The position numbers and the translations under genes are program-made. Positions 1-64,000 of a DNA stretch of 64,000 nucleotides are shown in pieces (position 1 is the first letter of the stretch; every line of letters begins with the position of its first letter). The notes under the pieces are model-generated. The model worked only from the letters and a program-made list of their open reading frames with translations, made no database searches and was not told the DNA's origin. The DNA is from Quercus robur. Its lineage: Eukaryota; Streptophyta; Magnoliopsida; Fagales; Fagaceae. The stretch spans positions 55,282,290-55,346,289 of the forward strand of contig NC_065541.1 of NCBI RefSeq assembly GCF_932294415.1, written 5' to 3'.

Positions 1-914
1 CTTAAATGTATTCTTTTCTAAACAATAATTAGTGATGATAAATATTAGTCATAGAAGTAATTATATCATTTGTTCTTATGATACTAGGCATAGATCTATA
101 AAAGAAACCATCTTACAACAAGTAACACGATTTGCATGGTATGGATTCTATGGAAGTTGATTGAAAATTCAAAACTCTTTTGTCAAAGCAATACCCCGTA
201 CTTCAAGTTAATAAGGATGGAACTTGGAAGTACCATTTTTTGGGCCAAAGGTTATTGACTTAAATATTGTATATTTTCTCTAGAAGAATCATCTATGAAT
301 GACAAATAAAACTTTGAATTTCGTTGATATACCTAATAAAAATTTATGTTCATGGATTTCAGTTAACATAACTCGTAAAATCTCTGATGGTTAAATAAGA
401 AATATGGGGTCCAATTCTCGTTTATACCAAAATCTAATTGATGTCTTGGTTTGATGATAGCCTTTTATCACTAGGAGTTGACTTTATAAGTTGAAACTTT
501 TTCAAAAAAAAAAATTATGTCCATTTGGTTATCTAATAATTTTCTATAGCTTTTTAGTTAAATATGATAAAAAAATAAATTTTAATAGCTTTTATACTAA
601 ATATGTGACAAAAAATTAAAATTAAGAAAAAAAAAAACCCAAAATGCTAAAATTTGTTGCCAAAGAAAGACATTGATTGTGGAATGTCAACCATCCCGAA
701 GTTTTGACCAGAAGCTAAAATGGTTTAAAACCACACATTAGCATTTTGATTTTTATCATAGTATACCAAAAAAAAAAAAAAATTTCAAACAAGAAAACTA
801 ACCTCATCTATCATGTGTTTCTATTTATTATTATTATTTATTTTTGACTTGCCAGATAATGACTACCTTCTTTTTTTTGAGACTACCTTCTAGATTGCTA
901 TTAAGTAATACCAA

Positions 915-953
<39 letters not shown>

Positions 954-1480
954 TTTCCCTTGAAACGACAAAGGATGCCTATTTCCATAGTTTATTCAAA
1001 CAATGATACATTGATACTATTCCCAATCCCATAGTTGGAAATTTTGGAATACTGACACTTTCTATTTCCAACTTTATCTATGTATGATCTCAATTAAAAT
1101 AAAACCCAGATGGCCAAATCCAATATCTTATTCCCACAACATTTCAATTCCAAAACAAAAAAATAATACATAAAATAAATAAATAAATAAAAACTTAATT
1201 TTCGTTCTCTCTCTCTCTCTCTTTTATAATACTCATGGATTCCAATTTTCAAACTCACCTAACAACCTCCATAAACCCTTAGATTCATTCACCCAAAAAA
1301 AAAAAAAAAAACAGGTAGAGTTAAGGTTGAGACAACCTTAAATTTTTTTTTTTTTTTCTACCTTAAAATTTGCTGTTCTGTTTTTCTGGAAAATGCACAT
1401 ATCGAATTTCCAGCTCAGTGATTGCGTGTAGATCGCGGCCTTTTGCTTTTGGAAATCACAGAAAAAAGGAAAAAAAAATC
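1..1480. other. AT-rich upstream region of the PAT14-like gene
   Basis: No coding sequence is recognised. The stretch holds A/T homopolymers, a (TA)n microsatellite at about 918-944 and a (CT)n tract at about 1206-1222, followed by a TATA-like TTTATAATA at about 1223-1231. That position would suit a promoter giving a 5' untranslated leader of about 290 bases for the gene starting at 1546. Promoter assignment is inference only. Confidence 0.5.
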
Positions 1481-1545
1481 ACGGAAAGCTAAAAAAGAAA
1501 GTACTATTTGTGTTTCGAATTGTACTTTTTGTTTTTGGTTCGAGT

Positions 1546-4500
1546 ATGCATAGATCTGGAGCTACGATGGCTTGGAACGTGTTCAAGTTCTGTACGGCTC
1601 TGCGTGGACTGGGCTCGATCATGATCCTTTTGGTTCTTGGGGTGGTGGGTGTCACCTACTACGCTGTCGTTTTGACTACTTATGGCCCTGCTTTGTATGA
1701 TGGTGGCCTCGATTCTCTCATTTCTGTTTCCATTTTGATCTTGTTCCATTGCTTGGTGAGTCGTCAATTACTGATCACTATTGAGCTTCCAATTTTTGTA
1801 AATTTTGAATCTTTTTGTTTTTTAGTTGATGGGTTTTGTAACATTTGTGCTTTCAAAATTGTTTCTTGATTGAACATTTGTTTTGACAAAAATGAAATAT
1901 TTTGTATGGAATTTAGCTTTCTAGGAAGTTACATAGTATTTGCTAATTGAATGTCATTAAATCTGAAGGCATTTTTTTTTTTTAGTGCATTTATGGTTAG
2001 AGATGAGAATGTTGTAAAAAAAAAAATGGTATCTGATTAGGATTATAGCTATATGGAAATGGAAGAAACCGACACTAAAAATGGAAACTTTGTAATGCTT
2101 AATGCAGTTGGCGATGCTATTATGGAGTTACTTTTCTGTTGTTTTGACGGATCCGGGTAGTGTTCCTCCTAATTGGAGGCCTGCTAATGATGAGGAGAGA
2201 GGGGAGGCCGACCCGTTGAATGGGTCGGAATTCATTAACTTGCCTGCAGATCCTACGAATCAGAGAATCCGGTTCTGTAGGAAGTGCAACCAGCTCAAAC
2301 CACCTCGGTGTCATCATTGCTCTGTTTGTGAGTCCCTACTACATAGAATTTCTTCATATGATTTAGTATTTATCATGGCATATGAAGTGAAATTGGTTTG
2401 TTTGATCAGGTGGGCGATGTGTGTTGAAGATGGACCATCATTGTGTGTGGGTTGTTAATTGTGTGGGGGCATTAAATTACAAGTATTTCCTTCTTTTCTT
2501 GGTATGTTTCTCTACTCCATAGTCCCTAAGATTATCAACAGGATGTTAATTGGGTGCATGTGTAATTACTAATAGGAAAATCTATATAAAAAAAAAAAAA
2601 AATTGATTGGTTTTTGCTCAGCTTTGGAAAATGCCATTTTCATAAAATAATAATACAAATCTGAAGTTATGTTTATTTTGTTTGTGCGACTGCATGACTC
2701 ATGTTTTCTTGACACTATAATCAAAAATATGAATTTGATCACTTTTCATTTGTAAAATGTCAATGCAGTTCTACACGTTTCTCGAGACAAGTCTTGTAAC
2801 ACTGTCATTACTTCCACATTTTATAGCATTCTTTAGTGATGGAGAAATACCTGGAACTCCTAGCACCCTTGCGACCACTTTCCTTGCCTTTGGTAAGGTC
2901 TAAGTAACCTGTATGTCTGACTTGTTTAATTAATTCTCTGTATTTCTATTTAACTGTTTTTGCTTTATTTGCAGTCCTAAATCTAGCTTTTGCATTGAGT
3001 GTTTTGGGGTTTCTGATCATGCACGTATCATTGGTGTCCGCCAACACCACAACAATTGAGGTGCTTTATTTTCCTTACCTTTATAGATACATTACACAAT
3101 CTTTTTCCCTTTTAATTTTTTAATTGGGCTGTGCTTTTATGCTACTTGCTTGAGATGCCAAAAGACTATGGACTTAGTCAAGCTGTTAGAGCAAAGTTAC
3201 ACATTTAGTAGTGATCTTGTGGGCATTTGGAAAAAACCTTAATTACATGGAGTGGCCTTTGTTGAATAAGAGCAACTTTGGCATGGTGTCATGAAGGCTA
3301 AATATGGGGAGCAGTGGGGTGATTGGTCTACGGTGATCATGAATAGACCTCATGGTTTTATCTCATGGAAAGGCATTTGGGCTGGTTGGAATGGATTTTC
3401 TGATTTTGTGTCTATTAGGGTGGGGAATGGCAAGAGAATCCAGTTTTGGCATAATGTATGGTGTGGAGATCAATCTTTACACATATTGTTTGTAGACTTA
3501 TATTCCACTGCAGTGGAGGACTATCTGTGCATTCGTTGATTATGTTTGGAGAGGATGGTAGAAGTGGGTGTTGGAACCTTAGATTTCTTAATGATTTCTA
3601 TGATTGGGAGCTAGAAGGGGAGAATGATCTGATGGATTTGCTTTACTCTGGATAGGTTGTAGAAAGAAATGAGAACTGCTTATTTTGGAATCCAAATGGG
3701 AAGGTGAAATTCAGTGTTTGGTCCTTTATGTTTGTGACGTGCACCTTTTTCTGTATTCGCTTGGGAAGGTGTTTGGGGCAGCAAGGTTCCGCTTTAGGTA
3801 GCTTTTTTTGTTTGGATAGCAGTTTTGAAATCTAGACTTGTTAGACAGAAGGTTTTTTGTTTTTGTTTTGAGAAGCTTGTTGAATGGAAGTCAGTGGTTG
3901 TTAATAGATGTGTAATGTGTAAGGGAAGTAGAGCACTGGCTGTTGCACTTTACTATTGCTAGGGAGCTGTGGTCTTTTGCATTCAGGCTTTTAGGGTACC
4001 TTGAGTAATGCAAGGCTAGGTAATTGATTTGTTGACTATTTGGAGAGGGGTTGTTGGACATCACCATAACAGGATAGTGTGGCAAGCTACTTTGCATTGC
4101 ATTATGTGGACCATAAATAGAGGAATTGCTGGACTTTTGAGAATAAAGAGCAATCTATTCAAGATATTAAAAATAGCTATTTGAGATCTATGTTTGAATA
4201 TTGTGCATCGATTTTTTGTTGTGGGGGAGGGGGGGGGGGGGGGGGAGGTGGTATCTTTATAGTTCTATTATTGATTTTTGGACCTCATGAGTGTCCATTT
4301 GTAATTCTTTAAGGGCGCTTGCATTTGAGCAATCCTTCTCTCTAATAAATTATTATCTTATCAAAAACAAATTGTACTAAGATACCATTCTGAAGCCCCT
4401 TATTAAGCAATGCTCTTCCTTAAGGAGAGGCTGCAGCAGATGTGTATTGTGTTGCTAATGGATTTATTGCAATGTGATCAGGCATATGAGAAGAAAACCT

Positions 4501-5453
4501 CTCCAAAATGGCGCTATGACCTTGGTCGAAAGAGGAATTTTGAACAGGTTGGTACAATTTACAACATATTGACATTCTGTTTAACATCTTCATAAAACTT
4601 AATCAACTGTTAAATTATATGGCGATATCTTCTCAAATTTGGTTGTAACTCACAGTTCTAATTAATATAAAGCTAGCATTGATGTATTATATTTGTTAGA
4701 ATTACTATGTTTTGAATGCCAGAAATTTCTGAAGTATATTGGGATGAATTATGAACGCATGAATGGAAAAACAGGACAGCCTTACTACCCTCTAAAAGGG
4801 GGAAAAGAAAGGGAATTTCCCATTAGTTATTGAAGTAATTGAGTAGCCAAATGATTAGGACAACAAACCTCAAAGCAGGAAAATTTTGACAGTATGGCCA
4901 AACTTCTTAGAGACTCCTAATTCATGTAATCTTTGCGTAATTGACTTGTAGCAAAACACGATAATGATTTTCCTCGGGACATGAATCTGTGATTACATGG
5001 CATCAGGATATGTTTCTTTAGAAATAGGAGAGTGGGGTGTAGTATTGATAGTCACGTATCATACATCTTTACACTTGCGTTTTTTTATAATGAACTCGCA
5101 TGGTAAGTACTGTCAAAATTTGAAATTAATGGTAAGAACTTAATCTTGGACCCGGCTTCCAAAATTTGAGGATGATGGATGTGGATACTTCTGTTTCTTC
5201 ACCACCTCTTGTTCCATTATCACCCATGGCATCTCATGATTCTTAATGCGTTTGTTTATTATTCTTTGATGTAAGAGGAACCATATGACTTTACTCTTAA
5301 ACGTTCATTTTTCTGTTTGTGTATTAGGTTTTTGGGACAGACCAACGATATTGGTTCATCCCTTCTTATTCGGAAGAAGATATTCGACGGATGCCTGCAC
5401 TGCAGGGGCTTGAATATCCATCAAAGCCTGACTTTGATTCCCAGGAGTTCTAA
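1546..5453 (+). CDS. DHHC-type protein S-acyltransferase (PAT14-like), 7 coding exons
   Basis: Protein S-acyltransferase, expected to attach palmitate to cysteines of membrane-associated proteins from a Golgi or endomembrane location. Coding exons read by eye: 1546-1755, 2108-2327, 2410-2501, 2769-2892, 2975-3060, 4482-4547 and 5328-5453. All junctions are GT-AG and the phases agree, giving 307 residues. The Cys-rich domain spans about residues 130-180, with the catalytic DHHC at 152-155. Two hydrophobic segments precede it (about 20-45 and 56-84) and two follow, the usual four-pass layout. The protein closely follows what I recall of Arabidopsis PAT14 (and its paralogue PAT13), including the start MHRSG and an end near PSKPDFDSQ. 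The start at 1546 was chosen on that homology; the same frame is open upstream without an ATG. A LINE fragment sits in the 1.4-kb intron between exons 5 and 6. The gene looks intact. Confidence 0.93.
3230..4372 (+). mobile_element. 5'-truncated LINE (plant L1-type) fragment in a PAT14 intron
   Basis: The segment at 3291-3537 translates to the C-terminal zf-RVT region typical of plant L1-type LINEs: a KAKYG start, a repeated W-G pattern, then [10 protein letters not shown] and W-G-D. The frame is broken by a stop near 3537 and resumes in another frame (about 3540-3655), so the copy is dead. The 3' end near 4372 carries the usual TTATCTTATCAAAAA-type A-rich tail. A G-run lies at about 4225-4246. 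The left edge is uncertain (about 3230). It lies in sense orientation relative to the host gene, away from both splice sites. Confidence 0.8.
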
Positions 5454-6056
5454 GAAACATTGGTGCAGTATCTCAAGAAATCCACTATTCACCCTTGTAA
5501 AAATAGATATGCAGCCTCCCGAACTGTTCCTTAACATCTTAATTAATTGGACAGCTTACAACTAATTGGGCTCCTAACACATTCAATCCCACGGGCATCT
5601 TGTTGTAGTGTAACAAAGGGGGTAAAGAGAGAGGAGAGGAAAAGAGGTGTATCAAGGGGGCTGATCAAAGGAAAAGCACATGGACAGCCGAATCAATGTC
5701 AGTGGCATCAACACGTTAGATACTGTTTATTTCATGTTTTTTATCATATCTTTTGGGAAGTTTGGGAACAGAAAGATAAGGGCTGCAAGTTTTTCAATGT
5801 CAGTGGCTTCAACACATGTTAGAGATGGCCGTTCCAGTGTATGCTTGTCAGTTATACATTCTTGTGAAATATCTAATTTCATACCATATTTATGCTTCCT
5901 TTATTCTTTGATATATGGATGTTGCTAATGGCATGAAGATTGTGCCGTTTACACCCATGTGTTATCCTCTATAAGTTCTTTCAAATGTGTGGACACTGGC
6001 AGAAATGTATTTTGATGGCATTCATACTGAGCAACTTGCATCGAGCTTAATGAGAC

Positions 6057-6112
<56 letters not shown>

Positions 6113-7089
6113 TGATATTGTCATTATTGGTGAATGTTTGTTACAGTTTCCTGAAAAGAACAAAGGATGGTTTCGAATAAGTCAACTTGATCTAGTACTC
6201 AACCATATAGTAAGTAAAGGATGGTTTCGACAAGATTGATAGTTGCCAACAGATTTTCAGCCTTCAAGCCAGACCATTATCAGGCGGTTGGCAAGCCTGA
6301 GTTGCCAATATATCTCCCTCTGCCACTGCCACCGCCACCCTCACCCTTCCTTCTTTTGGAGTCCACAAATTTGCAACTGTCAACACCTCTCTCTTTCTCT
6401 CATTTCAAGCTTCCATTTTTCCTCCCCTCTTCCTTTACTTATCTTCCTTGTCATTCGATTGTTAACCCCCACCCATCAAAACTGTTGTATCCAACCATTG
6501 TTCAGAAAACTTGAGTGGTTCAATTAGTTTGAAAGGCAATAGGTTTCTCCCCCACCTGAAATGGTTGGGTTTAATGGTGAGTTTACTACCTATCTAATTT
6601 CGACTGGCCCATGAATAGCCTTAGCTAGGATCGTTGGGTGAGTGGTAAGTGACTATGAAGATTTTATTGGTGTAGAAAGTCATTGGTTCCCACAAAATGA
6701 TAGCCTTAGCTAGGATCATTGAGTGAATGGTAAGTGACAATGAAGATTTCATTGGTGTAGAAAGTCAGTGACCCACAAAATAATCTTAGGTAGGCAAAGA
6801 CGGACAACGAACAACCTTTTTTTTTTTTTTTTGGTGAAGACAACGAACAACTTTTAATTCACTTATTACTTTGTTTTTAAGAGAGAGAGAGCCTTAAGTA
6901 ATTTCAAATTAAGCAGCCATAAAACATGTTGGTTTTCTATTTTTTATTATGAGTTCTATTCTTTTCTCTATTTTAGAAGAATGCTAGCCTACTTGTACCT
7001 TGTTATCGGATAACGTTTTAATGGTTAACATTTTGATATCACTATTTTTTTTTTTTTTTTTTTTTTTTTTATAAACAAAAAAATCTTGA
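5454..7089. other. 3' untranslated/intergenic region with long poly-T tracts
   Basis: This follows the PAT14-like stop codon. It contains an uninterrupted T run of about 48 bases (6059-6107), a second T run near 7045-7070 and a two-copy tandem repeat (listed separately). Short open frames near 5547-5822 and 6221-6527 are proline/serine-rich or low complexity and match no family I recognise. No gene is called. Confidence 0.6.
6611..6787. repeat. Two-copy tandem repeat, period 85 bp
   Basis: The segment starting ATAGCCTTAGCTAGGATC at 6615 recurs at 6700. The copies differ by a handful of substitutions and small indels; each runs through TGAAGAT, ATTGGTGTAGAAAGTCA and CCCACAAAAT. It is non-coding and flanked by simple sequence. 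Confidence 0.85.
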
Positions 7090-7667
7090 TGTTTTGCTTA
7101 CAAAATGCTAAGAAGAATGGGGGGTGGACTTTCAAATTGGGAAGGGGTGTTCATGGGTGTGGTTTGTGGAGAAGTATTCGGATGGGTTGTGAAGTTTTTA
7201 GCAAAAACATCCAATTTAAGGTTGGGTTGGGGAATAGAGTGAAATTTTGGACAGACCGGTAGTGTGGAGATCTTTCTCTCCATTTGGCTTTTCCGATCTT
7301 GTACAATTTTGCTGTAAACAGAGCGGCTTTTGTATACTCATCTTTGATATGCCAAGGAGCGTGGGAGAGAGAACTTGGGATGTTCGTTTCATTTGGGGTC
7401 CTAATGATTGGGAGGCGAATGTGATGAATGATTTCCTCTAATTCTTGGCATCCAATTTACCTTCAATGACTGATAGATCTTGTATGAGATGGAAATTGAC
7501 GAAGAACGGGGAATTTAATATCCGCTCGTTTTATCATAAATTACACAGTTCTTCTTCAGTTGTTTTTCCTTAGAAAGGTGTTTGGAAGGTTAAACCATCC
7601 CGGTGTGTCTCTTTCTTTGTTTGGACAGCCGTATGGAATAGGATTCTCACGAGACATAACTTGCAGG

Positions 7668-8501
7668 CACTGGCGGCTCCACATGTAAGCCAAGGTGGTC
7701 ACAGGACCACCCTGACTTGCACTTGACTCGCAAAAAATTGTATATATACACTTGCTAAAAAAAATATTATATGCTAAAACAACTTATTGTGATCATCCTA
7801 ATAAAAATGTTGAACATCCTAATTTGAGAATTACAAAAATTTGGGTTTAACAAAAATAAGAGTAATGTTACATTCACAACATTTTTACAATAATTTTACA
7901 ACAAATTCAATGTAGTAAGCTGTTACTAATTCTAATTTAACCCAAATACCGATATTATTTTTTTATCCACCAATAATAGTTTTTTGCATAAGATTTATTG
8001 TAAAAATATTGTGAACGTAGCATTACTCTAAAATTAATTCTCTCCCCCCAACATACTTCATGATCCCTTTTATAAATTTAAAAAAAAAATCTTAAATAAC
8101 AACAATAAATACTAGCTCAAATAACAACATATATAAATCAAACAAAAATAAGACAAGACCAAACAACAACAAGCGAACAAATTATTTAACAAAAAGCCTA
8201 TTATAAAACAAAAAGATAAAAATTGCTAATCATTTAAATTTGTAGATTGTACAACCTATTCAATAAAATAATCCCTAATTTCATTTTTCCTTAAAAAATA
8301 GTACTAAGAAAAATATTGTGGTTATGAGTTCTCTTTGATGGTGATGATAATTATACTCTTTTTGGCTTTGCAAACAATTTTGCTCTCCTTAGTGATTTGA
8401 CTTGCAATTGTAGAAAATATTCAAGTTATCGCTTTATAAGATTTTGTATAATTAAAATTTCTTAGTGACCACCCTAAAAAATATTCTTAGAGCCGCCACT
8501 G
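7668..8501. mobile_element. Non-autonomous hAT-type element (834 bp) inside the LINE
   Basis: The ends are inverted: CACTGGCGGCTC at the left and GAGCCGCCACTG at the right, with further inverted similarity around GGTGGTCAC / GTGACCACC. The flanks are CTTGCAGG (7660-7667) and CTTGTGGG (8502-8509), a degenerate 8-bp target duplication as expected for hAT transposons. No transposase frame is present. The interior is AT-rich and itself contains a MITE at 7860-8028. Confidence 0.75.
7860..8028. mobile_element. Harbinger/Tourist-like MITE (169 bp) nested in the hAT element
   Basis: The inverted ends are about 35 bp: left GAGTAATGTTACATTCACAA, right complement GAGTAATGCTACGTTCACAA, both continuing into TTTTTACAATAA. 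It is flanked by TAA on both sides (7857-7859 and 8029-8031), which suits PIF/Harbinger-type insertion. It has no coding capacity. Confidence 0.75.
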
Positions 8502-9031
8502 CTTGTGGGTTAGGGGTATTGATTTCGTTGATTGGTGTATTATGTGTCGTCGTTATGGGGAGATAATGGATCATTTGTTGTTACATTGTGTGAAGGCTTA
8601 TCGGCTGTGAAACTTTGTCTTTAATACTTTTGGAATTTCGTGGGTTCTCTCACATTCAGTGACAGATTTTCTATTTGGTTGGTGGAATTGGTTGGGGAAG
8701 CATTCATCTTACATTTGGAATTTAGTTTCCTTATGCTTGATGTGGTGTATTTGGAGGAAACGAAATCGGCGAACTTTTAAGGACTTAGATAGATTCGATG
8801 ACCAATTGTTTACTCTCTTTTCTTGTTCCCTTTTTTATTGGTCTAGAGGTTGGGGACTCGCATCTAGTGATTCTCTCCCTTTGCGCCTTAGCTCTCTCTT
8901 CCATTGTAATTAGTGCTTCTTTTACATTCTTGTTTTTCTATCTTTTTTTGTTCTTTTTGTTATGCTTTGTGCTAATTTGCATTTAGCAGTTTTTTGAATA
9001 TACATCTTTCTTACCTATAAAAAAATAAATA

Positions 9032-9363
9032 AAAAAGGCTAAGCTACAATATTTGTTTCCCTTTCAAAATAATCTAATCTTAAAAATATCAATTTTTAAA
9101 AGGACATCATTTACTAAATCAACCCCTAACTTTAAAACAAAAAGATACTAGTTCTCATATTAGGATCTTCTAAAAAATTAAATTTTAGGATTATTTTAAC
9201 AATTTTTTTTTAAACTCCTATCAATCAAATTAAAAATAAATGGGCATCACCATTTTTAAATTTTGATAACAAAAATTACTCAAGAACTCTAAAGAATTTT
9301 AATTAATATTTTATAATATGGGACGGAGTAACAACCTTATATTAGTAGGTTCTAGTTAGTTTG
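9032..9363. other. AT-rich gap between LINE tail and LTR retrotransposon
   Basis: No gene. The stretch GGGACGGAGTA near 9320-9330 resembles one end of a Stowaway MITE like that at 49251, but no matching left end is visible, so only a decayed remnant can be suggested. Confidence 0.3.
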
Positions 9364-9840
9364 TGATGGAACACAAATCCGTCAGTGAGTGAGCAGATGG
9401 AATCACCCGTGGAATGTGAAGGTTTGCTCGACGAGGGACACCGGTGTGGCGCCTGCCACAAAGTCTCCGATGCCAAAGTTAGGATCACAGTAAAACACAA
9501 TAAAGAAATAATAGATAGTTTCAGAGTATTTTTGCATATATCCGTTTCTGTTGGTTGTGTGAAAGTTTTATACCTGAGGCCATAAGGGCTAGCCGTTGAG
9601 GCTGTTAATGCTTTCTTTTGTAACGCACCTGGCCAGTAATGAGACTTTTAATATGCCCTCCAACGGTCTTCTTGGTCGATTTGGTAACTGCTCGGATCAT
9701 TGATTGATCGCATTGAATAACTCTCTGCCTTCGTCAGTGATGATGGCTTCCTTCGTTGTTTCTGATTACTTCGTCATGGATGATTCTCCCGTCAGTAATG
9801 TTATGTTCGTCAGCTGGATGTAGAGTCGTCATTCCCGTCA
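9364..9840 (-). repeat. 3' LTR of the Tat element
   Basis: 477 bp, identical by eye to the copy at 18546-19022. On the plus strand it starts TGATGGAACACAAATCC and ends TCATTCCCGTCA. The purine-rich tract just inside (complement of 9841-9860, with a run of six G) fits a polypurine tract adjacent to a 3' LTR. Confidence 0.95.
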
Positions 9841-9946
9841 GTTGCCCCCCAGGTTCTGGGGTCGTCGGTGACCCGTCATGACGATCACAGAAGATGAAAA
9901 GTTTTTCTTGTGACTCTTTGGGGTTCTGTTCCGCCTTTAATGCTTA

Positions 9947-12552
9947 GTGGCGGCGCTACACGCAATCATGGCCACGTGGCGCTTGATGGTCTGTGGAATT
10001 AATGGCATGACCCTTGGGTTTCCCGCTGGTTTTTCAATCGTTTTTGACCCACATTTAAAACTTCTCCTTTTCAACTTTTCGTTTATTTCTCAGAGAGCAA
10101 AAGCAAACCAATTTTTTAGTGATACTCTGAATACTTTGAGGCTTCCTTTCTTCTCCGATTTGCCTTGCGCTGCTTTCTGCCGTTCCGCCATTGGAGGTAC
10201 GTTCTTCTTTCCTTTTTCTTTCTTCTTTTTCTTCTTTTACTGTATAATTTCTGATTTGCTATTCCCTTTTCGCTTCTATTCTGGTGTTGGCTTTTGTTTT
10301 TCTTTTGGGGTTTCAGTTTCGTACCTTGTTTTCCTTTTGATTTCTGTATTTTCCATGGTTGATAGCTTAGAAGTTAGGATAGCTTGCCCGTCGATCTCCT
10401 TCCTTTTTGCGCGTCTAGGGGGGTCTTTGGGTACTTACCCTTTTTTAGAAAATTTTGTGTACGAAGGCAATAGTCTGAGCGTCGTTTTGAGTGATTTGTT
10501 GCCGTTGCTCCGTCAATCGCTAAATTGGTTTGAGGGTTTAGGAGGGAGAAGATTAATGTCTGAGGTTAGGTCTAGTGACCTCGAGACTGGGCTATCGTCC
10601 AGTGGTGGCCCGGCTGAAGGAGATACCGCCGTCTCTGGTTCTCGAGAGGTTAGGGCTTTTTATGCCCTTAGGGAGATTTGTGGTCTGGATGACGAGACCG
10701 TAAATAGATTTAAGGATAGGTTTCAATTTCCGTCTAGGGTTCGTGTTCGTCGTCCTAGGGAAGAAGATAGGGCTTGTCACTTCTTTCCAGGCGAAATATG
10801 CTTTTATGAGTCAGCCTTCACCTGTGGGCTTAGGTTCCCCGTCCACCCGTTCCTGATGGAACTTTTAGATCATTTTGGTATAGCCCCTGGACAGCTCATG
10901 CCAAATTCGTGGAGGATCGTCATCAACTGTATGCAAATATGGTTGGCCTCCAACGGGGATATGATCAGGATAGGTGAGCTCACCTACCTGTATCGTTTGA
11001 AAGAGTCTAAAGAGTGGGGGTATTACGAATTAGTCCCTTGGGAGAGAAAGATTAGGATCGTCAAGGGATTGCCCTCGTCATTCAGGTATTGGAAGTCGCG
11101 CTTTTTCTTTGTGTCTGGGGACGACTTCGAGACCCAATCTAGCAGTGATTGGGGTGATATCCCGAGGTTGCTCCGTCGGTGGGGAACCCCGACCTTAGGT
11201 GCGTCAGTATTTCTCCCCGTTGTTTCAATCTTGCCAATTTTGAAGTTCTGATCTTGCTGACTTCTTTGTTTCTTTGTTTGGTATAGTTAAGAGACGGCCT
11301 GGGCTGAAGAGACGATATAAGGAACGCATAGAGACCGCCATCGGGTACGCTGAGACGATTGAGAGCTGGGACGAGCTGGTTGACCCTCGATCTCTTGCGT
11401 TTTACAACCTTGGTCCTGACCCATCTCCTTTCGTTCTTCGTCAGCTTGGCATTGAAGGCAAAAAGAGTAAGTTTTAACTTCGTCAATGCTGATTCCCCTT
11501 ATGTATAACTTCGTCAATGCTGATTCCCCTTACGTATACTTAAGCAATTTTTTGACACACTTTCTTCTTGCAGAGATGACGACAAAGTTCAACAAGGACA
11601 TGTATGCAAAGATGAGGTCAAAGAAGGACGAACCCCTGTCCAATTTGGGAAAGAAGACTGTGCGAGTCACCGGGAAGGGTCCTGCTCCCATCCCGCTCAG
11701 CATCGTTCCTTCAATAGCTTCTGAGACGACGAGGACTGCCTCCCCGGCCGTTTCAATAGAAGAGATTCCTACTCCCGGCTCCAAAAGGCCGCGCGTGGTT
11801 GGCAAAGGAAAGGAGAAGACTGATATTCGTTCATCCACAATATGGGATGACGAGTCACTAGCCGTGGAAAGAGCTCACGAGGTCGTTACTTCAGCGGACT
11901 TGAAGGCTCTATCTGACTTGTCCTTAAACGATGTGGCTTCTCGTCACGTCCACAAACTTGTCCAGGTGTGGGGTTCTTCCCTCTTCATCTTTTTTTTTTT
12001 TTTTTTTTTTTTTATAGACGACTTCATAATTTCCTCCAGGTGCTGGGAGAGAGTATCCATATCACCGCTGAGTACCTCACTCAAGGGGCCAAAGTGGCGT
12101 CTCTGGCAACCCGGATGGAGGCTCTGGAGAAGGAGAACTCAGACCTGAGGACGAACCTGATCACTTCTATGGACGAGGCCACGACATTGAAGGAGAAGGT
12201 CAAGGTGCTGGAGGACGACCTCAGAGTTGAGCGCGGGTTGACTCAGGAGAAGGACGAGCAACTTCTGGCAGCCAAGGAGAAACTAGTGACCATCGCCGCT
12301 CGATCCGTGGAGGCTTTCCAGACCACTGACGAGTACAATACCGTGCTCTTCAGCTTGTATTTTAAAGGATTTGAGCTTCTCCGGAGGTACATGATCAAGC
12401 ATCCTTCTGGAGTCAACCTGGAGAGCCTGGATTTGGAGGAGGTGGACAAGGAAATGGCCCTGGAGGAGGCGGCTTCGTCTTCTGCCCCCGGTGATGATGC
12501 TCCCGAACCTGTTGCTGACGTGCCGGCCAGTGAAGGCACAGCTGATGCTTGA
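9947..12552 (+). CDS. Antisense additional gene of the Tat element (putative 'gypsy-type transposon' domain protein)
   Basis: This gene lies between pol and the 3' LTR and reads opposite to gag-pol. It appears as about four coding blocks separated by short GT-AG introns with T-rich ends; extra spliced ORFs of this kind are known in the Tat lineage. The first block (to about 11200) resembles the plant domain annotated as 'putative gypsy type transposon' (Pfam Transposase_28 family, from memory), with conserved W/F/P-rich stretches such as FPVHPFLMELL. The middle is Ser/Thr/Pro- and Lys-rich. The last block (about 12040-12552) is predicted coiled coil (ALEKENSDL, TLKEKVKVLEDDL) ending in an acidic Ala/Glu-rich tail. 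Function is unknown. The exact start and splice sites are uncertain, and the N-terminal part of the first open frame may be leader sequence. Confidence 0.65.
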
Positions 12553-12839
12553 CTCTACATACTTAGAAATTTTTTTTTTTTTTTTTTTTTTTGTTTTATT
12601 GTGGGTGCCCGTCTTGTTTTGGGCCTTTCTTTTTGTAAATCTAATTTCCAAACAATTTACTTTATTTTGAAAACAATGATATTGGCTCAGTGTTTATGGG
12701 CTGGAATGAAGCGTACTTACTTTTCTTCTTGATGTTCTGGCTGATTTACATCCGTCCGTACTTTTTGTGCTTTGTTAATTAGTTGTTGATTTAATGCATT
12801 GTGCTCTTCCGTTAGCTGACTTCTGCCATTTGACTTATG

Positions 12840-13197
12840 ACCGTCCAGGCGGACTCTTGTCACTTGGTCTTTTAACCAAAGTATTATGGTCGTCGGTAAC
12901 TTACATCCGTCAAGGCGGAATCTTGTTAGTCTTTTTAACCATAGTATTATTGTCGTCGGTAACTTACATCCGTCAAGGCGGAATCTTGTTACTTTATTCT
13001 TTTTAACCATAGTATTATGGTCGTCGGTAACTTACATCCGTCAAGGCGGAATCTTGTTACTTTATTCTTTTTAGCCAGTATTATGGTCGTCGGTAACTTA
13101 CATCCGTCAAGGCGGAATCTTGTTACTTAGTCTTTTAACCATAGTATTGTGGTCGTCAGTAACTTACATCCGTCCAGGCGGAATCTTGTTACTCAGT
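12840..13197. repeat. Tandem repeat array inside the Tat element
   Basis: About five to six copies of a unit of roughly 62-68 bp. Each contains TTACATCCGTCAAGGCGGAA, TCTTGTTACT, TTTTAACCATAGTATTATGG and TCGTCGGTAAC. Adjacent copies are very similar, and unit length varies in the TTTATTC segment. It lies between the ends of gag-pol and the antisense gene, where Tat/Ogre-type elements often carry satellite-like arrays. Confidence 0.9.
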
Positions 13198-13297
13198 GAT
13201 TTATAGGCCTCATGGTCGACCTGTACTGCCTGCGCAAAAACATTGAAGGAATAATACTTTTATTAACTTCAGTAACGAGTGCATTCGTGTATTACAT

Positions 13298-16200
13298 TTA
13301 CTCATGGTATTTCTTTAAATGCTCAATGTTCCAAGGACGAGGGAGCTTTCGTCCGTCCATAGTTTCCAGATGGTAACTTCCTTGCCTAGAGTAGTGAACG
13401 ACGCGATATGGCCCTTCCCATGTAGGGCCCAGCTTCCCTTGAGTAGGGTCTTTAGTGGCTATAGTGACTTTGCGAAGGACGAGGTCCCCTATGGCCAGAC
13501 GCCTGAGTTTGACCCTCTTATTGTAATACTCGGCCATTTTCTTTTGATACTGTGTCATTCTACTGGACGCATTGTCTCTTATTTCATCCAAGCAATCCAG
13601 GTTGAACCGCAGCCCCTCGTCATTGAGTCCCTCTCTGAAAGCTCCTCGCCTGATGCTTGTTACTCCAAGTTCTATTGGGATCACTGCTTCTGAGCCGTAG
13701 GTAAGCCTGAAGGGTGTCTCTCCTGTCGGGGTTCTGGCTGTAGTCCTGTATGCCCACAAGACACTAGGCAGTTCTTCTGGCCAGGCACCTTTTGCTTCGT
13801 CCAGCTTGGTTTTGATTATCTTGAGCAACGTCCTGTTTGTTACTTCCGTCTGTCCATTTGCCTGGGGGTGTCCCGGGGATGAGAACTGATTCTTGATCCC
13901 GAGGTCCGAGCAGAACTCTCTGAAGCCTTGGCTATCGAACTGCTTCCCATTATCAGATATGATCGTCAAAGGGATCCCGAACCTGCAGATAATGTTTTTC
14001 CACACGAAGCTCCGGATCCGAGCCTCAGTGATGGTTGCTAGGGCCTCTGCTTCAACCCATTTTGTGAAATAGTCAATAGCAACTAGAAGGAATTTTACCT
14101 GACCTTTACCTTGGGGCAGAGGACCGACGATGTCGATTCCCCATTGCGCGAATGGCCATGGGGAGGATATGGTCGTCATCTTCTCTGCTGGAAGCTGTTG
14201 TACATTTCCGTACCGCTGGCATCTGTTGCATCTTCTGACGAGGTTAGCAGCATCCCCCTGCATGGTTGGCCAAAAGTACCCCGCTCTTATCACCTTGTTT
14301 ACTAGGGATCTGGGGCCGGCATGGTCGCCACAGACTCCTCCGTGTACTTCTTCTAGGATGTATTTGGCCTCGTCCTCGTTGACGCACTTCAGGTAGGGCA
14401 TAGAGAAGCCTCTTTTGTACAAGACGTCATTTAGGATCGTGAACCTGGCTGCTCTCTTTTTGACCTTTCTGGCTTCGTCAGTATTCTGGGGTAAGTGCCC
14501 GTCTCGGAGGAAGGATATTAAGGGCGTCATCCAGGTGTTTGTGCTCTGGGTGGTGAGCACTGCCACCTCTTCAATACTTGGGTATTTCTGAACTTCTATT
14601 GCCACATCTGTGCTCGTCCTTCCTGCTTCTGACGACGCTAGTTTTGACACTTCGTCAGCTCCAATATTCTGGTTTCTTGGTATCTGGACGAAATCCGCTG
14701 TGTCGAACTCGTGGGTTAGCTGCCTTGTCAGTTTAAGGTATTTCTGCATCCTTTCTTCCTTTGCCTCGTACTCTCCACTGATCTGTCCGATTACCAGCTT
14801 TGAATCACTCTGGATAAGCAAGTTTTTGGCACCAAGAGCTTTTCCGAGCCTCAAGCCCGTCAATATTCCTTCATATTCGGCTTCGTTATTGGTGGCTGGG
14901 AACTCCAGTTGAACTCCATATTTCATCACTTCTCCGTCGGGGGTGGTTATGACGACCCCTACTCCCCCCCTCTTTTGGGCTGACGAGCCATCTGTCTGTA
15001 TTATCCATTTATCAACTTCGTCGGTAGTTCCTTCTTCGTCTGGAAGAGTGAATTCAGCGATGAAGTCAGCCAGAGCTTGTGCCTTGATGGCTGCTCTTGG
15101 ATGGTACTCGATGTCAAACTGACTGAGTTCGATTGCCCATTGGACCATTCTCCCTGCTGCTTCCGGTTTGTTCATTGACTTCTTGATTGGCTGGTCCGTC
15201 ATTACAAGGATAGGATTTGACTGGAAATACGGTCTGAGCTTGCGCGAGGCTACTATAAGTGCGAACGCAATCTTTTCAATTCTTGGGTACCTGAACTCAG
15301 CTCCTTGAAAGGCCTGACTGACGTAGTACACCGGGAGTTGCTTCTTGCCTTCTTCTCTAATCAAGGCTGCGCTGACTGCCGAGGCTGATACTGCCAGGTA
15401 CAAATATAGGTTCTCCCCTCCTTTGGACGGGCTTAGGAGAGGTGGACTGCTCAGATATTGCTTCAACTCTTGGAACGCTGCTTCGCATTCGTCAGTCCAA
15501 GCAAAGGCCTGCTTGAGGGTTTTGAAAAAGGGCAAGCATTTGTCTGTGGCCCTGGAGACGAACCTGTTTAGAGCTGCTATCCTTCCCGTAAGTTTTTGTA
15601 CATCCTTGACGGTCTTGGGTGGAGCCATGTCAATGATAGCTTGTACTTTTTCTGGATTGGCTTCTATTCCTCTCTGGGACACCATGAATCCCAGGAATTT
15701 TCCCGAGGCTACCCCAAAAACACATTTGCTAGGATTCAGCTTCATCTGGTGTTTTCTCAGGGTTGCAAAAGTCTCCTCCAGGTCGTCCAGATGAGCGAGC
15801 TCTTCCTTACTCTTGACGAGCATATCGTCTACGTATACCTCCATGTTTCTGCCAATTTGTTGGTTGAACATTTTGTTTACCAACCTCTGGTATGTAGCTC
15901 CAGCGTTTTTCAACCCAAAAGGCATCACCTTGTAACAATAGAGTCCCTGGCTGGTGATGAAGGCGGTCTTCTCCTGGTCTTCTTCAGCCATCTTTATCTG
16001 GTTGTACCCTGAGAAAGCGTCCATGAACGTCAACAACTTGTGTCCAGCGGTAGAGTCCACGAGTTGGTCTATCCTTGGTAGAGGGAAGCTGTCCTTTGGG
16101 CATGCTTTATTCAGGTCGGTGAAGTCTACACACATTCTCCACTTTCCATTTGGTTTCTTTACCAGGACGACGTTGGCGAGCCACTCTGGGTAGTATACCT

Positions 16201-18469
16201 CCCGGATGAACCCAGCCGTCAAGAGTTTGGTTACCTCCTCTGCTACTGCCTGATCTCGCTCTGGAGCAAAAGTTCTTCGTCGTTGCTGAACGGGCTTCCT
16301 GTTGGGGTCCACATTCAGTCTATGCTGGATGATCTCTGGAGATATGCCTGGCATGTCCTCGTGACTCCATGCAAAGACATCAAGATTCCCTCTAAGGAAC
16401 TTTATGAGTCTTGCTCTCATCTCAGGGCTTAGCGTCGTCCCTATCCTGGTTGTCCTGTCCGCATTCCCTTCTACCAACTCCACTGCTTCCAGGATCTCCA
16501 CTCCGTCTTCTTCTTTTTCTTCTATCGTCCACGTGTGGTTCTCCTTTCTTGCCAGTACGGCCTGGTAGCACTCCCTTGCCAAGACCTGATCACCCTTCAC
16601 TTCACTCACACCATCGTCTGTTGGGAATTTCACCTTCAAACAGTAAGTTGACGTTGCCGCCTTCCACTTGTTTAGGGTAGGCCTCCCAATGATGACATTG
16701 TAGGACGAGGGGCAATCTACAACCAGGAAATCTACTTGTTTGGTCAGCTGCAACGGATAGGTCCCTGCTGTCACCGTCAGAGTCACTATACCCCTGGGGT
16801 AGACCCTGTCTCCACTGAAACTGACAAGCGGAGAGTCAAAAGGACGGAGCCTTTTTGGATCTAACTTCAACTGCTGGAAGGCTGGGAGGTAGATGATATC
16901 CGCTGAGCTTCCGTTATCAACAAGGATCCTTCTGGTATTGAACCCTTCTATATTCAGCACTATGACCAGGGGATCGTTGTGAGGCTGTTTCACTCCCCTG
17001 GCGTCTCCTTCATTAAAGGACATATCTTGGTATGTTCGTCGGTACTTGGACGGAGGAATGGTGTGGACGCTGTTTACCTGTCTGTGGTATGCTTTTCTAA
17101 GCGATCTGAATGACCCTCCTGAGAATGGTCCTCCCGTGATCGTGTTTATCTCCCCGATCACTTTGCGTGGAGGTTGGGACGTATGGTCGTCATCCCGAGT
17201 GAAGGATTCATTTTGGGTCCTGTTGTCGTCTCTGAACTTGCTATATTCTCCTTTCCTTACAAATTTCTGCAACTTTCCTTTCCGTATTAACTCCTCTATT
17301 TGTTCCTTCAGGTCTCTGCAATCTTCTGTGTTGTGGCCGTGGTCTCTGTGGAACCGGCAATACTTGTTCTTGTCACGTACGTTGGGGGACGAGTGTAATG
17401 GCCTGGGCCATTTGAGATAATGCTCGTCCTTGATCTGCGTGAAAATCTTGTCAACAGGCATAACCAATGGAGTAAATTTTACCTGACGAGGATTTTTTTC
17501 ATCTCTCCTTCTATTCCCGTCACTGTTCCGACGATCTGGTCTGTCTCTCTTTTGCCCTCTGCGGTCGTCTTCCCTTTTGGACTTGTCTCCTAGCCTCTCG
17601 GTATCTTTTATGGCAGCTAGAGCGTCTTCCGCGTTCATGTATTTTTGGGCCTTCAGGAGCATCTCAGCCATTGTCTTCGGGGGGTTTTTGGCAAGAGAGG
17701 CTACAAGGTCTCTGGATTTCAACCCTGCCTTGAAGGTCGTCAGTTGCACCTTGTCATCAGCTTCGTCCACCTCCAGAGTTTCCCGGGTGAATCGCTTGAC
17801 ATATGACCTCAGAGTCTCCTTCTCTCCCTGTCTTATGGTGAGTAAGTAATCTACTGGTCTCCTTGGGCGTTGTCCCCCTATGAAGTGACGCAGGAAAGCA
17901 CTACTTAGCTGATCGAAGTTGTCTATGGACGAGTTTGGCAACTTAGTAAACCATTCTCTTGCTGCTCCTTTGAGAGTCGTAGGGAAGGAACGGCATAATA
18001 TCTCAGGTGGTTGTTGAAGGCCCAGAGTCGTCTTAAAGGTATTAAGATGATCCTGAGGGTCCTTGAGTCCGTCGAATGGTTCTAATTGAGGCAGGCGAAA
18101 CTTTGACGGCACGGGGCGATCAAGTACTGCTGCAGTGAAGGGCGAATCTGTAGCCCTTACCATCTTGTCTACACTCCGGTCTGTCTTTTCCTTGATAGCG
18201 CTCCTTAGTTCGTCCATCTCTTTCCTCATTTCCCGAAGAAGATCTGAGTTTTGTTCGTCCGGAGTAGTTGGTCTCCGGGGGGTTTCCCTCTGTTGGCTAT
18301 CCCCCTCTCCCTCCGTGTTACCCTTGGACCGGTTTTCTTCCTGTTGAGCTTGTTGAACCTGCTGGAGCCGCAGCTTCATTTCCTGGTTCTGCCTGGTGAG
18401 TTCCTCAATGGTGGCTGCCAGGGCTTGAACTTGTTGGGCCAAGGCCGTTGAATCTGGGTTGGATTCCAT
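13298..18469 (-). CDS. Gag-Pol polyprotein of the Tat element (1,723 aa)
   Basis: One long open frame. Domains in order: an N-terminal coiled-coil/Gln-rich leader; a retrotransposon gag domain (around REWFTKLP); a basic region and a Cys/His cluster ([14 protein letters not shown]); an aspartic protease ([10 protein letters not shown]); a reverse transcriptase (active-site YVDD); a first RNase H; a second, archaeal-type RNase H (IIQTDGSS); and an integrase with its HHCC zinc region (CNRCQRYG) and catalytic core ([16 protein letters not shown]). Single-frame gag-pol plus dual RNase H supports Tat. The frame looks whole. It would act in reverse transcription and integration of the element's own RNA. 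Confidence 0.93.
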
Positions 18470-18526
18470 CTGGATATGGTGAATTGATGGAAACTACGTT
18501 TTCGAATGTAAATCTGAAAACTCGTT

Positions 18527-18545
18527 CCCACAGACGGCGCCAAAC
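18527..18545 (-). other. Primer-binding site of the Tat element
   Basis: Immediately inside the 5' LTR the minus strand reads TTTGGCGCCGTCTGTGGGAA. This is the conserved start of the internal region in many plant Ty3/gypsy elements and the expected position for tRNA priming. The tRNA species was not assigned. Confidence 0.8.
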
Positions 18546-19022
18546 TGATGGAACACAAATCCGTCAGTGAGTGAGCAGATGGAATCACCCGTGGAATGTG
18601 AAGGTTTGCTCGACGAGGGACACCGGTGTGGCGCCTGCCACAAAGTCTCCGATGCCAAAGTTAGGATCACAGTAAAACACAATAAAGAAATAATAGATAG
18701 TTTCAGAGTATTTTTGCATATATCCGTTTCTGTTGGTTGTGTGAAAGTTTTATACCTGAGGCCATAAGGGCTAGCCGTTGAGGCTGTTAATGCTTTCTTT
18801 TGTAACGCACCTGGCCAGTAATGAGACTTTTAATATGCCCTCCAACGGTCTTCTTGGTCGATTTGGTAACTGCTCGGATCATTGATTGATCGCATTGAAT
18901 AACTCTCTGCCTTCGTCAGTGATGATGGCTTCCTTCGTTGTTTCTGATTACTTCGTCATGGATGATTCTCCCGTCAGTAATGTTATGTTCGTCAGCTGGA
19001 TGTAGAGTCGTCATTCCCGTCA
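18546..19022 (-). repeat. 5' LTR of the Tat element
   Basis: 477 bp, identical by eye to the left LTR and followed by the target duplication GTTTG. On the plus strand this LTR ends about 240 bp before the G-box of the MLF-like gene. Its own transcription runs leftwards, away from that gene. Confidence 0.95.
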
Positions 19023-19262
19023 GTTTGATTGATAAAATCTTTCATGGTTGGATAAGAATATAAGATATCGCATCTTTTTCTTTTTTGTTAAATGAAATCT
19101 TTTTTGTTTTTTCACTTTTTTATTAACAATATATATATATGGAAAATACGAGAATGTTTGAAATTTCTAATCCATGTTGCCTCCGAAGGAAGAAAATAAA
19201 ATTTTAAAAAAACACAGAAATAAGACCGAACATTCTAGCTTATGAAAGTCAAGATTCGACTA

Positions 19263-19304
19263 CACGTGTCGTTCTGCCACTCTCAAACAACAGGTATATA
19301 TATA
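19263..19304 (+). promoter_or_regulatory. G-box/ABRE and TATA box of the MLF-like gene
   Basis: CACGTG at 19263-19268 lies in ACACGTGTCG, a core shared by G-box and ABA-response elements. It is followed about 30 bp on by TATATATATAA (about 19294-19304). Transcription would start around 19330-19340, leading into a CT-rich untranslated exon. The binding factors (bZIP/bHLH) are inferred from the motif only. Confidence 0.6.
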
Positions 19305-20384
19305 AATCATTTCCCATTCATCCGAACAAACTAGAAACTCGAAACCAGGCCATTCTTGTTCCTTCTTCTCTCTCTCTCTCACATTCTTCATTCATTCAAT
19401 CGTCTTCCAAGGTAACTCTCTCTCTCTGCGTGTCTCTGTAGCAGTGTTGGGTTTTTGTAAGTTTAATTCCTTACTTCCTTTGAATTCAAAAACATAACTT
19501 ATTTTCTTTTCCTACATTTCCGAGAAACTTAATTACCATAGAGAGCATCACGTAGATTTTGGATTATAACTGTTTCTTACTGTTTTCTCTCACGGTTTTA
19601 ATTTTTTAATTTTTTTATAAAACATGGCGAAAACACGTTTCCATAAGTCTCTGTATATAATGCTTGTTACAAAGAGAATGTTTCCTGAATTTGGCTGTTT
19701 TTGATTTGTTAGTTTATTAATTAAATTTGATAATTACTTTTGTTATCCTCATTTTTTGATGATGTGTCAACCTAGTAGGTCTTTTGAGTATCTGGGGTTG
19801 GGTTTCTGTATCATTCTTTTCTTTTCACACTTTTTCTCTGCAGTGAAAGTGAAACATAGCAGAATAGCGCAATCATTTTTTTTAATTTTTTATTTATTTT
19901 TTTATGTTGAATGTTTCTGTCTTTAGCATTTGATTTTGTCAGTTTGATGATAAATAAAATTCAGAGCTCTGTCTCAGAAATCAAATAGAGCTTAAAGTCA
20001 ATTTTAACGATTCTGCTTATTGAAAAGTCATTTTTTTTTGCAAACACTTGATTTGCTGGTTTCATGATCATTTGTAATCGGTATTTTTTTTTTTCCAATT
20101 TTTTTTTATGCTAAATCTCTCATATTTTTGTTCTTCCAAGAACAATAACCTCTTGATTCGAGGTCAATATGCCACGGATTTGTAAGCATTGCTAAATTGT
20201 TTTGTTAATTTTTTATAAATGAAATTAACACAGAAGATACAAGTTAAATTAGTATTATTTTTCACCAATTCTCAACTTGGTTTGCCAACCAAGCAGATTT
20301 GTACTTGAAATGCAGAGGTTTTTTGAATGTTAGTTGTTTCTTATTCTGGGTTTATTTTTTTTAGAGGCATTGGCACAATACGAT

Positions 20385-23370
20385 ATGCAGAGGGGAAGAG
20401 AAGGTGAAGATAGTTTCTTTCACCCGGATGACCTATTGGGTGGTTTCCAGGGCTTTGGATCCCGTAGAAGTATGACGCCGAGCCTTTTTGGAAATAGGGA
20501 TCCGTTTGATGATCCCTTTTTCACTCGCCCCTTTGGAAGTTTGTTTGATTCTGGCATGTTTGGTTCAAGTGATCCAGCCAATGGCAAAGATCAGATCAGT
20601 AGAGCCAAGGGAATAACAATAGAAGAATTAAACTCTGATGATGAGGGACAAAATGAGGAAGATGCAGGCACTGGGGCTGAGAAAGATGATCGTCAAAAGC
20701 ATTCTCGGTCAGGCATAGAACCTTCTGTTGAGCTTCCAGATGATGATGATGATGATGTTGATGGTAATTGAACATATTTGTTTTGTTTACTGGTACATTG
20801 TGAATTCTCTATTTTATCTTGGGATTTTTTTTTGTTTAATACTAATTGATAATGACTGCTGTGGTTGATTTCGTAGAGACAAAGAGCAAGAGTGTGACTT
20901 CTTGGAATGACCATAACAAGGTTGAAGGAGCACGTTCCCAATCCAGCAAGGTCAGCATGCAGACTCGTAGAGTCACATATGGTGGCGTTGATGGAGCATA
21001 TTACTCTTCTACAAGAACTACACGGACAGGTGGTGATGGGGTAAGTAACTTTTTGAAGGGCAAGTTGATCCACTGTTTATTTTTATTTATTTATTTATTT
21101 CTCGGTTTAATGCTGTGATTTTGAATCAGGTGGTGGTTGAGGAAACCAAGGAAGCAGATAGAACAACAGGTCAAGCTTCACACAGGATCTCTAGAGGAAT
21201 TCATGATAAGGTAGCTGGGGTTACACAGTTAATTAGAGGACCATGATTACGACAGCTCTATTCCAAAAATCTCAATTTTAGGTTCATCAAGCTTTTGGAA
21301 TAAATGATAAATAAAAAGAGAATGTTTCTAATGGATAACCCATCCCTTTATCCATTGTTGTCTGGTGCAGTGTGTTAGTGCACTTGGTCCTCAATTTTTT
21401 TTTCCCCTACATGTATATTCTCATTATTTTGACTTGGGAGATTTAAAACCCAAGAATAAATTCCCTAAAATTTATAACAACCATTTCACCTGCGCAATTT
21501 TTGATCAAGATGTGATTGAGCTATATATGTTTTTATCATACTGTCCTTAGTTGATCCATTTAATATATAACTTGACCTCATGTGGTTCACAGTCACTTAA
21601 TTTCCTTCTTTAAGCCCTTGTGGATAAAAGTTGATGTATGAAAGCATAAGGAAATGGTCTCTATATTATTAGACATGGAAATGTAGTTATGTTGATTAAG
21701 ATGGTTACATTGCTTATGCAGGGTCACTCAGTTACAAAGAAGCTTAATTCAGATGGTAAGGTGGATACGTTGCAAACTTTACACAATTTAAATGAAGGTT
21801 TGTTCCTTCTATCTTTCTTGATTATTTAGAGGCAGATTGTGTTTTATGCCATCGTTCAGCCATAGGACTAATGTTTTGATGCTTATTCCAGACGAGCTTG
21901 CTGGTTTTGAAGAAGCATGGAAAGGTAATGTTAAGGGTCATTTACCTAGCTGGGAACATGGATTTCATATGCATGGCAATGCAGGTAAATATTGTCTTTG
22001 TTTCTCATTGTAAATTTCTTGCAATTAGATGATATTTATAGCCACAAAACAAAAACTAAGCTTTTTAGAGAATTCATTGTTTGGGACCTATAGAGTGTTT
22101 GATTACACACACTATAGGGAGAGGGAATTTTTGAGGCCTTAATCACTCTAATTTTTTATTGCATTACACTTTCACCTGTTCTGGAAATGTGGCTCAATTT
22201 AGCTGAGCCTTTAAGCCCAACTAATTGTAATTATAGCTGGAAATGTAAAAAAGTTTCATTTAGTTTGATAGGTACTTTTGAATAACTTGGCCATACTTAA
22301 ATAGATGATTGATAAAAACAATTGGGAGTAGCGATCATTGGTATGTCTTAGCCACCGGTCTTTACTACTGGATTCTACCTCTAGTGTGTATTCAAAATTA
22401 ATTCCATTTCAACTGGGGGCTTTCAGGTAGTAGCATACACCAGAGGACCTTTTGCTACTTATGTCAAGAAAGTTTAAGCTGTCTAAACTGTGAAACATAG
22501 AAGGTCATAATTGTCTGGAATCTAGGACTGCATGCTTGTCACTGTGTAATGTTGAGGGTCCTTTTGTTTATTTTCAATATCTTTAGGTACAAGATACAAC
22601 TATTATAAAAACCAATGATGAATGCTAAACTCTTGGTTATTACACGGTATGGTACTTTTGTGTTTTATGCAAAATAGTGAACCAAACTATGTGCTCATGC
22701 ATTCCATTTGGTATCATGAATATTGAGGCATATAAAGCTGGAGATTTGAGAGTAACACATCCAAAAACCTTTCTTTTTTTAGTCTTCGTAGATTTTATAT
22801 GTATGGTGCATGAAGATGTAAACTATTACAGAGATACAATTTTTTGTATATTTTTCATTTCCTAGACGTCTCTGATTGCCCACGTCAAGCTTAGCTTCAT
22901 TGCTACTACAATTTGTAGCATTTTCATTGTATTATTTGGCTATATTTATTTTTTGCTTATTTATTTACTTTAAAAAAAAAAAAAAATTGGTTGCGGTTTA
23001 TTAAACATAAGTTTCGTGCTTTCTTTTTTCTTTTTTCCCCATGATATTGTTTTAGAGAAGGCATAACTGATGTTCCGTGACATGTTTTCTATGTTCTATC
23101 CTTATTTCTTGATGTGCTACTGCTCTTTTGTTGCTGCTTGATTTTTGATTTAACATTTGTTTATTGTTTGTTCTGGCTACCAATTGTTTTAAATCCACTA
23201 TAATTTTAGGTTCTAGTAGCCGCGAACAGGAGAAAGATATTTGGGGAGGTTGGGCCCTCCCATCTAGGGAACAGCCCTGGAAAGCCGAAGGAATGGGATC
23301 GAACAATGAAGCCAGAAGCAATTCTTCTGCAGGGAGAACAAAAAAAGTTGTCAGAATCAATATAGAGTAA
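20385..23370 (+). CDS. Plant myeloid leukemia factor (MLF/Mlf1IP)-family protein, 6 coding exons
   Basis: Coding exons read by eye: 20385-20763, 20877-21040, 21130-21210, 21722-21797, 21892-21984 and 23210-23370, giving 317 residues in consistent phase. A 5' untranslated exon ends at 19411 and its intron ends at 20364. The start MQRGREGEDSFF matches the usual start of plant family members. The N-terminus is rich in Phe/Gly/Asp (DPFDDPFF), followed by an acidic run (five Asp) ending exon 1. The family core is in exon 2, with VTYGGVDGAYYSSTRT and a GGDG end, then GIHDKGHSVTKKL and DTLQTLHNLNEDELAGFEEAW in exons 3-5 (family signature region). Role in plants: poorly known. Animal MLF proteins are chaperone-associated and nuclear/cytoplasmic, and I do not transfer a function. 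The last exon is Arg/Ser/Lys-rich. The gene looks intact. Confidence 0.88.
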
Positions 23371-24605
23371 ATTGCTTTACTAGGTAATGTTGGCTTAGTT
23401 TCACATTTACATACCTACAAAATCGAGAGCTAGGACTCTGTGCTGACCACTCCCAAGTGTTTCTGAATGTTACCTGTGTTACTGTGTTAGCGATGATGTG
23501 TTTGGGTAAGAATAGCCGTCTCTAAAAGTTGTTGGTCAATTTACCTTTGTGACAAGATTTATATTGAAGTTCTAAAATATTCATTGTGAAATTGTAACTG
23601 TGTAAGTACATGCTTGCGTTCATGCAAAGAACAATCTTTCTTTTTGTTTTGAGTTGATTCTTACCTTTATTGGGATTGGCTTTAGATGAAAACCAATGTA
23701 AATGGTGGTATTGGTTATGAATTAGATTATTATTGAGTAGTGTCTAATGATCAAACTTACGTTGTGCCAAGTGATTATCCTTTATTAGTCAAGTAGTGTA
23801 AAATGGGGATTGAGATTGATACAATGTCACTTTTAAAGGTTAAGATGGATCACTTTTAATCTAATCTTGACTTTTATATCAAGAACTCTTTTTACCTTTT
23901 AAATTTGGAAAAGTCAAGGACTACATAATTTTTTATAACTTCTTACCACAAATGTGACGTGATAGAATGTGATTGTTAAAGAAAATATAGTGGGTTCATG
24001 TGTAAGTGATAGTTAACCACTTACAATTTGTCACGTTAAAATTGTGACAAAAAAATTGTGAAATAATTTATGGTTTTAGAATTACTTTTTAAATTTTGAC
24101 ATTTTTTACTACTAGATACCGTTTACCTCTCCCAATAATGTGGTGATTGCATAGCTATTGTACGACATCCACATCTATCCAAATCCGTAAAAATTTATGT
24201 AGCTGCTCTCTTCCTATCTGGATCCTCTTACCTTCTTGAGTGTGTTGAGTCTGTTTACTTCTTTTCCCCTTTCATGGTGAGGGATCCCTCACCCACTCTC
24301 AAACTTTAAACCTCATCTAGTCATCTTCACTCTTAGAATTCCATTGCCGCCAAAGCCATCCTACTTTTAAAATCTTCCAAAATAGCTACTTTCAAAACAC
24401 TTCCATCACAGCCAATCTCAAATACTTCCTCCCCCCAACTACCAACAAAATACCCCAAAAATCTAACCAACTCCACCATTCTACCCTCTCCCTCTCCCGT
24501 ACCATTCTTTCCTCTTCATACTAAGCATGGAAGAAAGAGAAAAAGCTCTCTTTGAAGTTTCGATTAAGGCTTGAGAAGCCTCGAGTGAAATTCCATTAGA
24601 GGGAG

Positions 24606-24637
<32 letters not shown>

Positions 24638-24925
24638 TTCAGTCCTTTGTTTTATAGTCTAAGATAAGACATTCTTTCTTGTTGGATGAAGGAATATAAG
24701 ATGAGAGGTTTTCAAATCCTTATTAAGCCAAAATTTGAAGCCTAATTTTCGACTATATGCACAATTAACCTAAATAATCAATGTGGAAACTTGATATTGG
24801 GCCAAAGACACAAGGCAAAATACTTAAAATGAGCCATGTAAGACAATTTAACTGTTTACAATCTTTTTCACAATTTTGTTAAGTAGGTAAGTAATGATTG
24901 GGGTCACTTCACTCTCAAATAGACT
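23371..24925. other. Intergenic region downstream of the MLF-like gene
   Basis: 3' untranslated sequence followed by AT-rich intergenic DNA. There is a C/T-rich stretch at about 24120-24520 with no recognisable coding potential and an A run of about 29 bases near 24609. No gene or RNA is recognised. Confidence 0.5.
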
Positions 24926-25501
24926 AAGAGTGTGTTTGTTTGGATGTGAAATAGGGTGGATGTAAAACTTTGGAAAGAAAATGAGAAAGAAAACATTTTT
25001 GGTGGGTGTTTGGTTGGCGGAAGGGAAGAGAAAAAAAATTGATGGGGCCTAGGTGTTTTCTCTCCGGATCCATTAAAATATTTTCTCTCTAAAATGAAGA
25101 GAAAACTGAGTGGAAGGAATTTGATAGATAAATGACAAATATGCTCATGTGCACTTGCACATGGGCTTGTCCAATCCGTTACTTTTTTCTTTTTCTTCTG
25201 CTTTCTTTTGTGATTTTTTTTTTTCTTTAGATGTGATTTTTTTCTAGATATGATTTTTATTTCCTAATAAATTAGGGTGGTTGCTTTTTTTGTCACTTTT
25301 TTTTTTTAATAGGACATTATTTTTTAACAATGATATATGAGTAAATTTATACAAACATATTTTTTTCCATCCATTCACTTTTTCACTCTCAACCAAAAAA
25401 AAAAGAGGGAAATTAAAATCTTTTCTATTCCCTCACTTTTCCACTCTCTCACCATTTTCTATCATTCCACTTTTCCACTCCTTCAATCAAACAGAACCTA
25501 A
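24926..25501. mobile_element. MITE-like foldback element (tentative)
   Basis: The left side reads AAGAGTGTGTTTGTTTGGATG followed by purine-rich GGAAAGAAAATGAG. The right side is pyrimidine-rich, ends CTTCAATCAAACAGAACCT, and its complement resembles the left side. This is the common plant 'TTTGTTTGG...' MITE pattern. The inverted ends are imperfect and no target duplication could be fixed, so boundaries are approximate. Confidence 0.45.
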
Positions 25502-26392
25502 AACTAACACACTTGTTATAGTTTATATTATGCACGGATTTAAATAGTTCAAAATTTTCAAGTTACATTCATATTATGAAAAAAAGTTTAAAAGAAAAGA
25601 TATTGTCCTACTAGATCTATTACACTTAAACCAACAAGGTGAGCTTTCCCACAAAAGCGTACTAATACCAACTCACTAGAGTGTAAACTAAGCTCACAAT
25701 TATTGAACTTCATTTAGGCCCTATTTCAATGTATTTTCCCCTAGGATATCCTTAATTACTAGCTTGTATTGCTCCTCCCACAGAAAAGCAGAGTTGCCCA
25801 CCATTTTTTTGATTATTAATTGCTCACAATCTAAGAGGAAACAACAACCACAAACAGGAAAACAATACCAGAGTAGGAAACCCCTTGTTTTCAATATTTC
25901 CAATGGGAAAGAGAGACAAGAAAAACCTTATATTATTAAAGGGCGGCTGTAATAATCAATGTAGTGCATTGAGAGCAATGTGATCCCAATTAGATCTCTG
26001 TGTTGGTGGTTGAGCCAAACAATCATTTGTTTTTGCCAAGTTATTTCTATTGCGAGTTTGTCTAGACACATCACTTTGCATGCACGTTCTGATTTTAAGA
26101 ATTAATCATAATTTGAACAAATTGCCAGTCATTCTACAGTGGTTATGGTCAACTACCTAATGTGGTAGAATAGAATATGTTCACAATGTTCTTCTATTCC
26201 GTTTCCTATCAAGAAAAAGAAGGAAAAGAAGTTTAGACTACATTCGCTTCGTTTTATATCGTAGCATTTAAGATTGTTGGCCTTTTGCCAAAATAAACCA
26301 TTCTCATGGTTTGGCTTGTCCCCAAAAAATGTCACTGTGACATATCTACACCATTATTATTATGCGTCCTTCATTTTAATACTGTACCTCAG
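25502..26392. other. Intergenic, no feature recognised
   Basis: AT-rich sequence. The two overlapping open frames of about 60 codons near 25721-25952 lie on opposite strands and match nothing recognised. Confidence 0.4.
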
Positions 26393-26786
26393 AGCATCTC
26401 CATCAGCAGATTAGGCAAATTTTTGTACTGTTTGGAGAATGAATAGTAATTTTTACTTTTTAGCTACCTACTTTTTCAGAAATACTTTCCAACAGATTCT
26501 CTATCTCATTTAAATATTATTTCTTCATTCATTATTTATTTTTTTTAACAATTACACATTTTCCAACATTTTTTTATTTAATACCTTATTATTATAATAG
26601 AAAAAAATATTTGAAGAATGAACAATATCCCATCAGACTTGATGAGCTATTGTATTTGTTCTGTTCATGAGCCAAAAAAAATTCAAGATATAGAGAGTCC
26701 ATTGGAAAATGAACAGTAGCCTATTTTGTGGGTTTAGTCTCTAAAGTAAAGAGTATTTTGTGTTTAACTCTTCTGTTGGAGATGCT
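26393..26786. mobile_element. MITE with AGCATCTCCA-type ends (394 bp)
   Basis: The left end AGCATCTCCATCAGCAG is inverted relative to the right end, whose complement is AGCATCTCCAACAGAAG. Internal stretches are also partly inverted (GAATGAATAGTAA against GAACAGTAGCC regions). This end sequence is widespread in plant MITEs. No clear target duplication was resolved. Confidence 0.6.
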
Positions 26787-26879
26787 TTTATTGTTCACCC
26801 AGTTGAGAACAGCACAGCTAAATGCATGAATATTTTGGCAATTGTGTAGAAAACCAGAAATTTTTCTGTAATAGAATTT

Positions 26880-26914
<35 letters not shown>

Positions 26915-27215
26915 CTAATGTCCACCATTAAATTACTGCTTAAAATAACAATTTCAGTAGCATCTAAGAAGGTAATATAATTATGTTTTAGGACGAGGGT
27001 TAACGTTATGGCTATTGCAGGATCCTTCATGGGACTAGTTGACATGTTTGATTATTGCTTCCAAACTTTATCGGCTAGTTTTTATATTAATGATTTAATT
27101 ACTGTATAAGGAAAACAATATGGTTTAAGAATTAGATTGTGTTTTGAGTTTGCACAACAAGAGGCACCTACTAACCAAGAATTGCTCATAAAATATGTTT
27201 TTATAGAAGTGTATT

Positions 27216-28348
27216 TAGACATGGCAAAACGGGCGGGGCGGGTCGGGTCAATTGGGTTACGGGTCAAACTGGTCACGGGTCAAAAACGGATCATTTTAAA
27301 TGGGTTGAAAACGGGTTCGGGTCAATCGGGTTGCGGGTCGGGTTGACCTGTATTTTTCACATGAATTTTTTTATTTTTTATTTTTATAAAGAAAACAACA
27401 TATATTTGCCATTTGAAAAGTTATGCAACAAATTACTTAATATAAAATGCATTATTTTGAATTCACAACTTATATCAAGAATGTAGTCAGTTAACTTATT
27501 AATACTTATTCAATAATTTTAAAATTATACAAATCCTAACATTGCTATCTAAAACAAAATAACACAAAGATAAGTAAAACAAATACACAAGTTTTATTTC
27601 TACACAATATCAATATTCCAAAACATAAAACAAAATTACAAATGACTTATTAGATAACTCATTTGATAAAGAATAAAAAAATATAAGAAATTTACAATCT
27701 TGAAAATTAATTTTATAATCTATTATCAATTGTGGTTGACACTCTATTTCAATTTGAGATATACATTAAAGTTTGATTGCTTACTTATTTATATATGGTC
27801 TTTTTTATAAATATCATATCATTGTTAAGCAACACATACTCTAGAAAATATCATAATTTATTTTAAAAAGCCGTTTATTTTGAACATAAATTGTTAAAAA
27901 ATAGGTCTAAGCATTCATTATTTATGCTACTTTGATACTTTGGCTTTACTATTTTCACACTTGTGAATGTTTTTCACACATGTCTACAATTTTAAATCTA
28001 TATTTTTAACTCTACAGATTATCTTGGCATGTACTTTGCTATTTGATATTTAAAAATCTTTACTCATTACAGAATGCTCAACCATATGCATTTATCTTTC
28101 AATTAATTTGCATGCAGTTATGTAAATGTATCAATTGTTTCCTTAAAACTCACAATAAACAATTAAACCAATATTGTCTTAATTTTACTCTCTTTTTTTA
28201 CCAAAATTTTTTTTTTAAATGGTTCGGGTTCGGGTCGGGTCAGGTCACGGGTCAACCCGTTTTTGCTTCAGGTCAAAAAATCGGGTTCGGGTCAAGTATT
28301 TTTCGGGTCGGGTCGGGTTAGAAAATTCTGACCCGTTTGCCATGTCTA
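27216..28348. mobile_element. Non-autonomous hAT-type element with CGGGTC-rich ends (1,133 bp)
   Basis: Terminal inverted repeats: TAGACATGGCAAAACGG at the left, complement TAGACATGGCAAACGG at the right. The 8-bp flanks are AGTGTATT (27208-27215) and AGCGTATT (28349-28356), seven of eight matching, as expected for hAT. Both subterminal zones (27230-27350 and 28215-28335) are packed with GGGTC/CGGGTT motifs, probable transposase-binding repeats, around an AT-rich core of about 850 bp with no transposase. The ORFs across it are artefacts of the GGGTC repeats. Confidence 0.85.
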
Positions 28349-28356
28349 AGCGTATT

Positions 28357-29171
28357 ATGAAAATTATTATACTTTATACTATTTATACATCATGTAGACA
28401 TTTTTTGAAAAATCGTGGACAATGGTGTATACATTTTATATATGGTGTGTAAAGAGTGTGAACACTATTTGCGTGAAACAATTAGAATTCTAAATGATCG
28501 CATCTATACTTAATGACGAGAGAGGAATAGATGAAAACTTTATACATGTAAGCCGAAACCCACCTCAAAATAAGTACTTTAACTCCCAAAGTAGCTTAGA
28601 GTTAAACACTTATAAAATCAACATCCAACGCTCTTCTTAAACAATGTAAAATAAAGCCAGACAAGAAAAATTCATTATCGATATGGTTGCCCATGGATAT
28701 GGAATTGCTCATGTTAAAGAAGGTGAGAACTAGACCGCGAAGGATTTATGATTAATATACAAGCAATTCGTAAAATCATTTGATTTGAGTTTCTAAATTA
28801 TGATTATAATTCACATTGTTATGATTAATATACAAGCAATTCGTAAAATCATTTGATTTGAGTTTATAAATTATGATTATAATTCACATTGTTGTGGTAG
28901 GAAGAATAGTTTAAGTGGTAAAGTTTTTGTGAAGAAATCTACTATGGAATAAACTACCGTTATAATTCAAGTAATTTGAAGATATTTTACTTTCACATGT
29001 TTCATAATTTTTTTTTAAATTTTTTTTATGAATGAAAAATGGGTAGAAGGGGCGACCTAAAAATTAAAATCTCATATAAAAGTTGATAACATCCATAAAA
29101 GTCTCTTTTAATCCAAAAAAGAAAAATGATAACCAATGGAGGGAAAGTTGATAAGAATAATTAAGCTAATA
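28357..29171. other. Intergenic with a small tandem repeat
   Basis: AT-rich; no gene is recognised. The only structure is the 73-bp two-copy repeat listed separately. Confidence 0.4.
28748..28893. repeat. Two-copy tandem repeat, period 73 bp
   Basis: The unit starting ATGATTAATATACAAGCAAT at 28748 is repeated at 28821. The copies differ by about one base (TTTCTAAATT against TTTATAAATT), so the duplication looks recent. Confidence 0.9.
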
Positions 29172-29551
29172 TGCAAGGGTGTAATTGTGGGTAGCTGAGT
29201 TCGAGGACAGCTCTGCCTCCAGAATAGAAAGAACGGAGAATGAGAGAATAGAGATAGGAATTAGATTGAATCAATGACAATTTGCTTGAAATGTTGTTAA
29301 TGACCATCCTAGCCTTTATACAAGAGTACAACCCTGTTTTGACTGCATGACTGCCGTGTTCTGTTTCCTAACCAACTAACCCTCTCAACCTAACTAATAA
29401 CAGTTACAAGTCTCAACCTAACTAATCACAGTTACAGTATTAACCACAGTTAAGCCCTAGTTAACAAGTACAACCAACTAATACAACCATTAGCTTGTAC
29501 AACAACTAATACAACAGTTACAACAGTAGCATTATAAAAGTGATCCTAACA
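29172..29551 (-). mobile_element. Solo LTR (380 bp), probably Ty1/copia type
   Basis: It is flanked by the 5-bp target duplication TAATA (29167-29171 and 29552-29556). On the minus strand it starts TGTTAGGATCAC and ends ACACCCTTGCA, so it has TG...CA ends. No internal region is present, so it is a solo LTR left by recombination. The copia assignment rests on short length and end sequence and is tentative. Confidence 0.85.
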
Positions 29552-30069
29552 TAATACTTCTATTCGAAAAATTGATAAAGCAGTGGCAATTAAATACAGT
29601 ATATCCACTTGGCACTACAATGTGGAAATTAAATAGAATATCTTTTGGTACAATCATGACTTGTTAGATTCAAATTTTTTAAATATAATATATGATTTTA
29701 TTATTGAATTTTTTTAATTACACTAGTATTACTTCTTTAAGAAGGAATTAATATTCATTGGGGGTATTATTGTATTAGACCTTCCTTTCCTTTATATTGA
29801 GAAAGAATATACTTTCCTTCGTAACAAAGAAAATCTTAAAAAGGCAACCAAATTAATTTTTCTTCTGCATTAAAAAAGTCCAATTAAGTAACTAAACCCA
29901 ACTAGGAATTTGAGCGGTAATATATTTATGACAATTTCAAAGCCAGTAGGTATGGTTTTAAATTTTAATAATTATTCATCTACTCCTCTCTCAATTAAAA
30001 CCTTCCTCAGTTGCTTCCATGCAAATAAATCAATGGCTAAGGCACATGCCCCACCGCCCCCACAACCTC

Positions 30070-30080
30070 TTATATATAAA
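30070..30080 (+). promoter_or_regulatory. TATA box of the first DUF1442 gene
   Basis: TATATATAAA lies about 105-115 bp before the ATG at 30184 and would place the transcription start near 30105, giving a leader of about 80 bases. The leader contains an A-rich tract. Confidence 0.6.
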
Positions 30081-30183
30081 GCTAATGCCCCACAAGCTCT
30101 CAATCACAACATTTTCTACCCAAAAAAAAAAAAAAGGGAAAAAAATCTCAAAGATATCGATTCCAAAACGTAAAAGAACAAAG

Positions 30184-30930
30184 ATGTCTTGTTGGTCTGC
30201 TGATTATGCCACAAAAGCCTATCTCCGCACCCTAAAGATGGTGAGAAAGCAAACTATAATGATATTATCTCTCTTTCTAAATCTTTTTGTTAAAATTTGT
30301 TTTCTATCTTTTTATATGACCAAGTTTTTTGTGTTATTTTTATAGGGAACAAGAGGTAAGGAGCCTGATGTGGCCGAATTCATATCTGCCCTTGCTGCTG
30401 GCAACAATGCCAAACTCATGGTGATTGTATGTGCTAGCATTGCTGGATCAACCACTCTAGCGTTAGTAGCAGCAGCTTATCAAACAGGTGGCCATGTTGT
30501 ATGCATTTTGAGCAAGCTTGATGAATTGCATGCTTCAAAGAAAGCTCTAGGCTCCTATGCAAACAGGGTCGAGTTTGTCATAGGAGATGCATGTACCCTT
30601 TTGTTAGATGATTATAAAGAAGCAGATTTTGTGCTTATTGATTGTGAAATCAGTGATCATAAGGGGGTGTTCTTAGCAGCACAAAAGGGTTTAAAGCATG
30701 AGAAGAAGGCACTTATAGTAGGGTACAATGCTCTCCACAAGGGATCTTATTGGTGGTCTGAATTGAAGACACATTTTTTGCCCATTGGAGAGGGGCTTTT
30801 GGTGACTAGAATGGTTACTAATGGAGGCCAGAAAAGAAGCCGTTGGGTGGTTGCAGTAGATAAGTGTACTGGTGAGGAACATGTTTTCAGGGTCACTAAT
30901 TCCCCACCAAGGAAACAAATTGAAGCTTAA
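30184..30930 (+). CDS. DUF1442 family protein (plant methyltransferase-like), 2 exons
   Basis: Exons 30184-30240 and 30346-30930, joined by a GT-AG intron, encode 213 residues. The start MSCWSADYATKAYL is typical of the family (a W-S-x-E/D-x-A-x-x-A-Y-L motif). The rest fits a Rossmann-like fold: FISALAAGNNAKLM, then a hydrophobic strand and VCILSKLDEL, an acidic strand end in DFVLIDCE, and a C-terminal basic/aromatic segment (SRWVVAVDKCTGEEHVFRV). DUF1442 proteins are distant SAM-methyltransferase relatives of unproven activity. A second member sits 4.9 kb away in opposite orientation (35100-35892), only moderately similar, so any tandem origin is old. The gene looks intact. Confidence 0.85.
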
Positions 30931-33877
30931 AACCTTGTTTAATTCTCTGAAGAGTAAAGAGGAAATAGCTAGTAGATAACAATTTTCTTTTTGTAGTTTT
31001 GTTGACATCTAGTAAGAAGGAAGCTAAAGTTTTATGAGGTTTCCTCTATCATCACAAAAAATTTTTAGTTTCTTCAGAACAATGTAGATGCAGTAAATCA
31101 GATTTAAACATAGTATATTTCTCTAATTACATAAAGTCCTCTTCTGCCCTTGGCGGCTGCTTGACTTTCACAAAAATTTTTTTTTTTTTTTTTTTTTTTC
31201 ACTTCACAAAAGGGACTCATAACCTATATTTTTTTACATCACATAATTAAGGTTCTCACAATCCACATTATTTTCTCTCTTCACATATTGAACTTATGGC
31301 TTATATTTCTTCACTTCATGAAATGAACTCAAAGTGCATATTTTTCTACTTCACAGATTAGGCCTGTGGCCCATATTTGGCCACATAACAAAATGGGCTC
31401 ATGCATGTTTGCGTTTCTCTTGTCTCTTGAAATGGGCTAAGGGCCTATGTTTTCTCTATTGGCTTCTCTAGTAAAATCCGATCTTTATACAAAAATAAGT
31501 TTGGGTTGGATAGAGTTTATGCACATGCCTAAATATATAACATACTAAGCCCTAGTTAATCAATAGGGCCTCAGACTAATTATGGCAAAATAAAAAGTTC
31601 CTATCTTTGATAATTATTGAAGATGGCCTAGTAGTATTAATCATAGTTATAAAAGCTGGACTGAACATTAACATGGTCTACAAGCTAGGTCACTAGTCAA
31701 ATTGCAAGGTCAAATAAAAAAATGAATATTTATATATAAAAGTTTGAGAAAATAACATAAGTATGTAAATTTTTTTTTTAAAAAGGAAAAGGTATATGCC
31801 TAACTAAATTAAACTCCTCATTTTAATTCAAACTTAAGGTTTCACAAGTAATAGCACTAGAATTCTATAAAACAGTATAGAGCAATGCATTTTTTTTTTT
31901 TATAACTTTTTTACGTTTTCTCCTCCTTAAATTACCATCTTATCATACATTAAATAATAAATAAGTCAATAAAGTTGACTTGTTATTATGATATTTTGGA
32001 GGCCTTTTTGAAATTGAAAAAAATCATGCATAGTTTTTTTCTATTTTTTAAACCATTAATTGTCATAAAATTTTGGGTCCTTTTATAATGGGAATGGAAC
32101 CTTTTTATTGAAGTGGTAAGACCACTTTGTAATGGGCCCTAATGCCTTGGCCTTGAGCCAGCTGCCTATGTGTTTGTCAATGACTCAATATGGTAGGAAG
32201 CAATGTATTATTGTCTCTTGTACATGGGATTTAATATGACACTAGACATGGATATGAGTACTACATTATTAACACAAAAAAAAAAAAAAAAAAAAAAAAA
32301 CAAAACAAAACCATTCCATCAAAACAGAAAGAGAGATTCTTTTTTTTTTTTTTTATGCCAAGATCAACCTTTTCATTTTTTTTTTTTTTTTTTTGGAGAG
32401 TTAGATCAACCTTTTCATTAATAACCAATAAAAAGCATTATAGCACCCTAAATTTAGAGAGAAAAACTTGTAGCCGTTAAGTAGTGATATGTGGTGGATT
32501 TGTTTCTTAAAAAAAAAATTGGTCCGCTTCAATCCAACCGTGTCCCATTGGCACTCAAATTAGTCTTTTTCCACTCCAATCTCAACAAAACCATTACCAT
32601 TCTTTTGATTTTTGAGGAAAGGTAAGGGATGAGCTTTACAAGGGAATGATCTAAGCTTGTCGGGGAAACCTGAGAAAAAAAGGATAAACAAGGGGTGTTC
32701 AATTGAATCATATTTTCTACCCATTTTTTATTTCAACTGGATCAAGGGTTTGATTTCAAAATTATTTTGACACAAATACCAAACAATTAGAGTGAAAAAT
32801 GATATTTTTGAAAAGTTAGAGATTATTTTAAAATATAGACAAAAGTTAAGGACCAAAATAACAATTAAATCTTCATCAAAAAAAAAAAAAAACAATTAAA
32901 TCCTCTTTTTTTTTTTTTTTAATTATAGGATCACATAAAAAACTACAATTGTTCATGATATAGAAGTGGAAAAAAAAATAGTCATGAATCAACGTAAAAG
33001 CAATAAGCAGTTAATCACAATTTACAGTAAAATTGTTGTTACAACCATTGTAACTTCTTCTTTTTTTAATGTAATACTAAAATTATTCTTTTTTTTTTTT
33101 CTCCTACAAGGCTACAACTATTGTAGTTGTTGGTGAGAGATTTACACTCATATTGAGAACTACAGTAGATAATATTATTGAGTCGGCGAGCAGTTTTAAA
33201 TTTTAAACATGTAATAATAGAGTGACTATAAAATATATGTTTAACAAATCTTTTTTAAAGAAAAGGAAAACAAAACGAAAAGACATAAAATATATATACC
33301 TTGTAGCTTGTAACAAATTATTTTGACTTTCATTTCTCAAAAAAAAAAAAAAAATTGACTTTCATTTTCCTTTTCTTGATGTGATTTATCACTGTCCTAA
33401 TGATTAAAAAAATTGCTATCTCTTTCTATTGTCATCACGGTCAGTGCATATTAGTCAACATAATAAAACTCAATATTATTATTATTTTTTTTAGGAAATA
33501 AAACTCAATATTAAAACGATACATGAGATGAAGACTACATTTTTATTATGATATGCATCAAAAAATATTTATTATATTAGAAATTGAATTTGTATTATTG
33601 CTATAAGAAATGACAAAATTCATTCGTCACTCTTCCATCATTGAATTTTTATTTCTATTAGAAATGACAAAATTCATCCGTGACTCTTTCATTAATTGTG
33701 AGTAACGTAAAAGGTCATCTGCATGTAGGATAAAATATTATATTCTATAATAATAAATTACTAATTTTGAATTATAATAAAATTTTCTCAAAATAAATTT
33801 AATAAAAATTTCTTTTTCCTAGCTAAAATTGAGCTTCAAACATAAGCACCAACTTCAGTTGCATAATAAAAATTTAT

Positions 33878-33910
<33 letters not shown>

Positions 33911-33980
33911 CAATCGGTTCTCTCTCTCTCTCTCTGCAATACAATCGGTCACACCTAACCCCAGTAATTGGCTTCAACCT
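30931..33980. other. AT-rich intergenic region between the DUF1442 genes
   Basis: Contains many A/T homopolymers (near 31178-31199, 32275-32300, 32340-32355, 32378-32395 and others), a short direct repeat of GAAATGACAAAATTCAT at about 33607 and 33661, and a (CT)n array duplicated together with GCAATACAATCGGT (33878-33950). No gene, RNA or complete element is recognised. Confidence 0.5.
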
Positions 33981-34185
33981 AAGTGTGCGTTTGTGAAGCG
34001 TTAGGATGAAAATTTTGTGCGTTTTGTTGAAAAATGGTAGGTCCCACGATATTGTTCATAACCCACCAAACTCAGCAAAACGCAGATTTCTAAGTAAATT
34101 TGGATCACAAAATACTATTCACATTTTTAAAAATTATTTTATTATAGTGTTTTCAGCAAATAAGCAGTATCCAAACAGATCCTAA
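33981..34185. mobile_element. MITE-like element with GTGTGCGTTTG / CAAACAGATCC ends
   Basis: The left end AAGTGTGCGTTTGTGAAGCG and the right end TATCCAAACAGATCCT are imperfectly inverted. The interior has CACAAAATACTATTCACA and GCAAAACGCAG motifs common in plant MITEs of this kind. About 205 bp; target duplication not resolved. Confidence 0.5.
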
Positions 34186-35099
34186 TTAAGTCTTATAAAC
34201 CAACCCACACAACGCATCAACTTCCTGACCTGAAACCATATCTTGTAAATCATGAAGCTATATTTGTGCCCAAACCCATCTTGATTTGCGTAATTTCAAG
34301 TCTTATATATAAAAAGTTGGAAATGATTAGATGTAAATTGTCATTCCAAATTTATAATATCATAAACATTTTTGTTCGAGCAAACTTTTTAAAACTCAAA
34401 CTATTACGTGTTGTTAAATTTATAGAAGCAATTGTTTTTTCAAATCCTTCAAACGCAATTTTAAAGGAAATTCTAAGTTTAATTAGTTTTTTTAATAGAG
34501 TTAGGTTTTTTTTTTTTTTTATTATTTTTTTTTTTTTTATATATATATAGAACTTTTAATAGAGTTAGTTAAACATTGTATATAGTATATACCTACATAC
34601 CGGAAATTTCAAATCTGACTAGTTACCATTTTAATAATATACATAAAAAAGTTACCTCAACTATGCATGAGAGATGAGACCTTGTCATAGCTATACTGCC
34701 ATATACACCACTTCATAATAGCTATTCTGCCATATATACCACTTAATCCATGATCAAAACCAAAGTCCAATAAACACCAAGGACAAATTCAAAATTTATA
34801 CACACATGCTACTATATACACATACATAAACAAATACATACATTGATTGAAGCTTCTACTTCTTAATCCCTTACCCTCGTCCTAATGCTGCAAAATTCAA
34901 AGCAATGAGCTTGTTGGTAATTTATTTAACTCTAGACTTTGAGAATTAATTCAATAATACTAAGTTCCGAGATGCAAAAATTTTCGCAATATTTTTTTAC
35001 AGGTGGTGAAGTAGGGGTAAAACTTAGTCCTAGTATGCTATGATTGTTTTCTTTATTCGGCAGTTGTGGAAAAAGTTGTGAAATTTCGGTCAGTCGGAT
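34186..35099. other. Intergenic, 3' flank of the second DUF1442 gene
   Basis: AT-rich. Two imperfect tandem copies of AGCTAT-CTGCCATATA-ACCACTT lie near 34686-34745 (period about 34-35). No gene is recognised. Confidence 0.4.
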
Positions 35100-35892
35100 T
35101 CATCTCCGAAACATGTGCTCCTCACCGGACCGTGCATCGATATGCCTGATCCAACGGCTATGATGAGCCTTCCTCCCACTCCCACCAATAGTAGTACTCC
35201 CTACATGAGCAATATCCAACCCTTTCTCCACAGGCAAAAACACTGTCCTCACCACACGTGCCCCTCTCTCAAGCAACCCATGCCATCGAAACCCCGAAAC
35301 CGCGTTTCCATCTCTCGTCTTCGAATTCTTGCATGCCAAAACCGCGCCTCTCTGACCCAGTTTCGCAAACCTCAGCACCCTGTCGAAATCTCCACGCTTG
35401 CAATCCACCACCAGAAAATCCACACCCACCAGCCCAGCCATCTCCACCTCGGCCTCACCCACCACCACCTCCGGCGGCGGCGCCACTTCATCGTGTTCTT
35501 TCATGGCGTTCATGTACTTTTGTCTTGACTGCTCGTCAGGGACTACGCATACGTACCGCCCGCGCGTGTGGCGGGCTGCGATGGCCAGCCCTATGCTTGT
35601 CACGATTGGAGCGCCGTGGAACCAGGCTTGGACTATTAGCTTTGCGTTCCAACCGGCTGCCATGCTGGAGAGGAGCTCGGCTATACTGGATTCTTTGAAG
35701 CTCTTACACTGCGTAAAAAATAAAAATATAGAAACAATCATAGTTAGTATAGTTTTTTGAGAAAGTTTGAAATAGAATAGTAGGAAAATATATACACAGG
35801 TGGGTTCAATTTTGGATTCAGAGTATGCTTACAGATTTAACAGTGTCTATGTAAGCTTCTAAAGCAGTTTCTGGGGACCATACGAGCTTCAT
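35100..35892 (-). CDS. DUF1442 family protein (plant methyltransferase-like), 2 exons
   Basis: Exon 1 is 35892-35833 (MKLVWSPETALEAYIDTVKS) and exon 2 is 35708-35100, joined by a GT-AG intron; 222 residues. It shares the family layout with the gene at 30184: the W-S-P-E-x-A start, SSMAAGWNAKLIV, a glycine/alanine-containing strand, [12 protein letters not shown], then HHSRWIRHIDARSGEEHMF at the C-terminus. The coding sequence is noticeably GC-richer than its surroundings, as is common for this subfamily. It faces the other DUF1442 gene (convergent). No catalytic role is proven for the family. The gene looks intact. Confidence 0.87.
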
Positions 35893-35935
35893 AACTGTCT
35901 CTGAAGAATCTGTGCGCTGGTGGTGTTTGTGTGTG

Positions 35936-35987
35936 TTTCTCTCTCTCTCTCTCTCTCTCTTTATGTCTTACTCACATATATACATGT
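35936..35987 (-). promoter_or_regulatory. Promoter region of the second DUF1442 gene
   Basis: On the minus strand TGTATATATGTG (35974-35985) is a TATA box about 85 bp before the ATG at 35892. It is followed by a (GA)n tract of about 24 bases (35938-35961) that would lie in the 5' leader. Confidence 0.55.
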
Positions 35988-36227
35988 ACCCGAACAACTT
36001 TGACAGAGAATGGTGGTGTGGAAGTGACTGTGTGATGTGTGTGTTGGGTTAGCTTTTTATAACTGCTGGACAGACAGTGAGAAAAGGACTGCAAGCTGCT
36101 TACTTTTGTTACAAGCGTTGACATGTGTGGCCGCACAATTAGAACATATGGGTGGTTTTAAATAACTTTTGGATTTTCTTGGCACCTGGAAACTGAAATA
36201 TTTAATACTTTGGCAACAACATTGATA

Positions 36228-36360
36228 ACGCGTGAATAAGAAAATAAATAGATGTAAATGGAGAGAAAGCATATTCAAGAAAAGAATTAATCTAGTTTGT
36301 CTTGACAATTTATTTTTGTAGCGAAAAAATCTTTAACAACTACATTTTTATTTCAGTTTT
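36228..36360. repeat. Diverged third copy of the duplication's left-end sequence
   Basis: AATAAGAAAATAAATAGATG followed by GAGAGAAAGCAT, TCAAGAA, AATTAATC and AACAACT resembles the start of the duplicated segments at about 37987 and 45916, with many differences. It shows that this sequence belongs to a dispersed repeat family, probably retrotransposon-derived, rather than being unique DNA. Confidence 0.55.
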
Positions 36361-37002
36361 CACTCATAATTGTGTAAAACAAATTAAATAACAAAATATA
36401 TAATATATAAAAATTCATTACATTTAGTTGAAAATTTAAAATTTAAAACCACAATACCATAAGTAGCTCATGGTATTCTACACGACCATAGTTTATGAAT
36501 TTATGACTAAAGATAAAATTTAGTTACAAAACTTATTGTAGCCTAAAATTACAACCTTACTCAATAAAATAAAATTACTTCATATTTCGAAAATCTAATC
36601 GTTGAATTGCATGTTCTTTATGCTCTTAATACACATATCAAATTTTGTATCAATTTGGTACTATTTACTATATGATTTATAAGTTTATATTTTATGTATA
36701 ATTTTAAACTACATAAACTTGCAATTTAAACAATTTATTGATGACATAGTTATGGATCTTTAATTTTCTAAAATTTTTGCAAACAAAAAGGATATAAAAA
36801 GAAGATGTAATCTAATAGCAAATTTGTCAAAATTCACATCCAATAAAAAGATATTGAGTAATGTTGTAGTCTTAGCCTATAACCAATTTTTTTACTAAAC
36901 TTTGTCTCTAAATTATTATATCTTTTATTGGTTTCACATTTATGATAATATTATAATATGTTCTAACATCCCCTTCAAACTCAAGGTGGATGACTAATTA
37001 AA
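36361..37002. other. AT-rich intergenic DNA
   Basis: No gene or complete element is recognised. It may continue the decayed repeat that begins at 36228. Confidence 0.35.
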
Positions 37003-37980
37003 GGGAATTGTTAACCAATGCCCTTTGGAACTATTTTTAGAAACATTTTATTGAGAGAATGATAAAATAATAAATATTGTTAATAGTTTTTTATATTTCT
37101 CATAAAAATTTTGTCAAAACTTTCTAATATAGTTTATTAACAAGAGTTCGGCTAATGTATGCTCTAAGAGCATACATTAATCATCTATTTTAAGAAAGTT
37201 TTTATAGAGAATTGAAAAAATTGTCAAAATAGTAAATCACTTTTTCATTTTTTTCATAAAAAAGTTTCATAAAATAATTTATTAATATATGCCTTAAGGA
37301 CACACGTTAATAAAACCCTATGAACAATTGTGCTAAGTGCATTAACATGACCCTTGATTAAAACTTGAACAACAATTTTTCAATTTAAGGAAGATCTTCA
37401 ATGCCCATTGAAAGAATTGGAAACAACAAATAAATGCCTAGAAATTATCATCATTAATTGTAGAGGAAGAAGTGTATGATGCACCTAAATAACGTGGAAG
37501 AACTCAGACACAAGAGCGCAGCTGCGCAAGTAGTCGCATCTCCAACAATTGTACTATGCGGACTGCGGGGCATGAGCGTGTCACCTAAATGAAACTAGTG
37601 TGTTAGGTTTTTGAGTGCATGTGAGACACGCAAGGGTTTTTCTAGAGCAGGAAGCAAAGCGTGCAACTACAAGGACGCCCATGATTGGGACTAAGACTAT
37701 GTATGAGGGTGTGTAAGACATTAAGGCAACAATTTTGAGAAGACCTGGATGCAAATCTGAGTCAAGTATTGTGGATCTAAATCTCAGGTGTGCAAAAGTG
37801 ACGACAAAGGTATATTAAAGGGTCATGTTAATGGATACCATAATAGGAAATTTTGACACAATTTTCATTAGAAATATAAAAAGTTGTCAACAATGATTAT
37901 TGTTTTATCATTTTTCTAATAAAATGTTTCTAAAAATTACTCCTAAACCAATGCCCTTAAGGCATTGGTTAACATTTCCC
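37003..37980. mobile_element. Foldback element with about 130-bp inverted ends
   Basis: The left end GGGAATTGTTAACCAATGCC continues into TTTTTAGAAACATTTTATT and GATAAAATAATAA. The complement of the right end reads GGGAAATGTTAACCAATGCC, then TTTTTAGAAACATTTTATT and GATAAAACAATAA. The interior has no transposase. Part of it (37146-37318) is a separate MITE, and 37440-37830 is GC-richer sequence of unknown origin. A small hairpin CCAATGCC/GGCATTGG lies near the right end (37949-37969). The target duplication is unclear. Its right end is within a few bases of the left breakpoint of the segmental duplication. Confidence 0.7.
37146..37318. mobile_element. GGGTYCGGTTA-type MITE, copy 1 (nested)
   Basis: Begins GTTCGGCTAATGTATGC and ends CACACGTTAATAAAACCC. 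The middle has GAATTGAAAAAATTGTCAA and related A/T-rich inverted parts. It shares structure with the copies at 46749, 60643 and 62079. Confidence 0.6.
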
Positions 37981-38689
37981 TATATGAAAATATAAATAAG
38001 AAAATAAAAAGATTTAGAAAGAGAGAAAACATAAGCAAGAAGATAATTAACTCGGTCCAGCTTAATGGCTTACGTTCATAGCAAAAATCCCTCAACAACT
38101 GCATCTTGCAATTTAGAAATTCATGTGTATATTGAAAATCCTAAAATTAAAGTAGCCCTTGGTAGTACATAATATTAATGTTACAAAATCATAATTTATA
38201 TGGTAATGAAAATATTCTAATATATTTAATAGATTACATATTTATGATAATATTATAATATATTATGAGGACTACTTATTTCCTGCTAAATCCACTACTA
38301 ATAAATTTGGTTGAAATTTTTAATGTGATCTACAACTCTCAAATTAACAAATGGTGTGACATTAGTTTTCACCACTTGGACTTTCGTAAGATAAATTCCA
38401 TGGACCTTCAAACTAGTTCTCCTAAATTGTTTAACAAGGAAAGTTATCTTAGTATCCTTTAAATTATCCTCAAAGAATCAATATTCTTTGCTTTGGCAGC
38501 TTTCAAGGCCATGGACTTGTTCCTAATGGTTTGAGGGAGGGTAAGCTCACATGTTTGCAAGAAACCAACTATTCCTCAACTTTGATAGCGTCTAGGTCCT
38601 TACTTTATTCTACGGCAGTAAACTTAGCACGAAAACTCTCAAGTAAAGATTAACTTCCTAACAATTTTAGTTCATCAATCTTTTCTCCT

Positions 38690-38935
38690 AAGTTAAAAGG
38701 TGGAATTAACTATGTCATTCAGCAAGGCATAATTCGTTAAAGGTCCCACATCCTCACCAGTCAGAGTCTTTTCAAACCGAAATGTTAGCATTTGCAGTTT
38801 CGAAACTTTCATAGCTTTGGTACCATCATGGGTGGTCTCTAGTATGGTCCAAACTTCCTTAGCATTTGCATTCAACCCTTCGCTATTTAAGTTAGCAACA
38901 GCTACACATTCAAGGGACCATTGATCATTAGGGGT
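38690..38935 (-). mobile_element. Fossil Ty1/copia-type gag fragment
   Basis: The minus-strand translation shows NANAKEVWTILETTHDGT and KVSKLQMLTFRFE, matching the plant copia gag (UBN2-type) domain. It is a short broken remnant; no LTRs or pol could be tied to it. Confidence 0.6.
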
Positions 38936-39322
38936 TTCAGGTCAAGTCCAGCTTCTCTCAACATAAAGCTAGACTTCCTCATCGATGGACTTAAAGGAAC
39001 ACTCCGATGTGCATATTCCAGTATGCATAATTATTACCATCCAAGTGCAGCAAGAAATCTTAAAATTATTGAAAAAGGAACTTCTTTTGACCCCTATTTA
39101 TATTATGCAGCGGATTACCAAATTATATTAGTCAAACAATTATGTAAATCTAATTAGAATAGGGTAATTACCATGAGCATTAAATATCACAACATGATAA
39201 GTAATAAAAAGTAAAGCAATCAACACAATATATGGTAATGAAATGGAAGATCGAGGGATGTATTTAAAGAAAAACCCATTGAAAGGGTTCCTTAACCCCA
39301 AGAGGGAATTCATTAAATAGAA

Positions 39323-40788
39323 GGCGAAAAACACATTTTAGTCTCTACATTTTCAAGCGATTCTCATTTTAGTCCCTACATTTTATTTTTACTGCTTTTA
39401 GTCCCTATCTTGAAAAACGCTTCTCGTTTTGGTCCCTGCCGTTACATCAGAGACGGAAAATGTACACGTGGCAAACGGCAGAATTAAAAAATATTAAAAA
39501 TATTTTATTTTATTTTATTTTATTTTATTTTAAAATAAAATAAAATTTTAGTTATCAATAATTTTAAAATAAAAATATTAAAAATTTTAGTTAAAAATAT
39601 TTGTTCTTCATGTTCTTCCCCCAAGAACATGATTGCCCAGAAATTTTAGTTAACAACGATCCGAAAAAAAAGAAAAGAAAAAAAAGAAGAACAACTGACA
39701 ACACCATTAGCCAAATGCATATCAATATTGCTCAACGAAAAAAAAAATTAGCTTCCAAAATCCACACCATAAACCCCCAAATCACTTCACACTAAACCAT
39801 GAACACAAAAAATTCCAGAAACCCAATTCATTTGAATGACACAAGCCTTCTATATCACCCACCCACCAAACTCAAAAACCCAATTTCCTTTTGGTTTACT
39901 GACATTTCCTGAGCTTTCTCGGCAACCAAACACCCAATAATGAACATAAAGAAAAATGAAAGAAAACCCACAAAAGAAAATTCGAAGGGGAATTTGATGA
40001 AAGCTTAAGAACCTTGAAGAATTTGCCAGAGTAGTGACGGATATGAAATCTCTTCCATGTCGTTGAATCTTCTTCTTCTGCCATTGTTGCTCTTGTTGTT
40101 GTTTGTGAAGAGGGAATTGTTGAAGATTCGTAAGGGAGCAAGTGGTAGCGAAATGATGGGTCGTTTTCGACCTCTGCTCTAAGTTCATCCCATTCGAAGT
40201 CCTTGGAGAAGTACTCTGCCTCTGCTGCCTCCATTTTTTTTTTCTACTTCTCCCCCTGTTTTTCAGAAAGCTACCCCTTTTTATATTCTCATTAAGTTAG
40301 TATTATTTAGTTTAAAATTTTATTTTTCCAAAAATATAAATTAAGGACAAATGTTTGAAATTTTTTTTCGGATCGTTGTTAGTTGATTATGTTAGAGTAT
40401 CTGAGTTTGATCATGGTTTTGTATATGTTTTTGCTTGTTTGGATACTAAGAAAATTAAATAAAAGAGAAAAAAAATCTTGAATTTTTGGGCAATCATGTT
40501 CTTGGGGGAAGAACACAAAGAACAAATATTTTTAACTAAAATTTTTAATATTTTTATTTTAAAATTATTGGTAACTAAAATTTTATTTTATTTTAAAATA
40601 AAATAAAATATTTTTAATATTTTTTAATTCTGCCGTTTGCCACGTGTATATTTTCTGTCTCTGATGTAATGGTAGGGACCAAAACGATAAGCATTTTTCA
40701 AGATAGGGAATAAAAACGGTAAAAATAAAATGTAAGGACTAAAATGAGAATCACTTAAAAATGTAAGGATTAAAATGTGTTTTTCGCC
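39323..40788. mobile_element. Pack-MULE (Mutator-like, 1,466 bp) carrying a host gene fragment
   Basis: Long terminal inverted repeats of about 310-320 bp: left 39323-39645, right 40480-40788, both beginning GGCGAAAAACACATTTTA from the outside. They show about 90-95% match by eye, including the shared TCTGATGTAA/TTACATCAGA and CACGTG motifs. An exact 9-bp target duplication TAAATAGAA flanks it (39314-39322 and 40789-40797), the hallmark of Mutator-like elements. The interior, about 39650-40480, has no transposase but holds a captured exon of a tRNA methyltransferase-like gene on the minus strand. Confidence 0.9.
40013..40234 (-). pseudogene. Captured first exon of a METTL2/6/8-like (tRNA m3C) methyltransferase
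   Basis: A 74-codon open stretch from an ATG at 40234 to an AAG|GTTCTT splice donor at 40013/40012. The N-terminus (EAEYFSKDFEWDELRAEVE) and the end (TWKRFHIRHYSGKFFK) match what I recall as the conserved N-terminal region of plant METTL2/6/8-type proteins, where W-x-x-F-H-x-R-H-x-x-G-K-F-F-K precedes the SAM-binding domain. Past the donor the sequence reads like intron DNA, and upstream of the ATG is a pyrimidine-rich stretch that may be the parent's 5' leader. So genomic DNA, not cDNA, was captured. The methyltransferase domain is absent. It is enclosed in the Pack-MULE; whether it is transcribed is unknown. Confidence 0.75.
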
Positions 40789-43700
40789 TAAATAGAATGA
40801 AAGTTAACCATCTAGAATAGACCCTTGTTACTAAACTTTACCCTGTAGAAAATTTATTGACATGGCCCCACTATATCAGCTTCAAGCTGCTTTGACTTTT
40901 CTATTTTGAAAACATTCAACAAACTACGTTCATCACTTTAAGGACCACCCTGAAGATTTTTGCATTCCTGCAATAATTTTGGAATGGCTCTATGATTTCA
41001 GCTCTAATCCACTCCATGTCAACTAAAACACCGTATTAATTCTTCTTTTAGCCTTTTGAACTCATGGGTTGGTTGATTTTGGGGTTTAGTTTTTCTTTAT
41101 TCAGTGTACGACAATCCTCCAAGAACACTTATTAAGTTGACAACCGACTTATTTGAAACATGTTAGAATCAAGTTTTTTGATTCTCAATCAAGCAAGCAG
41201 CCGTCGAGAAGTGTAGAGACCCTTGGTTTTAATAGAGCGAGTTGCTATATATGAAAGTCTGACGAAACCAATGCTTCCATCCTTCAAGGGGCAATCGAAA
41301 TTATAGATTTCTTTTCTTCTTTGAGTTGTTTTTTAGACACTTGATCATGAACTTATGATGATGCACTACAAACTCAATCGAGTTACAATATCATGAAATT
41401 TGTCAACTTAAAACCTAATTATATATAAATATTTTTTTGTTGAAATTTCTTATGCATTACATACTACAGTGTTGGCAGATACACATGGGATGCTCCTGTA
41501 CGGCTGTACGTACACATGATTTGTGTGAGATTAATTTCATGACTTTTTAATTTTTTCTTTTTCTTTTTCTTTTTCTTTTTCTTTTTATGAATATGAAATC
41601 ATGAGTCCGTACAAAGGTGGCTTTGAATTTTATTTAATCATACAGATGAACCGGCGTGCATGTTCATCCCCGGTTCCCGCTGTTTTATTCTTTCGTTGTC
41701 CGCAAGTTGCACCATATAAAAAATTGATTATTTTAAAGCTGTAGTGAACAGGTCAATGAGAGTGACCAAGCAGAGGTTAGTACGAACTGCCAACTGCTAG
41801 CTCAATCTTCAGTTCTTTACCAACCATAGAATAAAGTATCGCTTTGCACTTGTTTTCTTGAGCTGAAGTAACCAAAAAAAAAAAAAAATGATTTTAACTT
41901 TGCTCTTCAGAAAACCAAAATAATTCGTCTGCTTCATTTTAAAATTACAGTAGTAGATAATCTGATAATGCACAATGAACTCAAGGATTCAAAATTTAAG
42001 GGTGTGGAAAATAAAAAGTTCCAGTTCATGAAAAGTTTTAAGAGTTTTCTTGAATGTAAAACTAAAAGTGAAAAACCGAAGGACCATTCCTGCTCCTGCC
42101 TTTTAAATTTTTCGATATTAAAGTCAATGAAAATATCTTAAAGTTGGGTCTATACGAAGTAGGTGTAAAAGTGTTGCATAATTTGTTGTATGTGATTTTA
42201 AATTAGATAAGTCACCGGCTCTCATTGCCAGTACAGCCCGTACCTTGAATTATTCAACTAGTTAATACTTAAGCCTCCAAAAAGTTAAGAAGAAAACAAC
42301 AACCTTTCCACCTTTTATATATCCATTTTTTTATGTTAAAGCATGTTGATTAGGTTGATATTTATACAGATGTGATATGAATCAAGATTGTTATATTTCT
42401 ATTTGGATAATGACGCTTTTTTTGTTGTATTTGTAGTCATTATATACAAAGGTCAATGTCATGTACACACTACGTAGTCATTAATTTTTAGTATACTAAA
42501 AATTAAGCAATGATCTCACTTCATATATACTACTAAATAATATGGACGGTTGCACATAATCTACAACATGATTTAACAATATCTTCCTTTCTGCAAATTG
42601 TTTCTAAAATAATCTAGTTTTAGGAATGATAGTATATAATTAAGCAACCATGACGAAAATGATTTTGAAAAGTGTGTTAGCAGGGTTCTTTTTAAGACTA
42701 TGCTTATCTTAACATAGGTTGTTTTTATAAGGAAACAAGTTGTAATTAAGATTATAAGTTTCATAGGGGACGGATCATGAACATGACTTCTCCTAAGTCA
42801 AAACCAATCCAGTTGCTATAAAGTATAGAATGGTGTCCTTAGACCCAAAGAAATTTCTTAAAATAAAAATAGCTAGAATGGCGCTAATGAAAAATTTGGT
42901 GATGCATTTGATAAAATTGTCGACACTTTAAGACTTTTTAAGTCCATTTAACAAGCACCATTTTCGCGTGAGGTTGAGGGTTTCAATATTTTTCTGCCAG
43001 GATTGGTCTGGATAACCACTAAACTTTTGACATGATCTGATTTTTTTGCCTTTTCTTTTTCTAATTTCGATGTTAATAGTAAAGAATAAGTTATAATAGT
43101 TCATGACTTCATGGAACCCCTGCGACTTGCAAGGCGGCTTATAATAGTTCTAATGATGTTATAAGTTACAAGTTATAACCAATAACTGAGTCTACCAAAG
43201 CTGCTGCTTAGCTCTTATCATGAATAATTAATAAAAGATGAGGAAAAAATTAAAGAAAGTGAGAAAAACGTACGAGAAGATATCTCCTAATTGTTTATAT
43301 GTGTATAAAACAAAAGTATGACACCAACCGATAAGGGCTTCAACCATCAAACCCCAAATTTTTATATTTGAATACATTTGTTTTATACCTACTCTTTTGT
43401 TTTTAGTGTTCCTAACAGACTAGGAAGATGCCAATATTTGGATTGAGTTGGTCATTTTCAAAATCTATCTGAGAACAAAGACCATGACAAGCATTATAAC
43501 ACATAAATCTTGTAGATTCATCTTATTTGATTGGAAAGAGTTTTATTAATTGTTTATTAAAATTATTTAAAAGTTAAAATATTTACAAATAGAAAACATG
43601 TTTTTAATTGAGTTTTATTTACTTGAAGCATAGTACCTATCTAAAATAAGCATGTAGTAATTTAAATTTAAAAAAAAAAAAAAAAATTGTTGCTCCAAAA

Positions 43701-44633
43701 CTCTTCAAAAGAGTAGTTATCAAGGCAAGCCTGGTCCAGTTCCTCTTTATTTTACAAACCATTTATTTCGTTTATTTCACTGTTCAAATTTTTTTATATC
43801 ATTCAAAATTTTAATTTAAATAACAGACTATACACCTCTAAATTTGTAAAATCTAATCTAAATAATGAAATGGAGAAAATTTGATTGGAGAGGACAAGTT
43901 GTAAAGGCAAACCAGATCTAGTTCACATATACCTTTGGTAACATGTTGTTTTACTGGGCAATGGGCGCATTATGAACAAAAGCTCTCGAGGCACACATAT
44001 ACATTAATTTCCACAGATTAAACCTTTATACAGCTTGCTTATTCGAGATTTTGGGGTATTCTTTGAGGTTTAATTTTTAGTTCAGTATCAAAAAGTTGGA
44101 ATGAGCTTCTCTGTTGACATGCAAGATATAATGGCTAGACATACAAGGGCCACAACTCTCTGCAAAATTGGGGCTTCCACAAAAGCTCTCGCCCACTTAT
44201 AGGTTATATTTTGGGCTACTCGCCTGTGTCTTGAGTTCTGGTCACTAGGCTTATTTTGGTTTTTTTTTATTATGGGCATTAACATTAGTTGTCTCTCCTA
44301 ATTTTAGATATGCATGTTGATGTTTGTCATGACATGAGTATGATTTTTTGTCCCTTTTCTCCTATATTGATATGACATTTATTGTTGAATGAAATTCAAC
44401 TCATCGAGATTTTGAGAACTTAATTTATTAGGACGTAAGAGAGAACGATAAATAAACAAACAAATGTTAAAACACATTTTAACCTGTTTGTGAATTCCGT
44501 AGTTTTCGATAGCTTATTTACATTTTATCTATCAAAATATATAATTTTCGATAGTTTTTATGTTTAATATGTGATAAAAAGTTAAAAACTAGCTTTTAGA
44601 AGGAAAAAAAAAAGTTTTTATAATAATTATTAT

Positions 44634-45305
44634 TGTAAGGACACGATTCGTAACGACCCGTAACAATGTTGGGTTCACACGTAAAAAGGCCCAAACAATA
44701 TCATTTGTAGAGCGTGGGTTTGAAAGGTTAGGTCTTGATTACCAAATGGTGGGTTTTTCGTGGTATTTATACATGGTTAAGTCATTTTCGCCCTAGGAGT
44801 ATTTCTCCTGGAAGCGGGCTGGGAGGCTCTGGTTTTTGGCCATTTTTCCCCGCCCCTGCTATGAATTGCTTACTTTTCCTTTTATACTAGCCTGTGTTTT
44901 TTATCCTTCGTCCACGTGTAGGATCGACATTTCAAGACTGATACTTGTCCCATTAGCCCATACCCAGAGTGGTTGGAGGTGGTTGTAAAAGCTAAAGGGT
45001 ATGGTTCTGCCAAGTGCAGAGTATTGAATGGCAGTAAGGGCAATTTTTCCTGGTCGTTATACTTTCCAGCGTATCCTTCTCTATTGACCCAGATATTTTA
45101 GATTCTTTTCCAAGTTGGTCTTATACCGCTTTTGCCCTTCTTTCCGGTGAGACCTCGGACATGCCGAGGACTGAATCGCCCTCGGCTGTATCCTAAGGCT
45201 ATTTCGTACTTTGTATTGCCGAGCATGGACCATAACCTTCCTCGGCTTGGGCCTTTAGACCCCAACGAATAAATGGACCTAGCCCACGAATTATTGGGCC
45301 CCACA
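44634..45305. mobile_element. Solo LTR (672 bp) in duplication copy A
   Basis: Plus-strand ends TGTAAGGACACG and GGGCCCCACA (TG...CA) with a perfect 5-bp target duplication ATTAT (44629-44633 and 45306-45310). Copy B lacks it. A TATA-like TATTTATACA lies near 44764. No internal coding region. Family not assigned; strand uncertain. Confidence 0.88.
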
Positions 45306-46748
45306 ATTATTATTATATATATTTTAAAAAAGAGCTAAGATAAAAAGCTTCTTTCTTCTTTTTGTGGCCCTACTAGGTATTGGTTCTCAATAAATTTTAG
45401 AGATAGATAACGGTTTTGAACCACATGGAGCTTCACAAAAAAAATATTATTACCAGGTCATCACTTGAACTCCATTATATTCTTGTTGCTTAATTTGTAG
45501 TATTATTTTGTTTCCCTTGAGCAACTAATTGAAATTCCCTCTCCTCAATTGCACATAGTAGTGGCACTATGTGTGTGATTGAGAGTGCTTGAAATTTATT
45601 TATATTTATTAATTTGCATTATCCTATTTTGTGTAATATTATTTATTATAATTATTTTGTTAAAGTACTCTTGGCAATACCAAATCCACTCTATAAGACC
45701 TATTTAAGCTTGGGAGATATATATATATATATATATATATTTAAAATCATAGTTTTCAAAACATAGATTATATCATGAATCAATTCGATTCATATAAAAA
45801 TGTTAGAAATTCATTAATATATACTATTTTATTATGTTCAACCAAATAGTCTAATAATTTTGTATTAAAACAAGTTTACCAATTTGTTGGAATCGTCTTC
45901 TCCATTTGTTTTGAAATAAGAAAATAAAAAGATTTAGAAAGAGAGAAAACATAAGCAAGAAAATAATTAACTTGGTCCAGCTTGATGACTTACGTTCATA
46001 GCAGAAATCCCTCAACAGCCGCATCGTGCAATTTAGAAATTCGTGCGTATATTGAAAATCCTAAAATTAAAGTAGCCCGTAGTAGTACATAATATTAATG
46101 TTACAAAATCATAATTTATATAGTAATGAAAATATTCTAATATATTTAATAGATTACATATTTATGATAATATTATAATATATTATGAGGACTACTTATT
46201 TCCTGCTAAATCCACTACTAATAAATTTGGTTGAAAATTTTAATGTGATCTACAACTCTCAAGTTAACAAATGGTGTGACATTAGTTTTCACCACTTGGA
46301 TTTTCGTAAGAAGAATTCCATGGACCTTCAAACTAGTTCTCCTAAATTGTTTAACAAGGAAAGTTATCTTAGTATCCTCTAAATTTATCCTCAAAGTTCT
46401 TTACCAACCATAGAATAAAAGAAGTGACTAAAGCTTTGTATTTGTTCTCTTGAGCTGAAGTAATGAGAAAACCAAAATAAATCGTTTGCTTCATTTTAAA
46501 ATTACAGTAGTAGATAATCTGGTAATGCATAATGAACTCAAGGATTCAAAATTTAAGGATGGAAAATAAAATGCTCCAGTTCATGAAAAGTTTTAAGATT
46601 TTTCTTGAATGTAAAACTAAAAAAAGTAAAAAACCGAATGACCACTCCTGCTCCTGCCTTCTGAATTTTTCGCTTTTAAAGTCAATAAAAATATCTTAAA
46701 GTTGGGAGTTGGGACTAAAAGTAGGTGTAAAAGTGTTGCATAATTTTA

Positions 46749-46888
46749 GGGTCCGGTTAATGTGTGTCCTAAAGACACACATTAAATTTTTTATTTTTGG
46801 AAACTTTTTTTTAAAATTAAAAAAATTGTCATTACTTTTTCAATTTTCGAGAAAATTTTTTCCCTAAGAGCACACATTAGTAAAATTC
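46749..46888. mobile_element. GGGTYCGGTTA-type MITE, copy 2, with empty site in copy A
   Basis: Starts GGGTCCGGTTAATGTGTGTC and ends CACACATTAGTAAAATTC. Copy A at about 42180-42190 reads straight through (GCATAATTTGTTGTATG), so this is a true insertion after the duplication. Confidence 0.8.
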
Positions 46889-49250
46889 TTGTTGTATTTG
46901 ATTTTAAATTAGATAAGTCACTCGCTCTCACTGTCTGTACAGCCCGTACCTTGAATTATTCAACTTATTACGATACTTATTAGCCTCCACAAAGTTGAAA
47001 AGAAAACAACAACCTTCCCACCTTTTATATATCCATTTTTTTTATATTAAAGCACGTTGATATTTATACAGATGTGATATGAATCAAGATTGTTATATTT
47101 TTATTGGGATAATGACGCTTTTTTTTTTGTTGTACATGTATGTAGTCATTATATACATAGGTCAATTGTCATACACACTACAAAAAAGTAAGCACTGATC
47201 TCACTTCATATGTACTGCTAAATAATATGGACAGTTGTACATAGTCTAAAACATAATTTAACAATATCTTCCTATCAGCAAATTGTTTCTAAAATAATCT
47301 AGTTTTAGGAATGATAATATATAATTAAGCAGCCATGACGAAAATGATTTTGAAAAGTGTGTTAGCAGGGTTCTTTTTAAGACTTTGCTTATCTTAACAT
47401 AGGTTGTTTTTATAAGGAAACAAGTTGTAATAAAGTATAGAATGGTGTCCTTAGACCCAAAAAAATTTCTTAAAATAAAAATAGCTAGAATGGCGCTAAT
47501 GAAAAATTTGGTGATGCATTTGAAAAAATTGTCGACACTTTAAGACTTTTTAAGTCCGTTTAACAAGCACCATTTTTGTGTGAGGTTGAGGGTTTCAATA
47601 TTTTTCTGCCAGGATTGGTCTGGATAACCACTAAACTTTTGACATGATCTGAGTATCTTGGTTGACCAAGATACTCATAATGATTTTTTTGCCTTTTCTT
47701 TTTCTAATTTTGATGTTAATAGTAAAGAGTAAGTTATAATAGTTCATGACTTCATGTAACCCCTGCGACTTGCAGGGCGGCTTATAATAGTTCTAATGAT
47801 GTTATAAGTTACAAGTTATAACCAAAAACTGGTCTACCAAAGCTGCTGCTTAGCTCTTATCATGAATGATTAATAAAAGATGAGGACGAAATTAAAGAAA
47901 GTGATAGAAAAACGTTCGAGAAGATATCTCCTAAGTCCTAATTGTTTACTGTGTATAAAACAAAAGTATGACACCAACCGATAAGGGCTTGAACCATCAA
48001 ACCACAAATTTTTATGTTTGAATACATTTGTTTTATACCTACTCTCTTGTTTTTAGTGTTCCTAACAGACTAGGACGATGCCAATATTTGGATTGAGTTG
48101 GTAATGATTTTCAAAATCTATCTGAGAACAAAGACCATAACAAGCATTATAACACATAAATCCTGTAGATTCATCTTATTTGATTGGAAAGGGCTTTATT
48201 AATTGTTTATTAAAATATATTATTTAAAAGTTCAAATATTTACAAATAGAAAACATGTTTCTAATTTTGAGTTTTATTTACTCGAAGCATAGTACCCATC
48301 TAACATAAGCATGTAGTAATTTAAATTAAAAAAATAAATAAAAAATTGTTGCTCCAAAACTCTTCAAAAAGAGTAGTTGTCAAGGTAAGCCTAGTCCAGT
48401 TCCTCTTTATTTTACAAACCATTCATTTCATTTATTTCACGGTTCAAATTGTTTTATGTCATTTAAAATTTTAATTTACATAATAGACTATACACCTCTA
48501 AATTTGTAAAATCTAATTTGAATAATGAAATGGACAAATTTTGAATTTGGAGAGGACGAGTTGTAAAGGCAAACCAGATCTAGTTCACATATACCTTTGG
48601 TAACATGTTGTTTTACTGGGCAATGGGCATTACGAACAAAAGCTCTTGAGGCACACATATACATTAATTTTCACATATTAAACCTTTAAACAGCTTGCTT
48701 ATCCAAGATTTTGGGGTACTCTTTGAGGTTTAATTTTTAGTTCAGTATCAAAAAGTTGGAATGAGCTTCTCTGTTGATATGCAAGATAAAATGGCCTGAC
48801 ATACAAGGGCCACAGCTCTTTATAGAATTGGGGCTTCCATAAAAGCTCTCGCCCACTTATAGGTTATATTTTGGGCTACTCACCTGTGTCTCAAGTTCTG
48901 GTCACTAAGCTTATTTTGGTTCTTTTATTATGGGCATTAACATTACTTGTCTCTCCTAATTTTAGATATGCATGTTGATGTTTGTCATGACATGATTATG
49001 ATTTTTTGTCCCCTTTCTCCTATTGATATGACATTTATTGTTGAATGGAATTCAACTCATCAAGATTATGAGAACTTAATTTATTAGGATGTAAGAGAGA
49101 ATGATAAATGAACAAACAAATGTCAAACTACACTTTAACTTGTTGGGAAATTCCATAGTTTTCGATAGCTTATTTGTATTATATCTTTCAAAATATATAG
49201 TTTTTTTTTATAGTTTTTAAGTTTAATGTGTGATAAAAAGTTAAAAACTA

Positions 49251-49511
49251 CTCCCTCCGTCCCATTTTGTTTGTCCTATTTGAAAAGTCAAATTTTTTAA
49301 GGGAACATCATTTATTATCTTGTCTACCTTTTAAAAATGTATAAGTTTTCAAAACTACCCTTAAATAAATTTATCAAAAAATTAAATTATTAATAAAATA
49401 GGGGTATAATAGGAACATTAGTAAATTAATGACTTTTATTTCTAGAAACAGAACAATATTTTGGGACATCCCAAAATAGAATAGAGGACAAACAAAGTGA
49501 GACGGAGGGAG
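49251..49511. mobile_element. Stowaway (Tc1/mariner-type) MITE, 261 bp
   Basis: Inverted ends CTCCCTCCGTCCC and (complement of right end) CTCCCTCCGTCTC, flanked by the TA target duplication (49249-49250 and 49512-49513). Copy A has the uninterrupted AAAACTAGCTTTT. The end sequence is the canonical plant Stowaway type. Confidence 0.95.
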
Positions 49512-49903
49512 TAGCTTTAAAAAAAAAAAAAAAAAAAAAATTTAGAGAGGAAGATAAAAAGCTTCTTTTTTTCTTTTTGTGGCCCTACTAGGTATTGGTT
49601 CACAATAAATTTTAGAGATAAATCGAAAAAGGTTTTTAACTACATGAAGCTTTACAAAAAATATTATTACCAGGTTATCACTTGAACTTCATTATAGTTT
49701 TGTTGCTTTGTAGTATTATTTTGTTTTCCTTAAGCAACTAATTGAAATTCCCTCTCCTCAATTGCACATAGCAGTGGCACTGTGTGTGTGATTAAGAGTC
49801 CCTGAAATTTATTTATATTATTAATTTGCATTATTCTATTTTGTGTAATATTATTTATTATAATTACGTTATTAAATTGCTCTTGGCAATTCCAAATCCA
49901 CTC

Positions 49904-50671
49904 TGTAAGGTCACAATTTGGAACCCAAGCCCAACAGGTATGGGGTTCTGGTCCAAGGAGCCCAGGAACAATGAATTTATAGAGAGTGGGCTATAGAACT
50001 AGGCCTTAACGAAGTATATTCTAGTTAAAGATGAAAATTCCCTTCCCGTCAATAGATTTTTGTTCTGAGAAGACGCATGGAATGAACACGGGTCATTGTT
50101 CACAGACTATGGTTCTTGCCCCGTTCTTCTGTTCTAACTTTCTTCCTCTCTTTCTTTTTCTTTGCCTCTTCATGCGGACTCCCCTTTCTTATATAGTCTT
50201 CTTGAAGTCATTAGGGCCTTACACTTGTTGATCATCTGGACCTTCACTTGAGTGCCTGTCCCATTGGACATCCCCCCCATCTTTCTGTGAGTTGTGGTAG
50301 CCAAGGCAGCACTGTTCACAGGTCCTCTCCACATTAATGCGGTCAGAAAAGTAGCTGTCATGCATTTAATGTGGCAGCTGCAGCCTCACCCTTGGCACCC
50401 TACGCTTTCTTCCTTCTTACGGGCTTGTGGGACTCATCCTTGTTACTAATGCTCGTTGGGGTGGGTCCTTCTAGCAGGCAGAGTGCATGTTTGAGCCATG
50501 TTTGTTACGTTCGAGGAGACATTTCTCCTTGGACCGCCTTTTAAACATCTTCAGGCCCACAAGAATTGGGCCGAGAGCCCTTTTGGCACCCACGTCTTCT
50601 CCTTGGACGTAGTCGAATTTCCCATAAGGGACCCAAGGCCCATTGTATGATCTTGGGCCTTTGCCCCTACA
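49904..50671 (-). mobile_element. Solo LTR (768 bp) in duplication copy B
   Basis: Ends TG...CA (minus strand TGTAGGGGCAAAGG ... GTGACCTTACA), with the target duplication CACTC (49899-49903 and 50672-50676). Copy A reads through the empty site as CCACTCTATAAGACC. The minus strand has a TATA-like CTATATAAG near 50190, so this is taken as its sense. No internal region. Confidence 0.9.
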
Positions 50672-51048
50672 CACTCTATAAGACCTATTTAAGCTTGGAA
50701 TATATATATATATATATATATATAATCATAGTTGTCAAAAACATAGATTATATCATGAATCGATACGATTCATAAAAAAAATGTTAGAAACTCATTAATA
50801 TGTACTATTTTATTATGTTCAACTAATAGTCTAATAATTTTGTATTAAAACAAGTTTACCAATTTGTTTGGACTCATTTGCTCCATTTGTTTTGAAATAA
50901 AAATTTTTCTTTGAAATTTTTTTTTTTTTTTTCCATTTTCAAGTGATTGTCTACATGTAAAATATGGTCAAATTTGTAAAATATTTTCCAATAAAATCAT
51001 TATAAAAAGTTGTAAAATGTTTTACTTTTAAGATTTTGGTAAAACATT

Positions 51049-51674
51049 TGTGAGTGAGTTAGGCCCGGGCGACCATGTCTGCCCACTTGATCAAAACCCA
51101 ACATAAAGCCTGAGGCCCATCAAGCGAGTTAAACTTAATACGCATGGGGGAATTAGCATTGGACCTTATCACAACGGGCCCAAACCCAAGATCGGGAATA
51201 TGGCCGAGGGGACAGCAACTTGAGAGGCTCTTGAGTGGTCAACTAAACGCTAACCGATAAAAAGGTGGTCGGGGTGAAATGGGAACATAGTGAGATTGGT
51301 AGCTGAGGATTGATAGTGCCATTGGGGATCCACCCTCGAACACTATTCAGCGTTTGGAACAAGTTCCAAGGGAATCCTCTAAAGTTGTAAGGATCCATTG
51401 GGATTCTGATCGATGAACATAGGAATGTGTGTGGAAGTGGGAAGATAATAATTATGACCCACTAATAAAATACTATAAGAAGGAGAAGAAGGTAGAGGGG
51501 AGGGGGTTGGGAAAAACTGGGAGGGAGAGACAGAGGGCAAAACACAGGGAAACACTGGGAATCTAAGGGAAACCAGGTGAAGTTTGGGGCCTAGTTTGTA
51601 GGTTTGAGACTCAACCCATGTATAAATAAATTGTGTCTCAAATATTGTTGTCAAATTAGTCTTAGGCTACCACA
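51049..51674. mobile_element. Solo LTR (626 bp) downstream of the duplication
   Basis: Ends TGTGAGTGAGTTAGG and GGCTACCACA (TG...CA), flanked by the 5-bp target duplication ACATT (51044-51048 and 51675-51679). A possible TATA box ACTATAAGAAGG lies at 51472-51483, favouring the plus strand. Family not assigned. Confidence 0.85.
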
Positions 51675-51734
51675 ACATTTTACAAAAACACATAGTGGTT
51701 TTCCCTCCCCACATGGTCACTGATCTAGTGGGTT

Positions 51735-52200
51735 AGGCAATTGGTACCGACAGTCTAGTGGCTAGAACCACTATTCCAACAACTGGTGTCAACAGTTTGA
51801 TAATTGGAGCCATCGTTTTGGCAATTGGTGTCAGTGATTCAATAATTAGAGACGTCGTTTCGACGACGGTCCAATCCACGAAGACACCGCTCCGATGACG
51901 ATTCTATCACCGAAGCCATCTTTTCGACGGTCCAATCATTAAACATTCAATTGATGGCTGATGTAGGTAGTCTAATGGCCAAAGAAGTCGTTCTAGCAAT
52001 CTTGTAACCAGAGACGTCATTTCAACAACAATCCAGTGGTCAAAGCTGTCATTTCGACAAGAAGTGTTGGTGGTTTGATCACCTAAGACAGGACTCTGGC
52101 AGCAGTTGTCAACGGTTTGATCACTGGAACCACCATTCCAACTACCAATTCCAACGAACCAATCACTAGAGCCGTTGCCGGTTGAGCTACCAATTTTGGT
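51735..52200. repeat. Degenerate minisatellite, period about 42 bp
   Basis: Successive units begin GGTACCGACAGT, GGTGTCAACAGT and GGTGTCAGTGAT, each followed by a T-x-x-T-x-ATT(A/G)GAGCC-type stretch and a TTTCGACGAC-type end. Later units are shorter (about 29-37 bp) and increasingly diverged. It lies about 350 bp upstream of the CRR4-like gene. Non-coding. Confidence 0.7.
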
Positions 52201-52303
52201 GATTTGCTTGAAAATTTTCAAATTTTAATAAAAATTTCAATCTAAACTCACATGTTTATATATCATCCAACAAAAGCAATTCTTATAATACAATAAAAAA
52301 TAA

Positions 52304-52330
52304 AAGAGAGAGAGAGAGAGAGAGAGAGGT
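52304..52330. repeat. (AG)n microsatellite
   Basis: About 13 AG units, some 225 bp before the CRR4-like start codon. Confidence 0.9.
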
Positions 52331-52553
52331 ATAGTAGGATTCATGAGTTAATCTTTTCCTTTTTTCTTTTTTAAGGTTTAATTATACGACGTATGCAGCT
52401 AGTTGGCTTATCCTGCGCAGACCGTTAAAAACGGTTGGCTCTGCCGTTGAAACTTGAAAGACCGAACAAAGCTGTACAGAACCAGACTCAGCTCTATACT
52501 CTGTCCTAAGTTTTTATCTCTCTCAGCTGAACTGAACTGAAAACCTCAAGCTA

Positions 52554-54464
52554 ATGCTTCTCTGCGTAAACTCTCATCACCAGCCATGGAACTCAACTCT
52601 CCCAACTCTCACTCTCCTCCCAAATTGCAAAACTTCAAACGACGTGAATCAAATCCATGCAAGACTTTTAACAACTGGGTTTATCAGAAACGATTTCCTC
52701 ACCACCAAAATCATCCTCAATTTCATTTCTTCACCGTACGCACATCTCATTGAATTCGCTCGCCACGTCTTCTTTACGCGCCACGCTTTTCGAGTTCGTC
52801 GAAATCAAGAGGACCCTTTTCTTTGGAATGCGGTTATGAAGTCGTATTCTCATGGGCGTGAACCAAAACAAGCTTTGGCTATGTTTTGTTTGATGCTTGA
52901 GAATGGGGTTTGTGTGGACAAGTTTACTTTCTCTTTGGTTTTGAAAGCGTGTTCTCGGGTGGGTTTGGTGAAGGAAGGAATGCAGATTCATGGGTTGTTG
53001 AAGAAAATGGAATTTGGGTTGGATGTGTTTTTGCAGAATTGTGTGATTTGGTGGTATTTGAGATGTGGGTTTGTTGAAATTGCTAGGCAAGTGTTTGATA
53101 GAATGCCAAAGCGGGACTCGGTTTCGTATAATTCGATGATTGATGGGTATGTTAAGTGTGGCATGATTATAGCGGCACGTGAATTGTTTGATTGCATGCC
53201 GGTGGAGGAGAAGAATTTGATTTCTTGGAATTCAATGATTAGTGGGTATGCACAATCTAAAGATGGGCTTAATGTTGCATGGGAGTTGTTTGAGAAAATA
53301 CCTGCTAGGGATTTGGTTTCATGGAACACAATGATTGATGGGTGTGTAAAGCATGGAAAGATGGAAAATGCTCATCATTTGTTTAATCAGATGCCAAAAA
53401 GGGATGTGGTTAGTTGGGCAAATATGATAGATGGGTATGCAAAATTAAGTAGTATTGATGTAGCTAGGAGTTTATTTGATGGAATGCCAGAAAGGGATGT
53501 TGTTGCTTGTAATGCCATGATGGCTGGCTATGTTCAAAATGGTTATTGCATGGAAGCTGTAAAGATTTTTCATGATATGTTAAGTAAGAGTGAAATGATA
53601 CCTGATGCTACCACATTGTTGATTGTTCTTTCTGCAATTGCCCAATTAGGACACATTGAAAAGGGGATTGCCTTACATCGCTATCTAGAGGAAAATGGGT
53701 TCTCTTTGAATGGAAAACTTGGTGTTGCTCTCATTGATATGTATTCTAAATGTGGCAGCATAGGGAATGCTAAGTCAGTCTTTGAGAATATTGAAGAAAA
53801 AAGCATTGATCATTGGAATGCTATGATTGGTGGATTGGCCATTCATGGCTTGGGCAAATTGGCTTTTGATTTGTTCACGGAAATGGGGAAGCTTTGTGTA
53901 AAACCTGATGATATTACATTCATTGGAGTGTTAAATGCTTGTGGCCATGCTGGCTTGGTGAAGGAAGGGCTGGTTTGTTTTGATCTTATGAGAAGAGTTC
54001 ACAAGGTGGAACCAAAATTGCAACATTATGGATGCATGGTTGACATCTTTTGCCGTTCAGGGCATATAGAAGAAGCCAGGGCACTAATAGAGGAAATGCC
54101 CATCAAGCCAAATGATGTGATCTGGAGGACTTTGCTTGGTGCTTGTAAAAATCAGGAAAACTTCAATATTGGAGAGCCCATAGCTAACTACCTAATTGGG
54201 TTGGATTACAATAATCCAAGCGCATATGTACTTCTGTCTAATATTTATGCTGGTCAAGGAATGTGGAATGATGTTAGTAGAGTTAGGATGATGATGAAAG
54301 AAAGAAACCTAAAGAAAACTCCTGGTTGCAGTTGGATTGAACTCGAGGGAACTGTCCATGAGTTTTTTGTTCATGATAAGTCCCACCCTCAAGTTACAGA
54401 GATTTATTCAATGTTAAATAGTTTGTGGATTCCCAATTCAGGGGCCAGCTATTGTCAGAGTTGA
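52554..54464 (+). CDS. PLS-class pentatricopeptide repeat protein, CRR4-like organelle RNA editing factor
   Basis: Single uninterrupted 636-residue frame. From memory it aligns along nearly its whole length with Arabidopsis CRR4 (At2g45350), the factor that recognises the plastid ndhD start-codon editing site and so supports the NDH complex. The start region (NDVNQIHARLLTTGF) is followed by PLS-type repeats, seen as repeated MPKRD-VSYNSMIDGYVKCG, ISWNSMISGYAQS and VSWNTMIDG units. The E/E+ region follows (IWRTLLGACKN, YVLLSNIYAGQGMWNDV, PGCSWIELEGTVHEFFV). It ends soon after E+, without a DYW deaminase domain, like CRR4, which relies on the separate DYW1 protein for catalysis. A plastid targeting peptide is expected but the N-terminus is not obviously classical. 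The start at 52554 is the first ATG in the frame and is supported by an in-frame context; a later start cannot be excluded. Confidence 0.9.
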   Translation: MLLCVNSHHQPWNSTLPTLTLLPNCKTSNDVNQIHARLLTTGFIRNDFLTTKIILNFISSPYAHLIEFARHVFFTRHAFRVRRNQEDPFLWNAVMKSYSHGREPKQALAMFCLMLENGVCVDKFTFSLVLKACSRVGLVKEGMQIHGLLKKMEFGLDVFLQNCVIWWYLRCGFVEIARQVFDRMPKRDSVSYNSMIDGYVKCGMIIAARELFDCMPVEEKNLISWNSMISGYAQSKDGLNVAWELFEKIPARDLVSWNTMIDGCVKHGKMENAHHLFNQMPKRDVVSWANMIDGYAKLSSIDVARSLFDGMPERDVVACNAMMAGYVQNGYCMEAVKIFHDMLSKSEMIPDATTLLIVLSAIAQLGHIEKGIALHRYLEENGFSLNGKLGVALIDMYSKCGSIGNAKSVFENIEEKSIDHWNAMIGGLAIHGLGKLAFDLFTEMGKLCVKPDDITFIGVLNACGHAGLVKEGLVCFDLMRRVHKVEPKLQHYGCMVDIFCRSGHIEEARALIEEMPIKPNDVIWRTLLGACKNQENFNIGEPIANYLIGLDYNNPSAYVLLSNIYAGQGMWNDVSRVRMMMKERNLKKTPGCSWIELEGTVHEFFVHDKSHPQVTEIYSMLNSLWIPNSGASYCQS

Positions 54465-56252
54465 GTTAATAATCTATGGATAACAAGTAAATTGCCGAAT
54501 GCAACTTTGTAAAAAGAAGCCCCACCTTTACCAACTTTGCTCTCGCTACCATGTTCATAGTATGTGTAAAGTGTAAAAGTTGATTGCCTAAAGACACGAT
54601 TCTTTGCATCATATATTCATATTAAAAACTGAATATAAGTATCTGCATCACATTGAAAGAAAATTTATCAACATGACACTTAAATACCTATTCCCTTCTG
54701 TAGAATTCCCTCCCTCTTCTTTTGGGGAGGATTGGCATATCTTAGTCCATACATATAACATTCTAGTTGTGAGAGTGCAGAGTACGTTTGGAACATAGGT
54801 AGATGGAGGGAGAGAACACTCTCTTCTCCTCTCCCTCCATCCAAACATAGGGTAGTGTTTTGTAGAAAGGAGTCATATTATCTGATTGCATGTTTTAAAA
54901 TCATATATTACCCAGAAAAACTTCAGTGGTTTATTTGGGGGAAAAGATTCATCCTTTATCAAGTTTTGATGCCATTTAGCAACTTCCTATTTTTTGTTAT
55001 TTCATAATGAAGTCAGCAATAACATGGCAATTCCATCCAAATCATAAGATCAACTCATCTTCTTCTTCTTTTTCCTTGGGTTTTCTTTTGTGGATGAGGT
55101 TGCAAAACACAAATGTTGATTCTGACCACATAACAACCACCATCATTCTCCACCCTCCCTGACTCTGGGAACCATAGATGATTTAACTGTACTGTCACGC
55201 TTTGAATGGGGAATAAAAAGGGGAAACAGAAAAGACATAACAAATGAAGAAGACAAGAAACATTCACAGGCACTACAGCCAAAACAAAAAAGCCTATCAC
55301 TCTATATTCAGAGACTGTTCGTTTTCATATATGGAACATATGATGCATGATAAACCATGTCAGCCAATAACTTTAGAATACATTCAATATGAATGATTTC
55401 ATAAAAAGCGAGATTCCAAGCACTGCACCAACATAAAGAGCCAAAACATTAGTTTAAAAAACTTTTTTTTTTTTTTTTAAGTGCCAAAGGCTTGGAGCGT
55501 AGCATTGAGGTTGGAATTGGGAACTTAGAATTGCTCGACCGCTTTGTTTCCAAGAGACATTTTGTCCATTTCCAATTGGCCATTACCAGCTCTAGAATAT
55601 TTTTTTCAAAATCACAATTTCACATGTTGGAGATACAAGGTGTTGGAATTTACTGTGACCGATTTAATTATTTGAAAGGAAAAGGCCCTAAGGGGTTTTG
55701 CAATTGAAACCAACAGCACCATTCACAGAAGGGGAGAAAGTGATAATAGTGTTACATACTACAGCAAGCCAGTGATCAATGACATTGCAGCAAAAAACTT
55801 TCTTTAAAAAAGTACAAACTAAAAACTTCAATAACTAGTCCTGCTAATGCTAATAATAATAATAACCTACTCTCCTCTCCTTCAATTTATTTAGCCAAAA
55901 ATAAAAATAAAAAGAAAAACCTAGTTCTGCTAATTAAGGAAAGCTACCTTTTACATAGCTAAAGTTTAATACAAATCACTTCTGGTCCTCCCACAGATAC
56001 AAGAACCAGTACGTACATTCACAACTTCGGTCATTAAGCAATAACTCAACTGTAACAAGAAAACCTAATTAACTGAGAGCTTGGACATCAGTAAGTAGTT
56101 AGTAACAGCCTCTCTTTTTTTTTCTTTTTTTCTTTTCTTTTTTTTTCCTTTTTGATAAACAGCCTCATCTATAGTAACAGCTTCATCTAACCCTCTGTCT
56201 CTGAAAAACAAAGCAAGAAGAGATAATCAAGAGCTGCTAATAGAAGAGATAA
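54465..56252. other. Intergenic region between the CRR4-like and LRR kinase-like genes
   Basis: Contains the 3' flanks of both convergent genes. A small foldback at 54784-54846 pairs GATGGAGGGAGAG with CTCTCCCTCCATC, probably a MITE remnant. T/C-rich runs near 55463-55479 and 56110-56150 are simple sequence. No gene is recognised; short frames are not family-like. Confidence 0.5.
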
Positions 56253-56269
56253 TCAAGAGCTGCTAATAG
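56218..56269. repeat. 26-bp tandem duplication across the stop codon of the LRR kinase-like gene
   Basis: AAGAGATAATCAAGAGCTGC followed by TAATAG occurs at 56218-56243 and again at 56244-56269. The gene's TGA (minus strand, 56255-56253) lies in the second copy, so the transcript carries the final codons and stop twice, the second time in the 3' untranslated region. Confidence 0.95.
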
Positions 56270-59200
56270 GTCCACTGAGCTCTTGCATCACATTTTCCAT
56301 GGACGGCCGTTGGTTAGGAGAATCATGGGTGCAAAGCCAAGCGATTCTCCCAAGTTTAGCTGCTTCTAATTCTGAGAACTTTCCCTCTAGGTTCACGTCA
56401 ACAAAGTCTTCAAATTTGCTGGATTCTGCCCCATGGCGAGTCAATTGGGTGATTATACGCTTTCCAGTGAGGATTTGGAATACAATCATACCAAATGCAT
56501 ATACATCACTCTTTTCAGTGAAGCGACCAGTGTTTGTATATTCTGGAGCTAGGTATCCCATGGCTGCACTGGCCTTGAGTGTGGAGAAGACAATGTCATC
56601 TGCTAGAAGTTTGTGCAGGCCTGAATCTGAGAGCAAAGGATTATACCGTCCATCGATGAGCACTTTCTCAGCTGATATATTCTGGTGAACTATAGCAGGT
56701 TTGGTTCCTCTATTCCCGTGCAAATACACAATACCTGACCAAGAAAGGATAGCAGAATTTAGAACAAGGTAATGATACCATCCCTCCCAAGAAATAAAGC
56801 AAATAAGATTCTTGAGACTATACTATAGTTGTGTAGAGAAGCAACACCAAAACAACTTGAGAACCACTACAATTGATAACTTTTGTGAAGGTGAAATAAG
56901 CTGATGAGTGTCACATTTTAAGGAGATCTTTTCTAACTTCTTCCAAAATCAGGGAGTGTCCCTTCCTTATTAGGTGTAGTTCATTTTCAAACAGCTTTGC
57001 AAGTATTGTGGAAGTTAGAAGCACTGTTTTAGTCTGTTCTATGGAACATCCACATACAAATTTGTCTGGATGCTTCTACGTTCATTTTAAAACTAAACAA
57101 GTCATAAGATGTTCTCCCCATACCCCCTATTTTCTCCCCCAAACTCCAAAACAAAATTTTAAATAAGTAATAACAATAATAGCTTTATAATCAAGAAGAC
57201 AGAGATAGAATGACCTTTAGCAATGCCATTGATGATAGATACTCTGGTGGACCATTCAAGAACCTTTCCACTGCCACCCTTAACGTCAAGATACTCCAAC
57301 AGACTCCCATTTGGGACAAAATCATAGATAAGAAAACACTCCCCCCTGCCTTTCGAACAGCAGAAGCCTCTTAACCGAACAAGACTTTCATGTTTCAATG
57401 AGGTCACTATCTTCAAACCTTTCAGGAAATCAGCTTCATCTGACTTACAGCTTGTTTTGGCAATGCACTTTACAGCAACAACAGACCCATCTCTGAGGAC
57501 TCCTTTGTAGATAGAAGAGAAATTGCCCTTCCCCAATAAATTCACCTCCGAGAAGCACTGAGTTGCACGCTCCACATCCTCTAAATTGAACATAAAGCTT
57601 TCAAGAACCTCCTGAGAGAACCCACTTCGACCTTTAGATACTGGGTCCCATCCATTAGAGTACTCAAGACTAATGAGAGGAGACACACTCTTTCTATGGA
57701 TTTCCTTAACCTGATCAGTACTAAGTCGGCTATCTGAAGTGTCAAAGGCACTTCCAATTTTCTGTTGTCGTCGACGATACCATGCCAATGTGAAAAGTCC
57801 AATAACCGCCAAAGCAATAATAACTCCAATCGCCCCCAAAATTGCACCTATTTGTGGGGATTTTGATGGTTTTGAACACTGGGTTTTGCCACAGTCAGAC
57901 TTTAAGGGCACTGACTCTGGGAGAGTTTTTGAAGAAAGATTGCCAGGTTCAAATGGTTCTGGTCTATTTGGGTTTAGACTATCAGTAGCTTTGCAAATAT
58001 TTAAGCCAGAAAACCCAACTCCACATAGTCCTGGATTGTTCTTGTATTGGAGTCCACCATTCAGTCTCTTCAAACCTGAGTTTTCATCCACAAGGCCATA
58101 AAAATTAAATTAAAGTTTCCAAAAACATCTCCACAAAAAGCACTAGTGGATGTCAGTGGACAAGATCATATTACCTGAAGGGACAATGCCTGTGAGAGAG
58201 TTATTTCTTACATCAAGAACTTCTAGGATGGGAGGATTAACTAATGTTAACGGAATAGAGCTGAAAAAGCTATTAAAGCTCAAATCCAACCTTGTTAACA
58301 TCTGCAAATCACCCAAACTTGCAGGGATTGCGCCAGTCAATTGATTATATTGCAAAGCAAGAACACTAAGCCTCCTCAGATTTCCTAGCTGTGTTGGTAT
58401 GCTCCCAGTCAACTTGTTGTAACACAGCTGCAAAACTGCAAACAAAGAAAAGAAAGATTGAATTTTTCATTTATGTTTAATTATTGAGTTTATATGAATA
58501 ACCCTGAAATTGAACGATGCTGTTCAAACTATATGAGCTAACTTATGGATTTTAAACATACATGAAACTTTCTATAAATTCATTTTATTCTACTTCAACA
58601 TTATGTAACTAGGGGGCAATCACTGTGCAGAAATAACAGATCCTAAGTACAAACACAAATGCCTATAAAATTCATGGAAACTAAGGCTACACTGAGCAAG
58701 AATGAAAAGCTTTTCACTGCACCCAGTCTCTACTCTCTAAAATACCGAGTTCATAAATGACCCAGCATACGCAAATTCATACTAGATTAAACCCAAACAC
58801 TGAATAAAACAAGATAATACAAATTGGGAAATATATATTTTTTAAATTGAAACTTTCAATGCACTTATAAACAAATTCTATAAAATAATTAAACTCAGAT
58901 CAAAGATAAGATACTTAAGAAAATTTACATAAACTCAAGCTTGAAGCTTTCCACTGCATCCAATTCACTCAATCACATGTGAATATGAGGCAAGTACCAG
59001 ATATAACAGCAACCATTCAAACTTTCTAAATACATATACACACAAGATTGAATCTTTCACTTAAAATGGAAATAAAAAATGAAAAATCAAAACAAACCTT
59101 GAAGATTAGACATGTCACCAATCTCTGAAGGAATCTCCCCAGAGAGATTATTCACATTGAGATACAAATCACTGAGCTGGGACAACCGGGAAATCCCCTT

Positions 59201-59527
59201 TGGTATTTTCCCACTCAGAGCATTGAAGTGCAAGTACAACCCAGTCAAGCTCTTGAGGGAAGCCAAGGCTTCAGGTATTGTACCAGAGAGTCCCTTCCCT
59301 TGCAGAGAGATATTGGCCACAAGGCCTTGCTCGTTGCAAGCCACGCCTTCAAAAGAGCCACTGCATGGATCAGTGTTTGCGGTCCATGAAGTCAAGAACT
59401 TGTTTTGTGGGTCCAGAGAGGCCTTTACAGCCATGAGAGTGGGAAGCTCAGTGAGTGAGGAAAGGGAAGGAGAGGGAAAGAGGAAGAGAAAGAAGAGACA
59501 AAAGTAGAGGCTGAGAGGAAGAGGCAT
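56253..59527 (-). CDS. Leucine-rich repeat receptor-like protein kinase (At5g51560-like), probable pseudokinase, 4 exons
   Basis: Coding exons on the minus strand: 59527-59098, 58435-58175, 58075-57215 and 56734-56253; 677 residues with phases in register. Signal peptide about 1-24; LRRNT with a C-x(n)-C pair, then about five LRRs in exons 1-2 (LxxLxLxxNxLSGxIP); transmembrane helix about 306-330; kinase-like domain from about 400. The ATP-binding glycine loop (LGKGNFSSIYKG, about 411-422) and the Lys of VAVK (433) are present. However, the catalytic HRD reads HQN (534-536) and DFG reads DSG (554-556), and the lysine and asparagine of HRDxKxxN are also changed. The family member At5g51560 shares a changed HRD region, from memory. 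It is therefore probably a ligand-sensing or scaffold receptor at the plasma membrane. The exon 3 donor (AAAG|GTCATT) is weak, but the next exon fits exactly. Confidence 0.88.
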
Positions 59528-60126
59528 CTTTGTTCTGAGCTAAAGTGAAGGAAAAGTGTGAGACTTTGTGGGAAAGTTCGGAAATTTTTTGTGGCAAAGT
59601 GGGAGAGAACTTACAAAAACTTCTTTTATTGTGAGAATGTTGGAGATTTTTCTGGTCTTAACTTATCTGGGTATGTTGGATTTTTATGTTTGGAAGTCAA
59701 GTGTGGTAAGTAAGAGACAGAAACAGAACTCCAATCTCAGAAGAGGAGAGAACAGACATGTTTGGCTTGAAGGAAAATGGAAGAAAGAACAGGAGGGAAA
59801 CGTGGGTTGTCCTTGTTTTTTGCTGAGAGTAAAGCTTTTTAAATCTTTTATGGGTGCGTGGGGAAACGTGTAGGGATTTTGAAGTGAAGGTTACAGAAGT
59901 GAACAGTAAAAAAAAAGGTCCCAGCAGATAAAATAAAGAGAAACAAATGAAAGAAAATTAGAAAAAGTGGGTGAAGGAGGAAAATTGAGAGAGATTCGAA
60001 TCTCAGTGGTGGGTACTAGTGTGCAGGCTTGGATTTAGCTTTTTCTTTATTTAATTTCTTCAGGTGTCTAAGTAAATTTGGAGGTCCAAATCAGTGATTA
60101 CTAGGGCATTTTGAAAGGAGGAAAAG

Positions 60127-60157
<31 letters not shown>

Positions 60158-60642
60158 GTCACAGACTCACAGCATGTGACATGACTTGTCCTTGCTTGTT
60201 GAAAATATAAGAGAAGTTGTTCATTTGCTTCTTTAATTTCAATTTTTGTCAATTTTGGGAGTATTTAATATATATACTTAAAAATTAAAAATATGTGTTT
60301 AAAAATATATATAAAAATATGTGTGGATAAAAAATGTGTAAAAATACATGTAATATTATTTAAAAATTAAAAATATGTGTAACTAAAAATATGTGTTTGA
60401 AAGAGTATACCAAACAAAATAACCTTTAAAAGTTGACATGTGCTGTCAATTTAAATAAAAAGGACCCTAGAGAGTTGGATTAGTTGTTTTTGAAAAAAAA
60501 AAAAAAACTTTTGTTATCTTGTTTCTTTGTACACTTATTAAGTCAAAATCTAATAAAAATATAGATTTTAAATTGACTCTATGTCAAAATGGCTCAATTA
60601 GATAATAAAACATTAAATAGGATCCTAAAAAAAAAAATAAAG

Positions 60643-60792
60643 GATTTTATTAATATATATCCTTAGGACACAAAATAGTAAATCAATTTTGAAAAAAATT
60701 TATCGAAAATTGAAAAAATTTTAACAACTTTTTCAATACCCAATAAATTTTTTTCAAAAATAGATTCATTAATGTATGTCCTAACCGGACCC
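60643..60792. mobile_element. GGGTYCGGTTA-type MITE, copy 3 (reverse orientation)
   Basis: The complement starts GGGTCCGGTTAGGACATACA and ends GATATATATTAATAAAATCC. The middle contains the shared TTGAAAAAATTT/AATTTTTTTC stretches. Confidence 0.65.
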
Positions 60793-62078
60793 AAAAATAA
60801 ATTATGCAACATTTAGAAAGAGGATCATGATAGTGCTTTCCATAACCAGCTTGAAAGGAAAGAATGGAGAGGGAAAAAGTCAAGTGGCCCATATCAGATA
60901 TGACATGATTAGATTCACTGATTCAGTACATGGAGACTAATAAATCGTCTGGAAAAGTTTTATGAAAAATTCAATGCTTTCCAGTGCACCACTCTATTTT
61001 GCCTCTGCCATCAATTTTAAAGCAATGGATGGAAGCACCTCTGTATACAGCATGTCAATAAATGATGGATCATAATAGAACAGGTAAAGGTGAATACTAA
61101 TGTTGTGATAAACTGAAATTCAAGTAACATCGCTTCCACAAGAATCTATTATTAACATTGTATGTCCTGTATTTATTGAAAATTTTATGGATGTGCATTG
61201 TTCCAAATGTCTTGAAAGTGTTGAAACTCGATCATCTCCTTCTTAGTTCATTAATAATCTGTTTGAGAATAATTTATTTATATAAAATTAAAAAAAAATT
61301 ATTAAAAGTACTGTAAATAAATTAAAAGTAATTTAAATAGTATAATAAAATCTATCAATAATATCCAGAAAAAAAAGTAATAAAACTTATAAATAATAAT
61401 AAAAATAAATTATATAATAAAAAAATAAACTATATCATGTGAAAGGGAAAAAAAGGAAATGGAGGCAGACACATGGAGACACATAACTTGTACGTTCTTC
61501 AAACATGTGAACAGATCATGAATTTATTGTGAAGTTGAAAAAAGATCAGAAAGAATTGTACATGGATGATATAGACCTGCATGCAATAATTATTAAGGTC
61601 TCTTCAAACTGTTCATCAAAATAGTCTTTTCTAACATATGTGATTTTGATGTTTGAACAGACTGAATGTCGGTACATTCTTGAGTTTCATCATCATGTGA
61701 ACCATTTTTTTTTAATTAGAAAATTTTAAAAATAAATAAACTAAGTTAAATAAAAACACCATGTGAACTTGAGAATTATTTTTTCCTGTCTTATTTTATG
61801 TTCAAGGACGAAGGCTCCACCTGCTGTAAAAAAGTGTAAAACCATTAGTCATGGAAAGCAGAATGGGACAGATTTTGTGGGTCTCACTTCTGTACGTCCA
61901 CTTCATACTGATGGACCACACCACCTAGACACGGGTATTTCAAAATTTCTCTGCACAATGATTGAATTTTTATGTTTATGCAACAGAGCCCTCAAACATT
62001 CATTATATTTTTTTTTTTATACGAAACATTCATTATATTAATACTCCATTAAAGCCACATCTGGACCATTATAAATAT

Positions 62079-62244
62079 GGGTTCGGTTAGTGAATTTTCT
62101 TACCTACATTAATTATCTATTTTTTTAAAAAAATTATTTATTTTTAGAAATTTTTTATAAAAAATTAAAAAAATTATCAAAACAATAAATCATTTTTTAA
62201 TTTTTTAATAAAAATTTTTCTAAAATAGTTTATTAATAAAACTC
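62079..62244. mobile_element. GGGTYCGGTTA-type MITE, copy 4
   Basis: Starts GGGTTCGGTTAGTG and ends TTTATTAATAAAACTC, with the same A/T-rich middle (AAAATTAAAAAAATTATCAA). More diverged than copies 1-3. Confidence 0.55.
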
Positions 62245-63474
62245 TTATAATATAAGAATTTTTTTCTCAATCTTTATTAATAAGAATTCTTTAAAATATT
62301 TAGGTTGTCGTATCAATATCGTATCAATCGTTTTATATTATAATTTTTCAAAAATTGTTCGTGTCATTGTATCATATCTATATCCATACCCATAATCATG
62401 CTTCCTCGGCCATAGGTCTGAAATATTATTGTATAAAAAAATAAAAATTCATTCCAAATATTTGTTAATCAAATGTGAGATGAATTCAAAATTTTGATTC
62501 CATCATAACACATAACAATAGACATCTAAACATGCATCAACATTTTACTTTTCCTAGTTGTATCCTGAGCACCCTGATGTAGAAACACTCAACCTCACGC
62601 TAAAATAATTGATAGAAACTTGGATTACATGACATGCATTATACCTCAATATTGAGAGCTTCTTCATGGTCTAATCTTAAAAAATCTCAGTACCAAGAGT
62701 AACCACTGCATAATTGGATATTACGCCTCACCTACCACTGAAGACAACTTGCGATTATAACTCATGATTGTATTTGTGACTCAAATGTTGAAAATTTGTA
62801 CTAACATTAATTTTCTACTTCCATCAATTTTAAGGTTCCATCATACAAAAAACACTTGTAACAAACCATAATGGGGAGTTAATCGATGAAACCTTTTGTC
62901 TGAAGGAACTGAGATATTCATATTCATTCTCACATCCTTGCTGGATTGCTCATTTCGTTCATTGAAAATGGGGTCTCCCTCTTTGTCGACTTTTATCAAA
63001 CTTTATTGTTCCTCTTAGTTATCCAATGTTTGATTCTCTTTCTACAAACAAAACACATGAGTGAGACAAAGCTCACTTTGAATTTTGTTTGCTTGCTTGC
63101 TATATCCACCACGTCTCAAGACTCTGAACCACCTAGGTTGAAGCAAAAAGTGTTAGACAAGAGTCACAGCTTTCACTTGCTTTTTTTTGGACCAACACCC
63201 TCACCCGGCCCGCTCTCTTTTTTCTTATGTGTTGGCATCCATATCACGTGATCATACTGTTTACTATTTACTATTTACTATTTAGGCATGAATGAACAGA
63301 AAAAAAACATCATCGCCTAATTTTATTCTTCCTAACACGTCAAATTTGCAAATCCAGAACCTCTTGAATAATTACTTTCATTGGCAAGTTAGCAGAAAGG
63401 TTCCACTATGTTTGCCAATAACAAAAAGAAAAGCAAAACCTTTGAAAAGTTGGAAGGGTTTATATGCTTTCTTT

Positions 63475-64000
63475 AGAGCATTCCCATTAAGACTTTTAAA
63501 AAATTTAACATTTATCATTTCAAAACTTATATTTATAACATATAATACATCACTTTACAATATCCCTTATATCAAAACTTCTATTTTTTTTACACTTCAT
63601 TTAAATATTCTTTCTTTATTATTTTTTATTATTTCTCACTCTCCCTTTGTCTCTCTCTCGCACTATCTTTCCATCTTTCTCAACCCGGTGAAGCTTCTCC
63701 CTCCCTTTAATATTTGCTCTCAAAACCTCCATGGCCTGAGCTTTTCAAGCTCATCACCGATAAACCACGGCCACAGCTACAGCCACAGCCACCACCACCA
63801 ACCACCAAAAAAAAAAAAAAAACCCACGGCACAAACCGAGAAGCTTCTCCCTCTCTCTGATATTTGCTCTCAAAACCTCCATAGCTTGAGCTTTTCAAGC
63901 TCATCACCTCTAACCACGGCCACAGCCACAGCCATCACCACCAACCACAACCTCAACCCCTAACCACCAAAAATAAAAAATAAAAAAAAAAACCCACAAC
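63475..64000. repeat. MITE-like start followed by a 150-bp-period tandem repeat running off the window
   Basis: AGAGCATTCCCATTAAGAC at 63475 resembles the outer end of a common plant MITE group. From 63690, GAAGCTTCTCCCTC, TATTTGCTCTCAAAACCTCC and GAGCTTTTCAAGCTCATCAC recur at 63840, with CCACGGCCACAGC-type codon-like runs and an A tract between. A third partial copy begins near 63960. The long open frame at 63292-63963 is a by-product of this repeat. Confidence 0.65.

What the first reader, a model, noticed from the sequence alone, without database searches (positions are those of the whole stretch)
39323..40788. Pack-MULE that captured the first exon of a METTL2/6/8-like methyltransferase gene
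The element has every mark of a Mutator-like transposon: inverted ends of about 310-320 bp and an exact 9-bp duplication TAAATAGAA. Its cargo is a 74-codon exon, still open, ending at a splice donor with intron-like sequence beyond and a possible 5' leader upstream. An intact start codon plus a possible parental promoter could make a short chimaeric transcript, or an antisense or small-RNA source acting on the parent gene.
Basis: partly seen in the sequence, partly recalled or inferred. Interest (0 to 1): 0.72.

Follow-up and report, generated by a model that had tools for sequence, protein, structure and literature searches.

The report
Transposon carrying a captured first exon
A plant jumping gene copied the promoter-side end and first exon of a tRNA-methyltransferase-like gene from another place in the same genome and then spread it to at least six sites; it is a clean example of a known kind of element, with no evidence yet that the copied exon does anything.

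Summary
At 39323-40788 lies a 1466-bp element with long inverted ends, an exact 9-bp target duplication and, on the minus strand, an open 74-codon exon ending at a splice donor. The host assembly (786 Mb) settles the interpretation. The parent gene is on another contig (C3, ATG 25529048). A 480-bp stretch of it (126 bp upstream of the ATG, exon 1, start of intron 1) was copied into the element at window 39880-40362 (95.8% identity). The parent's further exons match human METTL6 (E 5.7e-31). At least six copies exist, each with its own exact 9-bp duplication and the same parent breakpoints (to within 2 bp): one capture, then repeated transposition. The exon is open in five of the six. Two corrections: the inner 208 bp beside the left end (39672-39879) is not METTL intron but an older mobile segment; and the full end is about 428 bp, of which the left arm here lost about 99 nt. 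Four sister elements with the same ends and segment carry a PP2A-catalytic-subunit start instead, so one lineage has held different cargo. dN/dS shows no clear selection; expression and small RNAs are untested. New member of a known kind (Pack-MULE).

The parts
39314..39322 (.). left copy of the 9-bp target site duplication TAAATAGAA
   Evidence: exact match to 40789-40797
39323..39671 (+). left terminal inverted repeat, shortened: about 99 nt present in the right arm are missing after 39645
   Evidence: TIR alignment; of the six METTL-carrying copies only the C1:32018055 copy keeps the long left arm; L017, L018 and L019 show the long form at both ends and L020 at its left end
39672..39879 (-). 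208-bp older mobile segment shared with PP2A-type sister elements; not from the METTL gene
   Evidence: 14 matches in the genome, 10 of them in the METTL- and PP2A-type elements; no match in the parent region
39880..40362 (-). captured piece of the METTL6-like parent gene (parent C3:25529174 down to 25528695)
   Evidence: 476 aligned bases, 95.8% identity, breakpoints shared by six copies to within 2 bp
39880..40012 (-). start of parent intron 1, with donor GT at 40012-40011
   Evidence: alignment to parent; parent exon 2 follows TATGCAG| and continues the frame
40013..40234 (-). captured exon 1, 74 codons, open; reads through into the intron to a stop at 39896-39898 if not spliced
   Evidence: translation; 89% identical to parent exon 1
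40235..40362 (-). captured upstream stretch of the parent, with TATAAAAA at 40285-40278
40361..40788 (+). right terminal inverted repeat, full 428-bp form; its inner border overlaps the capture border in a run of A
40789..40797 (.). right copy of the 9-bp target site duplication

Best explanation
This is a non-autonomous Mutator-like element (Pack-MULE). Shown: it holds a 480-bp DNA copy of the 5-prime end of a METTL6-like gene (upstream stretch, exon 1, start of intron 1); six copies share the capture breakpoints and each has its own 9-bp target duplication. Inferred: the capture happened once, by copying genomic DNA (an intron start is included, so not from a spliced mRNA) into the interior of an older element whose ends and 208-bp inner segment were already mobile; the element was then moved by a transposase supplied elsewhere. 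Inferred and untested: in the plant it most likely behaves as a mostly silenced passenger. It may be transcribed at a low level from the carried promoter or the ends, giving a truncated peptide of up to 112 aa or, because of the long inverted ends, small RNAs.
For: Inverted ends and exact 9-bp duplication. Six METTL-carrying copies with six different exact 9-bp duplications: this one, the other five. Breakpoints at the parent agree in all six to within 2 bp. Parent without these ends at C3; its joined exons match METTL6 in PDB (E 5.7e-31) and Methyltransf_25 (E 2.7e-9). Protein search of the whole assembly: 8 matches, which are the parent and the six copies, one copy split in two. Passenger status: dN/dS against the parent 0.72 to 1.58 in the five in-frame copies, Fisher tests on three chosen of 15 pairs p 0.07 to 0.50; 17 of 19 end mismatches are transitions, as decay of methylated cytosines would give; the single-strand fold of the element pairs its two ends.
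Against: No transposase with these ends was looked for, so mobilisation from elsewhere is inferred. Five of six copies keep the exon open, and six of the ten between-copy pairs give dN/dS 0.34 to 0.44, which would fit some constraint; the counts are too small to decide. No expression or methylation data.
Confidence: 0.95

Rival explanations
1. The copy is a functional chimaeric gene or trans-regulator: a short protein or small RNAs from it act on the METTL6-like parent.
For: Carried upstream stretch with a TATA-like box (TATAAAA in all six copies against CATAAAAAA in the parent), open exon in five of six copies, 94.5-96.0% identity to the parent over 480 bp, long inverted ends able to form a hairpin; dN/dS 0.34 to 0.44 in six of ten between-copy pairs. 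Literature: passages of PMC8277862 and PMC4858842 report transcription and small RNAs from some Pack-MULEs.
Against: The exon ends before the methyltransferase domain: the Methyltransf_25 match starts at residue 95 of the joined parent model, and the Pfam domain at 79 and 87 in the two Arabidopsis relatives (PMC5740945 passage). dN/dS against the parent is not clearly below 1. One copy is frameshifted.
Confidence: 0.08
2. The exon resemblance is chance and the element is an ordinary MULE without a gene fragment.
For: Before the host genome could be searched: no Pfam match above cut-off and no PDB match for the exon, a METTL6 alignment no better than shuffles (740 of 2000), and 83 of 51,458 window 16-mers scoring as high.
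Against: The parent locus is found at 95.8% identity with a METTL6-like gene downstream.
Confidence: 0.01
3. The element is not Mutator-like but belongs to another superfamily with 8- to 9-bp duplications (hAT, Merlin or P type; their marks are recalled, not looked up).
For: No transposase of this family was identified here.
Against: Ends of 349 and 428 bp and exact 9-bp duplications in six of six METTL-type copies match the stated marks of MULEs, 9-11 bp duplications and ends of 100-500 bp (PMC3310237, introduction).
Confidence: 0.03

Closest known systems
Pack-MULEs of plants (PMC3310237, abstract and introduction; PMC4858842, passages)
   Same: Non-autonomous, long ends, 9-bp duplications, a gene fragment between the ends, several copies, some lineages with fragments of more than one gene.
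   Different: Parent and cargo are particular to this genome. The inner 208-bp segment is itself an older mobile piece, and sister elements carry the start of a different gene beside it.
Pack-TYPE elements that acquire or merge cargo (PMC8903248, abstract and sections 9 and 10)
   Same: Newer cargo lies inside, ends are conserved, and subgroups of one family differ by the captured gene.
   Different: Those sections show examples for PIF and Mariner and mention CACTA and hAT; here the ends are Mutator-like, and the METTL cargo stands where the sisters have PP2A cargo.

Membership tests
Mutator-like element (MULE) | 9-11 bp target site duplication | tested here: met
   Exact 9 bp in six of six METTL-type copies. 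At the assumed ends of the four PP2A-type copies: one exact, one 8 of 9, one 7 of 9, one 2 of 9 (the last cut short at its right end).
Mutator-like element (MULE) | long terminal inverted repeats (100-500 bp) | tested here: met
   349 bp (shortened) and 428 bp.
Mutator-like element (MULE) | mobilised by a MURA-type transposase | not tested
   No transposase search of the host was made; 7 of the 31 window frames of 110 aa or more were scanned with Pfam, plus the cargo frame.
Pack-MULE | carries a fragment of a host gene, no transposase | tested here: met
   480 bp of the METTL6-like gene; no frame over 112 aa in the element.
Pack-MULE | parent copy not itself between such ends | tested here: met
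   In 14 kb around the parent only the cargo and one 23-bp AT-rich place match the element.
tRNA m3C methyltransferase (METTL2/6/8, TRM140) | SAM-dependent methyltransferase domain | tested here: not met
   Absent from the captured exon; present in the joined parent model. The element carries a fragment only.

The most novel reading that the evidence does not exclude
One MULE lineage acts as a first-exon exchanger: captures of promoter side, start codon and first exon (PP2A catalytic subunit in one branch, METTL6-like in the other) stand in the same orientation in front of the same mobile segment, so that the element works as a portable promoter and start exon that could be spliced onto genes downstream of new insertions.
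Probability: 0.12. Interest if true: 0.6.

Novelty: new member of a known kind. Interest (0 to 1): 0.33.

Why it matters
It is a complete case: parent, capture breakpoints, six insertions with their own target duplications, and a sister branch with a different captured gene start in the same place. That makes it a usable test case for how Pack-MULEs take up and replace cargo. For the biology of the methyltransferase it matters only if the copies are expressed.

Tried and rejected
Sequence-only proof of the METTL relation failed before the host genome could be searched: for the exon Pfam gave only a match below cut-off to an unrelated family and PDB gave none; the METTL6 alignment was not better than shuffles (740 of 2000); the tail test was modest (309 of 20,000 tail shuffles, 83 of 51,458 window 16-mers); and the codon score did not single out the reading frame (the three reverse frames scored higher).

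Viral and prokaryote collections: the exon gave no relatives, two end patterns gave none, and the METTL6 fragment gave one locus in viral contigs, L001, which I judged a chance match after reading its DNA, and none in genome contigs. Rfam and tRNA scans of the window were empty.

The 99-nt extra piece in the right arm first looked like an insertion; the other copies show it to be part of the full end, lost from the left arm here. A short motif shared by that piece and the captured intron was not significant by shuffles (200 of 1000) and is not used. A splice acceptor inside the element was sought; one candidate met the filter (first base 39791), without support. Which cargo came first, PP2A or METTL, is not resolved: the end tree separates the two types (100/99), the 208-bp segment tree does not, and its bootstrap had not settled. 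The PP2A parent gene was not found because the genome search did not complete.

Literature: the listings seen (each the top 7 to 20 of the papers found) show no title naming a Pack-MULE with METTL or PP2A cargo, and (recalled protein motifs) found 0 papers. This is no proof of absence in print. Three papers asked for by id were not held.

Full report
WHAT IS THERE. The element spans 39323-40788 (1466 bp). It begins GGCGAAAAACAC and ends with its inverse, and is flanked by TAAATAGAA on both sides. The two ends align over 308 columns with 19 mismatches, 17 of them transitions, and 15 gap columns. Further in, a perfect 21-bp inverted pair (39651-39671 and 40361-40381) marks the inner border of the ends. 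In the right arm 99 nt lie between these parts that are missing from the left arm. The terminal sequence was not seen elsewhere in the window.

CARGO. On the minus strand the cargo reads: upstream stretch with TATAAAAA 51 bp before the start codon, ATG at 40234, 74 open codons to 40013, AAG|GT, then T-rich sequence (T 21% in the exon; 41% in the 133 bp of captured intron and 48% in the 208-bp segment behind it). Without splicing the frame stays open for 112 codons; the longest ATG frame in shuffles of the cargo reached that in 30 of 2000, and a second overlapping frame is also 112 codons long.

THE HOST GENOME DECIDES. The window is C37:55282290-55346289 of an assembly of 785,749,727 bases in 42 contigs. 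The element gave 138 matching stretches; 40 of 2291 first-look candidates were scored, so copy counts are lower bounds. I took 57 positions by hand from that list; clustered within 3 kb they make 35 places with such ends. METTL-type copies are at C2:65011201, C3:26227191, C3:3226053, C1:12983672 and C1:32018055, besides this one. Each of those five has an exact 9-bp duplication of its own, as has this one.

PARENT. A match without the ends lies at C3:25528695-25529174. It covers window 39880-40362: 476 aligned bases at 95.8% identity, 11 gap positions; the other five copies match the same stretch at 94.5-96.0%, with the same breakpoints to within 2 bp. Parent exon 1 is 89% identical to the captured exon in protein. 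Its next exon begins after TATGCAG| and continues the frame as ERRYLLKEFPEL. A partial protein that I joined from the parent's exons matches human METTL6 structures (E 5.7e-31) and Methyltransf_25 (E 2.7e-9, residues 95-187). The matched chains are named tRNA N(3)-methylcytidine methyltransferase METTL6. A protein search of the whole assembly with the captured exon gave 8 matches: the parent and the six copies, one copy split in two.

WHAT THIS MEANS FOR THE EXON. The exon lies wholly before the catalytic domain, so it cannot by itself make a methyltransferase. Five of six copies have the exon open; the C1:32018055 copy has an 11-bp duplication that shifts the frame. Against the parent dN/dS is 0.72 for this copy and 1.05, 1.57, 1.13 and 1.58 for the other four in-frame copies. 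Among the ten pairs of copies six give 0.34 to 0.44, three give 0.76 to 1.02 and one is undefined. Fisher tests on three chosen of the 15 pairs gave p 0.50, 0.11 and 0.07. This shows no clear selection either way.

OLDER PARTS. The 208 bp at 39672-39879 are absent from the parent region. They have 14 matches in the assembly: six METTL-type copies, four elements with the same ends (C1:21269939, C35:15405956, C5:85298262, C37:46369108) and four more distant places. Those four elements carry, in place of the METTL piece and in the same orientation, the start of a PP2A catalytic subunit: the L017 peptide of 51 residues matches PP2A chains in PDB (best E 8.6e-10), and tblastn finds it in all four, open over the matched part in L017, L019 and L018 (there only residues 1-37) and with two stops in L020; none of the five other METTL-type copies examined has it. 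A tree of the ends puts the METTL-type and PP2A-type copies on two sides of a branch (support 100/99); a tree of the 208-bp segment does not separate them. So the cargo differs between two branches of one lineage, and the order of events is open. The C1:32018055 copy (L016) keeps the long form of the left end, and L017-L019 have it at both ends, which shows that the short left arm of the window's copy is a loss.

COMPARISON WITH PRINT. The introduction of PMC3310237 gives 9-11 bp duplications and ends of 100-500 bp as marks of MULEs, and describes Pack-MULEs as non-autonomous MULEs with genes or gene fragments; both fit. Passages of PMC8277862 and PMC4858842 report transcription and small RNAs from some Pack-MULEs and functional constraint in only a small proportion. 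Sections 9 and 10 of PMC8903248 report families whose members differ in captured genes. The case here is thus ordinary in kind; its merit is that parent, breakpoints, copies and an alternative cargo are all in view.

MECHANISM. Shown: a DNA-level copy of a gene's 5-prime end inside an element with long inverted ends, and six insertions. Inferred: one capture, copying of genomic DNA, mobilisation by a transposase from elsewhere, silencing in the plant. Not testable here: transcripts, small RNAs, effect on the parent.

Noticed in passing
L017, L018, L019, L020 (C1:21269939-21271580, C35:15405956-15407598, C5:85298262-85299921, C37:46369108-46370600): Sister elements with the same ends carry the start of a PP2A catalytic subunit where the METTL exon stands in the window's element.
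   Followed up: partly
C3:34334115-34334321 (L029), C41:19054750 (L030), C1:16825223 (L031): The 208-bp inner segment, whole or in part, also occurs outside these ten elements; L030 and L031 have end-like sequence about 70-73% similar nearby, and L029 sits between frames that look like a beta-xylosidase gene (name recalled, not searched).
   Followed up: partly
39323-39645 against 40481-40788: Of 17 transitions between the ends, 13 have C/G on the left and T/A on the right, 4 the reverse (two-sided p 0.049): the right arm may have decayed faster.
   Followed up: no
39336-39440: The end holds four TTTAGTCCCT-like words spaced 31, 29 and 31 bp, of the kind that could be iterated protein-binding sites.
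   Followed up: no
30370-30930 and 35100-35741: Two frames of the DUF1442 family in opposite orientation (E 3.3e-16 and 5.2e-77).
   Followed up: no
13298-18469: A 1723-aa open frame with gag, reverse transcriptase, RNase H and integrase domains, by their order a Ty3/gypsy-type retrotransposon (order rule recalled).
   Followed up: no
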